57,047 bases of DNA from Rhodohalobacter sulfatireducens (GTDB taxonomy: Bacteria > Bacteroidota > Rhodothermia > Balneolales > Balneolaceae), in NCBI RefSeq assembly GCF_022012475.1, contig NZ_JAKLWS010000029.1, positions 1-57,047 of the forward strand, read 5' to 3'. Below are positions 1 to 57,047 of this stretch, one piece after another (the first letter of the stretch is position 1; each line of letters opens with the position of its first letter). Made by a program: the position numbers and the translations under genes. Under the pieces are notes generated by a model that was not told where the DNA came from, searched no databases, and saw nothing but the letters and a program-made list of their open reading frames with translations.

Positions 1-121
1 CAGAGCAATTAGAGTCCCAGACTGGTTCAAGTTTGCAACTTGGACCATTTATGACCTGGACAATTCACACTCCAAAAAAATCCAAGCTTCAAAATATTGG
101 TGATGAGCAAACAGAAGTACT

Positions 122-1303
122 CTACTCAAACACGCGAATGTAATCCACCACCATCTCTTGAGGGAATTCTGTGGTTTGATCCGGCGGGCCCGGCCAATTA
201 CCTCCCACAGCAACGTTCATGATAAAAAAGAAGGGGGCATTAAAAGGGTAGAAATTTACATCAGAAGTTGAAAAGGTTTTAAACCATTGGTTGTCCACAT
301 ACCATCGTATTTCATCTTTTTCCCAAACCAATGTGTAGACATGAAACTGATCGGAATAAGTTCCTTCAGAAAGGCCCTTCATACTGCTTGAAGAATCATA
401 CCCGTCATCGTCATAATGAACGGTTCCATGAACAATACTTGGTTCATGCCCAACCAATTCCATGATATCTATTTCACCGCTCATAGGCCAGCCAACCTGG
501 TCGATATTCGCCCCGAGCATCCAGATAGCCGGCCAGATTCCCTGACCTTTTGGAAGCTTGGCCCGAACGTCTATTCGGCCATATTGGATTTCCACTTTAT
601 TCTCCGTTTTAATTCGGGCCGATGTATAGTCGCCGCCCTCTTTCCTGGCAGTTATAGTGAGCATACCATTCTCCACACTTGAGTTCTCTTCACTATCGGT
701 GTAATCTTCAAGTTCATTGTTTCCCCATCCGCAAATTCCCTGGTCGCAGCCATTACCCAGTTCATATGTCCATTCGCCGGTATTTAACTGATCGCCATTG
801 AATTCATCACTCCATTTCAAACTCATGGATGGATATTCCTCCGGAGTATAAAATCCGTCTTCATCCGAGAGGATCTCTGCCATTTCATCATTATCGTTAA
901 TGGTAATCGTGAAGTTTGTCGGCTGACCGTTTGCAGTTAACCGAAGAGTGAATGATTCCGAGATTTCAAAATGCTCATCCCCGACTATCTCTACCGGCAC
1001 CGAGGCTTCCAAATTATCAGGACTGAAGGTAAGCTCTCCACCCGTTGGGTTAAAATCATCGCCGATCGATGCCGTTCTCTCTTCAAATTCGAAGGGAACG
1101 GTAACATCTGATACCAGCGAACCCTCCAGGGTAACACGAATTTCTGCAATGGTATTTGAATCTCCCTCTGAAAAGGTTGCTGACTGAACTGTAAATCGAT
1201 CAATTTCATTTTCTTTGTTGCTCTCTTCACCACAACCGGCGAAAATGAAGAATAGAAAAAACAGGAATAGGTATGGGTACTCTTTAGTGTTGAAGGGGCT
1301 CAT
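122..1303 (-). CDS. GH16 family endo-beta-glucanase lipoprotein with N-terminal Calx-beta domain
   Basis: A 393-residue predicted lipoprotein that probably hydrolyses beta-1,3 or mixed-linkage glucans such as laminarin at the cell surface. A hydrophobic leader ends in an AGC lipobox (Cys24). Residues about 36-138 look like a Calx-beta domain (SATFSEGD, ending TITINDND). The rest is a GH16 jelly roll with the catalytic signature EIDIME: Glu277 nucleophile, Asp279 helper, Glu282 acid/base. The upstream segment KGQGIWPAIWMLG is also typical of laminarinases. It is the last minus-strand gene before the window edge. Substrate specificity is inferred from the family. GH18 and GH30 enzymes elsewhere in the window fit a polysaccharide-degrading lifestyle. 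Confidence 0.9.
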   Translation of the reverse strand: MSPFNTKEYPYLFLFFLFFIFAGCGEESNKENEIDRFTVQSATFSEGDSNTIAEIRVTLEGSLVSDVTVPFEFEERTASIGDDFNPTGGELTFSPDNLEASVPVEIVGDEHFEISESFTLRLTANGQPTNFTITINDNDEMAEILSDEDGFYTPEEYPSMSLKWSDEFNGDQLNTGEWTYELGNGCDQGICGWGNNELEDYTDSEENSSVENGMLTITARKEGGDYTSARIKTENKVEIQYGRIDVRAKLPKGQGIWPAIWMLGANIDQVGWPMSGEIDIMELVGHEPSIVHGTVHYDDDGYDSSSSMKGLSEGTYSDQFHVYTLVWEKDEIRWYVDNQWFKTFSTSDVNFYPFNAPFFFIMNVAVGGNWPGPPDQTTEFPQEMVVDYIRVFE

Positions 1304-1390
1304 AGCGCTCTGATCCGTCTAAATAATTCTTGTTTCAAATATCTGTTATATAATTTAACAAAATATGAACGATTGAATTGTATGCAAGTC

Positions 1391-2653
1391 TTAAAAAAGC
1401 TGAACACCGGCTGTAAATCCAACCCAAAAGTCGAAATTTTTATCCCACCTGTTTCCATCAAAAATGGAATACCAACTGTAATCTCGTTGATCCTCTTCAT
1501 CTTGAACGAGAAGATTCAAGGTTGGGCCTGCATAAATACCAAAACCATTTGAAATTTCTTTACCCAGCAAATATCGAAAGCTATAAAGATTTGTTTCCCA
1601 AATGTCCTCCTCCTCTTCTTGAATACTCTGGATAGATATATCCTTCATTCTGAAATAACCGTCGAATCGGTCGTTATTCCAGGCCTCTTCAAGAGGTGTA
1701 TGCGCACCGATAGTCCAGCCAAAACTCCAGAGTTCTTCAGTGTTCAGGGCAGAATTATACCCCAAAGAGATCATATTGTAGATATCCATTGTACCCAGTT
1801 TTAAGCCAACGTTTGTATACCCGCCATCACTCACCCAGAAATCAAAATTTTTACGCCCGTTTCCATAGAGGCTGATCAATCCCACCGGAACCCCTTCAAA
1901 TTCATCCGCGATATTTACCAGTCCGACTTGAACGCCCCGGGCTTCATCAGCAATATTGGCAATTCCGGCCAGCTGAACTCCCTGCATGGTTTTGCCAACA
2001 TTCAGGATACCTGCCATTGAAATTCCCTGTGTCTCCTCAGCCACGTTCAAAATACCCGACATCATGATTCCCTGGTTAAATCCTCCGTTGAAATTACCTA
2101 TCCCTGCCATCATTATTCCCAGTACTTCTTCACTCGCGGCATTAAATATTCCGGCTGCTTGTATTCCCTGGATATCTTCCCCTGCAAGGTTTCCAATTCC
2201 TGCAAACTGAAGGCCCTGCATACCCCCTCCACTGATATTCAGAATTCCAGAAAATTGAAGCCCCTGCATAAATTCGCCAGACATATTTCCTATCCCTGCA
2301 AAATGCAATCCCTGCATCTCATCTCCCGCAAAGTTTACAAGGCTCGCCAGGCCTAAACCCATCATATGGCCACCGGTACCGTTCACAACACCGAGTTGTA
2401 AGCCTTCAGCATAATATCTGTTGATGTTCAAAATGCCGATTTCATATCCATCCAGGGCTCCGTGGTATCCGGCCAGTATATTCAGTGAATATTTTGCTGA
2501 ATAGTTTGGAGCTTCAACGCCGTTTGTACTTAAACCGGGAAGCAGAGTCACACGAAAGGTTCTATATTTTAAGTCCGGATGCTGTTGAGCACTTGAAATT
2601 TGAATACCCGTAAATAAGGTTAGCAATAGCAGAATTGACAGGGTTTTTTTCAT
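1391..2653 (-). CDS. LA_2272-type surface repeat protein
   Basis: About 420 residues if started at the ATG at 2653, which begins a good signal peptide (MKKTLSILLLL...SSAQQ). An in-frame ATG at 2755 would add 34 residues in front of the signal and is unlikely. The centre holds about nine imperfect units of roughly 20 residues with the theme MQGLQFAGIGN, GIMMSGILN or GVQLAGIAN, like LA_2272 family surface repeat proteins. The spacing suggests a beta-solenoid or barrel-like fold. The C-terminal third (EDIWETNLYSFRYLLGKEISNGFGIYAGPTLNL) reads like outer-membrane beta strands ending in Phe. Function is unknown; an outer-membrane or surface location is inferred. Confidence 0.75.
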   Translation of the reverse strand: MKKTLSILLLLTLFTGIQISSAQQHPDLKYRTFRVTLLPGLSTNGVEAPNYSAKYSLNILAGYHGALDGYEIGILNINRYYAEGLQLGVVNGTGGHMMGLGLASLVNFAGDEMQGLHFAGIGNMSGEFMQGLQFSGILNISGGGMQGLQFAGIGNLAGEDIQGIQAAGIFNAASEEVLGIMMAGIGNFNGGFNQGIMMSGILNVAEETQGISMAGILNVGKTMQGVQLAGIANIADEARGVQVGLVNIADEFEGVPVGLISLYGNGRKNFDFWVSDGGYTNVGLKLGTMDIYNMISLGYNSALNTEELWSFGWTIGAHTPLEEAWNNDRFDGYFRMKDISIQSIQEEEEDIWETNLYSFRYLLGKEISNGFGIYAGPTLNLLVQDEEDQRDYSWYSIFDGNRWDKNFDFWVGFTAGVQLF

Positions 2654-2776
2654 CACGTTGACTAGTCTAGTTGAGTTTATCGTCAACAAATCTATACGAA
2701 TATTTGCTATTTTTGTTTTAGAAAAGAAAGCGTAAAACGAATTTCTCGGAAGCATTTCCCTGTAGATAAGCGGCCG

Positions 2777-2833
2777 ATTCTTCTTAAAAAAGCTGCATGA
2801 AAAAACGTATCTTCATGCACAAATAAGAAGAAT
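2777..2833. promoter_or_regulatory. Nested inverted repeat directly upstream of the arginine deiminase gene
   Basis: The outer arms ATTCTTCTTA (2777-2786) and TAAGAAGAAT (2824-2833) are perfect 10-bp complements. Inside them TGCATGAA (2794-2801) and TTCATGCA (2812-2819) form a second perfect 8-bp stem. The structure ends 7 bp before the ATG at 2841, so it would lie in the leader mRNA or at the promoter. It has no following T-run, so it is not an obvious terminator. It could be an operator or a translational control hairpin. Confidence 0.5.
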
Positions 2834-2840
2834 TATTTAT

Positions 2841-4064
2841 ATGAATATTAACATCTCATCAGAAATTGGAGTTTTAAAAGGGGTGATCGTTCACTCACCC
2901 GGGCGAGAGGTCTCTTTAGTGAATCCAAATATAAAAGAGGATCTGCTTTTTGATGATATTATTTTTGAAAATGATGCCCGCTTCGAGCATATCGATATGC
3001 TGAAAATATTCAGCGCTGCCATGCCGGATGATGGAGAAATTTTCGAAATCATGGATATGGCAGAAGAGGTTTTTCAATCCGAGGATGTCCGGGCTGAATT
3101 TATTGAAGTGATGATTAAAGAGCTTCCCTTCGAAAATATTCACATCATAGAAAAAGAACTGATCCGGCTTGAACCGAAAAAACTTGTTCGATTTGTAGCA
3201 GAAGGAACATTGGAGGACCAAATATTCAATCTCCACCCGGCTCCCAACCTGCTTTTTACGAGAGATCTGGCAGCCGTGGCCGGTGATAGTGTAATTTTAT
3301 CTCGCGCCGCGAAAGAAGCTCGTGCAAGGGAATTTTTATTGATGAGAACCATTGTACATTATCATCCTCTTTTTGATTCTGTAAAGAAGAAAGCCATTAC
3401 CGTTGGCGGACATCAAACCATCGAGGGCGGGGATGTGCTTGTTGTATCGGATGACATTGTATTGATCGGTATGAGTGAACGAACCTCTTTCAGCGGATTG
3501 ATGGGCGTAGCCGAACAGCTTTTGAATCACGGAGTTGAGCATGTTGTGGCGGTTGACATTCCTAAACAGCGATCCTCCATGCACCTCGATACCATCTTCA
3601 CCTTTGCGGATGAAAACGAATGCGTGGCATTTCCTCCCTCTATCGAAGAGAAAGAGAATAATGTAGTGGATCTTTTTAAAAATGGGGAGGGCGTTCAGTG
3701 CCGGCAATGCAAATCACTAAAACAAACCCTTGAGGAATTAACCGGGAAAGAATTTACGTTCATCAAATGCGGTGGAGAAAACAGAATCGATCAGTTCAGA
3801 GAACAGTGGACGGATGGAGCTAACCTCTTCGCCCTGGCTCCGGGGGTTGTTGTGGGATATGGCCGCAACACCAAAACATTTGAAGCGTTAGTGAGCCATG
3901 GTTACAAACATATGAATCAGTACGAGTTTATCGAAGAATTTGAAAATAAAGATCTTGATCCTCAAAAGGACCGAAAAATTGCAATCAGCTTTGAAGGCCA
4001 CGAACTTTGCCGTGGCCGGGGCGGAGCACGCTGTATGACAATGCCCGTCTCAAGAATTGGATAA
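2841..4064 (+). CDS. arcA: Arginine deiminase (ADI) family protein
   Basis: 407 residues, the usual ADI length. ADI hydrolyses L-arginine to citrulline and ammonium, the first step of the arginine deiminase route. Key guanidino-modifying-enzyme motifs are present: FTRD at 139-142, EGGD at 195-198, MHLDT with His248 and Asp250, and the nucleophile Cys398 in GGARCMTMP near the C-terminus. No catabolic carbamoyltransferase or carbamate kinase lies next to it; a 37-bp gap leads to a membrane protease. Biosynthetic argF, argG and argH lie about 33 kb away, so citrulline made here could in principle be recycled to arginine. A citrulline product rather than another amidino substrate is a family inference. 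Confidence 0.87.
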   Translation: MNINISSEIGVLKGVIVHSPGREVSLVNPNIKEDLLFDDIIFENDARFEHIDMLKIFSAAMPDDGEIFEIMDMAEEVFQSEDVRAEFIEVMIKELPFENIHIIEKELIRLEPKKLVRFVAEGTLEDQIFNLHPAPNLLFTRDLAAVAGDSVILSRAAKEARAREFLLMRTIVHYHPLFDSVKKKAITVGGHQTIEGGDVLVVSDDIVLIGMSERTSFSGLMGVAEQLLNHGVEHVVAVDIPKQRSSMHLDTIFTFADENECVAFPPSIEEKENNVVDLFKNGEGVQCRQCKSLKQTLEELTGKEFTFIKCGGENRIDQFREQWTDGANLFALAPGVVVGYGRNTKTFEALVSHGYKHMNQYEFIEEFENKDLDPQKDRKIAISFEGHELCRGRGGARCMTMPVSRIG

Positions 4065-4100
4065 CACAGCTTAATTGAAAACGACTTAACCTGAAGTAAT

Positions 4101-5309
4101 TTGGCATTTCCAGAAGTAGAAACGCAGACGCAGGATTTCCCCAATATCGAAGAGCAACCCAAGAATCAGCCCGGTGCATGGACCATTATCAAACATTTGG
4201 CGTTGTTCATTGTCACATTTGCATCGGTAACATTCGTTGGAATGTTTTTTTGGGTCGGGCAGACAGCCGGAGTTGAATCATACTGGGAAATGTTGCCCGA
4301 GGGTTTAATTTTCGCATCGCTTCTGCTTGCATTCCTGGCCACCCATGAATTCGGGCATTATTTCGCCGCCGTTTATCATAACGTAAAAGTTACACTGCCT
4401 TACTTTATTCCTATTCCACTTGGCATTGGAACCATGGGAGCGGTTATAAAAATTGAAGAACGTATTCAGGATACCAGAAAGTTGTTCGATATTGGCATTG
4501 CAGGTCCCATTGCAGGATTTGTAGTCTCTTTAATCGTACTTCTATATGGATTCTCCACGCTACCGGATCCGTCATTTATTGAAAATTTTGCCGGTCACGA
4601 GGAAGTAATCAGTCATGTGCAGGAGACCGGGCAATACCCCGAAACGGCTCCCGAAATTGAGGATGCACCGGAAGGCTCAACCATAATGCTTGGCAATACG
4701 CTTTTGTATTCCATCTTGGCAAGTTTCTTTGAAAATGTACCACCCATGTACGAGATGTATCATTATCCATTCCTGTTTGCGGGATGGCTTGGGCTCTTCT
4801 TTACGGCGTTGAACCTCACTCCCATCGGTCAGCTGGATGGAGGCCATATTTTATATTCGCTGATTGGATACAAAAATCACCAGACTGTAGCCCGAGTCTG
4901 CTTTGGATTTATTGCGACTCTGGGCGGTATTGAGGCGATCCCATTTCTCTTTTTGAATATTGATGGATGGCTGCCCGGATACGGATTCTTATCCGTGATG
5001 CTTTGGGCAATGGTATTGCTATTTCTATTCAGAAAAGGATTTCACAGTGATCATACCTGGATGGCCCCGGTTTGGGCGGCATCACTGATTTCTGCCGTGG
5101 CGTACCTTTATGTTACATCTGGGTTTACTCAATCAGGTTCGCTGATTTGGGTTTTCTGGAGTTTCTTTCTTGTTTATTTTGTGAAGATAGAGCACCCGCC
5201 TGTTATCTTTGAGCGGCCACTGTCACTATGGAGAAAACGGCTCGGCTGGATCAGTATGGCAGTATTTATTCTCTGTATAAGCCCAACACCCATTTATTTT
5301 GCGAATTGA
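4101..5309 (+). CDS. Site-2 protease (M50) family membrane metalloprotease
   Basis: 402 residues from a TTG start at 4101; no earlier ATG is available and the next ATG would remove the first membrane segment. The zinc-binding motif HEFGH is at 82-86 inside a membrane helix, and the second metal-ligand region is seen as LTPIGQLDGGH. Several more hydrophobic helices follow. Such proteases cut substrates within the membrane, often anti-sigma factors or sterol-type regulators, but no partner is visible nearby. The family member without a PDZ domain resembles the EGY/archaeal-type S2P group. It follows arcA by 36 bp and could be co-transcribed. Confidence 0.88.
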   Translation: MAFPEVETQTQDFPNIEEQPKNQPGAWTIIKHLALFIVTFASVTFVGMFFWVGQTAGVESYWEMLPEGLIFASLLLAFLATHEFGHYFAAVYHNVKVTLPYFIPIPLGIGTMGAVIKIEERIQDTRKLFDIGIAGPIAGFVVSLIVLLYGFSTLPDPSFIENFAGHEEVISHVQETGQYPETAPEIEDAPEGSTIMLGNTLLYSILASFFENVPPMYEMYHYPFLFAGWLGLFFTALNLTPIGQLDGGHILYSLIGYKNHQTVARVCFGFIATLGGIEAIPFLFLNIDGWLPGYGFLSVMLWAMVLLFLFRKGFHSDHTWMAPVWAASLISAVAYLYVTSGFTQSGSLIWVFWSFFLVYFVKIEHPPVIFERPLSLWRKRLGWISMAVFILCISPTPIYFAN

Positions 5310-5315
5310 TTTCTA

Positions 5316-5437
5316 AAAAAAATCTCCCCTTGAGGGCCCCGAAGCGTCGGGACAGATTTATCTGGTGAGGGGTATCATCCCCCGAGCTCCCACGACATTC
5401 GTCGTGCTCACATTCCCCCTTCCAAGGGGGATTTTCC
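5316..5437. repeat. Palindromic intergenic repeat element
   Basis: An AT-flanked element with imperfect terminal inverted repeats: AAATCTCCCCTTGAGGG near 5320-5336 and its near complement at 5418-5435. An internal hairpin CACGAC/GTCGTG lies at 5391-5407. It fills most of the 151-bp space between the protease gene and the next lipoprotein gene and looks like a dispersed non-coding repeat. A related CCCC..CTTGAGGG theme recurs near 19230 and 19400. Confidence 0.55.
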
Positions 5438-5460
5438 TAAACTACATTAACAATTATTAA

Positions 5461-5895
5461 ATGCGACTTCTATCAATTACTTCTCTTTTAACTCTATTTT
5501 TAATTATCTCATGCGGTGAGTCCCAACCGGACGTGGTTGATGAAAACGCACCGCTTCCGGAACAGATCGATCAACTGATCCAGGCCAATGAATATAAAAC
5601 AGCTCTTTCCATGCTTGAAGAGGAAGATCAAACTGATCCAATTATTCAGCAGCTGTTTGAAAAAACGCACCTGAATTATGGGCTTTACAGTATGAACACA
5701 TTTGACCAAACTGAGATGAGAACACGCATGAACCGGGCTCTCACTCAATTCACGGAGGTTTTACGTATCAACCCGGAAAACCAGGTTGCACGGACAAACA
5801 TCAATCAAATTTTGTCGATCTATAAAACTATTCCCGAACGCGATCCTGAGCCTGAAGTTTTGGATGGATTGGAAAAAGTTGGGATTGAGTACTGA
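5461..5895 (+). CDS. Small TPR-like lipoprotein
   Basis: 144 residues. The signal peptide ends with a lipobox (LIISCGES, Cys19). The mature part is helical with repeated patterns such as ALSMLEEEDQTDPIIQQLFEKT and ALTQFTEVLRINPENQVARTNI, the latter fitting a tetratricopeptide helix pair. It is probably a periplasmic or outer-membrane-anchored scaffold. It lies 76 bp upstream of smpB on the same strand. No specific function can be assigned. Confidence 0.7.
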   Translation: MRLLSITSLLTLFLIISCGESQPDVVDENAPLPEQIDQLIQANEYKTALSMLEEEDQTDPIIQQLFEKTHLNYGLYSMNTFDQTEMRTRMNRALTQFTEVLRINPENQVARTNINQILSIYKTIPERDPEPEVLDGLEKVGIEY

Positions 5896-5971
5896 GCGTC
5901 TCTGTCTTGAGTTCATCAAAAATCTGCTTACCTTCAAAATAAGCTGAAATTATTCATTAGTCATTCAGGCT

Positions 5972-6457
5972 TTGGCAAAAAAAGATCAACAATCACATAC
6001 TCCTCCTACTATTAAAAACCGCAAAGCGCGGCATGATTTCCACATCGATGAAACGTACGAGGCAGGGATTGCTCTCAAGGGCACTGAAGTAAAATCGATT
6101 CGAGATGGAAAAGCCAGCCTCAATGAAGCGTTTGCCTATTTGCGAAATGGTGAAGTGTGGCTGAAAAACATGTATATCAAGCCCTATAAGTTTGGTTCGT
6201 ATGCCAATCATGATGAGAGAAGGGACCGAAAGCTATTGCTAAAACGAAGGGAGATTCGTGAAATTGACAAGCATATCAACCAGAAAGGTTACACGCTGGT
6301 ACCTCTTAAACTCTATTTTAAAGGTGGATATGCCAAAGTGCTGATGGGATTAGCCCGTGGTAAAAAGCAGTATGATAAGAGAGAAGATATTAAAGAAAAA
6401 GATATACGTCGTGAACTGGATCGTAAGATTAAAGGGAACTACAGTGTGAATTTGTAA
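5972..6457 (+). CDS. smpB: SsrA-binding protein SmpB
   Basis: 161 residues, full length. SmpB binds tmRNA and delivers it to ribosomes stalled on broken mRNAs (trans-translation). Characteristic segments are NRKARHDFHIDETYEAGIALKGTEVKSIRDG, split here as KARHDFHI and GTEVKSIR, then YKFGSYANHDERRDRKLLL and the basic tail GKKQYDKREDIKEKD. The start is TTG at 5972; an ATG start is not available in the conserved N-terminal region. The tmRNA gene itself was not found in this window. Confidence 0.97.
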   Translation: MAKKDQQSHTPPTIKNRKARHDFHIDETYEAGIALKGTEVKSIRDGKASLNEAFAYLRNGEVWLKNMYIKPYKFGSYANHDERRDRKLLLKRREIREIDKHINQKGYTLVPLKLYFKGGYAKVLMGLARGKKQYDKREDIKEKDIRRELDRKIKGNYSVNL

Positions 6458-6465
6458 CAAATAAA

Positions 6466-6498
6466 AAAGGCCTGATTCGGCTGAATCAAGCCTTTGTT
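6466..6498. terminator. Bidirectional terminator between smpB and the DUF4168 gene
   Basis: Strong hairpin with arms AAAGGCCTGATTC and GAATCAAGCCTTT around a short GGCT loop, flanked by A-rich sequence before and T-rich sequence after. It lies between two convergent genes and can serve both. Confidence 0.8.
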
Positions 6499-6536
6499 AT
6501 TGAAATTCGTATTCAATTCAATTATTGCTGACTGCC

Positions 6537-7043
6537 TTACTGTTGATTCAGCCCCAATTCTTCTTGCACTCGCGACATCAGTTCCTGGTCTTGTTGAGCA
6601 CCCATAATAATCTGTTGATATCTCTGCATAGTTAAACCATTTTCCTGAACCGTTTCGCTCATCTGCTGACGTGCTTCCGTTTGAATCTGCATCAGTGTTG
6701 GTTGAAGAGCCTGGATTTTTGATTTCTCCTCATCTGTAATATTCACTTGCTGGGCCATTTGTGGGTTTTGCATGGCCATCATCATCTGCTGAAACCGCTG
6801 AAAACTTAAATCTTCCTCTTCAACAGCAGTTCTCACTTTCTCCTGTGTTTCCATCTGAATAGGCTCAAGTGCTTCAGCCGCGTCTCCAAGCTTTGTGAGT
6901 TCTTCATCGCTGACATCAGAAGAGGTCGGTAAATTCTGTTGCTGTGGTGGCATCTGTGGTTGCTGCTGGGCCTGTGCAAATAAAGAACCGGCAGCCAAGA
7001 ATGAACATAAAAGTGTAAGTACTAATTTTTTTGAAATATGCAT
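6537..7043 (-). CDS. DUF4168 domain-containing secreted protein
   Basis: 168 residues with a clean signal peptide (MHISKKLVLTLLCSFLAAGSLFAQ). A Gln/Pro-rich linker (QQQPQMPPQQQ) is followed by two similar halves, each containing a helical unit: SFQRFQQMMMAMQNPQMAQQV and TMQRYQQIIMGAQQDQELMSRV. That internal duplication is typical of DUF4168. It is predicted to be periplasmic with unknown function. It ends facing smpB across a shared terminator. Confidence 0.82.
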   Translation of the reverse strand: MHISKKLVLTLLCSFLAAGSLFAQAQQQPQMPPQQQNLPTSSDVSDEELTKLGDAAEALEPIQMETQEKVRTAVEEEDLSFQRFQQMMMAMQNPQMAQQVNITDEEKSKIQALQPTLMQIQTEARQQMSETVQENGLTMQRYQQIIMGAQQDQELMSRVQEELGLNQQ

Positions 7044-7146
7044 TATATAGAATTGATTCGTATTGATTTAGCAGTTTGCTAACTTCTGTGATATGATTTT
7101 ATTATGATCTGTTTTAACGGTTCATCACTTTCGATGTTCCGACTAT

Positions 7147-7177
7147 AAAAAAGGCTATTCCAAATAAAGAAATAGCC
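7147..7177 (-). terminator. Rho-independent terminator of rnpB
   Basis: On the minus strand the stem GGCTATT/AATAGCC (arms 7171-7177 and 7153-7159) is followed by six T residues (7152-7147). It starts 10 bases beyond the 3' end of the RNase P RNA. Confidence 0.88.
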
Positions 7178-7186
7178 AAAATTTTA

Positions 7187-7590
7187 TAGGTTTTCGATAA
7201 GCCGAATTCTGTATCCCGACCGCTGTCGGGATGGCAACCATTTATCTTGTCTTAATGTTGCCATTAAGATCTGTTGCGTTCTACCCGGTTGTATAGCGAC
7301 GAGTGGCGCACAACCTGCGCGAACTTGCACCCTGTAAGGTTTGCCCTGCCCCCGAACGTCACCGTTGGGGCGGTGAGCTCTTACCTCACCGTTTCACCTT
7401 TACCCTCCGAATCCCGAAAGCGTTCGGTAGAAGAAGGTTTTACCCATCCATCCGAAAGGAAGTCTGTTTTCTGTGGCACTGGCTATCCCGTTTTTATCCG
7501 GAATCTTCCCGTTAGGAAGTACAGTACTCGTAGGTGTTCGGACTTTCCTTCCACCCGAGATTTCGGGAAGACGATTGCCTGAAAACCTAA
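7187..7590 (-). ncRNA. rnpB: RNase P RNA, bacterial class A
   Basis: The catalytic RNA of RNase P, which matures tRNA 5' ends. The ends are set by the P1 helix: TAGGTTTTC at the 5' side (7589-7581, minus strand) pairs with GAAAACCTA at the 3' side (7195-7187). The near-universal core GGAAAGTCCGAACA (7548-7535) follows the 5' region, and the 3' core ACAGAATTCGGCTTAT (7212-7197) precedes P1. The length of about 404 nt is normal. A strong terminator follows. Apparent reading frames on the plus strand across this region are not genes. Confidence 0.96.
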
Positions 7591-7739
7591 GCTAAGATAA
7601 TGATTCTAAGTTGATTTAAATAACGGTTGGAGCAGCTATTTAATTTCACAGCTTTGCAAATTGGCTCGCTGAGCCGATTTCGGCTATTGCAGCTTATTCA
7701 CTACAAGACGGAGATCCGCCTTAAGTCAACTATACTTAT

Positions 7740-8474
7740 TTAAATCTCAAGCTGCTTTTTGGCCTCTTCAAAAAAGGAGGGGTCAATGACAATACGGCCG
7801 CTGTTCTCGTCGATAATTACTTTGTTTTTGCGACGAACTTCAACCTGGGTTTGTGGTGGAAGCGCCATTCCCAATGCAGCACCTTTTTCCATTGCTACAA
7901 CGGCAATTCCATTTGTCAGGCCGTTTCGAAGACGATTGTAGCTACGGACATATCGGTTGTCCAGTTCCTCTTCAAGTTCTTCCCGTTTTTCAAGAAGTTT
8001 TTCCTCTTCAGATTTTGTGCTTTCGATCACCTTATCGAGATTCTTTTTCTTCTCGTCATGAAGTTTTTTCGTCTCTTCCAGCTTCTCATTCTTTTCGGCT
8101 AACTCTTCGTCAAGCTCTTCCTGGCGTTTTTCAATCTCTTCAATCCTTGAAGTTGAATTTTCCACAAACTGTTTTTGAGCCTCAATCTCTTTAGTCAGGG
8201 CATCATATTCTCGGTTATTTCGAACCGAAAGCTGCTGCTCTTCATATTTCTCGGTTTTTTCAAGAGCCGATTCAATTTCAAGCTCCAGTTTTTTCTTTTC
8301 ACCCGTTAGATCATCTTTTTCTTCTTCGAGCTGACCAATTTTAGCCTCATACCGGTTGATATTCGTTTCAATATCAAGAACTTCTTCTGGTAAATCTCCC
8401 CGAAGCTGACGGATCTCATCAATCCTGCTGTCGATATATTGAAGATTTGCGAGTTGTTGGAGTACCTCTTGCAT
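7740..8474 (-). CDS. Coiled-coil protein of the C4 zinc-ribbon family, with the cysteines lost
   Basis: 244 residues. Residues about 25-180 form a long, highly charged coiled coil. The C-terminal 50 residues align by eye with the zinc-ribbon tail of this widespread family (G-x-C-x2-C ... LPPQ ... I-C-x2-C-GRIL). In this protein the positions expected to be cysteine are Ala200, Met203, Asp222 and Ser225, while the landmarks LPPQ (205-208) and GRIV (226-229) remain, so zinc binding should be lost. It starts 19 bp downstream of the Nif3 gene, a common pairing in Bacteroidota, suggesting an operon. The biological role is unknown. Confidence 0.82.
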   Translation of the reverse strand: MQEVLQQLANLQYIDSRIDEIRQLRGDLPEEVLDIETNINRYEAKIGQLEEEKDDLTGEKKKLELEIESALEKTEKYEEQQLSVRNNREYDALTKEIEAQKQFVENSTSRIEEIEKRQEELDEELAEKNEKLEETKKLHDEKKKNLDKVIESTKSEEEKLLEKREELEEELDNRYVRSYNRLRNGLTNGIAVVAMEKGAALGMALPPQTQVEVRRKNKVIIDENSGRIVIDPSFFEEAKKQLEI

Positions 8475-8493
8475 GGTATTGATTTAGGAAATT

Positions 8494-9546
8494 TTAGATG
8501 TTTTTATTTTTAAATTCGGTGACGTAAATCTCCATCGGGTTTGTAACGTTTTCTGTGGCATCTACTTGCAGATGTTCAAACGCTTCAGACAATTCTTTAC
8601 GGATGGCTTCAACAACCGGAAATTCACTTTCATAATGCCCGGCGTCTACCAGTAAAAAGTTAGATCGTTCAATAAAATAATCATGGTATTTGATATCAGC
8701 GGTTACAAATGCATCCGCTCCCGATTTAATTGCTTTATCCTTCAGAAAAACACCTGCACCACCACACACGGCAACTTTTTTAATCCGATCAGCACGACCG
8801 GAGTATCGCAAAGAGGGTATGTCCAGAGCACGACACACGAGATGTAAAAACTCTTCCATCGCTATACCTTCATCAGGATAGTAGCCAAGTACCCCCATGC
8901 CAAAATTGTTTGTGGGTGTAGACATCTCCATCTCCTGGAAACTCCCTTTCTTCAGCAATCCCTCTTTTTCGAGTGCATTTCGAAGCTGCGAGACATAGTG
9001 TTGATCAATAATTGCCTCAAAATTTTTCTGCCCGTTTTTTCTGCCATCTACTTCATAAAAATGTGCTTCCTCGGCAGAATAGTAGTTCAAAAGCTTTAAT
9101 ACAGCCTCTGTGTCCTCATAATCGGTAGTGAGGGAAATTTTTCGGCTGATGTTGTATGCTTTATCAAGAAACTGCAGATTGTCCAGGCCCAAATTATTTG
9201 CCAGCACAAATGAAACGCCATCTAATGCGGCATCCAAATTGGTGTGAGCAGACAGGAGAGAGATATTATTTCGAATCATTTTATAGATGATCCGTCCTTG
9301 CTCATCAGTAGGATTGATGCTGGAAATTTTTTTGAAAATAAGTGGGTGGTGGGAAACAATGAGCTCACACTTTTTACGAAGCGCTTCATTTACGACCTCT
9401 TCAGTAACATCGAGACAAACAAGTATTCTGGAAACAGATGCCTTGGGATCGCCAAGTAAAAGACCAACATTATCATAACTCATTTTTATGCCCGGGGGAG
9501 CCCACTGGTGCATAAAGTTTGTTATATGACTTACCTGGGTGTTCAA
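8494..9546 (-). CDS. Nif3-like dinuclear metal centre protein
   Basis: 350 residues, with the insert domain seen in the long YqfO-type members. Metal-binding signatures are visible: SHHPLIFKK in the N-terminal half, SAHTNLDAA, and the C-terminal pieces VAVCGGAGVF and DAGHYESEFPVV. The family forms hexameric toroids with a two-metal site. It is often annotated as GTP cyclohydrolase I type 2, but the in vivo reaction is unsettled. It is the first gene of a likely two-gene minus-strand operon with the coiled-coil protein. Confidence 0.9.
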   Translation of the reverse strand: MNTQVSHITNFMHQWAPPGIKMSYDNVGLLLGDPKASVSRILVCLDVTEEVVNEALRKKCELIVSHHPLIFKKISSINPTDEQGRIIYKMIRNNISLLSAHTNLDAALDGVSFVLANNLGLDNLQFLDKAYNISRKISLTTDYEDTEAVLKLLNYYSAEEAHFYEVDGRKNGQKNFEAIIDQHYVSQLRNALEKEGLLKKGSFQEMEMSTPTNNFGMGVLGYYPDEGIAMEEFLHLVCRALDIPSLRYSGRADRIKKVAVCGGAGVFLKDKAIKSGADAFVTADIKYHDYFIERSNFLLVDAGHYESEFPVVEAIRKELSEAFEHLQVDATENVTNPMEIYVTEFKNKNI

Positions 9547-9729
9547 GTTTGTTCTCCTCCCATCAAAAATTGATATGATCGTTCAGCCTTCCGGGATTCG
9601 AACCGTGCGGTTGTCCTATGTCTGGATTGTCGCTGGTGTGTCATTGTTTTTTTCACAGACCATAAAAATACGAATGATTTGCTTCCATTGAAAACTGTTT
9701 TTCCCAAATTTTTAAATTCTTAAAAATGA

Positions 9730-9762
9730 AAACCCGGCCTGGTATTTTTCCGGGCCGGGTTT
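9730..9762 (-). terminator. Terminator-like hairpin after the outer-membrane barrel gene
   Basis: Perfect 10-bp GC-rich arms AAACCCGGCC (9730-9739) and GGCCGGGTTT (9753-9762) with a 13-nt loop. On the minus strand it begins 22 bases after the stop of the barrel gene and is followed by TTTCATTTTT, a broken T-run. Confidence 0.75.
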
Positions 9763-9783
9763 CGAAGGGGAACATAAAATAAC

Positions 9784-12138
9784 TCAGAATCCTTTTCTGG
9801 GAGCTCTGGGTGCTATGGAGTCGTCACGACCGGCCCGGCTCTTACCCGCACCCCTGGAAAATTGATAGTTGATTCTGAACCAGAAAGGTACGGCGGACGT
9901 GTTGATGATTCCTTCCGAACGGCTTTGAAAATCCGTCGCATTGATTTTGTGGCCTTCATAAGTAAAGCTTCGTGAAAACGGCAAGCCGGTAACGATGCCT
10001 GCCTTCAAGCCATTGCTGAATGATTTCTCAACGGAAATGAAGTAGAGTGCATCGCTGAATACTGACCGCTGTATTTCGGCCTGCGGGCTTGAATATTGAA
10101 ACTGTGCAGAAGCGGTAAATCCATTCCCAAAACCGGTATACGCTGTAAGTCCGGTCTCATAAGCCAAAGCACGATTTGCGCTGACCCTATTTGTAGCAAC
10201 AAGCTCGCTGGACGATGTATGAACTTCAAATAATCGAAAGAAGGGCTGAAAACCAACCCTGCTGCCAAGATTAACTGATCCGGACAAACGGACACCTTTT
10301 TGTTCAACGTTACCCAGATTGTGCCAGTTTAATTCGTAAACACCGCTTGGTCTGAACTCAGCCAAAGGGTGGATCGCATCGGTTTGATGTGAATAAAATA
10401 AACCCGCCGACAGAAAACTGTTTCCGAATAAAAGGGAATATTCCAGGTTCAAATCGTTTCGAAACGATGGGTTCAGCCCGGGATTGCCGCTTCTTAAGCT
10501 GTAAGGGTCGTCGATGTTTTGAGAAGGATTCAATTGATAAAGATGCGGATACTGTACTGATCGCCGGTATGAGAACCGAACACTTTGAGAGGTTTCCGGG
10601 ATTCTATACCGAATCGAAGCATTGGGGAATAAGGCCACATGATGATTTTGATCAGACGATTGCAGCCCGTAGGATGAAGATTCAACCCGCATTCCGCTCT
10701 GAAGATCAATCTGTGAGGAATTATACGTGAATGATCCATATCCGGCAACGTTTTCATCCCGGTATTCAAAATCGCTGATGATTTCATCAGTCATGCTCAT
10801 GATTCTGGCCTGCAGGCCGCCTTCAAGCACCAGCCTGTCAGTCAATGGCTGCCTGTAATCCGCTCTGACGCGGTGAATATGCTGGCTTGGCTTCATCAGG
10901 TTCTGAATAATATCACCGTTTTGATGACTAATGTATGTAACTGAATTTGTGGCGTTCAATGTTTGGCGGGCTGCATCAAACGATAGCTTTCTGCCGTTCT
11001 CTCCACCGGGCTGATAGTTATAAAACACGGAATAAAATTCGCCGCGGTTCGAATCATCGTCAATCTTATCGGATGACCAGAAGCCGGATTGCCCTCCGCG
11101 CATTATCGTTTCTGCGGTACCACTGTTTTCCTGAGAGTAGGGATTGAACCATCCGTAGAAACCTAGTTCATGACTGCTGTTTATGGCGTAATCCAGCCCG
11201 TAATGAAATTTGTGTGACCAGTACTGCTGCCTTACATTTTGTACGCTACTCCACTCTGTTTCAAAAGCTGATCTTTCCGATTTTTCCATCACATCGAAGT
11301 AACTGAATTCACCATTGTAGGATGTATTTAGGTCCAGTCTGCCTCTGCTGTAATTCACACTATATGCGGGAAAGAGATACTTTTCTGAATGAGTTGTTGG
11401 TATATCAACATTCAGATGTCCGCTGAGTGAATATTCCGGCTGTTTGTTTAGAACAATGTTGAGGGCTCCTGTTACAGAGGCATCGAAACTGGCAGGCGGC
11501 ATATTTAAAATATCCACCCTGTGGATTTGTGAAGAGTGAAGCTGGCTCAAAAAACTTCTGTCCCGTTCCTTACCATCTACGAAAATGATGATATCCCGGC
11601 TGCCTTCCAGAGAAATGTTTTGCATGATATCAACATCTATACCGGGTATGAATTTCAGCAGATCCGTGCCCGATGATGAGGCGCTCACCAGGTTTTCATT
11701 TACATAGTAAGACGTTCTGTCTGCAGAGGGTCTTGCCGTAACTTCACCCATTACCGTTATCGATTCGTGCATAATAAGCGCAAAAGAGAGTGGAATCTCA
11801 CCTAAATCAATCGTGCCTTCGGCTCGTGCATCAATCTGCTTGTGGTACGACTCATAACCAACGACACTGATCCGGAGGGTATAGTTTCCGGAATCAGAAA
11901 ATCTCAAACTGAAAATTCCGTCAATGTCGCTCACAGTACCTGCGATCATGTTGGTTTCGGTTGAATCCAGAAGTGCGACGTGTGCGAATGGCAGAGGTAC
12001 ATTTTCTTCGCTGTCTGTTACAACTCCGGTAATTAACATATCATGCTGTGCATGAAGAAAAGGTGCATGGATAGTCAAAAAGAGTAAAAAAAAGAATGCT
12101 GCCGAAAGAGTCTGTTTGATTTTATTTTCTGCTTTCAT
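9784..12138 (-). CDS. TonB-dependent-receptor-like outer membrane beta-barrel protein
   Basis: 784 residues. After a signal peptide (ending LHAQ) comes a carboxypeptidase-regulatory-like domain (about residues 33-115: ITGVVTDSEENVPLPFAHVALLDS, split by GTVSDIDGIFSLRF). A plug region follows (LLKFIPGIDVD, DIIIFVDGKERD, VDILNMPPASFDASVTGALNIVL), then a long barrel of the OMP_b-brl_3 type ending in a Phe. The short plug and missing TonB box fit the outer membrane beta-barrel family rather than classic siderophore receptors. The LytTR regulator directly upstream on the same strand may control it. The ligand is unknown. Confidence 0.85.
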   Translation of the reverse strand: MKAENKIKQTLSAAFFFLLFLTIHAPFLHAQHDMLITGVVTDSEENVPLPFAHVALLDSTETNMIAGTVSDIDGIFSLRFSDSGNYTLRISVVGYESYHKQIDARAEGTIDLGEIPLSFALIMHESITVMGEVTARPSADRTSYYVNENLVSASSSGTDLLKFIPGIDVDIMQNISLEGSRDIIIFVDGKERDRSFLSQLHSSQIHRVDILNMPPASFDASVTGALNIVLNKQPEYSLSGHLNVDIPTTHSEKYLFPAYSVNYSRGRLDLNTSYNGEFSYFDVMEKSERSAFETEWSSVQNVRQQYWSHKFHYGLDYAINSSHELGFYGWFNPYSQENSGTAETIMRGGQSGFWSSDKIDDDSNRGEFYSVFYNYQPGGENGRKLSFDAARQTLNATNSVTYISHQNGDIIQNLMKPSQHIHRVRADYRQPLTDRLVLEGGLQARIMSMTDEIISDFEYRDENVAGYGSFTYNSSQIDLQSGMRVESSSYGLQSSDQNHHVALFPNASIRYRIPETSQSVRFSYRRSVQYPHLYQLNPSQNIDDPYSLRSGNPGLNPSFRNDLNLEYSLLFGNSFLSAGLFYSHQTDAIHPLAEFRPSGVYELNWHNLGNVEQKGVRLSGSVNLGSRVGFQPFFRLFEVHTSSSELVATNRVSANRALAYETGLTAYTGFGNGFTASAQFQYSSPQAEIQRSVFSDALYFISVEKSFSNGLKAGIVTGLPFSRSFTYEGHKINATDFQSRSEGIINTSAVPFWFRINYQFSRGAGKSRAGRDDSIAPRAPRKGF

Positions 12139-12294
12139 GGTCGTGCTCCGTCACTTATGTTTTTGTGTTGTTTACTGCTTCTGATGAAAGGTCGGAGAGA
12201 ACGAAAACGGGAACAACAGAGAGGGACAGAGAGCAAGCATTTGCCGTGAATAGCAATCAGAGAGCGGATGATTTGGGATGAACGGCAGGTTTTT

Positions 12295-12323
12295 GTGATA
12301 ATCGGTTACAGTGTAACCATCAC
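12295..12323. promoter_or_regulatory. Palindromic candidate operator upstream of the barrel gene
   Basis: GGTTAC-AGT-GTAACC (12304-12318) is a perfect 6-bp dyad, extended outward by GTGAT (12295-12299) and ATCAC (12319-12323), which are also complementary. It sits about 160 bp upstream of the barrel start in the 272-bp space after the LytTR gene. The rest of that space shows no gene. It could be an operator or a hairpin between the two genes. Confidence 0.45.
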
Positions 12324-12410
12324 AATTGCCACGGAAATGCAAAAATCACGGAGTTTCAATGCTTTTTGGTGGTAAGGCATCATAAACCAATGGAATCATT
12401 TTTTCATGAT

Positions 12411-13283
12411 TTACCTGAATTGCTTAAAAAGATCTCGAAATTTTCCGGTATGTCTTCTGGAGACAGGAATTTCTCCGGGAATCTTTGGGATTTTGAGGCG
12501 AAAACCGAGAGCATTCCCGTTAGCCTCTTCAACTTTTTTCAGGTTTACGATAAATGCCCGGTGCGTTTTCAGCAGAAAAGGAATATCAGACAGCTGATCT
12601 TCCAGACTGCTGATAGAACAGCGAATCACTTCTTCCCGGATTTCGCTTTCCCTGTGCAGGTAAAAATTCACATAATTTCCATCCGACTCGGCATACAGAA
12701 ACTCTGAAGGGTAGAAACTCATCTCTTCTTTTTTGAGCGGAGTATTGATGGTAATAAGTTCTTCACCGACACCATTTTCAGCTGCAATTTCCTGATCTTT
12801 TCGGGGGTGTGTCAGTTTCGTTTGAAAAAGCTGATTGATATTGATAACCGTGAACAGATAAAGTGGTATTCCGGCAATCAAGAGTGTACCGATATATGAA
12901 TCGGCCAGGGTTTCCAGGTTCCATCGGTCTGCAGGCTTTTCAATCAGAAATGCCATAAAATAAACTGCCGTACCCATCGCAAAAATTACGATAAAAATAG
13001 AGATTAGTTCTTTTACGAAGTTCCACTCTTCCGGCTTAGAAAAAAAACGGGACATCTTCATCAAATAAATAACCAAAAAAGCAGCTAGTCCCACCCCTGC
13101 ACAGTACGCGGCCATCGTCATTTCATAGCTTAAAAAAAATCCGGGATGTGTTTGGGCCGGCCGGTAAATCATCACAAATACAAAATTGAACAGAGCGATA
13201 ACTACCGCCCCTGCAAGCGGTTTTTTCAGAAGAAAATTCTGAGGAAAGGGTTTAGTGAAACGGGTTTGCAGTTTTTTTAACAT
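12411..13283 (-). CDS. Membrane-bound LytTR-family transcriptional regulator
   Basis: 290 residues. Four hydrophobic segments lie in the N-terminal half (about residues 25-45, 55-75, 90-112 and 128-148). A LytTR DNA-binding domain occupies roughly residues 180-285: FLYAESDGNYVNFYL, IRCSISSLEDQL, FLLKTHRAFIVNLKKV and the tail IPVSRRHTGKFRDLF. This domain arrangement is common in Bacteroidota, where membrane helices stand in for a separate sensor. It lies upstream of, and in line with, the outer-membrane barrel gene and is a plausible regulator of it. The signal is unknown. Confidence 0.88.
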   Translation of the reverse strand: MLKKLQTRFTKPFPQNFLLKKPLAGAVVIALFNFVFVMIYRPAQTHPGFFLSYEMTMAAYCAGVGLAAFLVIYLMKMSRFFSKPEEWNFVKELISIFIVIFAMGTAVYFMAFLIEKPADRWNLETLADSYIGTLLIAGIPLYLFTVININQLFQTKLTHPRKDQEIAAENGVGEELITINTPLKKEEMSFYPSEFLYAESDGNYVNFYLHRESEIREEVIRCSISSLEDQLSDIPFLLKTHRAFIVNLKKVEEANGNALGFRLKIPKIPGEIPVSRRHTGKFRDLFKQFR

Positions 13284-13523
13284 AACGGCTGGATTTATAA
13301 TCTAAAAAAACATCAACAGCTATATAATTACTTAAATTACTGAAATCATCAGATCTATCTAATTGCCTGCCGTTATTTGGTTCAAAATGAACCGGAATGC
13401 ATTGATTTTTATCGGGAATGCTTATCAGCATCAAATATATTCGAATGATTCCTTTCGAAATTTAAGTTAGTTTATAAATATCATAACAGATACCCCAAAT
13501 GAAACAGATTTAGTTGATATCGC

Positions 13524-14222
13524 ATGAGTTCAGAGATAAAAGAACGGTATAAAAATACTTTAACCCGGATTGATGCTGCGTGCAAAAATGCCGGCCGTGA
13601 TCCCTCCGAAATTACCCTGGTTGCTGTTAGCAAAACCAAACCGGACGAAGATGTTCTTGCACTGGTAAAAGAGGGGCAGCTGCATTTTGGAGAAAATCGT
13701 GCCAAGGCACTTGAAACACGAATGCAAAATATTGAGGACGAATCTGTTCAGTGGCACTTTATTGGCAATCTCCAAACCAATAAAATCAAATATATGGCCC
13801 ACAGAGTGAATTGGATTCAATCGGTTCACAAAAAGAAAGCGCTTAAAGAGATCGAGAAACGAGCCTCGCGTGAAGGACGTACTATTAACGCTTTAATACA
13901 GGTAAACATTAGTGATGAAGATCAGAAAAGCGGGTGCGATCCCAAGGATTTGGAAAAAATTCTGAAGTATGGGCAGGACCTTAAACATACACGTGTTCGA
14001 GGATTGATGGGAATGGCTACATTTACGGACGACCACGATATCGTTCGCCCGGAATTTAAGCTACTCAAACAACTTTCGGATGAACATCAGCATTTAAATG
14101 ATGGAGCTGTAAACTTAGAACACATTTCCATGGGAATGACCAACGACTTTGAGGTAGCTATTGAAGAGGGCTCTACAATGGTTAGAATTGGTACTGCCAT
14201 TTTTGGCGAGCGCAACTATTGA
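13524..14222 (+). CDS. yggS: YggS family pyridoxal-phosphate homeostasis protein
   Basis: 232 residues, full length. It binds PLP through the Lys of VSKTKP (near residue 35) and helps balance vitamin B6 and amino-acid pools. Further family motifs are FGENR, WHFIGNLQTNK, RGLMGMA and the C-terminal ISMGMTNDFEVAI with GSTMVRIGTAIFGER. It is transcribed towards four small membrane proteins and a DivIVA-domain gene, the same partners in spirit as ylmE in Gram-positive division clusters. The 240-bp region before it, shared with the divergent LytTR gene, has a small palindrome (GGTTCA-AAA-TGAACC, 13379-13393) and no gene. Confidence 0.94.
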   Translation: MSSEIKERYKNTLTRIDAACKNAGRDPSEITLVAVSKTKPDEDVLALVKEGQLHFGENRAKALETRMQNIEDESVQWHFIGNLQTNKIKYMAHRVNWIQSVHKKKALKEIEKRASREGRTINALIQVNISDEDQKSGCDPKDLEKILKYGQDLKHTRVRGLMGMATFTDDHDIVRPEFKLLKQLSDEHQHLNDGAVNLEHISMGMTNDFEVAIEEGSTMVRIGTAIFGERNY

Positions 14223-14384
14223 TAGATCTAAACGTTATAAATGCTGCTCTAACTTGCTATTTACACAATTGATGGGTTACATATAATTGTGGGATTATTG
14301 TTAATTTGTTAATTATGGAAAAAAGCGGAGCAGGAACGGGTTTATACTTTTCCGAAATTAGACTTCCAATTTGATCCAAAAATT

Positions 14385-14696
14385 ATGTCCGGAACTTTCA
14401 TTGCGCTGATTATCCTTGCCGCTATTATTGGCGGATACCTGATTGATTACCAAAAAAATAAACTGAAGTGGCAATCAACCAATACTAAGCAAGATGAAGA
14501 GGTAGGTGATCTGCGAAAATTAGTTCAGCAATTAAAAAAGAGAATTGAGAACCTGGAAGCTATTGCAGCAGAAAACCCGGATGAATTTAAAGGAAAAGAG
14601 CCGAACCCCCGGGATTTTATTGAGATCGATGAAGAGGAAGCCATCAAAAAAGAAAACCAACAAAAAGTAGCTGAACAAGTTAAAACAAAAGGGTAA
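14385..14696 (+). CDS. Small membrane protein with coiled coil, PspB-like
   Basis: 103 residues: one N-terminal transmembrane helix (about residues 4-20), a basic linker, then a short coiled coil (VGDLRKLVQQLKKRIENLEA) and an acidic tail with FIEIDEEE. The size and order resemble phage-shock protein B. It is first of four tandem genes of similar architecture and is 6 bp upstream of the next. No assigned function; an envelope or division role is inferred from the neighbours YggS and DivIVA. Confidence 0.65.
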   Translation: MSGTFIALIILAAIIGGYLIDYQKNKLKWQSTNTKQDEEVGDLRKLVQQLKKRIENLEAIAAENPDEFKGKEPNPRDFIEIDEEEAIKKENQQKVAEQVKTKG

Positions 14697-14702
14697 AGAA
14701 GG

Positions 14703-15065
14703 ATGGAGTTTATACAATTTTTAGAGCCGTGGATGATCCCTATTATTATTATGATTTGCGTAACGCTTATCGTAGCCATCTCCGTTATCGGAAGCATTAT
14801 TACCACATCGATGAAAAAAAAGCAAGGTCAACCATTGGCTGAAAATAAAGAGTTCATAAATGCTCTGCGTGAATTCAAAGAAGATATAGATATGCGTGTA
14901 CGCAATCTTGAAGAAATTGCATCTGCAGAAAAACCCTCTATACAAAAACTAAAAGAAAGAGAGCCCAAAAAACAGAGCACAATTTCCTTAGAGTTGGATG
15001 ATTATAATTCACCCGAAAAGGAATTGAATCAACCGTCCAAGCTGAAAAATATGTTAAACAAATAA
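14703..15065 (+). CDS. Small membrane/coiled-coil protein, paralogue 1 of 3
   Basis: 120 residues: transmembrane helix (about 10-32) followed by a basic patch (MKKKQG). Next is the shared core LAENKEFINALREFKED with a coiled coil ending RNLEEI, a variable charged linker, an acidic strand-like ISLELDD and the C-terminal tag LKNMLNK. It is closely similar in layout and motif to the next two genes, so these arose by tandem duplication. It probably has its N-terminus in or across the membrane and the tail in the cytoplasm. Function unknown. Confidence 0.65.
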   Translation: MEFIQFLEPWMIPIIIMICVTLIVAISVIGSIITTSMKKKQGQPLAENKEFINALREFKEDIDMRVRNLEEIASAEKPSIQKLKEREPKKQSTISLELDDYNSPEKELNQPSKLKNMLNK

Positions 15066-15075
15066 GATATTATAT

Positions 15076-15435
15076 ATGAGTCCTGATGAGGTTGTAGGTA
15101 TTGCGATTTTTTTTGGAAGTATTGTCTCCATTGTGTTCATCATTATGGTTGGAAGCATTATTAAAACCTGGATGAAAAGAGGATCTGCTGATAAACTATC
15201 TGAGAACCAGGAGTTCCTGGAGGCGCTCCGCGAATTTAAAGAAAATATGGAACGGAGAATGTCGAATTTGGAGGAGATTGTTTTGGATGAGAAATCACCA
15301 TCAGCTTCAAAAGAGTCGGGTAAGAAAAAGAAACAACCCCAGCGAGCAATCGAACTTGAATTGGAAGAGGATTCCCAAAATGAGACAAATTCTAAAGAAG
15401 AGAATTCAAAACTTCGTAATATGTTAAAACAGTAA
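15076..15435 (+). CDS. Small membrane/coiled-coil protein, paralogue 2 of 3
   Basis: 119 residues with the same plan: membrane helix (GIAIFFGSIVSIVFIIMVGSI), basic edge WMKRG, core LSENQEFLEALREFKEN, coiled coil ending SNLEEI, Lys-rich linker, IELELEE, and the tag LRNMLKQ at the C-terminus. It is 10 bp after paralogue 1 and 12 bp before paralogue 3. The membrane segment and core are nearly identical to paralogue 3, suggesting that pair is the most recent duplication. Confidence 0.65.
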   Translation: MSPDEVVGIAIFFGSIVSIVFIIMVGSIIKTWMKRGSADKLSENQEFLEALREFKENMERRMSNLEEIVLDEKSPSASKESGKKKKQPQRAIELELEEDSQNETNSKEENSKLRNMLKQ

Positions 15436-15447
15436 ATTGCTTTTATT

Positions 15448-15810
15448 ATGAATGAAGATATCTTTATTGTAGCCATTGTATTCGGGAGTATCGTATCTAT
15501 CGTTTTTTTAGGCATTATTGGCAGTATCATTAAAGCATGGGTCAAGAAAGGTTCCTCAAAAAATCTATCAGAAAATAAGGAGTTCCTGTTCGCTCTGCGG
15601 GAATTCAAAGAGAAAACTGATCAACGATTATCGAACCTGGAGGCTATTGTTACGGATGATAAACCTTCCTCATCAACGAAAAAGAAGACTGATACAAAAG
15701 AACTGCCTGAAAAAAACCAAAAAAGCGCCATCGAGATAGAAATTGAAAATGACGACAAGAAAGAGAGCCAAAAAGAAAGCGGAAAGTTGCGCAATATGTT
15801 AAATCAATAA
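15448..15810 (+). CDS. Small membrane/coiled-coil protein, paralogue 3 of 3
   Basis: 120 residues: membrane helix (VAIVFGSIVSIVFLGIIGSI), basic edge WVKKG, core LSENKEFLFALREFKEK, coiled coil ending SNLEAI, charged linker, IEIEIEN and the C-terminal tag LRNMLNQ. It is the last of the run and is followed after 97 bp by the DivIVA-domain gene. Conservation of both the core and the extreme C-terminal tag across all three copies, with a divergent linker between, suggests two separate binding surfaces. Confidence 0.65.
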   Translation: MNEDIFIVAIVFGSIVSIVFLGIIGSIIKAWVKKGSSKNLSENKEFLFALREFKEKTDQRLSNLEAIVTDDKPSSSTKKKTDTKELPEKNQKSAIEIEIENDDKKESQKESGKLRNMLNQ

Positions 15811-15907
15811 CTGTTAATTTTGGGGACAGTTTGTATTTAAAGATTTACTCTATTTTATTAATCCATAAATACTTCGTCTTTTTAAATCTTCACAGAATAT
15901 TCCCCAC

Positions 15908-16513
15908 ATGAAATTAACAGCACTCGAGATCAAACAGCAGCAGTTTGAAAAATCTCTCCGCGGATACGACACAGCCGAAGTTCAATCTTACCTGAATCTT
16001 ATTGCCAGCGAATGGGAGCACATGGTAGGGAAAATTCGCGAGCTTGAAAACCAGGTCGACAAAATGAACAATAAGCTGCAGCACTACGAACGGGTGGAGG
16101 AAGCACTGCATGAAACGCTTCAAACCGCAAAGAGCTCGGCCGAGGAAAAATTAAGCGGAGCTAAAAAAGAGGCGAACATCATACGCGAGAAGGCTGAAAT
16201 GGAAGCAGAGTCCATTGTTAAGGAGGCAAACCAGCAGCGCAGAGAAATTCGCCAAAGCATGATGCAGCTTATTGACAAGCGTGAAGAGATGATTCGCAGC
16301 ATGAAATCTTATCTTGAAAATTCACAGGAATCACTCGAACAATTTAATAGAGACGATCGGTCTCTTTTCACACTTCCTGAACAACCCGAACCCAAAGCCG
16401 CTCCCGAGACTCAACCAAAAAAATCTGAAGAAGAGGTCAGTCAACCATCGAAAGAGCACGGCACTATTCCCGGGGCTGATAAAATTGACGATATTATAGA
16501 CGAACTTGATTAA
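15908..16513 (+). CDS. DivIVA-domain cytoskeletal/scaffold protein
   Basis: 201 residues. The N-terminus has the DivIVA membrane-targeting and coiled-coil signature (ALEIKQQQFEKSLRGYDTAEVQSYLNLIASEWE). A long coiled coil runs to about residue 145, followed by a Pro/Glu-rich linker and a short acidic tail (IDDIIDELD). DivIVA-type proteins bind curved membrane and organise growth or division sites. It is 21 bp upstream of purine nucleoside phosphorylase, so probably co-transcribed. The name is a domain assignment; the local role is unknown. Confidence 0.88.
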   Translation: MKLTALEIKQQQFEKSLRGYDTAEVQSYLNLIASEWEHMVGKIRELENQVDKMNNKLQHYERVEEALHETLQTAKSSAEEKLSGAKKEANIIREKAEMEAESIVKEANQQRREIRQSMMQLIDKREEMIRSMKSYLENSQESLEQFNRDDRSLFTLPEQPEPKAAPETQPKKSEEEVSQPSKEHGTIPGADKIDDIIDELD

Positions 16514-16534
16514 ACGAATTACCGACTTAAAAAA

Positions 16535-17371
16535 ATGGCATTAGACTCTATAGAACTCTTTAGGGAAAAACGCGACGAAGCTTTAGAATTTATTCAATCA
16601 CAAACCAATTTGCGTCCCAACTATATGTTAATTTTGGGAACAGGCCTGGGACAGCTTGCCGATGAGATGGATATCGTTGACCAGGTATCATACGACCAAA
16701 TTCCGCATTTTCCCGTATCAACCGTGGAAAGCCATGCCGGGAAATTGCTGTTCGGTACGTTGGGAGGCAAAGAAGTTGTAGCGATGCAGGGGCGATTCCA
16801 TTTCTATGAGGGATACACCATGCAGCAAATTGTGTTCCCAATTCGTGTACTGAAAGAAAACGGAGCCGATACTTTATTTGTAAGTAACGCCTGTGGCGGA
16901 ATGAATCCTCAGTATAGAAGTGGAGAGATTATGTTGATTTCCGACCACATTAATCTGCTGGGAGACAATCCCCTCATTGGGCCAAATGATGATGAACTTG
17001 GTCCGCGATTCCCCGATATGAGTGATCCATATACCGAGCGATTACGGGAAATTGCAAAAAATGTAGCCCTGGAGGAATCGATTCCAATGCACCAGGGTGT
17101 TTACGTTGCTGTGAGCGGCCCGATGCTTGAAACCAAAGCTGAATATCGTTTTTTGCGATTGATTGGTGCGGATGTAGTCGGTATGAGTACAATTCCTGAA
17201 GTCATCTCTGCTGTACACATGGGGATGGATGTTTTGGGCATCTCTGCCATTACGGACGAATGTTTCCCGGATGCACTTGAACCCGTTAATATTGAAGATA
17301 TTTTAGAAGCGGCCAGTATGGCTGAACCTAAAATGACAAAAGTGATTATTCGTGTTTTAGAAAAATTGTAA
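16535..17371 (+). CDS. punA: Purine nucleoside phosphorylase
   Basis: 278 residues. It splits purine nucleosides with phosphate into base and ribose-1-phosphate for salvage. Trimeric PNP family features are visible: LILGTGLGQLADEM (phosphate loop), HAGKL, MQGRFHFYEGY, the segment SNACGGMNPQYRSGEIMLI, and VSGPMLETKAEYR with GADVVGMSTIPEVI and ITDECFP near the purine site. It is full length and ends a tight run of plus-strand genes. Confidence 0.95.
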   Translation: MALDSIELFREKRDEALEFIQSQTNLRPNYMLILGTGLGQLADEMDIVDQVSYDQIPHFPVSTVESHAGKLLFGTLGGKEVVAMQGRFHFYEGYTMQQIVFPIRVLKENGADTLFVSNACGGMNPQYRSGEIMLISDHINLLGDNPLIGPNDDELGPRFPDMSDPYTERLREIAKNVALEESIPMHQGVYVAVSGPMLETKAEYRFLRLIGADVVGMSTIPEVISAVHMGMDVLGISAITDECFPDALEPVNIEDILEAASMAEPKMTKVIIRVLEKL

Positions 17372-17502
17372 AAACGGGTACGGGTAAATACTTAAATTGC
17401 ATCCTAAACTGTTATTCTATTTGTAAAGATTGTATTTTCCAGTTGGAATTCAACAATTCTTTTTCTTTTATACTTTAACCTTTAATCATATAGCGTCACT
17501 GC

Positions 17503-18282
17503 ATGAGCACAGACGGTTTTGATGACGGTTCCGTTTGGAACGAATTCCAATGGGAGTCTCACCTGAATGAAATAGAACGACGCAGCGAACAGTTGCGGCG
17601 ATTCATCACCTCTGACCCTAAAGGAAAAACCCCCCGGTGGATTACACTCCTCCAGGAAAGCCTGGACGAGCTGGATGCTGTAGAAGCATTTATAGAAGAG
17701 GAACTCCTCCTTGATGAAGCCTATTTCCCGGAAGATGAAGATGAGTGGGAAGATGACGAAGATGAGTTTGATGACGACGACTTTTTCTTTAAGGATTCGA
17801 CCTTTCCATTTTACAATGATGAGGAGGAGGATGAAGAGGATCTCGACTACGGAGAGGATTGGAAAGAACTAAGTGATGATTTTACCCTCTCCGATTATGG
17901 ATCTATCGAAAATCTTGAGATCTACCAGGATGCAAGAACATATGCCGTTGATGTTCTGAAATGGGCTGAAATGATTCCCCGGCAGATGCAAAACAAACAT
18001 GTACATGAATACATCACAAATGTGCTGAAGATAACAGCCAAACTTGCAGGTGGTTATTCGTTTGGATTCGAACAGGACGTATTGGGTGGCAATATCGCCT
18101 ACACGAAAAAAGCTCTTTACAGTGCCAATGCTGCATTGAGCCATATGCACTATATCAAAAAGCAACCCTTCATTAACTCCAGGGAATATTCCATCTTTCA
18201 CGAGCGCCTCTTTGAGCTGCGAAATGATATTGGAATTTACGTCCAGGAGCTTCGAGATCGTTTTCAGTTAGGCTTTGAGTAA
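17503..18282 (+). CDS. Hypothetical protein with a highly acidic central segment
   Basis: 259 residues with no recognised domain. The N-terminal 70 residues are helical; residues about 76-125 are dominated by Asp/Glu (EDEDEWEDDEDEFDDDD). The C-terminal half (about 140-259) looks like a compact helical bundle (DARTYAVDVLKWAEMIPRQM, HVHEYITNVLKITAKLAGG, LSHMHYIKKQPF). No signal peptide, so presumably cytoplasmic. The codon use and composition match its neighbours. It is followed by a terminator-like hairpin. Confidence 0.6.
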   Translation: MSTDGFDDGSVWNEFQWESHLNEIERRSEQLRRFITSDPKGKTPRWITLLQESLDELDAVEAFIEEELLLDEAYFPEDEDEWEDDEDEFDDDDFFFKDSTFPFYNDEEEDEEDLDYGEDWKELSDDFTLSDYGSIENLEIYQDARTYAVDVLKWAEMIPRQMQNKHVHEYITNVLKITAKLAGGYSFGFEQDVLGGNIAYTKKALYSANAALSHMHYIKKQPFINSREYSIFHERLFELRNDIGIYVQELRDRFQLGFE

Positions 18283-18312
18283 CTAAGAGAACTTCTTCTT
18301 AGATATTTTTTT
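18283..18312 (+). terminator. Probable rho-independent terminator
   Basis: Stem CTAAGA (18283-18288) with TCTTAG (18297-18302), overlapping the stop-codon region of the acidic protein gene, followed by seven Ts (18306-18312). Confidence 0.55.
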
Positions 18313-18377
18313 GCTCATCTTATGATCTTTCTATTCATATTATAAAGGTTGCCATTATATCTCACTGATTTAGATTC

Positions 18378-19205
18378 ATGAATCTATCACATCCCTTTGT
18401 TTCCACTTTCAAAGTAGTCCTCGGCCTAATACTAACATTGACTCTGTACCAAAACTGTTCAGCGCAGACGGAGTTCAAACTGATGACCTACAATATTTAT
18501 CACGGGGAGAATCCTTCCAAACCGGGCACCAGTAATCTTGAAGATATCGCTGATTTGATTCAAAAGATTCAGCCAGACTTTGTAGCCCTCCAGGAAGTGG
18601 ACAGCCTGACCGGAAGATCTGCTTCGCTAAATGATGGAGTCCCTCAAAATTTGGTACGGGAATTGGCCGATATGACCGGCATGTATGGATACTTTGGAAA
18701 AGCGATCGACTTTGACGGCGGCGGTTATGGTGAAGGAATTCTCTCTCGCGAGCCTGTTCAGGTTCGAAACGTGATGTTGCCCATTCCAAGAGGCGGAGAA
18801 GATCGCGCGATGTTAATTGCCGAATCAAAGCTGCCGAATGGCAATAGATTTCTATTTGCCGGCACACATCTTTGTCATCAATTTGATGAAAACAGGGTAG
18901 CCCAGGTTGAAAAAATTAATGAAGTTTTTAGTGATACAGGTCAACCATCTGTTCTTGTGGGTGATCTGAATTTTGTACCCGGTTCGGTGCCCTATCAAAC
19001 ACTCGAAAATGATTGGGTTGATATTGCAAAAAGGACCGGATCTGCCGAACCAACCATCTCCTACGAAAATCCCACCCGCCGGATCGATTACATGTTCGCC
19101 CTGCGAAAGTCAATCACACAGGTTGAAATTATAGATATCGAGGTACTGAATGTTGGCTACTCCGATCATATGCCGATTGTAGCAACTATTCGAATTCTGC
19201 AGTAA
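18378..19205 (+). CDS. Endonuclease/exonuclease/phosphatase family secreted protein
   Basis: 275 residues with a signal peptide (ends about NCSAQ; a Cys before SAQ makes a lipoprotein possible). EEP-fold signatures: MTYNIYHG, FVALQEVDS (metal Glu), GTHLCHQ, VGDLNFVPGS (Asp/Asn pair) and the terminal YSDHMPIVATI with the catalytic Asp-His. RRIDYMFA also fits. Such enzymes cleave phosphodiesters or phosphomonoesters; the substrate outside the cytoplasm is unknown. Confidence 0.86.
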   Translation: MNLSHPFVSTFKVVLGLILTLTLYQNCSAQTEFKLMTYNIYHGENPSKPGTSNLEDIADLIQKIQPDFVALQEVDSLTGRSASLNDGVPQNLVRELADMTGMYGYFGKAIDFDGGGYGEGILSREPVQVRNVMLPIPRGGEDRAMLIAESKLPNGNRFLFAGTHLCHQFDENRVAQVEKINEVFSDTGQPSVLVGDLNFVPGSVPYQTLENDWVDIAKRTGSAEPTISYENPTRRIDYMFALRKSITQVEIIDIEVLNVGYSDHMPIVATIRILQ

Positions 19206-19434
19206 CGCGTTTACCGGTAATATCTCTATCCCCCGTCACTCTTGGAGGTCCTGCGGACTCTCAAGGAGGCTCAAATCAAACAACCTTCAATAGTACGAAA
19301 CGGAGCGAAGTTCCTTTCCCAAAGTTAGCCTTCCGGGAAGAGTTGTGAGAGGGCACCTCGGTTATTCACGTTATTGAGTAGTTAAGGGCTCTTATCCCCG
19401 CCACTTGAAGGGTCATCACTGGTAAACGCGTAAC
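19202..19434. repeat. MITE-like element with 17-bp terminal inverted repeats
   Basis: GTAACGCGTTTACCGGT (19202-19218) is matched by its reverse complement with 15 of 17 identities at 19418-19434, bounding about 233 bp with no coding capacity. The left end overlaps the stop codon of the preceding gene. The interior carries two related segments (ATCCCCCGTCACTCTTGGAGG and ATCCCCGCCACTTGAAGGG, compared as similar direct motifs). No flanking target duplication is obvious. The rest of the 323-bp gap up to 19528 shows nothing clear. Confidence 0.45.
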
Positions 19435-19528
19435 AGTAGTTTTTGAGCTTCTCCATATACTCAGAATCACCACCCTGAAAAATCTGAATTTACAGCAGAT
19501 AGATTTCAACTGTTAAACGTGAAGAGAC

Positions 19529-21022
19529 TCAGGCAGAGCCATCATTCGGTTTGATCACTTTTATTTTTTCCTGAATCGTACTCAACAACTCATCCACCTC
19601 ACGTTGGTGAGTTCGCACGGAGAGTATCGCTACACGAAAAAAGAATCTTCCATCTACTTCCGTCGTTGAGAGAAAGAACCGCCCCTCTTTGAGTAAGGAT
19701 TTATGAAGCTCCCTGTTTAATACATTCGATTCCCCGCTTTCCGGATTCCATCGAAACATAAAGATGCTCAATTGCGGCTCAGGACCAACTTCAATATCAT
19801 CCACCGTCTTCATCTTTTCCCAAAGATACCGGGCTAACAACTGCTTTTCCTCCAGTGCATCCCGAAACCGTTTCACTCCGTGAAGCTTTAAAGGAAGCCA
19901 CATCCTAAGCCCCCGAAAATGTTTACTCAATTCCGGTGATATCTCAGCAGGAGAATAGATTCCCGACTTTACATCTGCATCTTTCATATAGTTGGCACTA
20001 AACCGATGAGCTTCGGCCAGTTTCTTCACATCTTTCACAATCAACGCGCCGGTACCATAAGGCAGGAAAAGGCCTTTATGGGGATCCATCACAACCGAGT
20101 CTGATTTTTCGATGCCCTTTAACTTTTCCTTTCCGTCATCTGTCAGTATAAAAAAACCACCATACGCTGCATCCACGTGGTACCATAGACCGTTTTCTCT
20201 TGCAATGCCGCCAATCTTATCTAAAGGATCAATTGCACCGGTATCGGTTGATCCGGCAGACGCCACAACCACCCACGGTATCAAACCATCATTTCGGTCT
20301 TGTTCAATGCTTCTTACAAGTTCCGACGGAATCATCCGAAACCTATCATCCATCGGAATGTACCTGCGCTTAGATTCTTTCATACCCGCGATATTCAACG
20401 CCCGGTCCACACAGTGGTGCGTTTGTTGGGTGAGATAAATCACAGCTTTTGAATAGTCCGCTGCTTTTAATTCAGCGCTGTCTCTTGCTGTGACTAAAGC
20501 GGTGAGATTGGCATGACTCCCACCGGATGACAAATACCCGCCTGAACCCTCTCCGTAACCCACCAAATCACTCATCCAGTTGATGAGCCTCGTTTCAACC
20601 ACTACAGCCCCCGGTGATGAAGCATAAACTCCCGCATACCGATTCGTAACAGCAGCTAAAAAATCACCTATTGCCGAAGATGCCAGTCCTCCACCCGGAA
20701 TATAACCGAAATGCCGGCCCGATACGGTATTGAGTCCCGGCCGAACCACCCCATTTTCGAGCTCCCGGAGAATCACTTCCACCTCACCGGCTTCCTCGTC
20801 GATCGGCTCATTTAACAGGTTTTTAACAGATTCGTTAAACTCCCGGTAGGCTTTTTCTTCGGGCTGAGATTCATAAAAACGGTTGGCATACTCAATAGCT
20901 GCTTGTTGCAGGTGAGATCTTTCCGTAAGATTTGAGTTCAACTTTGAAGAACTTTGTTCGAGTTCTCTTAGTTTGTCTTGAATCATTTTTTCTAAGTAGA
21001 CAAGATTAACACTATAATTCAT
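19529..21022 (-). CDS. Group II pyridoxal-dependent (aromatic amino acid-type) decarboxylase
   Basis: 497 residues. PLP-dependent decarboxylase of the aromatic amino acid/glutamate group. Visible motifs: YLSSGGSHANL (phosphate and cofactor binding), QTHHCVDRAL, SAGSTDTGAID, WYHVDAAYGGF (Asp contacting PLP) and DPHKGLFLPYGTG, whose Lys forms the Schiff base. Start is uncertain: an ATG at 20986 (MIQDKLRELEQ) would shorten the protein by 12 residues. The substrate cannot be told from sequence; aromatic L-amino acids are most likely. Confidence 0.88.
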   Translation of the reverse strand: MNYSVNLVYLEKMIQDKLRELEQSSSKLNSNLTERSHLQQAAIEYANRFYESQPEEKAYREFNESVKNLLNEPIDEEAGEVEVILRELENGVVRPGLNTVSGRHFGYIPGGGLASSAIGDFLAAVTNRYAGVYASSPGAVVVETRLINWMSDLVGYGEGSGGYLSSGGSHANLTALVTARDSAELKAADYSKAVIYLTQQTHHCVDRALNIAGMKESKRRYIPMDDRFRMIPSELVRSIEQDRNDGLIPWVVVASAGSTDTGAIDPLDKIGGIARENGLWYHVDAAYGGFFILTDDGKEKLKGIEKSDSVVMDPHKGLFLPYGTGALIVKDVKKLAEAHRFSANYMKDADVKSGIYSPAEISPELSKHFRGLRMWLPLKLHGVKRFRDALEEKQLLARYLWEKMKTVDDIEVGPEPQLSIFMFRWNPESGESNVLNRELHKSLLKEGRFFLSTTEVDGRFFFRVAILSVRTHQREVDELLSTIQEKIKVIKPNDGSA

Positions 21023-21248
21023 ATTACAGTTTTAAAAACAACCTTTCAGCGTCTCCAGGACCTGACAACGATTATTTCGTGAAGAAAGCGACAGGATGCC
21101 AAAACCTTTTGCATGTTTTCAAGTTTATTTTGAGCTAAAACCGTACAACAGGTTCATTTAATTACTCAAATATCGTGAAAATTTTTTCCATTGTAGATGA
21201 AGATTCGGAACTTATGCTATCAATCCTCAACGAACGAACAGCCTGTAA

Positions 21249-22388
21249 ATGAACAGATCGATTTTACTATGCATCACGAGCATCATTTTACTGCTCACTA
21301 CCACTCAACTTTTTGGCCAAAGCAGTAATGATGATTATAAGATTGTCGGGTATGTAGCGGGTTGGCATGATTGGTCCACCGACATGATTGATGCTCAAAA
21401 ACTGACCCATATCAACTATGCCTTCGCCGATATCCAGGATGGCAAGGTTTCTTCATACCTTGAAAATGATGATTACAACTACCAGATGTTGGATTCGCTG
21501 AAGGCCGAAAATCCGGATTTGAAGATCCTTGTTTCGGTAGGAGGTTGGTCTCGTTCCACTTACTTTTCTGATGCTGCCCTCACTGAAGAGTCCAGGGAGT
21601 TATTCGCTGAAAGTGCGGTTGAATACATGAAAAAATTTAATCTCGACGGCGTTGACCTGGATTGGGAATATCCCGGTTTGTCGGGCGCGGGAAATGTTTA
21701 CCGCTCTGTAGACAAACAAAATTTCACGCTCATGTTAAAGGTCTTGCGTGAACATCTCGACAGGCAAACAGAGTTAGACCGCAGAGAAGAAAATCCTTAC
21801 CTGCTGACCATAGCCACCGGTGCCAGTAAAAATTACCTGGAACACACCGAGATGCACAAAGCGCATCAGTACCTGGATTTCATCAACATTATGACCTATG
21901 ATTTTCATACCGGTGGATCGCCGATTGCCGGCCACCACTCAAATCTCTATCCATCGCAAAGCATCCATTTTACGGGGCCTTCTGCCGATCAATCTGTTCA
22001 GTGGCACATTGATGCAGGAATTCCGTCCGGCAAACTTGTGCTTGGCGTTCCGTTTTATGGACGAGCCTGGTCAGATGTTCGAACCGAAAACAACGGCCTT
22101 TATCAATGGACAGGCGGTGATGAACGGGGTTCAGCCGGATTCGACAGATTGAGAGACGAAATGATCAACAAAAATGGATTTACCCGATACTGGGATGATG
22201 AAGCCCAGGCTCCCTATCTCTGGAATCCCGAAACGAAAACCATCTATGTGTACGACGACGAACAATCACTCCGAATTAAAACGGATTATATCAAGGCCCG
22301 GGGGTTGGGCGGTGCGATGTTCTGGGAGTACAGCAGTAATCTTGGCGAGGAGCTTCTCAACACACTTTACAACGGCTTAAACAATTAA
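21249..22388 (+). CDS. GH18 chitinase-like glycoside hydrolase
   Basis: 379 residues, exported (signal peptide ends LFGQ). Hallmark motifs of family 18: SVGGW at 96-100 and DGVDLDWE at 133-140, with catalytic Glu140. Substrate-binding pieces MTYDFH and GVPFYGRAW and the final MFWEYSSN are also present. It cleaves chitin or related GlcNAc polymers by substrate-assisted catalysis. No chitin-binding module is attached. It ends 9 bp before mscS on the same strand. Confidence 0.93.
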   Translation: MNRSILLCITSIILLLTTTQLFGQSSNDDYKIVGYVAGWHDWSTDMIDAQKLTHINYAFADIQDGKVSSYLENDDYNYQMLDSLKAENPDLKILVSVGGWSRSTYFSDAALTEESRELFAESAVEYMKKFNLDGVDLDWEYPGLSGAGNVYRSVDKQNFTLMLKVLREHLDRQTELDRREENPYLLTIATGASKNYLEHTEMHKAHQYLDFINIMTYDFHTGGSPIAGHHSNLYPSQSIHFTGPSADQSVQWHIDAGIPSGKLVLGVPFYGRAWSDVRTENNGLYQWTGGDERGSAGFDRLRDEMINKNGFTRYWDDEAQAPYLWNPETKTIYVYDDEQSLRIKTDYIKARGLGGAMFWEYSSNLGEELLNTLYNGLNN

Positions 22389-22397
22389 GGAATAATT

Positions 22398-23531
22398 ATG
22401 GAAGACCTGATTAATCAATCATCAGAATACGTATTTGTGGGTAACGAACTTTGGAGGATTGGCCTTCTTACGTTTATCATCCTGGTATCTTTTCTATTGG
22501 GTAAAACCTTGAAGTATGTACTCTCCAAATCCAGCTCTAAGCTGAATGAATCAGGAAGTAATATTTTGTCTGTCGCTGCAATGGCGGCATCCAAGTCGGT
22601 AACATTTCTTCTTTTTGCCCTTGGTTTGAGGGTGGGCATCTTTTTTCTTGAGATCCCCGAAGCATTTTCAGGACTGGTTTTCACCTCTGTCGAGGTTTTA
22701 ATTGTTCTCGCCATTGGCCTTCTCGTTTATCGCCAGATTGAGGTGTTGGATATCTGGCTCAACAAATTTGTAGATGATGATCCCGACACCATCGATGATA
22801 TGCTGATGCCTTTGGCCGGAAAATCATTGCGTGTTGTCGTTGTAATTTTGGTACTGCTGCAAATAGCTCAAACATTAAGTGATCAACCGATTACCAGCAT
22901 ACTCACCGGTATTGGTATTGGCGGTTTGGCGTTAGGTTTAGCTGCACAGGATACCATCAAAAACTTTTTTGGATCGATACTCATTTTTGCTGACAAACCC
23001 TTCAATGTCGGCGAGCTTATTACCCTTGACGGAAAAACCGGTGTTGTTGAAGAAGTGGGGGTTCGCACAACCAAAGTACGCACACTTGACGGCCATCTGC
23101 TAACGGCTCCTAATGGAAATCTTGCCAATTCAACTATTCACAATATCACCCGGCGTCCCTACATTCGCCGTGTGTTCAGTGTAACCATTACCTATGATAC
23201 TACACCCGAAAAAGTTCAGCGGGCTATCGACATCCTGAAAGAAATTCTGGATAATCACGAGGGAATGGATGAAAATTACCCGCCCCGTGTCATCTTCGAT
23301 GAGATGGCCTCCCACTCTCTGAACATCAAATGCTTCTACTGGTATCACCCGCCGGATTACTGGAAGTACATGGAATTTACAGAATATGTGAATATGGAGA
23401 TTCTGAAGCGATTCAACGACGAGGGCATTGAATTTGCATTCCCAACACAAACCATTCACCTTGCCGGTGACGACAATCGGCCGTTGAATGTTGGTATTCG
23501 GAATGAGGGTGGTGATCTCTCGACATCTTAA
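22398..23531 (+). CDS. mscS: MscS-family small-conductance mechanosensitive channel
   Basis: 377 residues. Several N-terminal membrane helices, then the pore-lining TM3 pattern GIGIGGLALGLAAQDTIKNFFGS and the beta-domain entry FNVGELITLDGKTGVVEEVGVRTTKVRTLDG, both strongly conserved in MscS. The C-terminal domain is complete. The channel opens under membrane tension to release solutes on osmotic down-shock. Linkage to the chitinase-like gene may simply be operon sharing. Confidence 0.9.
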   Translation: MEDLINQSSEYVFVGNELWRIGLLTFIILVSFLLGKTLKYVLSKSSSKLNESGSNILSVAAMAASKSVTFLLFALGLRVGIFFLEIPEAFSGLVFTSVEVLIVLAIGLLVYRQIEVLDIWLNKFVDDDPDTIDDMLMPLAGKSLRVVVVILVLLQIAQTLSDQPITSILTGIGIGGLALGLAAQDTIKNFFGSILIFADKPFNVGELITLDGKTGVVEEVGVRTTKVRTLDGHLLTAPNGNLANSTIHNITRRPYIRRVFSVTITYDTTPEKVQRAIDILKEILDNHEGMDENYPPRVIFDEMASHSLNIKCFYWYHPPDYWKYMEFTEYVNMEILKRFNDEGIEFAFPTQTIHLAGDDNRPLNVGIRNEGGDLSTS

Positions 23532-23557
23532 TGGCTTAAAGGCTTTTCAAAATTTAG

Positions 23558-23710
23558 GATTTTGATAAAGCGACCTTTCAGAACCAAACGGTGTTGGAGA
23601 GCAATTACACCGTTCCCTTCAATGCCAGCAATCTTTCCAGCGGCGTTTATTTGTACAGTTTGCGATCAGGTTCAACTGTCCTAACCCGGAAGCTGACAGT
23701 GATTAAATGA
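23558..23710 (+). pseudogene. Relic of a T9SS C-terminal sorting domain
   Basis: About 50 codons after a TAG, with no start codon, ending in the typical type A sorting sequence NASNLSSGVYLYSL then LTRKLTVIK and a stop. It closely resembles the last 35 residues of the intact gene ending at 26839 (NLSSGVYMYRL and SRKLTVIK). This is therefore the 3' remnant of a degraded secreted-protein gene. Confidence 0.75.
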
Positions 23711-24349
23711 GGGCTTTAGAGGACCAACAATTTGTTATTCCCGATATTTGGGATCGTCCCGCCTCATTGCTCTCTGATGTCCTACTGAGCTTTTCGTCAG
23801 GCACAAGACAACGAAGCAGAGCAGCCTGTCCTGAACTCTCCTGTCGTGTGGACACATCTTCAAAATCAATCAAATGTACATGATGAAAGTCTTCTTGCTG
23901 TATCCTGTCATTATTGGTTATCAATGAGATCTTTCCGTGTATTCTACGCCCGCCGCATCACATCGTCTCACTGGCGCAAGCTTGGAACTTGTGCCATTTA
24001 CAATCATTCTCTCGGCGCAGGGATCTGCTGAAAACCGTTGGTGATTCAAATCCAAATAAAGACTATAACGATCACTTGTGTCCACGCAACAGGAACCGTC
24101 GGGGAAGTCGATCCAGGGTATTTCAAAGACCTCTAAAAAAAGTGCAAATAAAACATGTATGATATTTTATCCCTAATCGTGTATCTATTTTATAATTTAT
24201 TAGAACAAATTCCATAACAATTCATTTAAAAAAAATCTAACGTTATAATGCTCTAATATAAACGAAACTTAGCCGCATATCTCGCATATTCATTGCTTTA
24301 AAATTTAGCTTTCATTTAGAAGCATTCTTGCAAAAAATGGTTTTTGAAT
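23711..24349. other. Long non-coding region before the T9SS protein gene
   Basis: About 640 bp with no credible gene. It may be decayed coding sequence linked to the T9SS relic. It contains a copy of the GGCGCAAGC...TTGTGCC palindromic motif near 23971-23996 and becomes strongly AT-rich from about 24150, where a promoter for the next gene is likely. Confidence 0.4.
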
Positions 24350-26839
24350 ATGAATAATCGGCTGTTTTACAACTTTTTTGAAATTAAATCACTTCTATTT
24401 TGCCTTGCTCTTCTATTTTCTCCCATACAAATAATAGTTGCCCAAGTCACAATTAACAGTAATACAAATAGTTTGGAGATATGTTCTGTGACTTATGAAA
24501 TCGGAGGTGAATTTTATACACAGAACAGTTCTGGAGATGATAGTTATCTGCCTAGCTCACCATTTTCGAATCCCGGCACAGACCCTGTAGATATATATAA
24601 AATTACATACGATCCAGACAACGCTGCCTGTGATAATTCGATAGATGTTTTTCCTGAGAGAAATGAAGTTGAAATTATTGACTACAATGATATCATTGAT
24701 GTTGATTTAACCCCTGATGCCAATCAAGTTCGAGTGATTAATAATGATAATACAATCGAATACAAGAGTGATAACACTTCAGGTGCAACATTTAATACAA
24801 ATTACACGACAGAATTGACAAATGTTGTCTCCGTGCCAGACTTACGATCTTATTGGACAGTCGACGGCAATGCTTTGGATGGAGATACTGATCCTTTTAA
24901 ATTCTTTTTTGCCTTTAATTTCATCGACGCTGTAGGAGATCCCATCGCTATTGATCCCGATCAATTAATTTTGGTTACGGAAAGGTGGGGCAACAGTGAA
25001 ATTGCATCACATGCATTAGACATTAATGGAGATATTGTTGGAGATCAGGTTCAAATAACCGGCATCTCAAAACCAGATCTTTATTCTTGGAATACAACTA
25101 TTACAAGCTCTGAAGATGCAAATGATACTCAAGAACAATGGCTGATTTTGTATGAATCCTCTTTGCATAATACAGGATCAACAGAAATTTTTGGATTTGA
25201 TGTGGATCTAAAATCCACATACGCAGATGGTTCAATTTTAGGTTTTCGCAATCCAGGCACCCTCTTACTAAACGGCGATTGCTGGCGCATGCTCTCCTCT
25301 TCACCATTCCAGGGAACCACCTATTCCGATATTCTCGAACCAATTTGGACGCAGGGTTTAGCTAATTCTGATGCTCCCACTTTAAGTGCAAGTGAATCTA
25401 ATGTTTTTCTATGGGATAACAGCGAAACAGGGAATTCAACATCCGGTTGGACAACAGATTTCTTTGATGGAAATGAACTTGATTTAAATACCACAGCCCC
25501 CCCCGGAACTGGATTTTTAGTAAGTGTATTTGATGATGATAATTTTGATGCACCCGGCGGGACAGGTTTTCCAAAAGAACTTACCGTAGAAGGGATTGAA
25601 AATACCGGTCCAATTACAATTACAGATAGTGAATCTAATCCTGAAAATACTGGTGAGCTGAACTCAAATGATGAAGGATGGACATTATTGGGAAACCCTT
25701 TTGGAGCTCCACTTATATTCAGCGAATTTACTGGTAATACAGGTACAGATGGCATTCAAAATGTGGCCTATGTTTATGATCGAAATTGGGCAACAAGTGA
25801 ACCTTCAACCGGTAGTGATTCACCCGGACCTACAAATGGCAATATTGGTGGTTGGAGAACCACTGATGGTACGTATGGAGATATTGAAGATGGAAGAATA
25901 GCTCCTTTTCAGGGATTTTTTGTTCAAAACGATGCAACCACTACTAACAGACAAGTTACTTTTGAAGAAGATGATCGTGGTAGTTTAACGTTCGATCCCG
26001 ATGATGGCACTGAGGATGAATGGTTTTTTTATGGTAAGAATAACAATGTTCAGCAAGAAGATTATATTCGTTTATACGTTGAAGGAGAACAAACATATAA
26101 CAGTGCCTGGATAACGCTCTCAGATCACGGCAGTACGCAACGCACAAATAGAGATGCTTACGAACTGGAACCGTTTTCCGAGAATTTTTCCATGCTCTCT
26201 ACCCGAAAAAGTGATGAACTTTTTGATATCGGTCATTTCCCAAATGACGAGCAAACAATCATCCCACTAAATCTTGAAACTACGCTTCCGGGTACATATA
26301 AACTTAAAATTACAGAGTCTAACCTGATTGGCAGCGAACTTGTTTTCACGGACACCCAGGAGAATGTAACACTTCCGCTGAATGAAGAGTTTGAATATGA
26401 GTTTGAGGTCCGGCAGGCGGCCAAGGTTAACCCCGATCCGTTGCGATGTGGTGCAACCGGGCAGGAACTGGCGGCCAAGTTTAAGCCTAAAAAGGCAAAA
26501 GTAACCTCAACAGAAGACCGCTTTATCATTCAGCATGCAAGTGCTGTACAAAATCCGGGGGATGGTGAAACGCCTTCGCAAGTTCAGCTCAACCAAAATT
26601 ATCCAAACCCGTTCAATCCAACCACACAGATCAGCTATTCTATTCCGCAGCAAAGTGATGTTCTGTTAGAGGTGTACGACCTGACGGGCAAGCTGATCAC
26701 CACACTGGTGAATGAAACGGTATCCTCAGGTACCCATAGCGTGACCTTTGATGCTGAAAATCTCTCTAGCGGTGTTTATATGTACCGGCTTCAAACAGCG
26801 AACCGGGTTCTCTCAAGAAAATTAACTGTAATCAAATAG
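24350..26839 (+). CDS. T9SS type A sorting domain-containing secreted protein
   Basis: 829 residues from the ATG at 24350; a TTG 6 bp upstream is possible. The signal peptide ends IIVAQ. The long N-terminal part is Asp/Asn/Thr-rich with Trp-containing repeats (GWTTDFFDGNELDL, EGWTLLGNPFGAP, GGWRTTDGTYGDIEDGRIAPFQGFFV) like domains found ahead of sorting sequences. The last 85 residues, from VQLNQNYPNPFNPTTQISYSIP to SRKLTVIK, are a classic Por/T9SS C-terminal signal. Base composition changes about 26.2-26.4 kb: AT-rich before, GC-richer after, suggesting a fusion of foreign and resident segments. No catalytic domain recognised. Confidence 0.85.
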   Translation: MNNRLFYNFFEIKSLLFCLALLFSPIQIIVAQVTINSNTNSLEICSVTYEIGGEFYTQNSSGDDSYLPSSPFSNPGTDPVDIYKITYDPDNAACDNSIDVFPERNEVEIIDYNDIIDVDLTPDANQVRVINNDNTIEYKSDNTSGATFNTNYTTELTNVVSVPDLRSYWTVDGNALDGDTDPFKFFFAFNFIDAVGDPIAIDPDQLILVTERWGNSEIASHALDINGDIVGDQVQITGISKPDLYSWNTTITSSEDANDTQEQWLILYESSLHNTGSTEIFGFDVDLKSTYADGSILGFRNPGTLLLNGDCWRMLSSSPFQGTTYSDILEPIWTQGLANSDAPTLSASESNVFLWDNSETGNSTSGWTTDFFDGNELDLNTTAPPGTGFLVSVFDDDNFDAPGGTGFPKELTVEGIENTGPITITDSESNPENTGELNSNDEGWTLLGNPFGAPLIFSEFTGNTGTDGIQNVAYVYDRNWATSEPSTGSDSPGPTNGNIGGWRTTDGTYGDIEDGRIAPFQGFFVQNDATTTNRQVTFEEDDRGSLTFDPDDGTEDEWFFYGKNNNVQQEDYIRLYVEGEQTYNSAWITLSDHGSTQRTNRDAYELEPFSENFSMLSTRKSDELFDIGHFPNDEQTIIPLNLETTLPGTYKLKITESNLIGSELVFTDTQENVTLPLNEEFEYEFEVRQAAKVNPDPLRCGATGQELAAKFKPKKAKVTSTEDRFIIQHASAVQNPGDGETPSQVQLNQNYPNPFNPTTQISYSIPQQSDVLLEVYDLTGKLITTLVNETVSSGTHSVTFDAENLSSGVYMYRLQTANRVLSRKLTVIK

Positions 26840-26909
26840 TACCAATACTTAAACCGATTGACTTCATTTTTTAGCTCTATTAATTAATTCAATCCCTAAT
26901 TCCAACATT

Positions 26910-27110
26910 ATGAATAACGCTTTTTTGTGGGTCATTTTTATTTCACTAATTATTATCTCTCTCATTATATCAGTAGATGTGGTGTATTCTCAAACTCCAC
27001 CGCCGCCTCCGTCAAAACCGGCTCAAAATCCTATCGATGGAGGCTTGATATTATTGGCAGGTGCAGGAGGTGCATACGCAATTCATAAGCTTCGTGATAA
27101 AAAAGACTGA
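26910..27110 (+). CDS. Small PID-CTERM sorting-domain peptide
   Basis: 66 residues: N-terminal signal-like helix (residues about 5-27, ending YSQ), a proline-rich linker (TPPPPPSKP), then the motif NPIDGG followed by a hydrophobic stretch (LILLAGAGGAYAI) and a basic end (KLRDKKD). That tripartite tail matches the PID-CTERM proposed sorting signal of Bacteroidota proteins. The gene consists of little but signal and tail. It follows the T9SS cargo gene by 70 bp. Confidence 0.72.
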   Translation: MNNAFLWVIFISLIIISLIISVDVVYSQTPPPPPSKPAQNPIDGGLILLAGAGGAYAIHKLRDKKD

Positions 27111-27164
27111 GTATCGTACACTTTTTAAAACTCTTCCATTTGCCGAGGTGGTTTCGAGCAAAAA

Positions 27165-28559
27165 TCAATTAAGACTTAAAACGGTTGTGGTAATTGACGA
27201 CCCTTCAATCGTAAAAACCGCTACTCCTTTTTTATCAATCGAATAAAAAGGCTCATTTTCTAAACTTTGGTAGGAGCTGCTCTGGGTAATAGATTTGCCC
27301 TCAACCCGGAATCTCACTTCCATTGCACTGTTTGATGGATTTACGGTAATCACGGTTAGTTCACTTCCATCTTCGTTCATGAAGGCTATTTGATCCAGCG
27401 AAGTTTCATCTGATGATACTTCAACCCGTATATAACCCTCGTCCACAAATTTTGAATAATGTTTCATCAAATGATAATACTTGGTTAATTCATAATTGCC
27501 CTCTTCGTCAACCTGTATCATTGCGTGCTCGTTATTTTCATCCCACATGAGTGCCCAGTATAAATATGCTGATGTATTCGCCTCCCTTAACGTACTGTTG
27601 ATGAACTGAGCGGACTTCATCCATTCCAACCCATCATACTCAGTCATAAATCGGGGTTTGTCGCTGAAATTTTCACCCAGCTCCCTCAGTGTAGCCCGGA
27701 TCTCTGTTAATGGGCTGTCATCTCGAAAGTTATAGGGATGATATCCATAGACCCCTAACTTGGGATTGTCCTGCAGTTCTATTGCAAAAGCATCAAATCC
27801 TTCAAAACTTAGATTGGCCGATTCAGGGCCTACCATAACCGGTGGATTGGCAAAGGAGCTAAGCTTTTCAGCGACTTTATCAAAAGCGATCTCATAGCTT
27901 GGAAAATCTTCTGTTTCGGCGGGCCTCCATTCGCAGGTTTCCCAATCAGCCACCCAGGTGGGTTCATTTTGAATACTCAAATAGTCCGGTACAAATGAGA
28001 TATGGTTCAGAATATCTTCCCAATAAGTGGCGAACTCGTCGTACATAAATTCACCATCCTGCTTTTTTAATGTACCGCGGAACAAAAAGTCATTACTTTT
28101 TAATGTGTTATGCGGACCCCATGAACTGAATAGTATCTTAATATCCGGGTTTCTGCTGGTTATCAAATCATATAACTCGTTTGTGGCATCAAAAAGAGGT
28201 TTATGCCATCCGATCACCATCTGGTCAGGTTCTTTATTATCTGGGTAACCGACCGGGTAATACCAGTTTTTTAACCGTATCATATCCACCCCCAGGTCAT
28301 CCACAATAATATCTATGATCTCATCTCTTTTACTGCTGTTTGTAATTCTAACAGAGTTCCATGTCAATGCTCCACCAAAACCAACCATGGTTTGACCTGT
28401 TTGATTGGTATCCACCGAAACGGTAGCGTCTACCTCTACGGGTTCCTCATTGGGCTCTTCAGATTCATCAGACGATGTGGGACTATTCTCGCTGCATGCT
28501 GAAAAAATGATTAGAAATACCAGGGTTTTATACAACCATCGGAAATGCATGAACTTCAT
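27165..28559 (-). CDS. GH30 family glycoside hydrolase lipoprotein
   Basis: 464 residues. The lipobox is FSAC (Cys22), followed by a Ser/Glu/Pro-rich linker. The GH30 barrel has the acid/base Glu199 in SIQNEP and the nucleophile Glu307 in FMTEYDG. The opening MVGFGGALTWNS and the closing small beta-sandwich (LTVITVNPSNSAMEVRFRVEG) agree with the family. Relatives act on glucuronoxylan, beta-1,6-glucan or glucosylceramide; the motifs are closer to the bacterial xylanase-like side, but specificity is not proven. It converges with the PID-CTERM gene. The 198-bp space upstream shows nothing clear. Confidence 0.87.
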   Translation of the reverse strand: MKFMHFRWLYKTLVFLIIFSACSENSPTSSDESEEPNEEPVEVDATVSVDTNQTGQTMVGFGGALTWNSVRITNSSKRDEIIDIIVDDLGVDMIRLKNWYYPVGYPDNKEPDQMVIGWHKPLFDATNELYDLITSRNPDIKILFSSWGPHNTLKSNDFLFRGTLKKQDGEFMYDEFATYWEDILNHISFVPDYLSIQNEPTWVADWETCEWRPAETEDFPSYEIAFDKVAEKLSSFANPPVMVGPESANLSFEGFDAFAIELQDNPKLGVYGYHPYNFRDDSPLTEIRATLRELGENFSDKPRFMTEYDGLEWMKSAQFINSTLREANTSAYLYWALMWDENNEHAMIQVDEEGNYELTKYYHLMKHYSKFVDEGYIRVEVSSDETSLDQIAFMNEDGSELTVITVNPSNSAMEVRFRVEGKSITQSSSYQSLENEPFYSIDKKGVAVFTIEGSSITTTVLSLN

Positions 28560-28757
28560 AATATCTTAGCTTTGAATTCCAATTATCATGACTACTCATT
28601 AGTGAGGTGCGTGAATCTTTCCTCTTAATATTTGATACATGCACTATTTGGAATGAAAAGAGCTCACAACAACAGAAGAGAGATTTTCATCCATTTCTTT
28701 TTTATCAGAAGATAGATATATCCCTTAACCGATTTAAAAAGAAACATTGAGGAAAAA

Positions 28758-29873
28758 CTACATCCCAATCATTTGCATGATCTCGGCATTGATATCCGGG
28801 TTGATGGCAACGGCCAGGATGATCGAAACAATCAGGCCGATCGCTGCATAAAGAATATCTCTTCGCACGAGCTTAAATGTTCTCTTATAAGATTTGCCAA
28901 ATCCGTCCTGGTCCATCATGCTCATAGCAATTTCGCGTCCTGCCAGGAGGCCAATAAACACCCAGGTGGTACTCATTGGAATGTTGCTGAGTTCTTTAAA
29001 AAAGAAGAGAAGTATTGCATAAATAAAGTCGATGATGGTTGCTGAACGGACGTCTGTAGTGTGTGATTTTTCTGTCACAATCTCCTGGATCTTATCACCC
29101 CGCAGGTAAAATAAGACACCAAGTCCTGCAAATATAAAGGATACAAACCCCAGGAATTGATAGGTATTTAAACTTCTTGGAAGATAAACGGCTACGTTAG
29201 CAATATCCTGCATTACCCAAACCGACCATAAAGTTCCCGAAGTGATCCATTGTATGACGCCCCAATAAGGTTTTGGTTCACCCACAAAATGGGAACTGAT
29301 CCAGCGGGAAACGAATACCCAAACGATTATACCCACCGTAAAGGCGGTTATATAGCCCAACATACTTTTACCGAGCATATCAATGATACCGGAAAGATCG
29401 GCAGAGAAGCAGCTAAGAATCAAAAAGGTGGTAGATACAGGCATTCTCAGCCGCGTGATAATCAACAGGAAAATGGGGGCTGCAATCTGTAAAAAAGTAA
29501 AACTGGTTGGTGCCTCGGCGAGAGCATCAGTTGCGAGCCTCTGGTGACTTACATCTCCGCTGTATGTAAACCAGCTATAGGATACGGTTGCCAGGAAAAT
29601 GCCACCAATGTAGAGCCAAAGTGTATACCATTTTTTATCGGAATTTGAGGAAAGAAAGGTACCGATGGTTTGAATACTGTCATTCGCAATAGCAGAATAA
29701 GCTGCAAACATGAACCCTAGCCACATGGCTATTTTTGCATATTCATAAGCGAAACCGGCTGCAAAAAAACTAATTCCAATTACAATCAGGAAAAGACGTT
29801 CCTGCTTAATGAGCTCTATGAACTGGTAGTAAGTGGTGAGAAGTGATTTCTTGACTTGCAATTTTGACGGCAT
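28758..29873 (-). CDS. Divergent PiT-like inorganic phosphate transporter
   Basis: About 371 residues from the ATG at 29873 (MPSKLQVKKS); an upstream ATG at 29909 would add 12 unlikely residues. About ten hydrophobic segments. Two inverted-repeat signatures resemble the PiT/PHO4 family: AIANDSIQTIGTFLSS in the N-terminal half and MPVSTTFLILSCFSADLSG, with an echo MSTTWVFIGLLAGREIA near the C-terminus. The canonical GANDVAN is altered to AIANDSIQ. It probably moves phosphate or a related anion with a cation. A Na/Pi cotransporter lies upstream on the same strand. Confidence 0.65.
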   Translation of the reverse strand: MPSKLQVKKSLLTTYYQFIELIKQERLFLIVIGISFFAAGFAYEYAKIAMWLGFMFAAYSAIANDSIQTIGTFLSSNSDKKWYTLWLYIGGIFLATVSYSWFTYSGDVSHQRLATDALAEAPTSFTFLQIAAPIFLLIITRLRMPVSTTFLILSCFSADLSGIIDMLGKSMLGYITAFTVGIIVWVFVSRWISSHFVGEPKPYWGVIQWITSGTLWSVWVMQDIANVAVYLPRSLNTYQFLGFVSFIFAGLGVLFYLRGDKIQEIVTEKSHTTDVRSATIIDFIYAILLFFFKELSNIPMSTTWVFIGLLAGREIAMSMMDQDGFGKSYKRTFKLVRRDILYAAIGLIVSIILAVAINPDINAEIMQMIGM

Positions 29874-30019
29874 ATGAATACCCCTTATCTGCAAAAATGA
29901 ACTACACATTAACGTTATGAAATTGCCGTTACGCTAAGATTAAGGGAATATTAATTTGTTTCATTTCAGCAGCCGAACTATCGTCTCTCAAATACTTTAT
30001 GGGGCTGCTGAACCAATTG

Positions 30020-30340
30020 ATTTCATATCTGTCCAAACCGTTTTTGAAATCAGAAGACGTAGAGTCTGTCTCAGGCTTTCAGCCTGCTTGCAGGATTCCG
30101 CATGTAGACTTGGGGCGTTGCCCCAAGCTACGTTATAACAGGCTTTCAGCCTGAAACATCACAGCCCAGGGCCTCGCCCTGGGTGGAAGAACCAATTCCT
30201 GCCGGCAGGCTGAAAGCCTGAGACAGTTCCAGGTTTATTCAAGCAGGGGTTGAATTTAGAAAAAACCGCCAAATCTGATCATACATTCGAAAAACAAAGA
30301 TTCTTTCCAACTTAAGAAACGTTTTGGACAGCTATGAATT
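30020..30340. repeat. Large nested palindromic repeat element
   Basis: Outer arms at 30020-30043 and 30317-30340 are complementary at 21 of 24 positions (ATTTCATATCTGTCCAAACC... side). Inner arms CTGTCTCAGGCTTTCAGCCT(G) at 30066-30086 and 30206-30226 are perfect 21-bp complements. Further small hairpins lie inside (CTTGGGGCGTTGCCCCAAG near 30109-30127; CCCAGGGCCTCGCCCTGGG near 30165-30183). No gene is present in the 626-bp gap. Confidence 0.7.
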
Positions 30341-30348
30341 GATTTACT

Positions 30349-30417
30349 GAGTCATCCGATGAGTGAATTGGCATAACCTTGATTCTACAGAATATACTCA
30401 TCGAATGACTCTTTTTT
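30349..30417 (+). terminator. Long hairpin followed by a T-run
   Basis: Arms GAGTCATCCGATGAGT (30349-30364) and ACTCATCGAATGACTC (30396-30411) match at 15 of 16 positions and are followed by TTTTTT. It has terminator form on the plus strand, although no plus-strand gene ends nearby; it may belong to the adjoining repeat element. Confidence 0.5.
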
Positions 30418-30499
30418 ATTCAGGGAAATTACAAGAGAAACGGAAAGACAGATCTGCTCAGAAAAAATCTAAATCATCTGAGTAATCTATTCTACAAAA

Positions 30500-32239
30500 C
30501 TAACGGCCCACTAACATTTCAGAGTGGGTTTTGAGTTTTTTACCGGCAAGTGCTTCCTGGATGTTAAAGATATGATCTCCGATTTTTTCAAGCCTTGTAA
30601 TGTAATCGAGGAAAATGACACCCGCCTGTGATGTGTAAATGCCTTGCTCAAGGCGCCGGTAGTGCGCATCTTTCATTTCGTCGCGGGTTTCATTGATCTT
30701 ATTCTCCAGCTCAATAGCAGCTTCAAGATCTACATTTAACTCGCCGTTTACATTTTCCATGTTTTTGCGCATCAACTTGATCGCTTTCAGAACCGTATCC
30801 AGGTAATCACTGACCTCCATAACCGCTTCTTTGGGGAGTGCAACTTCAAGCTCCATCATATCCTCAAATGTTTTTGACATCTGGAAATAGAGATCGCCAA
30901 TCCGCTCAAGATCGTTAATCATGCTGTGCATCGATCGAATACGGATTGTTGCCTCATCAGAAAGCGTATCGCTGGATATTTTGGTAAGATAATCAGACAC
31001 CTCGAGCTCAATATTGTCTGTTATCTGTTCGCGTTTCTCGATCTTCTTCAGAAATTTCTCCTGTTTTTTCTGTTTCCTGAAGAACAGACCCGAAAAGCTG
31101 TAATGGATTTTTTCAATCAGCTTACCGAACAGTTCAATCTCTTTGTGAGCTTGTGCAATAGAAAGTTCGGGAGACGACATCATTCCGGAAGATATATACT
31201 GCAGGCGAAAGGCCATGTCGCTCTTGTCGGCTTTCTGCATTCGCTCAACAAAACTCACTATCTGAGGTACAAACCCAATCAAAAGTATAACATTTACAAC
31301 ATTAAAAACGGTATGAAACAGTGAGAGTCCAAGAGTAGCAGATGCCCGTGCCGCTTGTGAATCACCAAAAATAGATCCTGCAGTTGGATCAAAATATTGC
31401 ATGGTAAAATCTATTCCATTCAAAAACGGATGAATCAGGAATAGCATCCACACCACCCCGAACGCATTGAAGATGAAGTGGAACCTCGCAGCCCGTTTTG
31501 CATGTACATTTCCAACAATAGCAGCGAGATTTGCTGTAACCGTTGTACCGATATTTTCACCTAAAATCATAGCTGCCGCAATCGGGAAGTTGATCCACCC
31601 CTCAAAAAGCATTACAAGCGTAATAGCCATCGCCGCGGAAGATGATTGCGTAACAAGCGTTAGTGCAGTACCAATAATGACAAAGAGTACAATGGAGAGA
31701 AATCCGAACTCAGTGAACGAATCGAGCATAGCAAACATCTCGGGATTCTCCTGGATGTTCGGCACACCGGACTTTATAAATTCAAGCCCAATAAACAAAA
31801 TACCGAAGCCTATCATCGCTTCGGCGAGGTTTTGCAGCTTCTTTTTCCCGAAAAACATGAATGGGAAGAATAAACCAATCATGCTTATAGCGACCGGGGT
31901 GATACTCATCTTAAAACCAAATATGGATACCATCCAGGCCGTAACTGTAGTCCCGATGTTGGCCCCCATAATCACTCCGGTGGATTCCAACAGGGTAATC
32001 AATCCTGCATTTACAAAACTTACCACCATCACTGTGGTTGTAGATGAAGACTGGGTAATAGATGTGACCCCAAAACCGGTTAATAATCCCCTGAAACGAC
32101 TGGTTGTCATTCCTTTGAGAATGGATCGCAGGCGAGAACCTGCAACTTTTTGCAATCCATCACTAAAGATTTTCATTCCAAAAATGAAAATCCCGAGAGC
32201 TCCAATAAGTTGTAGAAAATCAAAAAAGGAATACGTCAT
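30500..32239 (-). CDS. Na/Pi cotransporter family protein with PhoU-like domain
   Basis: 579 residues. The N-terminal part (about 1-330) contains the duplicated Na/Pi (NptA/SLC34-type) repeats with QSSS motifs: TSITQSSSTTTVMVV and TLVTQSSSAAMAITLV, and the paired GANIGTTVTAW and GENIGTTVTAN. The C-terminal part (about 350-570) is a cytoplasmic helical PhoU-like domain (LERIGDLYFQMSKTFEDM, RLEKIGDHIFNIQEAL). It imports or exports phosphate with sodium, and the PhoU part may sense phosphate status. Confidence 0.92.
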   Translation of the reverse strand: MTYSFFDFLQLIGALGIFIFGMKIFSDGLQKVAGSRLRSILKGMTTSRFRGLLTGFGVTSITQSSSTTTVMVVSFVNAGLITLLESTGVIMGANIGTTVTAWMVSIFGFKMSITPVAISMIGLFFPFMFFGKKKLQNLAEAMIGFGILFIGLEFIKSGVPNIQENPEMFAMLDSFTEFGFLSIVLFVIIGTALTLVTQSSSAAMAITLVMLFEGWINFPIAAAMILGENIGTTVTANLAAIVGNVHAKRAARFHFIFNAFGVVWMLFLIHPFLNGIDFTMQYFDPTAGSIFGDSQAARASATLGLSLFHTVFNVVNVILLIGFVPQIVSFVERMQKADKSDMAFRLQYISSGMMSSPELSIAQAHKEIELFGKLIEKIHYSFSGLFFRKQKKQEKFLKKIEKREQITDNIELEVSDYLTKISSDTLSDEATIRIRSMHSMINDLERIGDLYFQMSKTFEDMMELEVALPKEAVMEVSDYLDTVLKAIKLMRKNMENVNGELNVDLEAAIELENKINETRDEMKDAHYRRLEQGIYTSQAGVIFLDYITRLEKIGDHIFNIQEALAGKKLKTHSEMLVGR

Positions 32240-32364
32240 CTATCGACTATAACTACGTATATGATAAACAGTTTAGTAAAATGCAGATAATTTTCTGCAC
32301 TGTAAATTAAATTACTGTTAACAAATTGAGCGCAGATTGCTACTCAGGGGGACTATTGCCACAT

Positions 32365-33363
32365 TCATTCATTTTCCCAGATCATCACTGTGCGGTTTCC
32401 GTGCGAATCTATGGATCCACGGAACATCCCAACAGTATTCATCTGCATAGAAATATTCCCTTCATGATCCACACCAATAAACCCTGCATCCCCCGGATTG
32501 AGCCTCTCGGTCAACACAAAATCCATCGCTTCTTCGAGTGTTGAGCCGTTGAACTCCATATAGTTAGCAATCGTATTGGCTGATACATTTTTCATGATCT
32601 GCTCTCCCCACCCCGTTGCCGAAATTGCGGCAACGTGATTCGCAAATGTCCCCGATCCAATGATCGGTACATCTCCGACGCGGCCGAATCGTTTATTGGT
32701 CATGCCACCTGTGGATGTTGCCGCTGCCAATTTACCGTCCTTATCCAGTGCAACCGCCCCGACTGTTCCATATTTATATTCATCGGGAATAACATTTTCT
32801 TTTCCAAGGTTTGATTGCTGCTGAGCCCGCTTCCATTGTTCGTATCGACGTTTCGTGTCGTAATAAGAGTTGTCAACCCTTTCGACCCCGGTTTGATCCG
32901 CAAACGTCTCAGCGCCGGCTCCTGAAAATAAGACATGACGGGAATCGGTCATTACATTTCGGGCCAGTGATATTGGGTTCTTTACCGTTGTTACACCGGT
33001 AATAGCCCCCGCTGCCAGTGTACTTCCATCCATGATGGCTGCATCCAGTTCGTGTGTACCCTCGTTTGTATAGACGGCACCACGTCCGGCATTAAACAGC
33101 GGATTATCTTCAAGAGATCTGACTGTCATCTCAACAGCCTCAAGTGCTGAGCCCCCTTCGCTCAATATCTCTTCACCAACAGAAAGTGCCTCTTCTAACC
33201 CCTCGTAATAAAGTTGCTTCATTGAATCGGGCAGATCTTTTGAAATTACACCCGCCCCGCCATGCAGCGCCAAAGACCATTTTGACTGTTGAGCATGGAC
33301 GGTTGAGTTGAGCTCACTTAAAAAAAGAGCTAATGCCGATGTTACAAATAGGATTAATCTCAT
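32365..33363 (-). CDS. Isoaspartyl peptidase / L-asparaginase (Ntn hydrolase, plant type)
   Basis: 332 residues with a signal peptide (ends VHAQQ), so probably periplasmic. Family landmarks: LALHGGAGVI, NPLFNAGRGAVYT, ELDAAIMDGS and the autocleavage site YGTVGAVALD, where the Thr becomes the N-terminal nucleophile. Then follow ATSTGGMTNKRFGRVGDVPIIGSG and ATGWGEQIM. It removes isoaspartyl residues from peptides and can hydrolyse asparagine. Full length. Confidence 0.93.
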   Translation of the reverse strand: MRLILFVTSALALFLSELNSTVHAQQSKWSLALHGGAGVISKDLPDSMKQLYYEGLEEALSVGEEILSEGGSALEAVEMTVRSLEDNPLFNAGRGAVYTNEGTHELDAAIMDGSTLAAGAITGVTTVKNPISLARNVMTDSRHVLFSGAGAETFADQTGVERVDNSYYDTKRRYEQWKRAQQQSNLGKENVIPDEYKYGTVGAVALDKDGKLAAATSTGGMTNKRFGRVGDVPIIGSGTFANHVAAISATGWGEQIMKNVSANTIANYMEFNGSTLEEAMDFVLTERLNPGDAGFIGVDHEGNISMQMNTVGMFRGSIDSHGNRTVMIWENE

Positions 33364-33427
33364 TTTCTTGATCCGGTTTAAAGAGAAATTTATATCAGAA
33401 AATAGGTGTAGTGACCAAAAAAAGAAA

Positions 33428-33453
33428 AACCCATTTCAAATCTGAAATGGGTT
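33428..33453 (-). terminator. Terminator after the slipin/NfeD operon
   Basis: Perfect stem AACCCATTTCA/TGAAATGGGTT with a 4-nt loop (arms 33428-33438 and 33443-33453). On the minus strand it is followed by TTTTTCTTTTTTT. It is downstream of the minus-strand slipin gene, beyond a repeat element. Confidence 0.75.
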
Positions 33454-33485
33454 CTATTCCAATTAGCTAAAAAGTAATTTTCACA

Positions 33486-33585
33486 ATGGCGCAAGCGTCA
33501 CGCTTGAGCCCCCGCGTTACTGCATGTTGAATTATGATAGGCTCAACTACGCTAAAGCTTCGTCGACCAAAGACGTTTGCGCTAT
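33486..33585. repeat. Palindromic repeat of the GGCGCAAGCGTC type
   Basis: Left arm ATGGCGCAAGCGTC (33486-33499), right arm GACGTTTGCGCTAT (33572-33585), complementary at 12 of 14 positions, with an inner pair GCTTGAGCC/GGCTCAACTACGC. The same left-arm sequence occurs at 38777-38790 and a decayed version near 23971, so this is a dispersed family. Confidence 0.65.
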
Positions 33586-33663
33586 CTTAGAGTAAGATCT
33601 AAAACCGAGTGGAACCCAACGCAGGCAGGACCTCTCGGTCGCTGCCAGGTTAGTAAAATTTAT

Positions 33664-34440
33664 TTATTCCTTTTTCTTCGGTCGAAAAGACTCAAGAAAG
33701 TCCATTGGCAGCGGCAAGAATGCAAAAGTGGCATTTTCTTCGCTGATTTCATTCATTGTTTGAAGGAATCGAAGCTGAAGGGCTGTCGGTGTTTTCTCGA
33801 TCATTTGACCAGCTTCAACCAGTTTCGTGGCGGCTTCAAATTCACCCTGCGCGTTAATTACTTTCGCACGTCTGTCACGTTCAGACTCGGCCTGTCGTGC
33901 CATTGCACGTTTCATGCTTTCGGGCAAAATCACATCACGTACCTCTACAGACACCACTTTAACTCCCCAGGGGTCTGTTTGCTTGTCAATGATATCCTGA
34001 ATCTTCTTATTGATTTTTTCCCGTTCAGCAAGTATCTCATCCAGTTCAAACTGACCAATTACACTCCTCAATGTTGTTTGTGCCAGCATAGATGTAGCTG
34101 CAATATATCGCTCTACCTGGATCACCGCTTTTTCGGCATCGACCACACGGAAGAATGTAATGGCATCTACGTTTACGGTAACATTATCTTTGGTAATCGC
34201 TTCCTGTTTGTCCACATTTATGGTAAGAACCCGCAGGTCCACTCTCTCTATTTTATCTATAAATGGAATCAGGATAATGAAACCCGGACCTTTTGTACTT
34301 TGATATTTACCGAGCCGAAAGATTACCCCGCGTTCATACTCCCTTAAAATTTTAAACATTTGGGGGAGGAACACCGAGAGGAAAATCACGATGGTTATCA
34401 CCCAAACTAACATGCTTGTTAGAGATCCTGGATCATTCAT
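33664..34440 (-). CDS. Slipin, SPFH/Band 7 family membrane protein
   Basis: 258 residues: an N-terminal membrane hairpin (about 10-30) then the Band 7 domain (EYERGVIFRLGKYQSTKGPG, IDKIERVDLRVLTINVDKQEAITKDNV, VERYIAATSMLAQTTLRSVIGQFELDEILAEREKIN) and a short helical tail with AMARQAESERDRRAKVI. Slipins assemble into membrane microdomains. It is 33 bp downstream of the NfeD protease, its usual genomic partner, which is thought to cleave it. Confidence 0.93.
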   Translation of the reverse strand: MNDPGSLTSMLVWVITIVIFLSVFLPQMFKILREYERGVIFRLGKYQSTKGPGFIILIPFIDKIERVDLRVLTINVDKQEAITKDNVTVNVDAITFFRVVDAEKAVIQVERYIAATSMLAQTTLRSVIGQFELDEILAEREKINKKIQDIIDKQTDPWGVKVVSVEVRDVILPESMKRAMARQAESERDRRAKVINAQGEFEAATKLVEAGQMIEKTPTALQLRFLQTMNEISEENATFAFLPLPMDFLESFRPKKKE

Positions 34441-34473
34441 AAATTGCTCCTTTGTTTATTTGATTATGTCTGA

Positions 34474-35826
34474 TTAAACTTTTTCTGTTTCGTCAATATT
34501 CTGTTGCTCAGTCGGTTTTACAAAAACTCGCAATCCCTGGAATTCTATAATTTCGCAGGTTTCACCTTCTTCCAATTCATGTTCACTTTTGGCTGTCCAA
34601 TATTCGCCATCAAAAAATACTCTCCCATCCTGATCGGGTTGAATCGTATCCACTACTTCTGCGGTTTTACCAATTGTCGATTCCAATCCCGAGCGTGGTG
34701 GGTTGAAAAGTGATTTTACTCCATATGTTACAATCCATGCAAAAAAAGCAACAGTTAAAAGAGTAGCAGGAACCAGCCAGTAAAGCGATATTTGCATCTC
34801 ATCCGGCAAATCCTGGAAAAGCATCAGTGCTCCCAGGAAGAACGAAACCGCTCCCCCTGTCAACAAAATACCGAATGCAGGTGTAAACGCTTCTGCTACA
34901 AACAATATGATTGCCAATCCAATAAGCAGGAAACCGGCCAGGTTTATCGGCATGGCAGCAACGCCATAAAGAAGGAGAATCAGTGCTATCACGCCGGATA
35001 CTCCCGGGACAATTGCACCGGGATTTGTCACCTCACCAATAATCCCGTAGATGGCAACCAGTGTTAGAATCAGCATCACTTCCGGCCTCAACAAAAAACT
35101 AAAGAACTGTTCAGCTAATGTTTCCTCTATCTGGCTGATGGTAGCGTTTTGCGTGTTAAGTACCCGTTCTCCTACCTCCATACCATCCAGTTGAACTAAT
35201 AAATCATCGATGTCTTCAGCCAGGATATCAATCACATTCAGTTCAAGAGCTTCATCTGATGAAATGGAAGCACCGTCTCGAACGGCCGATCGAGCCCACT
35301 CTGCATTTCGGTCCCGTTCATCAGCAATCGACTCGATAAAACTCTCGGAGTAGTTAAAGATCTTCTTCTGAGCAACGGTATCCATCTCTCCACCACCCAT
35401 TGAAATCGGCGAAGCCGCACCAATGTTGGTAGCCGGTGCCATCGCTGCTACATGAGCGGCTAACGTGATAAAGGTTCCCGCGCTTCCAGCGTTTGCACCG
35501 CTTGGCGTTACATAAACCACGGTTGGATGATCCGTCCCGAGCATCTGCTGAACAATATCCTGTGTTGAGTCGAGAAGGCCGCCGGGTGTATCGAGTTCAA
35601 TGATGAGTGCTTCATCCCCATTTTCAATGGACTGCCGAATACTTCGGGTAATATACTGCGTGACGGTTGGGCCAATGGTTCCCTCTACCCGGATAACACT
35701 GACTGATGGTTGTTCACTTAATTCATCAACTGTCAAGGAATCACTCTGCATAGTTGAATCCTGCAAAGCTAAAAGCGTGCCCGACAGGAAAAGAATAGAT
35801 GCCAATAAGAATTTTTTTGATCTCAT
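34474..35826 (-). CDS. NfeD family membrane serine protease
   Basis: 450 residues. Signal sequence, then a ClpP-like protease domain: ALIIELDTPGGLLDSTQDIVQ, VYVTPSGANAGSAGTFI (catalytic Ser in the SAGT region) and MAPATNIGAASPI. Four or five membrane helices follow (about 245-385), then a soluble OB-fold NfeD tail (about 390-445). The pairing with slipin is conserved in bacteria and archaea and suggests quality control of membrane domains. It is the first gene of the two-gene minus operon. Confidence 0.92.
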   Translation of the reverse strand: MRSKKFLLASILFLSGTLLALQDSTMQSDSLTVDELSEQPSVSVIRVEGTIGPTVTQYITRSIRQSIENGDEALIIELDTPGGLLDSTQDIVQQMLGTDHPTVVYVTPSGANAGSAGTFITLAAHVAAMAPATNIGAASPISMGGGEMDTVAQKKIFNYSESFIESIADERDRNAEWARSAVRDGASISSDEALELNVIDILAEDIDDLLVQLDGMEVGERVLNTQNATISQIEETLAEQFFSFLLRPEVMLILTLVAIYGIIGEVTNPGAIVPGVSGVIALILLLYGVAAMPINLAGFLLIGLAIILFVAEAFTPAFGILLTGGAVSFFLGALMLFQDLPDEMQISLYWLVPATLLTVAFFAWIVTYGVKSLFNPPRSGLESTIGKTAEVVDTIQPDQDGRVFFDGEYWTAKSEHELEEGETCEIIEFQGLRVFVKPTEQQNIDETEKV

Positions 35827-35937
35827 ATCAGAATAAGTGAAATCTCACTTCCTTGGTTCCATGGTTTAGACAATTCTTTTAACTTCAATATTTATAATAT
35901 ACAATCTTTTCAGCCATATGCGTGATTTCAGGAATGA

Positions 35938-36015
35938 AAACCCGCGAAGTTTCTTATAATCATTTGCGATACCATTATAACTGGAAATAATAGTGAGTAT
36001 AAACTTCGCGGGTTT
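35938..36015. promoter_or_regulatory. Perfect 15-bp inverted repeat upstream of the arg leader
   Basis: AAACCCGCGAAGTTT (35938-35952) and AAACTTCGCGGGTTT (36001-36015) are exact complements with a 48-bp interior that holds a smaller dyad, TTATAAT/ATTATAA. It lies between the divergent nfeD and argF transcription units. It may be a terminator-like insulator or an operator. Confidence 0.5.
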
Positions 36016-36076
36016 ACCTGCCCAATACTTTAAAAAAACATTTGCTTTTTATTTTTCATACGCCGACTTTTCAGCT

Positions 36077-36139
36077 ATGAAATTAAATACACACAAAACT
36101 TTTGCAACTCTTCGCCGTCGCCGCCCAATGGGCGTGTGA
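36077..36139 (+). CDS. Arginine leader peptide (attenuator peptide) of argFGH
   Basis: A 20-residue ORF, ATG at 36077 to TGA at 36137-36139. It encodes MKLNTHKTFATL, then four consecutive arginines (CGC CGT CGC CGC, 36113-36124), then PMGV. A run of codons for the amino acid made by the downstream operon, followed by alternative hairpins and a terminator, is the hallmark of ribosome-mediated attenuation. When charged Arg-tRNA is scarce the ribosome should stall on this run and prevent the terminator from forming. No strong Shine-Dalgarno sequence is visible, as is usual in this phylum. Confidence 0.8.
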   Translation: MKLNTHKTFATLRRRRPMGV

Positions 36140-36210
36140 TAACTGTGTGTAGTTCCGACTACTAAAGAACTTATCGCAAGCCCGCTCAAAATGACTGAGC
36201 GGGTTTTTTT
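36135..36210 (+). promoter_or_regulatory. Arginine attenuator: alternative stems plus rho-independent terminator
   Basis: Terminator: CCCGCTCA (36181-36188) pairs perfectly with TGAGCGGG (36196-36203), followed by seven Ts (36204-36210). Ahead of it TGTGATAA (36135-36142), overlapping the leader stop codon, can pair with TTATCGCA (36171-36178, one G-T), enclosing a small hairpin GTAGT/ACTAC (36149-36162). These give pause-type and termination-type structures whose balance would depend on where the leader ribosome sits. The terminator ends 85 bp before argF. How the antiterminator forms in detail is inference. Confidence 0.72.
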
Positions 36211-36295
36211 ATGTGCATACGAAAAAATTTTTACTCGGTGCCTCCTCCCTAAGTTCTTCAACCCAAACCATTTACAACCATAACGAACCATAATC

Positions 36296-37282
36296 ATGAA
36301 ACATTTATTAACCATCGGCGAATTAGATCCTTCTCAAGTACAAGGCATTCTTGATTTGAGTGTCCAGTTGCAGGAGCAATCGCCACAAATACTCCAGGGA
36401 AAAAACGTAGCTTTTGTATTTGAAAAGCCATCACTCAGAACCAAGGTTGGGGCCGAGGTAGCCATCAATCATCTCGGCGGAAACATTGTGGATATAGACG
36501 GTGACCTGATGTTCTCCAGCAGCAAAGCTGTACCCTTTAGTTTTCGGGAATCTTTATTCGATGCCATGAAGAACGTCTCACAATGGTGCGATGCCATTTT
36601 CGCGCGGGTTTTTTCTCACAGCACTCTCGAAAAAATGAAAGAGTACGGAGATATCCCGGTCGTAAATGCACTTTGCGATCTCCACCATCCCATGCAGGCA
36701 CTGGCCGATATTCTAACCATTCAGCAAAAGTTTGAGAAAGGTCAAAAAGTCTCACTAACATTTGTAGGAGATGCAAACAATGTTGCACATTCACTTACAG
36801 AAGTAATGCTCTATTTTGGGCATCACGTAACCTTTTCAGGGCCGGAACAGTACGGCTGGGATGAGGAAAAGATCGAATACTTTTCACAATTATCGACCAA
36901 ATACGGTGGATCCTTTACGATAAATAATGATCCGAAGGAAGCAGTTGCGAAAGCAGATGTACTCTACACGGATACATTCATTTCGATGGGACAAGAGCAT
37001 ATGTATGAAGATAAAATCAAACACTTTGAAGATTACCAGGTAAATGCAGATCTGTTTTCACTCACGAAAGAGAACGCCGGGTTCATGCACTGTCTTCCTG
37101 CTCACAGGGGCATTGAGGTAACTGATGACGTGATTGACCACGAAAACTCCTGGGTCTATCAACAGGCAAAAAATCGAATGATTGTATCGAAGGGGGCTTT
37201 TACGGCTCTTCTCTACCCAACACTTCTTACAGGCGAAGATACACTCAACTCGCTTGAAACGAAATTTCAAATGATCACTTAA
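36296..37282 (+). CDS. argF: Ornithine carbamoyltransferase
   Basis: 328 residues. It joins carbamoyl phosphate to ornithine to give citrulline. Carbamoyl-phosphate loop FEKPSLRTKVG, then HHPMQALAD (HPxQ), and the ornithine-side HCLPAHRG. The HCLPAHRG form is that of true ornithine transcarbamylases; the acetyl- or succinyl-ornithine enzymes of many Bacteroidetes usually differ there, so the substrate call is reasoned from this motif. It is first of three arg genes and lies behind the attenuator. A hairpin (CCCCGA/TCGGGG, 37305-37320) lies in the 90-bp space after it. Confidence 0.88.
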   Translation: MKHLLTIGELDPSQVQGILDLSVQLQEQSPQILQGKNVAFVFEKPSLRTKVGAEVAINHLGGNIVDIDGDLMFSSSKAVPFSFRESLFDAMKNVSQWCDAIFARVFSHSTLEKMKEYGDIPVVNALCDLHHPMQALADILTIQQKFEKGQKVSLTFVGDANNVAHSLTEVMLYFGHHVTFSGPEQYGWDEEKIEYFSQLSTKYGGSFTINNDPKEAVAKADVLYTDTFISMGQEHMYEDKIKHFEDYQVNADLFSLTKENAGFMHCLPAHRGIEVTDDVIDHENSWVYQQAKNRMIVSKGAFTALLYPTLLTGEDTLNSLETKFQMIT

Positions 37283-37372
37283 CAAGCAACTTCATTGACT
37301 AACGCCCCGAATGCTCGGGGTTTGACAAGGGTTCAAAAATCAAAATTTTTTAAAACTGAATAGAAACAACTC

Positions 37373-38644
37373 ATGGAAAAAGTAACAACCTATAAAAAAG
37401 TAGCCTCCCACGAAGCCGAAAAAGGAACCTTTAACACCTGCCTGCTGCTCTACTCGGGTGGATTGGATACAAGCGTAATGCTGAAGTGGATTCAGCAGGA
37501 ATACGACTGTGATGTAATTGCACTCACCATCAACATCGGACAAACAGCCGATAACCTCGATGCCATCAAAGAAAAAGCCCTGAAACTGGGTGCGAAGGAT
37601 GTAATTGTTTATGATGCAAAAGAGGAGTTTGCCGAACTCTGCACCGAAGCCGTTAAAGCCAACGCCGATTACCAGGGCGGTTATGCTCTCGGGTGTCCGC
37701 TGGGGCGGGTGATGATTTCACAGCTTGCCGTTCAATTTGCGTCTGAATTTGGATGCGAAGTGATCGCTCACGGGTGTACCGGCAAAGGGAATGACCAGGT
37801 GCGGTTTGAAAGTTATATCACAACGCTTAACCCTGAACTAAAAATTATTGCACCGGTTCGGGAATGGGGCATGGGACGGGAAGAAGAGATTGCCTATGCA
37901 AAAGAGAATGGAATTCCGGTCGATCAGTCCAAAAAATCGCCTTACTCCTACGATGAAAACATGTGGGCCAATACCGGCGAAGGTGGTGAGATTGAAAATC
38001 CTGAGTTAATACCGCCTCTCGAAAATATTTTAAAATGGGCCAACACTCCTAAAAATGCTCCCGATGAGGAGGAACTCGTTGAAATTGAATTTAAAAACGG
38101 CGAGCCAATCAGTTTAAACGGGATTCAACATGAGACGAAAGACCTTATCCAAACGCTGAATGAGATTGGTGGTAAACATGCCGTTGGTGTTTTTCATTTG
38201 ATTGAAGATCGAGTGGTTGGCCTGAAGGTTCGGGGCGTCTATGAAAACCCGGCTGCACATATTCTGATCCAGGCTCATAAAAACCTTGAGCAGCTCGTGT
38301 CTACCCGGGAAGAAAATGAGCTGAAAACCATGATGGACCAGAAATGGGCCTACCTGGTGTACGGGGCGAAATATTTTGAACCGGTTGTGGATAATATCCG
38401 GGCGTATATCAACGAGCAGAACAAAAAAGTAACCGGCAAAGTGACCGTCCGGTTGTACAAAGGAAATTGCGATGTGGTTGCACTTTCATCACCATATTCC
38501 TTGTTTGATGAAAACCTGGCGACCTTCAACAAGTCGGCTGCATTTAATCAAAATGCATCTTCCGGGTTTATTGAACTTTGGAATCTGCCGCAAAAAACGG
38601 CATATCAATTGAAGAAAACTGTTAAGGATGAGGTTGTTGAATAG
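37373..38644 (+). CDS. argG: Argininosuccinate synthase
   Basis: 423 residues. It condenses citrulline and aspartate with ATP to argininosuccinate. The ATP-pyrophosphatase loop is LLYSGGLDTSVML; the segments YALGCPLGRVMISQL, AHGCTGKGNDQVRFE and IAPVREW are diagnostic, as are the later SPYSYDENMWA and YENPAAHILIQAHKNLE. It is about 20 residues longer at the N-terminus (MEKVTTYKKVASHEAEK) than many homologues. Same strand as argF and argH. Confidence 0.96.
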   Translation: MEKVTTYKKVASHEAEKGTFNTCLLLYSGGLDTSVMLKWIQQEYDCDVIALTINIGQTADNLDAIKEKALKLGAKDVIVYDAKEEFAELCTEAVKANADYQGGYALGCPLGRVMISQLAVQFASEFGCEVIAHGCTGKGNDQVRFESYITTLNPELKIIAPVREWGMGREEEIAYAKENGIPVDQSKKSPYSYDENMWANTGEGGEIENPELIPPLENILKWANTPKNAPDEEELVEIEFKNGEPISLNGIQHETKDLIQTLNEIGGKHAVGVFHLIEDRVVGLKVRGVYENPAAHILIQAHKNLEQLVSTREENELKTMMDQKWAYLVYGAKYFEPVVDNIRAYINEQNKKVTGKVTVRLYKGNCDVVALSSPYSLFDENLATFNKSAAFNQNASSGFIELWNLPQKTAYQLKKTVKDEVVE

Positions 38645-38677
38645 GTGAAAAGGCAAATGTGAAAAGTGAAAAGAGTT

Positions 38678-38767
38678 GTCATTGCGAGGGAATGAAATGA
38701 CCGCGGCAATCCCAGGCATAGAGTTAGGAGATTGCCGCGTAGTCACTCCGTTCCTCCTCGCAATGAC
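38678..38767. repeat. GTCATTGCGAGG-type palindromic repeat
   Basis: GTCATTGCGAGG (38678-38689) and CCTCGCAATGAC (38756-38767) are perfect complements; inner GCGGCAATC (38703-38711) and GATTGCCGC (38730-38738) form a second stem. This repeat type is widely scattered in bacterial genomes between genes. It sits in the argG-argH space. Confidence 0.75.
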
Positions 38768-38776
38768 CGACTCAAG

Positions 38777-38840
38777 ATGGCGCAAGCGTCCTCGCTTGTG
38801 CCCTGTGCCCTTTTGAGCACGAGCGAGACGCTCGCGCTAT
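38777..38840. repeat. Second copy of the GGCGCAAGCGTC palindromic repeat
   Basis: ATGGCGCAAGCGTC (38777-38790) pairs with GACGCTCGCGCTAT (38827-38840), 12 of 14 positions. Its left arm is identical to that at 33486. It follows directly after the GTCATTGCGAGG repeat, so the argG-argH intergenic holds two different repeat families. Confidence 0.68.
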
Positions 38841-38935
38841 TATGCATCAGAATCGGATAATTTCATTTATCTTGAAATTAACTTTGGTAACGAAAAAACA
38901 ACGAACAACAAACCACGAACTACGAACAAAAGCCA

Positions 38936-40240
38936 ATGCCCAAACTCTGGCAGAAGAGTAACACCGAGACCGAAACCAGCACATCCAAAAAAGCAGAAGC
39001 ATTTACTGTCGGGAATGACTATATCCTTGACCAGGAACTTGTTCCTTATGATATACAGGGATCCACGGCTCATGCCAAAGCACTTAACAAAATTGGTATT
39101 CTGACGGATAAAGAACTCGAAAAACTAACTTCAGCTCTCCACGAGATTCTCGAGGATTGGAAGAATAACGAGTTCGAGATCCGAATAGAGGATGAGGATA
39201 TGCATACCGCCATTGAACTGTCACTTGTTAAAAAACTTGGAGACCTCGGGAAGAAAATTCATACGGCTCGATCCCGAAATGACCAGGTTTTAACCGCCGT
39301 TCGGCTCTATGAAAAAAAGCAGCTCAAAGAGATCAAAAGCTTAACCCGGAAAGTGGCCGGTTCTATTTTAGATTTCGCTGAAGCTCACCAGGGTATCCCG
39401 ATGCCGGGTTTTACTCATACCCGAAAAGCAATGTTAAGCAGTGTGGGATTGTGGGCCGGTGCCTTTGCAGAGATACTGATTTTACAAGCTGAATCTTCCG
39501 GGGGAATAGAAGCATTGGTTGATAAGTCACCACTTGGTTCAGCCGCAGGGTTTGGTACATCGTTTGATATCGACCGGGAACAAGAGGCCGAGGATCTTGG
39601 ATTTTCTGAACCTCTGATCTGCTCAACAACTGCACAACTTTCCCGTGGGTGGACCGAATTGCAGTTTGTACAATATCTCTCCGGTGTGACATCTGTCTTA
39701 AACCGATTTGCTTCCGATGTGATCCAATTCAGTAGTTCAGCCTATCCCTATTTTGATTTAGATACTTCTGTTTGTACGGGTTCGTCCATCATGCCTCAAA
39801 AGAAAAATCCCGATGTAGCTGAACTTCTTCGGGGTGGTCATTCGGAATTGGTTGGGTTTGCTTCATCCCTTCAAATACTCACCACAAATCTCGGCAGCGG
39901 ATATCATAGGGACCTGCAACTCAGTAAAGAACCGGTTCTTAAAGCCGTGAATAAAACCAAACAGCTTCTGGAAGCAGCCGGGTTGCTCATCACAAATATG
40001 GAACCGATCAAAGAGAACCTGGCCGAAGCATGCAGTTCTGAAATCTTTGCCGCTGAAGCCGCCTACGATCTCGTTAAAGAGAAAGGCATGACATTCCGCG
40101 AAGCTTACCGACATATCGGTGATCACCCTGAAGAAGTTGAGAATATTTCCGCCGAAGAGATTTTGAAGAAGTACACGCATCTGGGCTCACCCGGAAATGC
40201 TGGCTTGGAAAAATTGAGGGAGAGGTTGGAAAGGCTGTAG
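38936..40240 (+). CDS. argH: Argininosuccinate lyase
   Basis: 434 residues. It splits argininosuccinate into arginine and fumarate, the last step of arginine synthesis. Fumarase/aspartase superfamily signatures: EDEDMHTAIE, TARSRNDQV, PGFTHTRKA (T-H of the active site) and GSSIMPQKKNPD with the catalytic Ser. The C-terminal subdomain is complete. It is separated from argG by 291 bp containing two repeats, so it could be read through or have its own promoter. Confidence 0.95.
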   Translation: MPKLWQKSNTETETSTSKKAEAFTVGNDYILDQELVPYDIQGSTAHAKALNKIGILTDKELEKLTSALHEILEDWKNNEFEIRIEDEDMHTAIELSLVKKLGDLGKKIHTARSRNDQVLTAVRLYEKKQLKEIKSLTRKVAGSILDFAEAHQGIPMPGFTHTRKAMLSSVGLWAGAFAEILILQAESSGGIEALVDKSPLGSAAGFGTSFDIDREQEAEDLGFSEPLICSTTAQLSRGWTELQFVQYLSGVTSVLNRFASDVIQFSSSAYPYFDLDTSVCTGSSIMPQKKNPDVAELLRGGHSELVGFASSLQILTTNLGSGYHRDLQLSKEPVLKAVNKTKQLLEAAGLLITNMEPIKENLAEACSSEIFAAEAAYDLVKEKGMTFREAYRHIGDHPEEVENISAEEILKKYTHLGSPGNAGLEKLRERLERL

Positions 40241-40473
40241 GCAAACAACCTGAGAGTTTGAGCGCTCCGAGTAGTCGGAGCTGTCAGAGTTGTGGTGAGC
40301 TTAGCTTCAAACCATAGGTAACTTTAACTAACGCTTGGCAACTCTTGCAGTCCCGACAGTTCGGGCGAAAAGCACGATCCTTCTGCCAGGTTGCACCTAA
40401 CTTATAATCATATCTGAATCTGTTATATTGTTTCTTTGCAACGAACCACAGTCAAACAACCACCAACAAATCA
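40241..40473. other. Non-coding space with a hairpin
   Basis: A short hairpin GCTCCGA/TCGGAGC sits at about 40265-40280; a longer, weaker pairing of CAACCTG near 40248 with CAGGTTG near 40388 could enclose it. No gene, no clear T-run. Probably another degenerate repeat and the promoter of the following gene. Confidence 0.35.
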
Positions 40474-41361
40474 ATGCATTCCTTCTTCCTCCTAATTCTT
40501 CTCTTCATCTCAGGCTTCCATGAAACCGATCCGGATATCGTAACTCTAAAATCCGAGATTGAAGAGTACCTCTCTGAACAGGAAGGCACATTCTCGGTTT
40601 GGTTTCAGCATCTGCAGGAAGACGAACAACATTTTGCCATAAACGAGGACACGCTTTTTCATGCAGCCAGTACGATGAAAACACCGGTGATGATCGAGAT
40701 TTTCAAACGAGTTGAACAAGGAGAACTCAGCCTGGATGATTCGATCAAAGTGGAAAACAAGTTTTACAGCATTGTGGATGGTTCTGAATTCCGGATGACA
40801 CTAAGCCCCGACAGTAATGATCCCATTGAAAAGATGGTTGGGGAGATGGCAACCATTCGGGATCTCAATCATGCGATGATTACATACAGCAGTAACCTGG
40901 CAACCAATATTCTAATCAAACTCGTCGGGGCTGAAGAAACAACTCAAACCATGCGCGAACTTGGAGCTGAACGCATCAAAGTATTACGCGGTGTGGAAGA
41001 CCTGAAAGCGTTTGAAAAGGGTCTTAGCAATCGAACAACAGCCAGGGATCTTGGAATCATCCTGGAGCATCTGGCAAGAGGATCGGCTGTGAACCCGGAG
41101 ATGGATCAGCAGATGATTGAGGTTTTAAAAGATCAATATTACCGGGATATCGTCCCTGCTAAGTTACCCGATGAAGTGGTTATTGCCAATAAAACCGGGT
41201 CTATTACAGGTGTCGAGCACGATTCGGCCATCGTATATCTTCCGGACGGCTCTTCTTATGTTCTGATTTTTCTATCCAAAAATGTACCTGAGAATGTTGA
41301 AGGACGAGAGATCGGGTCAAAAGTTTCTAAAATGATTTATGATTATCTGACTTCGGGCTGA
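40474..41361 (+). CDS. Class A beta-lactamase-fold serine hydrolase
   Basis: 295 residues, exported. The three serine beta-lactamase/DD-peptidase motifs are visible: S-T-M-K (ASTMK, catalytic Ser and Lys, about residues 67-70), SSN in TYSSNLATN in the SDN place, and KTGS in ANKTGSITG. The omega-loop Glu is not in the usual RxExxLN form (RGVEDLKAFE), so efficient penicillin hydrolysis cannot be assumed. It may be a beta-lactamase-related hydrolase or a peptidoglycan enzyme. Confidence 0.82.
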   Translation: MHSFFLLILLFISGFHETDPDIVTLKSEIEEYLSEQEGTFSVWFQHLQEDEQHFAINEDTLFHAASTMKTPVMIEIFKRVEQGELSLDDSIKVENKFYSIVDGSEFRMTLSPDSNDPIEKMVGEMATIRDLNHAMITYSSNLATNILIKLVGAEETTQTMRELGAERIKVLRGVEDLKAFEKGLSNRTTARDLGIILEHLARGSAVNPEMDQQMIEVLKDQYYRDIVPAKLPDEVVIANKTGSITGVEHDSAIVYLPDGSSYVLIFLSKNVPENVEGREIGSKVSKMIYDYLTSG

Positions 41362-41444
41362 TCTGTTTCCTAAGAAATCCATTTTGAAACGTCTTTTAAC
41401 TCAAATCCATTATAATTAATGAATGTGAACAAAAAGATGTACTT

Positions 41445-41834
41445 ATGGCTACAAAAGAAACACCCGTTGAAAATTCACCTTTTAGCGAAGAGGAGTTGGA
41501 ACACTTCAAGAAAAAACTTTTAGAGGAGAAAGAAGAAGCTGAAAAAAATATCAAGGAAGCAAAAGAGAGTTTAGAAGATATTAACAGCGACTTTGATGAT
41601 GAAAAGTCTGCCCAGGACCACCACCATGGGGATTTGGCCACTCAAGAAGACACAAAATTGACTTACCTCACGGCGATCGACAAGAACCAGGAAAAACTGG
41701 ACAAAATTACTGTAGCGCTCGATCGTATCGGGACGGGCAATTATGGAATCTGTGTAGAAACGGGTCAGCCCATACAAAAAGAACGTCTCGAAGCGATGCC
41801 CTATGCCATTCGAAGTGTTGGTGTAAAGGAGTAA
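41445..41834 (+). CDS. TraR/DksA-family protein with degenerate zinc finger
   Basis: 129 residues. N-terminal coiled coil, an acidic region, and the DksA-like C-terminal finger NYGICVETGQPIQKERLEAMPYA. Only Cys103 of the usual four zinc ligands remains (position 106 is Thr and the second pair is absent), a pattern common in Bacteroidota homologues. DksA-type proteins bind RNA polymerase through the secondary channel and can modify the response to ppGpp; whether this one does is an inference. Confidence 0.85.
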   Translation: MATKETPVENSPFSEEELEHFKKKLLEEKEEAEKNIKEAKESLEDINSDFDDEKSAQDHHHGDLATQEDTKLTYLTAIDKNQEKLDKITVALDRIGTGNYGICVETGQPIQKERLEAMPYAIRSVGVKE

Positions 41835-41851
41835 GAAATCTATTAATTTTT

Positions 41852-41923
41852 AACCGCTGGGAGCGCAGTGCTTTTTTTTATCGACCTGGATTCATCTATC
41901 TGCTACCAACAGCCCCGGCGGTT
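41852..41923. terminator. Imperfect inverted repeat between convergent genes
   Basis: AACCGCTGGG (41852-41861) pairs with CCCCGGCGGTT (41913-41923) with one bulge. A run of eight Ts lies inside the loop (41872-41879). It may terminate the dksA-like gene. Confidence 0.4.
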
Positions 41924-41984
41924 CAATAAATGAAGCAAAATTTTAAAGCACCTTTTCTTTCACACTGTTACGAACAAGCTGATT

Positions 41985-42743
41985 TTAGTCATTATCAGAA
42001 ACTACACAGCGAAAACCGATCGTGTGGTCTTCCAGTTCAGCTAATACACCTACACGCCAATATGTTCGAAGAGTAGCATCTTCGCTGTTGAAACTGCCGC
42101 CGCGAATTACGCGCATGGCGCGCTCATCCAACGGATAGTATTCGATTGAATCGGGATTCGTTTCGTAAAACGGGTAATAATCCCCAATATACTCCGATAC
42201 ATTTCCGCTCATGTCATATAATCCCAGATCATTAGGCTTTTTCGTGCCAACAAAGTAGGCGTATGGCCCGCTGTTGTCCAGGTGCCGTGCATATCTGTTG
42301 AGGCTGTCTGGGTTGGACGTACCGGCATAAAGCTGATTTAGTCCGCCGGAACGGGCTGCATATTCCCACTCCTGTTCAGTCGGCAGTCGATATCCATAAG
42401 CGTTACAAAAAGCTTGTGCATCATACCAATTGACATTCATCACAGCCCTGTTTCCACGGCCTCGGTCATCATCTTCGGGCAGTGGACGTTTAGTAGCTTT
42501 GGCAAATGCATCATACTGCTCATAGGTCACTTCGTACGTACCGATGTAAAAATCATCCAGTGTTACTTCGTGCAGTGGTTTTGAGTCATCATTTTCGCGT
42601 TCAAACAGGTCTCCCATCAAAAAAGTACCGCCCTCTACTTTGGTCATCTCCACCGGTTTTAGTTGCTCCCGGAGAGGGGTTTGAAGCAGAGTGCAACCCC
42701 CCATAATGACGATCAATGAGATCAAGCAAAATCTTCTAAACAT
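41985..42743 (-). CDS. Formylglycine-generating-enzyme (SUMF1) domain lipoprotein
   Basis: 252 residues. The leader ends in a GGC lipobox (Cys16). The domain shows GGTFLMGDLF, HEVTLDDFYIGTYEVTYEQYDAF, NWYDAQAFCNAYGYRLPTEQEWEYAAR, LGLYDMSGNVSEYIGDYY, VIRGGSFNS and IGFRCV, as in FGE-sulfatase domain proteins. The redox Cys pair of true sulfatase-maturing enzymes is not evident, so it may be a structural or gliding-type lipoprotein (GldJ/K-like) rather than a maturase. The neighbouring 191-bp space upstream holds no gene. Confidence 0.85.
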   Translation of the reverse strand: MFRRFCLISLIVIMGGCTLLQTPLREQLKPVEMTKVEGGTFLMGDLFERENDDSKPLHEVTLDDFYIGTYEVTYEQYDAFAKATKRPLPEDDDRGRGNRAVMNVNWYDAQAFCNAYGYRLPTEQEWEYAARSGGLNQLYAGTSNPDSLNRYARHLDNSGPYAYFVGTKKPNDLGLYDMSGNVSEYIGDYYPFYETNPDSIEYYPLDERAMRVIRGGSFNSEDATLRTYWRVGVLAELEDHTIGFRCVVSDND

Positions 42744-42934
42744 ACTAAGTTACTAATACTAAAAATATAGTATAATATATGCATGTCTGGTCTTGGTTCA
42801 AAGTGAAATGTTTTATCTTTTAAAGTATGTTTAGCTCAAATTATTTAAATCAATTCCGTATTCGGTTTGAAAGATTTGAATCGAATTGGTTACTATAACT
42901 GTGTTTAATTAAAGCCTAGAAGAATTCTTTACCC

Positions 42935-45517
42935 ATGAAAAACAGATTCATATCCCTGCTCCTTTTGCTCATTATTCCATTCACCGGTTATTCACAGGCA
43001 GACCTGGATTACTACCTTCCTGATGATGTAGAGCTTGACCCGACGATCCCGACCCCGGAGGAAGTGATTGGTCACCAGGTCGGTGAGTGGCATGTAACCC
43101 ACGATAAACTTGTAAGTTATATGTATGCCATTGCAGAGGCGTCTGATCGTGTGACAATTGAAGAGTATGCAAAGTCATATGAAGACCGGCCTCTTTTGAT
43201 ATTAACAATCACTTCGCCCGGAAATCATGCTCAAATTGACGAGATTAAGGAGAATCAACTGGCATTAACCGAGCCGGATCAATCCGGCGATGTGGACATT
43301 GAAAACCAGCCGGTGGTTGTAAATATCGGGAACAGCATTCACGGCAATGAGCCAAGCGGATCGAATTCGTCATTGCTTACTGCATACTATTTTGCCGCCG
43401 CCCAGGGGGAAAGAGTTGAAGAGATTCTAGACGATGCGGTACTTTTGCTTGATCCATCATTCAACCCAGACGGCCTGAACAGATTTGCAACATGGGTAAA
43501 CATGCACAAGAGCATTACAACTACAACCGATCCCGCCGACCGCGAATACAACGAGCGATGGCCAAGCGGTCGAACTAATCACTACTGGTTTGATTTGAAC
43601 CGTGACTGGATGCCTGTTCAGCACCCTGAAAGCCGCGGGCGAATTGCCAAGTTCCACGAATGGAGGCCCAATATTTTAACGGACCATCACGAAATGGGAT
43701 CGAACTCCACGTTTTTTTTCCAGCCCGGCATTCCATCACGAACACATCCTCTTACGCCGCAAATCAACCAGGACTTGACCGGGCAGATCGCTGAATTTCA
43801 TGCTGAAGCGCTGGACGAGATCCAGAGCCTCTACTACTCCGAAGAATCCTTTGATGATTTTTACTATGGAAAAGGATCCACTTACCCCGACCTGTTTGGG
43901 ACCATCGGGATTTTGTTTGAGCAGGCCAGTTCCCGGGGCCATGCACAGGAAACGAACCACGGAGTTCTGGAATTTCCGTTCACCATCCGCAATCAATTCA
44001 CCACGGCACTTTCTACAGTGGATGCAGCCGTTGCCCTCCGAACAGACCTGCATGAATATCGAAGAGATTATTACCGTGATGTTCGAGAAGAAGCATCCAG
44101 TGCCGATGCCAAAGCATTTGTAATTGGTGATCCGTATGACCGGGGGAGAAACTATCACTTTGCGGATTTGTTGTCGAAACATAACGTAGATATGTACGAA
44201 CTATCTGAAGATATTGAAGTGAATGGGCAAGAGTTCAGACAGGGTAGTGCCTGGGTGATTCCAACCGATCAGGCCGAATATAAATTCATTGAAGCGATGT
44301 TTGAAACCCGCACCGAATTTACAGACAGCCTTTTTTATGATGTATCCACGTGGACACTTCCTTTCGCCTTCAACCTGCCGTACGCCGAGTTGGATGACGG
44401 TGATTTTGATAACGACCTGTTAGGAAATCGGGTTGAAAATCCTGAGCTGCCCTCCGGTGAGATTATCGGCGGGGAGAGTAACTATGCTTATATATTCTCC
44501 TGGGATGAATACTACGCTCCCCGAACATTGTATCGGCTTCAAGACAAGGGAGTTCGAACAAAAGTGATTCAAAAACCGACCACAGTTGAAACACCGGACG
44601 GACCAATGGAGTTTGATTACGGATCTATTGTCGTTGCACTTGGAACACAAGATGTAGATGCCGGTGAGATTTACAGCACACTGCAAACCGCATCCGAGGA
44701 AGATGGCGTAACCATCTATAACGTTACCAGCGGCTTGAGTGTAAACGGTGTGGATCTCGGAAGTCCCAGTATTGAAACACTTGAAAAACCTGAGATTGCG
44801 ATTCTCGTTGGAAGTGGAATAAGCAGTTATGATGTCGGTGAAGCCTGGCATCAATTTGATCAGCGCTACAAAATACCGATCACCATGATTGAGAAAGATG
44901 AATTCGGTTCAGCTGATCTTGACCGGTACAATACCATCATTATGTCAGACGGCGGTTATGGAGACCTCTCTGAAAACTCAATTTCCGAATTGAAGGAGTG
45001 GATTCGTAACGATGGTGTGCTGATCCTCCAGGAAGGCGCAATCGAATGGGGCATCAACCAGGATCTGGTTAATCTTACTGCAAAACAGGACAGCGGCCGC
45101 TTTGAATTCAGTGAAGATTTAAGTTATGCAGATCTGCCAAGTGCCCGTGGTGCACAGTACATTGGTGGAACAATTTTTAACGCTGCACTGGATACAACAC
45201 ATCCATTAGGATATGGATATAATGATGAGGAGATCTATGTTTTCCGAAGCGGAACACAATTTTATGAGCAGCCTGAAAACCATTTTTCCGTCCCCGTTTC
45301 CCTGACTGAAGATCCACTCGCCAGTGGATATATTTCTGATTTCAACCTTGAATTGATCAGAAATACGCCATCAATTGTGGTTGACAGCCACGGTGGAGGT
45401 CGCATCATCAGCTTTGTAGATAATCCAAACTTCAGGGCGTTCTGGTTTGGACAGAATAAATTGTTTGCAAATGCCATTTTCTTCGGCCGAACGATTTACT
45501 GGGCATCAACAAATTAA
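42935..45517 (+). CDS. M14 family zinc carboxypeptidase
   Basis: 860 residues, secreted (signal peptide ends TGYSQ). The N-terminal catalytic domain has the zinc ligands His136 and Glu139 in IHGNEPSG, followed by DPSFNPDGLNRF, LNRDWMP and TDHHEMGSNSTFFF with the third ligand region. The C-terminal half (about 500-860) carries a class I glutamine-amidotransferase-like fold segment (ILVGSGISSYDVGEAWHQFD) typical of this large subgroup. It cuts peptides or peptidoglycan-type substrates outside the cytoplasm. Confidence 0.9.
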   Translation: MKNRFISLLLLLIIPFTGYSQADLDYYLPDDVELDPTIPTPEEVIGHQVGEWHVTHDKLVSYMYAIAEASDRVTIEEYAKSYEDRPLLILTITSPGNHAQIDEIKENQLALTEPDQSGDVDIENQPVVVNIGNSIHGNEPSGSNSSLLTAYYFAAAQGERVEEILDDAVLLLDPSFNPDGLNRFATWVNMHKSITTTTDPADREYNERWPSGRTNHYWFDLNRDWMPVQHPESRGRIAKFHEWRPNILTDHHEMGSNSTFFFQPGIPSRTHPLTPQINQDLTGQIAEFHAEALDEIQSLYYSEESFDDFYYGKGSTYPDLFGTIGILFEQASSRGHAQETNHGVLEFPFTIRNQFTTALSTVDAAVALRTDLHEYRRDYYRDVREEASSADAKAFVIGDPYDRGRNYHFADLLSKHNVDMYELSEDIEVNGQEFRQGSAWVIPTDQAEYKFIEAMFETRTEFTDSLFYDVSTWTLPFAFNLPYAELDDGDFDNDLLGNRVENPELPSGEIIGGESNYAYIFSWDEYYAPRTLYRLQDKGVRTKVIQKPTTVETPDGPMEFDYGSIVVALGTQDVDAGEIYSTLQTASEEDGVTIYNVTSGLSVNGVDLGSPSIETLEKPEIAILVGSGISSYDVGEAWHQFDQRYKIPITMIEKDEFGSADLDRYNTIIMSDGGYGDLSENSISELKEWIRNDGVLILQEGAIEWGINQDLVNLTAKQDSGRFEFSEDLSYADLPSARGAQYIGGTIFNAALDTTHPLGYGYNDEEIYVFRSGTQFYEQPENHFSVPVSLTEDPLASGYISDFNLELIRNTPSIVVDSHGGGRIISFVDNPNFRAFWFGQNKLFANAIFFGRTIYWASTN

Positions 45518-45559
45518 TGTGATTTAAACGGCGGATTATTAAGATTGAAAATTGTGTAG

Positions 45560-45736
45560 ATCTATGAAGACAATTTCCAATCTTTTCTATTGCCATTTGC
45601 TTCAGCTGAGGGTAATGAATTGAAATACTGTCAAGATTATATTGATAAAACCAAATCTGTAAAATGTATTCATACTCTTGATGTTGTTAAAAAATCCGAT
45701 TTAATCTCGCTTTTGAAAGGAGACTTTCAATCTTAA
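45560..45736 (+). pseudogene. Orphan 3' coding remnant
   Basis: 58 open codons following a TAG, without a good start, reading IYEDNFQSFLLPFASAEG then LKYCQDYIDKTKSVKC and ending LLKGDFQS before TAA. The composition is protein-like, so this may be the tail of a degraded gene. No family recognised. It sits immediately before the first VOC gene. Confidence 0.35.
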
Positions 45737-45753
45737 CCCATAACCCCACTACA

Positions 45754-46170
45754 ATGGCAAAAGTCACCGGAATTGGAGGAATCTTCTTCAAAAGCAAAAA
45801 CCCCGAAAAAATCAGAGACTGGTATTCTGAGAAACTTGGTTTAAATACCGACAAGTACGGCACCAACTTTGAGTGGAGAAAATCACAAAATCCTGATCAA
45901 AAAGGATTTACGGTTTGGGGGCCTTTCTCTGATACCACTGAATATTTCAAGCCGTCTGAAAAGGAGTATATGATTAACCTTCGGGTTGATAATCTGCGTG
46001 AACTGCTTGACCAACTGAAAGATCAGGATGTTGAAATTGTGGGTGAAATTGATGAGTATGAGTACGGTTTATTCGCTCATATCATCGACCCCGAAGGAAC
46101 CAAAATTGAACTTTGGGAACCATTTGACGAGGAGTACGATAAGATTGTGGAGGCACGGGTAAAGTCTTGA
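45754..46170 (+). CDS. VOC family (glyoxalase-like) protein, copy 1
   Basis: 138 residues. Two beta-alpha-beta-beta-beta modules: GIGGIFFKSKNPEKIRDWYSEKLGL and YMINLRVDNLRELLDQLKD with GLFAHIIDPEGTKIELWEP (C-terminal metal-type Glu). Vicinal-oxygen-chelate proteins include glyoxalases, dioxygenases and drug-binding proteins; this one cannot be specified. Confidence 0.86.
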   Translation: MAKVTGIGGIFFKSKNPEKIRDWYSEKLGLNTDKYGTNFEWRKSQNPDQKGFTVWGPFSDTTEYFKPSEKEYMINLRVDNLRELLDQLKDQDVEIVGEIDEYEYGLFAHIIDPEGTKIELWEPFDEEYDKIVEARVKS

Positions 46171-46742
46171 TTATAAATGATTTGATTCAGTATGCTTCTT
46201 ACCCATCTTTAATGACGAGTATTTTTTCGCTGAAAAAGATACTCTTTCCATTTACACTTGGACCCGGATCTATTACCGTTGGCTTCAGCCAACGGTGAGT
46301 CCAAGATTATAAATTGGGCTTTAGCCCTCATTTCTCGTGAACCGGATTTACGCTCATTACCCTCATTCATACAATGTGGCTAAAGCCACAACTTTGTTGT
46401 TTATTTAGTAGCCGTCAGCTGAAGCAGACGGTAATAAATATACTCACTCATCTTTTCTCCGACTCTGTTGGAAAATCTTTTGCTAAAATATTTATTAAAG
46501 TGATTTACAGTTCCACAAATCGCTAAACACGTACAAAACTAATGGTATTAGATACGATTATGATGTCCAGAGACTTTGGATGCCAGCTCGCATCTCACTA
46601 TAATTATTTCAACAATCGTGTCCAAAAATTGAGAATTATACTCCTATCTTTTAGATCATATTATGATTTCTGCAAGAGCAAAACATTCTCAAAATTCTTT
46701 TGAATCGTTGGGAGATTTCGTAAAGATCAAAATATTTGAACC
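46171..46742. repeat. Nested palindromic repeat in a gene-free 572-bp region
   Basis: The element spans 46271-46436: outer arms TATTACCGTTGGCTTCAGCC... (46271-46295) and its 21-of-25 complement (46412-46436), each itself a hairpin, with inner hairpins GGGCTTTAGCCC (about 46317-46328) and TGTGGCTAAAGCCACA (46375-46390). The architecture matches the element at 30020-30340. The remaining sequence, 46437-46742, is AT-rich with nothing identified. Confidence 0.6.
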
Positions 46743-47150
46743 ATGAAAATATCAGGAATTCTTGAAACCTGTTTATATGCTGAAGATTTAGAGAAAGCTA
46801 AATCGTTTTACTCAGCACTACCGGGTATTGAATTTCTATCGGAAGAGCCGGGCCGACATATTTTTTTCCGTTGTGCCGGAAGTATGCTTTTGATATTCAA
46901 TCCGAATCACACATCAAAAGAACAAACAGAGGTCGAAGATCAACCTATTCCTCTTCACGGCAGTCACGGGGATGGGCATATCGCATTTTCTATTGATGAA
47001 AGTAACCTGGATAAATGGAAACAGTTCCTGATTGACAATCAGATCCCAATCGAATCGGAAGTTACCTGGCCGAATGGCTCAGTTTCGATTTATTTTCGTG
47101 ATCCTTCCGGGAATAGTTTGGAGTTAGTAAGTCCTAACATTTGGGGTTAA
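46743..47150 (+). CDS. VOC family (glyoxalase/fosfomycin-resistance-like) protein, copy 2
   Basis: 135 residues: GILETCLYAEDLEKAKSFYSALPGI, the histidine-rich HGSHGDGHIAFSI and the C-terminal IYFRDPSGNSLELVSP with the metal-ligand Glu. A complete two-module VOC fold. It differs clearly from copy 1, so these are not a recent duplication. The substrate is unknown. Confidence 0.86.
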   Translation: MKISGILETCLYAEDLEKAKSFYSALPGIEFLSEEPGRHIFFRCAGSMLLIFNPNHTSKEQTEVEDQPIPLHGSHGDGHIAFSIDESNLDKWKQFLIDNQIPIESEVTWPNGSVSIYFRDPSGNSLELVSPNIWG

Positions 47151-47257
47151 AATATTTGACAGACTGATAGATAAATATTTGGGACTTAACAATTATCAAA
47201 TTACGAAGTCACTGCTTTATTCTTGAACCTTTATTGAAATAGAACCCAAAACAGACG

Positions 47258-48031
47258 ATGCTTTTCTCAAGTAATTTATATAAAGCCGCAAAAAGTAAAA
47301 TTCCTCTCTCTGTAAAAGAATATCTGAAAGGGACTTACTATAGATTTAAAATTTTTAATGAAAAGCGAATATTTTGTATCTCTTTTCAAAAAACGGGTAC
47401 CACTTCGGTCGGAAATTTCTTTGAACATTTTGGATACCCGACGGGTCGATGGCATCATGCGTTAAAGAATCAATGGGAAATAAGTTGGTATGAAGGAGAC
47501 TTTGAAACTATTTTTTCATCAAAAGACTTCAAAAGAAATCAGATTTTTGAAGATTCACCGTGGTATTATCCTGAATTTTATAAATTTTTGTACCATCGGT
47601 TCCCGGGTTCAAAATTTATTCTATTCTATCGAGATGAAGATGACTGGTTTAGGTCAATGGTCGCTCATGGAAAAGGCATGTCTACAAATAGAATTACGAA
47701 AATGCATGCAAAAGTATACAGGCGTGAAAATGAATTTTACAAGCGAGCTGATAAAGATCCTGAATTTAACACATTTGAAGTTGATCCGGAACGAATGATG
47801 ATTATAAAAGATATGGAGGACCATTATAAATCGATATATGTTAGAAGAAATAGGGAGGTCATTGAATTTTTTGAACGTAATGATCGGAACGCTCTTTTTG
47901 TCTGCAATTTATATGATGACAGGAAATGGCAAAATCTTGGAGAGTTTATTGGAATTGATGTCCCCGAAGATTTTGATTTACATGTCAATAAAACGCAGAG
48001 AACCAAAAATGAGATTCAAGCAGATAATTAA
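47258..48031 (+). CDS. Sulfotransferase family protein
   Basis: 257 residues. The PAPS 5'-phosphosulfate loop is FQKTGTTS at 43-50 and the 3'-phosphate region is FILFYRDEDDWFRSM. It would move sulfate from PAPS to a sugar, lipid or peptide hydroxyl. Composition is AT-rich relative to many neighbours, which may mark acquisition. It lies 4 kb from the peptide/kinase region; a functional link is possible but not shown. Confidence 0.82.
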   Translation: MLFSSNLYKAAKSKIPLSVKEYLKGTYYRFKIFNEKRIFCISFQKTGTTSVGNFFEHFGYPTGRWHHALKNQWEISWYEGDFETIFSSKDFKRNQIFEDSPWYYPEFYKFLYHRFPGSKFILFYRDEDDWFRSMVAHGKGMSTNRITKMHAKVYRRENEFYKRADKDPEFNTFEVDPERMMIIKDMEDHYKSIYVRRNREVIEFFERNDRNALFVCNLYDDRKWQNLGEFIGIDVPEDFDLHVNKTQRTKNEIQADN

Positions 48032-48083
48032 ATTAGCCTAACCGAATTTGCGTATTGATAAGAAGATGTTCAAATTTATCGCT

Positions 48084-48482
48084 CTACTTTTGTTTTAAAA
48101 GGGCCGTTCCGTGAATCAAAAGCCCTTTTGTTGTATGTACAAATTTATTGCCGAGAATTGCTTCCAAGTCACTTACTGCATTATCAAAAGCTCTTTTGAG
48201 AGTTGGTAACTCATCCTCGCCTTTTTTGCTGAGCGTGATCACTGCCGTTCTTCCAACCTTTTTCTTTTGAATGAGTCCCTTTTTTACGAGCTTATTCACA
48301 AATCTGGTAATGGTAGAAGGAGCGAGCTTCATCTCTTCAGCCAGGTCATTTTGCGAAAGCTCATCCTGATCGTATAAAATTAAGAGCAGCTCCACGTACG
48401 ATGTTGCCAGATCGTACTCTTCAAAATATGAATCGAAATGGCGAGTAATTTCCCGGCTGAATAAATTGGCTGCTGAGTGCAT
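48084..48482 (-). CDS. MarR family transcriptional regulator
   Basis: 132 residues with the winged-helix core (LSQNDLAEEMKLAPSTITRFVNKLVKKGLIQKKKVGRTAVITLSKKG). The dimer helices lie at the N- and C-termini. MarR proteins usually repress their own promoter and a neighbouring operon and release on ligand binding. Two TTTGTACAAA-like palindromes lie just upstream. No efflux pump or enzyme is adjacent in the same transcript; the divergent scpA is 290 bp away. Confidence 0.9.
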   Translation of the reverse strand: MHSAANLFSREITRHFDSYFEEYDLATSYVELLLILYDQDELSQNDLAEEMKLAPSTITRFVNKLVKKGLIQKKKVGRTAVITLSKKGEDELPTLKRAFDNAVSDLEAILGNKFVHTTKGLLIHGTALLKQK

Positions 48483-48497
48483 AATGTTCTCCTTTTA

Positions 48498-48524
48498 TTG
48501 TATATACAAATTAATTTGTACAAA
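48498..48524. promoter_or_regulatory. Paired palindromic MarR-type operators
   Basis: TTGTATATACAA (48498-48509) and TTTGTACAAA (48515-48524) are both perfect dyads with centres 16 bp apart, 16-42 bp upstream of the marR start. A weaker relative, TTGTATGTACAA, lies inside the gene at 48131-48142. This spacing suits two dimers on one face of the DNA. Confidence 0.6.
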
Positions 48525-48772
48525 TATTCTTTATGATCAAAACAGAAATCACTTAATGCATTCAAAAAATCACGGAATAAATATCTATGCAGGTTAATAT
48601 TAATTTTTTTAATACTACCATGGGTAATTAGGATGGACCGGATCGGGTTTTGTTGCAAAAAAATTTCTCTAAAGGTTCAGTTGCAGATTTCATTCAACTG
48701 CATTTCATTGAATGAGTTGTCATTTCGTTTTGAGTGTGTGAATTACGATCTTCAGTCTAATCATTTATTATC

Positions 48773-49540
48773 ATGTACAGAGTTCAGTTAAAAAATTTCG
48801 AAGGCCCTCTAGATCTGCTCCTCTTTTTTATTAAAAGGGATGAGCTGAATATTTACGATATCCCCATCTCTCACATCACGCATGAATTTCTCGTGTATAT
48901 TCGGCTAATGGAAGAGCTTGACCTCGATGTTGCCAGTGAATTCATCTACATGGCAAGTATGCTGATGTCGATCAAAGCGCGAATGATGCTTCCGTTTGAA
49001 GGCGATGAAGAAGAGGAAATTGATGAAGATGACCCTCGTTACGAACTGGTTCAAAAACTCCTGGAGTATAAGCGCTACAAAGAGATGGCGGAGAAGATGA
49101 CCATCATCGATGAAGAGACCCAAAAGAAGTATTATCGCGGCTATCCTGAAGCGGATGAGGTTGAAAAACAGGCCACAGGCGAAGCGCTGAAAGACGTCAC
49201 ACTGTTTGACCTGATGGGGGCCTTCCGAAAAGTTCTGGCAGACATTAAAAGACAGAACACCTATCACAAAGTTGAAAGAGTCAGTTATACCGTTGAAGAA
49301 CAGACTGAATATATTTTGCAAACACTACAGGAAAAGGGACGGCGTTCTTTTCTTGATATCTGTAAAGAACTGAGAAACAAATCTGTTGTTGTGGTAACAT
49401 TCCTGGCAGTTCTCGAGATGTTAAAAGAACAACAAATAAACTTATTTATAGAAAACGAGGATCCTATCCAGTTTTATATCGACCTGAAACCGGTTGATGA
49501 AATTATTGGAACGGGCAGTAATGTTGAACAATCATCATGA
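48773..49540 (+). CDS. scpA: Segregation and condensation protein A
   Basis: 255 residues. The kleisin subunit that bridges SMC with ScpB for chromosome compaction. N-terminal YRVQLKNFEGPLDLLLFFIKRDELNIYDIPI and EFIYMASMLMSIKARMMLP are highly conserved; the C-terminal winged-helix (SFLDICKELRNKSVVVVTFLAVLEMLKEQQI) binds the SMC head. The gene overlaps the M28 peptidase by 4 bp (ATGA), so translation is probably coupled. scpB is not in the window. Confidence 0.95.
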   Translation: MYRVQLKNFEGPLDLLLFFIKRDELNIYDIPISHITHEFLVYIRLMEELDLDVASEFIYMASMLMSIKARMMLPFEGDEEEEIDEDDPRYELVQKLLEYKRYKEMAEKMTIIDEETQKKYYRGYPEADEVEKQATGEALKDVTLFDLMGAFRKVLADIKRQNTYHKVERVSYTVEEQTEYILQTLQEKGRRSFLDICKELRNKSVVVVTFLAVLEMLKEQQINLFIENEDPIQFYIDLKPVDEIIGTGSNVEQSS

Positions 49541-51222
49541 AGTATCTATTCCTATCGCTATCCATTCTCATAGCAATCCCAACAATTATAAACGCTCAGA
49601 GCTACTCAACAGATTCAGATGAGCTCTATCGGTATTCTGAAACAATCACGGTTGATTTTTTGAAAAAACACCTGAGCTTTTTGGCAAGCGACAGTCTTGG
49701 TGGACGCGATACCGGCACACCGGGCCTGAAGAAAGCAGCCGACTATCTTGTGGATTTTTATGAATCAACAGGTCTGCAGCCAAAAGGGGTAGACGGTACG
49801 TACTTTCAGCCATTCGGACTAAATGCCACTGTTACAGACAGCCTCGTTTATAAAACGTATCGAACAGAGGGTGCCGATACATTATTGGTAAACCACAGTA
49901 CGAAATCGACAGGCGGCAATACTGAATTTGTACGGGGCACCGGCGGAGCGGGCCCCATTGCAGGTGATATTGTATTTGGAGGATTCGGAGTGGATGATTC
50001 ATTAAACAGTGTTAGAAACCTGGAAGGAGATTCGATTGCAGGGAAATGGGTGTTAATCTTTGAGGAGATTCCTCATGTTGTTGATGATGATACTCTTGTG
50101 AACCCTAATTACGATTCCAGAGATCGTCTGATCACACTCATTCGGAATTATGGTGCCAGCGGTATTTTGTTGATTCCAGGTCAATCCCAAACCAAATTTC
50201 AGGATAGGGCAGAGATGAGTTCGCAAACCATCAGCGTACCCGGTAATCTTTCCCTCGCCTATCGGAGTAATGGCCGGTCCCCTTACACTCCGCCTTATGC
50301 CTATACATATATCAGCCCTGATTTTGCGGCCGAAATATTAGATGTCGACGGAGAGCAAGGGTTGGAAGAACTACGCCAAAATACCATTGAAAATTTACAG
50401 TATTTTCGATCTCAAAAAACCTCTTACTACCTGGACTACAATCCCTACGAAGGGCAAAAAATAGTTGAAACCAACAATGTGGTGGCTTATTTCGAGGGAG
50501 CTGATCCAATTCTGAAGGATGAGGTGGTTGTGATTATGGGGCATTACGATCACGTAGGAATGGGCTCACCCGACGAAACAGGTGATTACATTTATAACGG
50601 TGCCGACGACAACGGCAGCGGAACCGCAGGATTGATGGCGATTGCCAATGCATTTCAAAACGCTGCGGAAGATGGATTCAAACCGAAGCGGAGTATCCTC
50701 TTTTTGCATGTTTCGGCTGAGGAATCCGGGTTACTGGGGTCGCGATACTATTCCGATCATCCGACAATTCCGATTGAGCAGACGGTTGCCGCACTCAATA
50801 CAGATATGATCAGCCGAAGTGATCCAGATCATATTGAAGATGGAAATACTGATTACGTATACCTGATTGGAGGTGATCTGATTTCCTCTCAACTGGATAG
50901 CCTTGTGATGGATGCAAACAGCAACAGTGTGAACATGACATTAGACCGGGGATATAACGACCTGAATGATCCGACTCAAATATACCGGCGTAGTGATCAC
51001 TGGAACTTTGGCCGATTACGAGTCCCATTCGTCTTTTTCTTTACAGGTATTCACGAAGATTATCATCAGCCCGGCGATGAAATTCACGATGTTGATTTCG
51101 AAAAATACCCAAGGGTGGTTCGATTGATCTACAACTCAGCTGTAAACATTGCCAATTTCGAGGGCCGTCCCCAGGTGGATAACGAAGAGTTTATTGAAAT
51201 TACGAGCGAACAAGCAAGATAA
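49537..51222 (+). CDS. M28 family metallo-aminopeptidase, secreted
   Basis: 561 residues with a signal peptide (ends IINAQ). The metal site is shown by MGHYDHVG (about 335-340), NGADDNGSGTAGLM (bridging Asp) and HVSAEESGLLGSRYYSDHP (Glu base and ligand). A PA-like insert (about 150-290) precedes it. It removes N-terminal residues from peptides in the periplasm or medium. The 4-bp overlap with scpA is unusual given the different compartments. Confidence 0.9.
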   Translation: MKYLFLSLSILIAIPTIINAQSYSTDSDELYRYSETITVDFLKKHLSFLASDSLGGRDTGTPGLKKAADYLVDFYESTGLQPKGVDGTYFQPFGLNATVTDSLVYKTYRTEGADTLLVNHSTKSTGGNTEFVRGTGGAGPIAGDIVFGGFGVDDSLNSVRNLEGDSIAGKWVLIFEEIPHVVDDDTLVNPNYDSRDRLITLIRNYGASGILLIPGQSQTKFQDRAEMSSQTISVPGNLSLAYRSNGRSPYTPPYAYTYISPDFAAEILDVDGEQGLEELRQNTIENLQYFRSQKTSYYLDYNPYEGQKIVETNNVVAYFEGADPILKDEVVVIMGHYDHVGMGSPDETGDYIYNGADDNGSGTAGLMAIANAFQNAAEDGFKPKRSILFLHVSAEESGLLGSRYYSDHPTIPIEQTVAALNTDMISRSDPDHIEDGNTDYVYLIGGDLISSQLDSLVMDANSNSVNMTLDRGYNDLNDPTQIYRRSDHWNFGRLRVPFVFFFTGIHEDYHQPGDEIHDVDFEKYPRVVRLIYNSAVNIANFEGRPQVDNEEFIEITSEQAR

Positions 51223-51231
51223 CTCTTTTAC

Positions 51232-52116
51232 TTAGTCAACCGGAACCCAAGCCAGGCCTCCATTTGCGGTTCCGAGCCCCGTATTACCGATTTTTGTAGC
51301 ACTCCCAGTTTCAGGATTAATACTGAATACTGCGTCTGGGTCACCAATCCGGCCCACCGCAAAAAGCACTCCCAGTTCTGGTACAAATGCTAAACCGGCA
51401 TCTGCCCACAATCCATCGGTATCCCCAATCTCGCTCCACTCCCATTCATTTTTTGGTAGTTTAGTATCGAGCCGGTAGAGACCTCTTCTGAATTCAGTCT
51501 GTTGTTCACTCCCGCGAGCCAAACCATACAACATTTGTGATTCAGGATCATAAGCCAAACCTTCAATATCCGGCTGGTTTGGAGGGCTCAGTATTGTCTC
51601 GATCGTTTCACCTGATTCGGGCGATCGAATGCGCAAAAAGCCATTCGAACTGGCATAAAATATTTTTTCTTCAGGATTGTAGGTAAGTCCTTCAGTATAA
51701 GCCTGGCCAGATGGATCTCCAATTAATGTAGCTCCGCTCCCGTCTCTCTGAACCTCATACAATGCATATTCACTTGCACCATACAGTGGCTCATTGGCAC
51801 CTTTTGCCGCCAAGCCGCCGCTATTTCCAACTGGAGTTTCGCCCGCCCCAACTCTGACTGCTTTGCCGGCAGATGGATCCAGTAAATAGAGTCCGTTGGC
51901 ATCATTACCCAAGCTTAAAAACAATCCATTTGTCTGATCTGTTGTCTCTTCCTGCTCTTCCATTTCTGATGCCGTACTGTTTCCATCTCAACAAGCAGAA
52001 AAAAGAAGAAACATCGAACAAAACAAACTAACGGTTCCTGTTATTTTCTTTAACAATTGTCTGAAATTCTTCGGATGAGCTGAATTATTCTGTTGTTTTA
52101 GGTTGATCAATTTCAT
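51232..52116 (-). pseudogene. Beta-propeller-like lipoprotein gene interrupted by an in-frame TGA
   Basis: In one continuous minus-strand frame, a basic-hydrophobic leader (from the ATG at 52116, or upstream ATGs to 52197) ends in the lipobox LLFSAC. The very next codon is TGA (51990-51988), then DGNSTASEMEEQEE and a 240-residue domain with repeated NGLFLSLGNDANGLYLLDP, LYGASEYALYEV, GLTYNPEEKIFYASS, GLAYDPESQMLYGL and GLAFVPELGVLFAVGR strands, a beta-propeller-like pattern. GGA to TGA is one base change. Without the leader, a start at 51963 would make an unexported protein. Most likely a fresh pseudogene or a sequencing error. Confidence 0.75.
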
Positions 52117-52274
52117 TCGATAGTCCTGTCTATATTGGGAAGAGTTTATTTGAAGTTGGGTGAAAGCCATTAATTTTGCTTTCATTCTGTTATGCAACAG
52201 AATTCATTCGAAAAGATCATCCCATCTTGCTAAATTCTTTCCATTTATGAATAAAATTTTAAAGCAACAGTTCA

Positions 52275-53132
52275 TTGTGTAATCAATCTGATAAAGCAAT
52301 CCCGTTTCCGCTTGATGATGTAAAAATCAACCAGGTTGATCAGATCCCGGAAATTGAAGATCCTCTCTATTCCAACAACTGGATGAGCATCAGTCCAGTT
52401 GAATTTTCGATGACGGTGGAAAATGTCGGAAGTTTTTATGCCGGTGGTGGCAATCGAATTGAATATTCTCCAGACAAAAAAGCTGATGAAGCCTCTCTTG
52501 AGCTTTATATGAATGGATCAATCTACGGGGCAATACTTCATCAGCGGCAGATTCTACCACTGCATGGCAGTTCCTTTATTTTTAATCACTCCGGGGTGAT
52601 GTTTTGTGGAGATTCCGGGGCGGGTAAATCATCCCTGACCACCTCTTTTTGTTTAAACGGCGCCGGTTTTTTAACGGATGACGTTACTCCAATTCTGTTC
52701 AAAGAAGAGAAACCGCATATCTGGCCGAAGTCGGGAAAAATTAAATTGTGGGACGACAGCCTTCAGCAGCTTAGCAGAGAAAAACAGGATTTGACGAAAA
52801 TTCGTCCCGAGGATGAAAAATATTACCTGGAGATCGAATCAAACCGAGAAGAAGCATATCCTCTTCATACAATTCTTATTCTGCAGGTTACCGAAGATGA
52901 TGAGGTTTCTTTTGAGAAGGTTCAAAAAGTGGAAGCTTTCTCCTACCTGCACCAGGAAATTTACCGGAGGGAGTACCTTTTTGCCATGCCGGATGCCGAA
53001 TCAGACTATCTAAAGAAAATTAGTGCTATCTGTAATGAAATTTCAATTTTCCGGGTTAACAGGCCTATCTCGATTCAGATTGATGAAATGCGAAAAATTG
53101 TAAGTAAAAAAGTCATTACTGGTAATTTATGA
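52275..53132 (+). CDS. HPr kinase/phosphorylase-like protein (PadeK-type candidate)
   Basis: 285 residues from a TTG at 52275; the N-terminus is uncertain (an out-of-frame ATG at 52248 could suggest a shifted start). Walker A CGDSGAGKSS (111-120) is preceded by LPLHGSS and followed by GAGFLTDDVTPI with Asp135 and Asp136, as in HPr serine kinases. The HPr-binding regulatory N-domain of true HprK is replaced by a short beta-rich region. Relatives in lasso and other RiPP clusters phosphorylate the C-terminal Ser of precursor peptides. It overlaps the next gene by 4 bp, and a peptide ending in Ser follows. The peptide substrate is inferred. Confidence 0.82.
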   Translation: MCNQSDKAIPFPLDDVKINQVDQIPEIEDPLYSNNWMSISPVEFSMTVENVGSFYAGGGNRIEYSPDKKADEASLELYMNGSIYGAILHQRQILPLHGSSFIFNHSGVMFCGDSGAGKSSLTTSFCLNGAGFLTDDVTPILFKEEKPHIWPKSGKIKLWDDSLQQLSREKQDLTKIRPEDEKYYLEIESNREEAYPLHTILILQVTEDDEVSFEKVQKVEAFSYLHQEIYRREYLFAMPDAESDYLKKISAICNEISIFRVNRPISIQIDEMRKIVSKKVITGNL

Positions 53133-53902
53133 GCCGCTCGAATAAAAACTTAAAAGTCGTTGTTTTTACCGGCTCAAGTTCGCATTCCCACATGGTCGTC
53201 AATTATCTTAATGAAGTAGTTGACCTATTCGATATTCGAATAAAGAATGATTATCAAAACATGAACGAAAACCGTTACAAGAGGTATGGCTTTGTAAAAG
53301 CGGTGGGACAAAAACTGTTCATAAAATTTAAAAAATACTTAAAACGTCGTACTCAAGGCCGGATTGATGAAATTATCAACGAATTTAATCTAAATGTTTC
53401 GACTACGACTCCGGACTTGTGGATCTCGAATATTCACGATAAAAATCTTCCAAAAATCATCAATTTACAACAGCCCGATATAGTTGTTTTAAATTGTGTA
53501 AGTATTATACCACAATATCTGATGGATGCAGTAGATGCTCCTTTCATAAATATGCATGGAGGCATTACGCCATTATATCGAGGTGTTTTCGGTGGCTATT
53601 GGGCTTTGCGTGATGGAAACAAGCACCTTATTGGTTCAACCATTCATAAAGTTGATGCAGGTATTGACACAGGGGCTATTTTAAAACATATCTATTTTTC
53701 AGTAACTCCAGCTGATAATTTCTGTTCCTATAATGCGTTACATTTGGCTTACGCATTAAAAGGGTTGCAGGAAGTATTTGATTACTACACCGAACATCAA
53801 CAATTACCGGATCCTATTGAGACAGATATGCCCTCTAAACTCAGAAGCCATCCAACGATTTATGGGTATTTATTTTACAGGGTATTTAAAGGAATTAAGT
53901 GA
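53129..53902 (+). CDS. Formyltransferase-family protein
   Basis: 257 residues; it starts within the end of the kinase gene (ATGA overlap). The formyl-transferase fold has the catalytic set Asn141 and His143 (FINMHGGITPLYRG) and Asp180 (HKVDAGIDTGAIL). An unusually basic N-terminal insert (KKYLKRRTQGR) precedes it. Relatives transfer formyl from N10-formyl-tetrahydrofolate to tRNA, nucleotides or amino sugars. It lacks the C-terminal tRNA domain of Fmt, so it is not the initiator enzyme. Its tight coupling to the kinase suggests tailoring of a peptide or small molecule. Confidence 0.8.
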   Translation: MSRSNKNLKVVVFTGSSSHSHMVVNYLNEVVDLFDIRIKNDYQNMNENRYKRYGFVKAVGQKLFIKFKKYLKRRTQGRIDEIINEFNLNVSTTTPDLWISNIHDKNLPKIINLQQPDIVVLNCVSIIPQYLMDAVDAPFINMHGGITPLYRGVFGGYWALRDGNKHLIGSTIHKVDAGIDTGAILKHIYFSVTPADNFCSYNALHLAYALKGLQEVFDYYTEHQQLPDPIETDMPSKLRSHPTIYGYLFYRVFKGIK

Positions 53903-53992
53903 GATAGGACGATAATGGACTCCTATATTTTTGGTGAGAATCCTGATTTTATATATTTTAATCGATAGTCATTAAAATAAAGATCTCTCAAA

Positions 53993-54109
53993 ATGAAAAA
54001 TCAAGAAAAAAATAAGCCCGTCTGGAAAAAACCAACAATTACTACTTTATCTATCAAAAGCGGTACGGAGCAGATTAAACTGTTCAAAAGTCACGTATCG
54101 AAAAGCTAA
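53993..54109 (+). CDS. Candidate RiPP precursor peptide A
   Basis: 38 residues, ATG at 53993, TAA at 54107-54109, 90 bp after the formyltransferase gene. It has a leader-like first part with W11-x2-P14-x-I16, then TLSIKSGTEQ (18-27), then a basic tail IKLFKSHVSKS ending in Ser. Positions 14-27 match peptide B at 12 of 14 positions, while the tails differ completely. That conserved-leader, variable-core pattern is typical of ribosomal peptide natural products, and W-x-x-P-x-I resembles the Y-x-x-P-x-L lasso leader. No Asp/Glu lies where a lasso ring would close. Too short for routine gene calling. Confidence 0.65.
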   Translation: MKNQEKNKPVWKKPTITTLSIKSGTEQIKLFKSHVSKS

Positions 54110-54213
54110 AGTCTTTTCATTGATATATACTGAGTTACAGTCAGAAAAATGTTCTGATGCTGGATACATATGATCAATCCGTAAAGCCTAACCCAGCAAA
54201 ATTAAAATAGGAT

Positions 54214-55464
54214 TTACTCCTCCAATTGAGACCAATCCGGGAAATAGGATGAACTTTCGTTGTCAGCCGTAATATTTCTCAAACCGGATCCATCTGCATT
54301 GATTACGAACACGTCATAAAAATTCAGATCTTCATCCCTGTTTGAATCAAATACAAGCCGACTGCCATCGGGAGACCAAGCCGGGAAGCGGTGTGTAACC
54401 TGGTTATCTTTTAAGTCAGTAAGACAATTCGGGTTTGAACCATCTGCATCAGCCACACAAATCTCCCAGGATATTTCGGATTCAAGGTTACTGCGAAATG
54501 CAATTTTACTGCCATCCGGCGACCACGATGGATTCATAAAAGAAACTTCATCATCCTGAAGCAACACCGACCGTCCTGTTCCATCTATACCTATCGTACT
54601 GATATATCCTGGAATTCCGGTCTCAAAAACATGAAATGCTATTGTATTGCCATTCGGCGACCAATCCGGCCACCACTCACCTGTTGGAGTATTGGTGACA
54701 TTGGTTTTTCCGCTTCCGTCCGCATTCATGATAAAAATATCTCCCTCACCCCCTTGAACATATGAATGATAGGCAATTTGAGATCCATCGGGTGACCAAC
54801 TGGGAAACTCATGAAACCGCTGGGCATCGTTTGTTAAATTCTCGAGGTTTTCTCCGTCTGCATTTACCACCCAAATTTGTGATGTTGTAAACCCACCTCC
54901 TTCGGAAACAAACAGAATTTTTGTGCCATCCGGGGAGATCGCAATTTTCCAGTAATCGCCTACCCCAAAATCTGTTATCTGGGTTATGTTCTCTCCATCC
55001 GGATCCGATTTATAAAGGTTTGCTGCTCCGTTCTCAAACCTGGTGAATACGATTTTATTCCTGAGAATACCAATGCAGTTAAGTTCAAAAGTAACACTCA
55101 GCGTTTCACTTCCGGTAATTTCAACAGATTGCGGATTCTCGCTGCTCATTGTACAGTGATCTGCGATATCTGAAAGCTCAACACTATACATTCCCGGCTC
55201 CAGATTATTGAACGTTCCCGTGTCATTGGCGTCCACATTTTTTGCACCGTTGCCCTGCACAGTCACCCTAAATGCAGGTGGATTGTCGTCTCCCCCGGTG
55301 GTTACAATTTGTACTTCCACCGAGCCCAAATCCGGGTCAGCATTCGTTGAACTATCACCGCATGAAATCATTAACCCGGCCGGAATCAATATCAATAACG
55401 ATATTGTAAAATAGTGTTGGATTCTTAGTCTCACACTTGTGCGGAACTTCATTCGATTCATCAT
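54214..55464 (-). CDS. PD40/TolB-type beta-propeller lipoprotein
   Basis: 416 residues. The leader ends in an ISC lipobox (Cys35 from the first Met; starts at 55461 or 55452 would be equally good). A small carboxypeptidase-regulatory-like domain occupies about 46-130. Then at least five WSPDGS-type PD40 repeats follow: ISPDGTKILFVSE, WSPDGSQIAYHS, WSPNGNTIAFHV, WSPDGSKIAFRS and WSPDGSRLVFDS, making a six-bladed propeller. It is surface or periplasmic, with unknown function. It lies between the two peptide genes and may be unrelated to them. Confidence 0.85.
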   Translation of the reverse strand: MMNRMKFRTSVRLRIQHYFTISLLILIPAGLMISCGDSSTNADPDLGSVEVQIVTTGGDDNPPAFRVTVQGNGAKNVDANDTGTFNNLEPGMYSVELSDIADHCTMSSENPQSVEITGSETLSVTFELNCIGILRNKIVFTRFENGAANLYKSDPDGENITQITDFGVGDYWKIAISPDGTKILFVSEGGGFTTSQIWVVNADGENLENLTNDAQRFHEFPSWSPDGSQIAYHSYVQGGEGDIFIMNADGSGKTNVTNTPTGEWWPDWSPNGNTIAFHVFETGIPGYISTIGIDGTGRSVLLQDDEVSFMNPSWSPDGSKIAFRSNLESEISWEICVADADGSNPNCLTDLKDNQVTHRFPAWSPDGSRLVFDSNRDEDLNFYDVFVINADGSGLRNITADNESSSYFPDWSQLEE

Positions 55465-55674
55465 AAAGAGTGTATTTGTTTGATATCCTGGTAAGAATTT
55501 TTGAGTGTCTCTGTTAATAGATGCAACAACAGATCAGCAATCGGCTCATCTTTCTTAAATTAATTCAGACTTGAAACGGGTTGGTCAAACATAGTCTCAA
55601 CGAACCTTTGTTACTCATAGGGGTAATCAGAAACTTCACAATACTTCCTGAGGCGAGTTTGCCTTAATGACCGT

Positions 55675-56115
55675 TTATTGATTTACTTTTACTTCCAGGC
55701 TGGTATAATTATTTTTCGATTCTTCCAGTTGATTCATGAAAAAATCGACGGCTTCATTTTTCTCTGATTCATTGACACCGAGATAGTATCGGATAGAGCC
55801 GATGCGCACTTGATATTTAAGTTGCCCATCTTCCTTGGCAAGCTCGTCTGGCGTTCTCACTACAGTGTTTCCCCTTGTTCCATCTTCACGAATAACGGTT
55901 AATTCATAAGAAGAAGCATCGGATTGTGGACTGAAATATGCCCTGAAGCCTCCATTGGTTACATTATACGTTCCGTCTGCATTCTCAACAACCGGTACGA
56001 ACTTTTCAAAGCCGACTTCAAACAGTTTATTGTCTCCTGAACCGGAATCACTGGGGCACCCGGGTAAGAAGATCAATAAAAAAATGGAGAGGAATAACTT
56101 GGATACTACTTTCAT
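55675..56115 (-). CDS. Hypothetical lipoprotein
   Basis: 146 residues with a lipobox (LPGCPS, Cys20). The mature part is beta-rich (FVPVVENADGTYNVTNGGFRAYF, YELTVIREDGTRGNTVV) followed by a helical end. No family recognised. A 210-bp non-coding space follows it and a 330-bp space (56116-56445) precedes it. The latter holds only weak repeat-like sequence, with a GACGCTTGCACCC motif near 56351 that recalls the dispersed palindromes. Confidence 0.6.
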   Translation of the reverse strand: MKVVSKLFLSIFLLIFLPGCPSDSGSGDNKLFEVGFEKFVPVVENADGTYNVTNGGFRAYFSPQSDASSYELTVIREDGTRGNTVVRTPDELAKEDGQLKYQVRIGSIRYYLGVNESEKNEAVDFFMNQLEESKNNYTSLEVKVNQ

Positions 56116-56445
56116 AAGAATCTGATACTTTTTATTAGACGTTGATGATTTTTTCCCGGCTGTGCTGCCAGTCTCTTATTCCATCATGCAACATCTGTCT
56201 TCAGAAAAGCTCAGCTCTTTTTAAAAATATTTATCTCTCTCTTGATGTAAGTAGGTGATTCTCTTGTTTCTTTTTTAGAATTACCGCCTGCATTCGGTGG
56301 ATTCAGCGGTTCACCATTTTGCTTCGTCTATCGGCTTAGGGTACAAACGAGACGCTTGCACCCTCCAAATTGAAGGAAGGAAACGCAGGATGCTTCTTAT
56401 CCCCATTCAAATACTTTATACATGGCTGAATTTAACTCAGCTCTA

Positions 56446-56556
56446 TTAAGATATATCTGCTGCCTCAGGTACCTCTTGCTCTGTACCACTCTTGATTGAA
56501 AGAGTTGAAATTTTGGGTGTTATCCAAGGTTTGATTGATTGATTTTTCTCTTCCAT
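56446..56556 (-). CDS. Candidate RiPP precursor peptide B
   Basis: 36 residues on the minus strand, ATG at 56556-56554, TAA at 56448-56446. It has W11-x2-P14-x-I16 and TLSIKSGTEQ at 18-27, exactly the register of peptide A, followed by a different, acidic tail EVPEAADIS that also ends in Ser. Identity of the middle block with opposite strand and diverged tails shows a peptide family, not chance. It has an AT-rich promoter-like upstream region with a palindrome at 56601-56617. No modification enzyme lies beside it within the window. Confidence 0.65.
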   Translation of the reverse strand: MEEKNQSIKPWITPKISTLSIKSGTEQEVPEAADIS

Positions 56557-56600
56557 AGTCAATTGATTCTTAAAAAGACGTTTTTGTTGTAGTTTTTTAA

Positions 56601-56617
56601 TTGTGATTTAATCACAA
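56601..56617. promoter_or_regulatory. Palindromic candidate operator upstream of peptide B
   Basis: TTGTGATT-T-AATCACAA, perfect 8-bp arms about a single central base, 45 bp upstream of the peptide B start. It resembles Crp/Fnr-type half-sites (TGTGA...TCACA) but with 5 rather than 6 central bases. Confidence 0.5.
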
Positions 56618-56632
56618 ACTATTAGTTATTAT

Positions 56633-56710
56633 ATGCATAAGAATAAAAACCTTCTGTTAGAATTTTCTGAAAGTTTTCAACTCATGGAAAATGAGATTTA
56701 TGTTTCTTAA
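56633..56710 (+). CDS. Very short possible ORF divergent from peptide B
   Basis: 25 codons, MHKNKNLLLEF onward, ending NEIYVS before TAA. It starts just beyond the palindrome and would be divergent from peptide B. It lacks the shared leader block. Weak; may be chance. Confidence 0.15.
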   Translation: MHKNKNLLLEFSESFQLMENEIYVS

Positions 56711-56812
56711 ATGGTCAAAAAACTGTGGTATTTCATGAGGCCTGCTTGTCAAAATTCGGCGGATCTTTCGGGCCGGTTTGGTTTGTGTCCCGGCTGATGG
56801 ACAGGGTTTTAT

Positions 56813-56908
56813 AGACATTGTATTTTTTGGTGACATCGCGGAATTTTTTTCTTCACGGACAAATCAACCATCTCTGTACTGATTAGCGGTGAGAAAAATA
56901 CAATGTCT
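56813..56908. repeat. Perfect 15-bp inverted repeat
   Basis: AGACATTGTATTTTT (56813-56827) and AAAAATACAATGTCT (56894-56908) are exact complements 66 bp apart, like the ends of a small mobile or repeat element. No coding sequence is apparent between 56711 and the window end. Confidence 0.6.
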
Positions 56909-56954
56909 TGCGAGACCAAGAAATGACCTGACAGCCTAACAAAGGATGTTGGTT

Positions 56955-57009
56955 CCTGTCAGCGTCTTCATGAAAGTCCACGCTGTCAGGACCTGCGGAC
57001 GCTGACAGG
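56955..57009. repeat. CCTGTCAGCGTC inverted repeat
   Basis: CCTGTCAGCGTC (56955-56966) and GACGCTGACAGG (56998-57009) are exact complements, with a third related copy CGCTGTCAGG at 56981-56990 in the loop and GACCTGACAGC at 56926-56936 just before. A repeat element at the right edge of the window. Confidence 0.6.
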
Positions 57010-57047
57010 TGGCCTTAGAAAGAAGTTCATTGCCGGCACGAAAAATA

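Follow-up and report, generated by a model that had tools for sequence, protein, structure and literature searches.

Precursor peptide genes scattered behind T9SS cargo genes in Rhodohalobacter: a probable paeninodin-derived, mostly cyclase-less linear phosphopeptide system

The window analysed here is a stretch of 57,047 nucleotides from Rhodohalobacter sulfatireducens. Near its right end lies an HprK-like kinase gene (52275..53132, + strand) with a TTG start, the start codon being uncertain, which encodes H97, GDSGAGKS at residues 112-119 and DD at 135-136. Its ORF overlaps by 4 bases a formyltransferase-like gene (53129..53902, +) with intact NMHGG...RG and DAGIDTG motifs, followed by the gene of peptide 1 (53993..54109, +), which has 38 aa and a presumed core QIKLFKSHVSKS containing neither Asp/Glu nor PP. 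Peptide 2 is encoded on the opposite strand (56446..56556, -) and comprises 36 aa from the ATG with the presumed core QEVPEAADIS, also lacking PP. A sequence-only reading of this DNA had described these four genes, and its coordinates were confirmed, as were W11, P14, I16, TLSIKSGTEQ at 18-27 and the final Ser common to both peptides; an alternative gapped alignment shifts the N-termini of the two and leaves the invariant residues unchanged. A PD40 beta-propeller lipoprotein gene (54214..55464, -), a neighbour rather than known machinery, keeps the same order beside the peptide in genomes G005 and G012, where the position of a small GCPSDSG lipoprotein gene (55675..56115, -) immediately downstream of peptide 2 is repeated as well. 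A degenerate third peptide copy (~56733..56830, -; 5' limit approximate) ends in KTLSISRDTNQTGPKDPPNFDKQAS and a stop and has lost the leader W and P. The contig ends 491 bases beyond peptide 2; the sequence-only reading overlooked both this nearness and the third copy.

By sequence, the kinase matches Pfam Hpr_kinase_C (E 7.5e-4, 19.5 bits) under the cut-off of 33.3, and the HprK matches in a PDB sequence search were weak, reaching at best E 0.0038. The HprK/PEPCK fold is backed by an AlphaFold2 model (mean pLDDT 87.7), for which Foldseek returned PEPCK chains at the top and then HprK/P chains, e.g. 3tqf and 1kkl. The motif H...GxxGxGKS...DD is invariant in 10/10 aligned kinases. Orthologues in the genus adjoin ScpA and/or M28 genes, represented in the window by a ScpA-like gene (48773-49540, +) and an M28 peptidase-like gene (49537-51222, +), both named by eye, which serve as synteny anchors of the kinase locus. 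Scanning the genome contigs with the single kinase protein gave no match, and with the kinase alignment as query 23 loci were obtained. The subfamily also occurs in lasso clusters of Algibacter, Runella, Gillisia and Bacteroidales records, whose precursors carry T-x ahead of the core, G/S/A/T at position 1, D/E at 8-9 and a final Ser (9/9 read). In the kinase tree, in which long rows were included, the fork grouping the genus is not starred. One gene of G060 (L099:9981-11219) had looked like a kinase on reading; as Pfam gave no match for it, it is not claimed as one.

In a profile search at E <= 1e-4, 11 of the 28 genomes of the same genus (Balneolaceae) contributed 40 gene hits, both window peptides included, and one further family member was found outside the genus, in G083. 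The 40 genes listed below are 39 genus hits plus that of G083, the frameshifted copy G012 C5:36602 being counted among the genus hits and not listed; they encode 37 distinct peptides, as three repeat an identical one, and two G014 genes at contig ends that are identical also in DNA may be a single gene. Both T-x-Q and the final Ser are present in 40/40 genes. W..P was found in all 38 genes that hold the leader region, with I/L/V at the next position in 37 of them. Counted from Gln as presumed residue 1, the cores are 9-17 residues long, and PP occurs in 34 of the 37 distinct cores. Left out of the list were the degenerate window copy (E 8.9e-4), a G071 peptide (E 1.6e-4) that ends in Thr and stands behind a T9SS gene, and matches with E > 1e-3, among which are three mini-ORFs that encode only a leader and the lasso precursor of G005. 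Four matches of an earlier search (G005:C4:217306, G011:C5, G018:C30 and G020:C17) were dropped since reading out gave no W..P ORF, and its weak matches in other genera and G016:C291 were dropped without reading out.

A phylum search with 30 peptide queries in 394 evenly drawn genomes gave no full-length members outside the genus. Its matches in G289, G327, G355 and G464 are precursors of the lasso type close to an Asn synthase gene (the genes of G327 named by eye), and those in G006, G127, G210 and G395 look like chance. The paeninodin model NF033524 was matched weakly by 6 of 30 peptides at E <= 1 (best E 0.0035), and at this threshold by neither window peptide. Weak PqqA matches, for two of 30 peptides by Pfam (E 0.0066) and one of 30 by NCBIfam (E 0.051), are taken as a sign of a shared leader that would bind an RRE.

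ORFs as short as these, some of them degenerate like the third window copy and G012 C5:36602, might be chance or decaying frames without function. The codons speak against this: at the ten residues shared by peptides 1 and 2 they differ at seven, all synonymously, and across 38 genes the invariant residues use 4/4 synonymous codons for P, 4/4 for T, 2/2 for Q and 5/6 for Ser. Together with the 40 profile matches in the genus, the seven synonymous differences argue that the similarity of the peptides is not chance. Since the genes also co-occur with machinery and keep a fixed position, we reject this reading as having next to no probability. Homologous short ORFs with conserved starts and stops, on which the sequence-only reading had made its family depend, are present in relatives.

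A full-length kinase orthologue was found in 10/11 peptide-bearing genomes vs 0/17 others (one, G016, has a truncated kinase), PqqD at E < 1e-12 in 11/11 vs 3/17, and B2 above cut-off in 9/11 vs 2/17. For the kinase, Fisher's test gave p 8e-7 with the truncated kinase of G016 taken as absent and 9e-6 if it is counted, the distant kinases (24-26% identical) of G011, G016 and G019 being left out; these values overstate the significance, given the kinship of the genomes and a PqqD threshold chosen with the list already in view. The kinase was not found in G017, which has a peptide, nor B2 in the draft genomes G002 and G014, and strong PqqD matches without peptides occur in G011, G013 and G016. 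Co-occurrence across the genus lends support to the RiPP-like precursor family with an HprK-type kinase that had been proposed from the window, and the invariant C-terminal Ser is the likely target of this kinase. Neither a cyclase nor a leader peptidase had been seen in the window, in agreement with its ORFs; a B2 + PqqD pair is located on another contig, C50, and the suggestion that machinery acts in trans now appears probable. The B2 protein of this genome passes NF033537 (71.6, cut-off 33), and its PqqD best matches NF033536 with 71.5, under the cut-off of 80. In G017 and G020 an NTP_transf_5 gene adjoins the B2 + PqqD pair. NTP_transf_5 proteins are known partners of HprK-like peptide kinases.

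The formyltransferase (PF00551, 55.6 bits, cut-off 26.1) had been read as part of the same module, and one could suppose that it formylates the peptide within a kinase-formyltransferase tailoring unit, as its gene overlaps that of the kinase and precedes peptide 1, and as formyltransferases adjoin two lasso clusters of other Bacteroidota, in G327 with an HprK-like kinase and in G464 with a weaker kinase match. However, the similarity of the latter two to the window protein is confined to 51-66 residues in the active-site region (33-35% identity), and no orthologue stands beside the kinase in the 10 further genomes of the genus that have a kinase match. Genus comparison finds it at the kinase locus in this genome only. 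Its place in a conserved module was thus not borne out and the formyltransferase was rejected as a core part; it appears to be an accessory of this one genome, and formyl tailoring of the peptide is improbable.

Whether the pathway forms a lasso was examined by the genes beside B2. Asn synthase stands there only in G005, G016 and G019, where lasso-type clusters with a cyclase gene occur, and as G016 has no peptide this amounts to two of the 11 peptide-bearing genomes. In the other nine no cyclase was seen beside B2, and the window's genome has no lasso-type cyclase at that place. The peptides could nevertheless be true lasso peptides, the family being a short paeninodin variant whose ring is closed by a cyclase in trans, e.g. 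of the large AsnB type, which is encoded elsewhere in G000 and some other genomes. Leader, kinase, RRE and B2 are all lasso-type, and a small macrolactam is possible for some peptides, since 26 of the 37 distinct cores carry an acidic residue at 7-9 (Gln = 1). On the other hand, no acceptor stands at 7-9 in 11/37 cores, three of which, window peptide 1 among them, lack Asp/Glu altogether; of cores with 9-17 residues little would remain as a tail for threading; and residue 1 would be Gln. In lasso peptides core residue 1 is typically small (Gly/Ala/Ser/Cys), with Asp/Glu at 7-9. Moreover, G002, G004, G008, G014 and G025, which have peptides and no lasso-type cyclase, gave no large AsnB at E < 1e-50; G008 gave one further weak AsnB match of 26 bits. 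We consider lasso formation quite unlikely and reject a canonical lasso pathway on the basis of the rare cyclase, the Gln and the three cores without Asp/Glu. The sequence-only reading had allowed that this may not be a lasso pathway, and this is now narrowed to probably not a lasso.

Of 31 testable peptide genes, 29 (28 of 30 within the genus) follow a same-strand gene with a T9SS sorting motif at a distance of 12-383 bp. This test was a motif search on mechanical ORFs; nine genes with < 500 bases upstream were omitted, and window peptide 2 fell outside it owing to the contig end. The two exceptions are window peptide 1, which is not behind a T9SS gene, and L045, which is in front of one; the frameshifted G012 copy is also behind a T9SS gene. 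The upstream ORFs of 21 pairs measure >= 1000 aa, and of the other eight five are truncated where the available sequence ends and three, in G005, were read in broken frames. Like T9SS type A cargo proteins, the upstream partners carry Por_Secre_tail / TIGR04183, and by a count compiled by hand a profile also backs the T9SS assignment in at least 19 of the 29. By synteny with G005 and G012, a T9SS partner is predicted upstream of peptide 2; a search with the last 488 bases matched, apart from the window, nothing but short repeats. The sequence-only reading overlooked the pairing, which the window alone could not reveal. In the literature available to us, no publication was found that links lasso peptides to T9SS (type IX secretion), nor one that treats RiPP and precursor peptide in this context.

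Two other readings of this pairing were considered. The peptide might be a pheromone that is sensed by an adjacent regulator, either a hybrid two-component sensor or an ECF sigma factor with a Ser/Thr kinase, and controls expression of the cargo. Genes resembling hybrid histidine kinases or ECF sigma/Ser-Thr kinases do occur near several pairs, three of these genes having been profile-scanned, but within a few kb of others, e.g. L042, L044 and L146, no such regulator was seen, and a signalling role is about as doubtful as lasso formation. Marginally less doubtful, though still unlikely, is a surface linker, in which the peptide would be coupled via its phosphorylated Ser to the T9SS cargo or to a surface polysaccharide as an anchor. 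The 29/31 pairing fits this idea, as does the NTP_transf_5 gene of G017 and G020, which belongs to what we take to be the family of PsmN. The part of the literature available to us describes PsmN as adding hexoses to the phospho-Ser of pseudomycoidin (PMC9266682) and Porphyromonas gingivalis cargo as anchored via a seryl-bearing sugar (PMC13086638), and paeninodin and LPP clusters are housed in capsule loci (PMC13381572). Against it, the nucleotidyltransferase was seen beside B2 + PqqD in only two of 11 genomes, and the seryl-sugar parallel may be coincidence.

Taken as a whole, the data are best, and more probably than not, explained by a split, mostly cyclase-less, paeninodin-derived system for linear phosphopeptides, with most precursors behind T9SS cargo genes. 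The window module would be one piece of this genome-wide RiPP system related to the paeninodin-like lasso clusters of Bacteroidota, its many tiny precursor genes being dispersed and nearly always following closely on a gene for a surface protein that is secreted by T9SS and usually very large. The PqqD-like RRE would, by homology, bind the W-x2-P-x-I leader, the HprK-like kinase would phosphorylate the C-terminal Ser and the B2 protease would cut after T-x, the exact cut being uncertain. The product would be a short linear peptide with Gln first and (poly)phospho-Ser last; in most species no macrolactam should form, the system having kept no lasso cyclase. We infer that each peptide and its cargo protein act together on the cell surface. 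A more far-reaching version, which we hold to be rather unlikely, is a T9SS-dedicated RiPP, in which the peptide, cleaved from its leader and (poly)phosphorylated at its end, would be joined to a large cargo of its own or to the surface glycan holding it and so anchor or label the cargo on the outer membrane, lasso machinery mostly stripped of its cyclase being re-used in trans. The roles of paeninodins and LPPs are stated to be unknown (PMC13381572). The 29 precursors behind cargo genes offer a direct, testable setting for phosphorylated RiPPs. The system would also illustrate the change of a lasso pathway into a linear, trans-acting one, and T9SS cargo handling may gain a new partner. The host bacteria are little studied.

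The closest published relatives are paeninodin-like lasso peptides and the 'linear polyphosphorylated peptides' (LPPs) of Bacillota. With the paeninodin-like systems (PadeK/ThcoK/SyanK/PsmK) the present family shares the WxxP leader, with the motif [Y/W]xxPx[L/I] in its W form, the kinase with the H-GxxGxGKS-DD motif, the discrete PqqD-like RRE, the B2 peptidase and the conserved C-terminal Ser, and the Thr at leader -2 would correspond to that of T-x-Q, given the cut site we propose. It differs from them by machinery that is in trans and mostly without a cyclase beside B2, by Gln in place of a small residue at presumed residue 1, by short, mostly Pro-rich cores and by dispersed precursor genes, most of which follow a T9SS cargo gene. 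LPPs (Popov et al. 2026, PMC13381572) likewise combine an HprK-like kinase and a discrete RRE with no cyclase, are close kin of lasso clusters and yield a linear phosphorylated product, as we would expect here. Their genes are clustered with an SpI-like peptidase, whereas here there is no cluster and the peptidase is of the B2 type; their leader, YxxPxVLxHQxIxFETxxS, has Y in place of W and contains HQ and FET, which are missing here; they are phosphorylated at Ser3, a position at which 0/37 cores have Ser, the conserved Ser being the last residue; and the T9SS linkage is a feature of the present family. The Bsf lasso cluster (Duan et al. 2023, PMC10368454) also has an HprK-like kinase, the activity of which is raised by the RRE, and separate B1 and B2, but its kinase phosphorylates Ser3 of the lasso precursor and its genes form one cluster with cyclase, transporter and nucleotidyltransferase.

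The window, which corresponds to one entire contig (G000:C60, 57,047 bases), carries on the plus strand a kinase-like gene (52275-53132), a formyltransferase-like gene (53129-53902) and the gene for peptide 1 (53993-54109). Peptide 2 (56446-56556) and a degenerate third copy (~56733-56830) are located on the minus strand, and the contig ends 491 bases past peptide 2. The sequence-only reading had described the two peptides as sisters sharing TLSIKSGTEQ; codon comparison confirmed this, as 7 of these 10 codons differ between them and all differences are synonymous. A dispersed repeat was observed near the contig end (56921-57010); it is 85% identical over 90 bases to a site on contig C45, and further, shorter matches lie at other sites.

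A profile built from the two window peptides detected homologues within the same genus (98 genomes). With a 19-sequence profile (146 genomes), 11 of 28 genomes of the genus yielded 40 matches at E ≤ 1e-4 and G083, a member of another family, yielded one more, so that the expectation of homologous short ORFs in related genomes was borne out. The 40 genes listed represent 37 distinct peptides. All 40 encode T-x-Q and a final Ser, and W..P is present in all 38 that include the leader region; PP occurs in 34 of the 37 distinct tails and is missing from both window tails. The invariant residues are encoded by varied codons (Pro 4/4, Thr 4/4, Gln 2/2, last Ser 5/6, with all three stops used), which argues for selection on the protein level. 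No Pfam or NCBIfam family clearly claims the peptides; weak matches were obtained to the paeninodin lasso model in 6 of 30 peptides (best E 0.0035) and to PqqA in two (Pfam) or one (NCBIfam) of 30.

The genomic position of the peptide genes pointed to type IX secretion (T9SS). After leaving out nine genes with less than 500 bases of upstream sequence, 31 of the 40 could be evaluated, and for 29 of them (28 of 30 genus genes and the one in G083) a same-strand ORF bearing a T9SS sorting motif lies 12-383 bp (median 92) upstream. The two exceptions are window peptide 1 and locus L045, where the peptide gene precedes the T9SS gene. Por_Secre_tail or TIGR04183 was detected in all seven upstream proteins scanned and likewise in the L045 partner; overall, at least 19 of the 29 upstream partners are supported by profiles. 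Since genus genomes contain 4-32 T9SS tail matches each, among the matches listed, the probability of a chance pairing is negligible (binomial 2e-47, assuming 2% per gene). Peptide 2 shares its two lipoprotein neighbours with the copies in G005 and G012, which sit behind T9SS genes. Outside the genus, a T9SS gene is followed in G071, from another family, by one for a similar peptide with Thr rather than Ser as its last residue (L159:1543-1641), and in G060 a T9SS protein is found within the locus of the lasso leader peptidase B2. The lasso clusters of two Bacteroidales records are followed by the gene of a very large DUF2341 protein; one of these proteins has a T9SS tail scoring below threshold (17.8 of 27 bits), and the other, its sequence cut off, has an SprB repeat. 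A literature search outside most subscription journals and bioRxiv preprints revealed nothing joining lasso peptides with T9SS or type IX secretion, nor RiPP and precursor peptide with type IX secretion. Several paired cargos (L045, L158, L034, L048) carry PARCEL/DUF285 repeats, families named for Listeria and Mycoplasma surface proteins.

Full-length kinase orthologues, which like the truncated one of G016 adjoin ScpA and/or M28 genes, were found in G002, G004, G005, G008, G012, G014, G019, G020 and G025. The motif H-GxxGxGKS-DD is invariant in 10 of 10 aligned kinases and matches the one reported for lasso kinases in PMC10368454. The kinase structure model was confident (pLDDT 87.7), with PEPCK and HprK/P as structural matches. 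Across the 28 genomes (both/peptide only/other only/neither), the peptide co-occurred with the full-length kinase (10/1/0/17, Fisher 8e-7), PqqD (E < 1e-12; 11/0/3/14, 3e-5) and B2 (9/2/2/15, 4e-4), and restricting the comparison to genomes of at least 90% completeness gave 1e-4, 1e-4 and 5e-3; all are too small because the genomes are related. The option that missing machinery acts in trans gained support, as G000 possesses, outside the window on contig C50, one lasso B2 (NF033537, 71.6 bits vs cut-off 33) followed by a PqqD-like gene; neither a cyclase nor a W..P precursor was seen beside this pair. The same arrangement occurs in G012, G017 and G020; at least those of G017 and G020, which lack a cyclase, have an NTP_transf_5 gene close by (L096:1398-2414, L097:11020-11289). 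In G002, G004, G008, G014 and G025 the PqqD gene comes after the kinase rather than after B2, and the clusters of G005, G016 and G019 retain an Asn synthetase-like cyclase. The G005 cyclase reads as two ORFs (L100:9657-11597) and may be interrupted or wrongly sequenced. The lasso-type clusters of G016 and G019 (L103, L104) have their own HprK-like kinase, two family 2 glycosyltransferases and a precursor with T-R-M-G.

Between kinase and PqqD-like RRE gene, leader-only mini-ORFs (WHKPEIISLD-stop and similar) were observed in four genomes (L089:5969-6034, L090:11829-11900, L091, L092), two with a GTG start and the one in G004 out of frame. Their aligned stretch seems better conserved than most flanking sequence; they possibly provide an RRE-stabilising or decoy leader, or possibly represent a decaying precursor.

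A kinase alignment search (23 loci) detected the window-type subfamily also in Algibacter mikhailovii, Runella, Gillisia, Bacteroidales and other records. Gene content was read at 14 of these loci, some contigs ending too early, and in most of the 14 the kinase occurs together with an Asn synthetase-like gene. L168, L170, L172, L173, L174 and L177 comprise kinase, B2, PqqD, cyclase and precursor, some genes being named by eye; in Pararhodonellum (L175) the surroundings of the kinase showed no lasso gene. Nine lasso-cluster precursors read at these 14 loci show T-x-|G/S/A/T, hold an acidic residue at 8-9 and end in Ser. In a kinase tree of 28 rows, the sequences of the genus group together, next to the lasso-cluster kinases (support 84/99, fork not starred). 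Most likely, therefore, the genus inherited lasso machinery, most species lost the cyclase and the short precursors multiplied, although this direction is one that we infer.

A lasso pathway for the peptide family itself appears unlikely, as residue 1 of the presumed core is Gln, an acidic residue at 7-9 is absent in 11 of 37 cores and a cyclase next to B2 was seen in just 2 of the 11 peptide-bearing genomes. Three cores, window peptide 1 among them, contain no acidic residue anywhere; the 26 with one at 7-9 leave room for small rings. A large AsnB is encoded in G000 and other genomes, but no such gene turned up in five of the peptide-bearing genomes, none of which has a lasso-type cyclase either. 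At the three clusters of lasso type present in the genus, Phe or Met and never Gly follows T-x, so the cut position relative to Thr is not certain. Taken together, the peptide family is real. It most likely represents a split RiPP system, related to paeninodin and linked to T9SS cargo genes, whose products would be linear and phosphorylated at the C-terminus. Phosphorylation and hexosylation of a C-terminal Ser are treated in PMC9266682. The linear polyphosphorylated peptides of Bacillota, described in PMC13381572, combine kinase and RRE without cyclase, use an SpI peptidase, are phosphorylated at Ser3 and have an unknown role.

The formyltransferase, proposed earlier as part of the module, did not hold up in this role: its active-site motifs are intact, but none of the other 10 genomes of the genus that have a kinase match shows an orthologue next to that gene. 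We treat it as accessory. Formyltransferases adjoin the lasso clusters of G327 and G464, outside the genus, and align with that of the window over the active-site region only. Lasso clusters in two Bacteroidota genomes outside the genus (L199, L202) show a formyltransferase and three like neighbour genes, of which the two tested encode phage tail collar proteins; L199 has a sulfotransferase as well. Against the lasso isopeptidase model, a PD40 lipoprotein in the window (54214-55464) gives a weak match of 63.8 of 400 bits, probably due to its beta-propeller alone.
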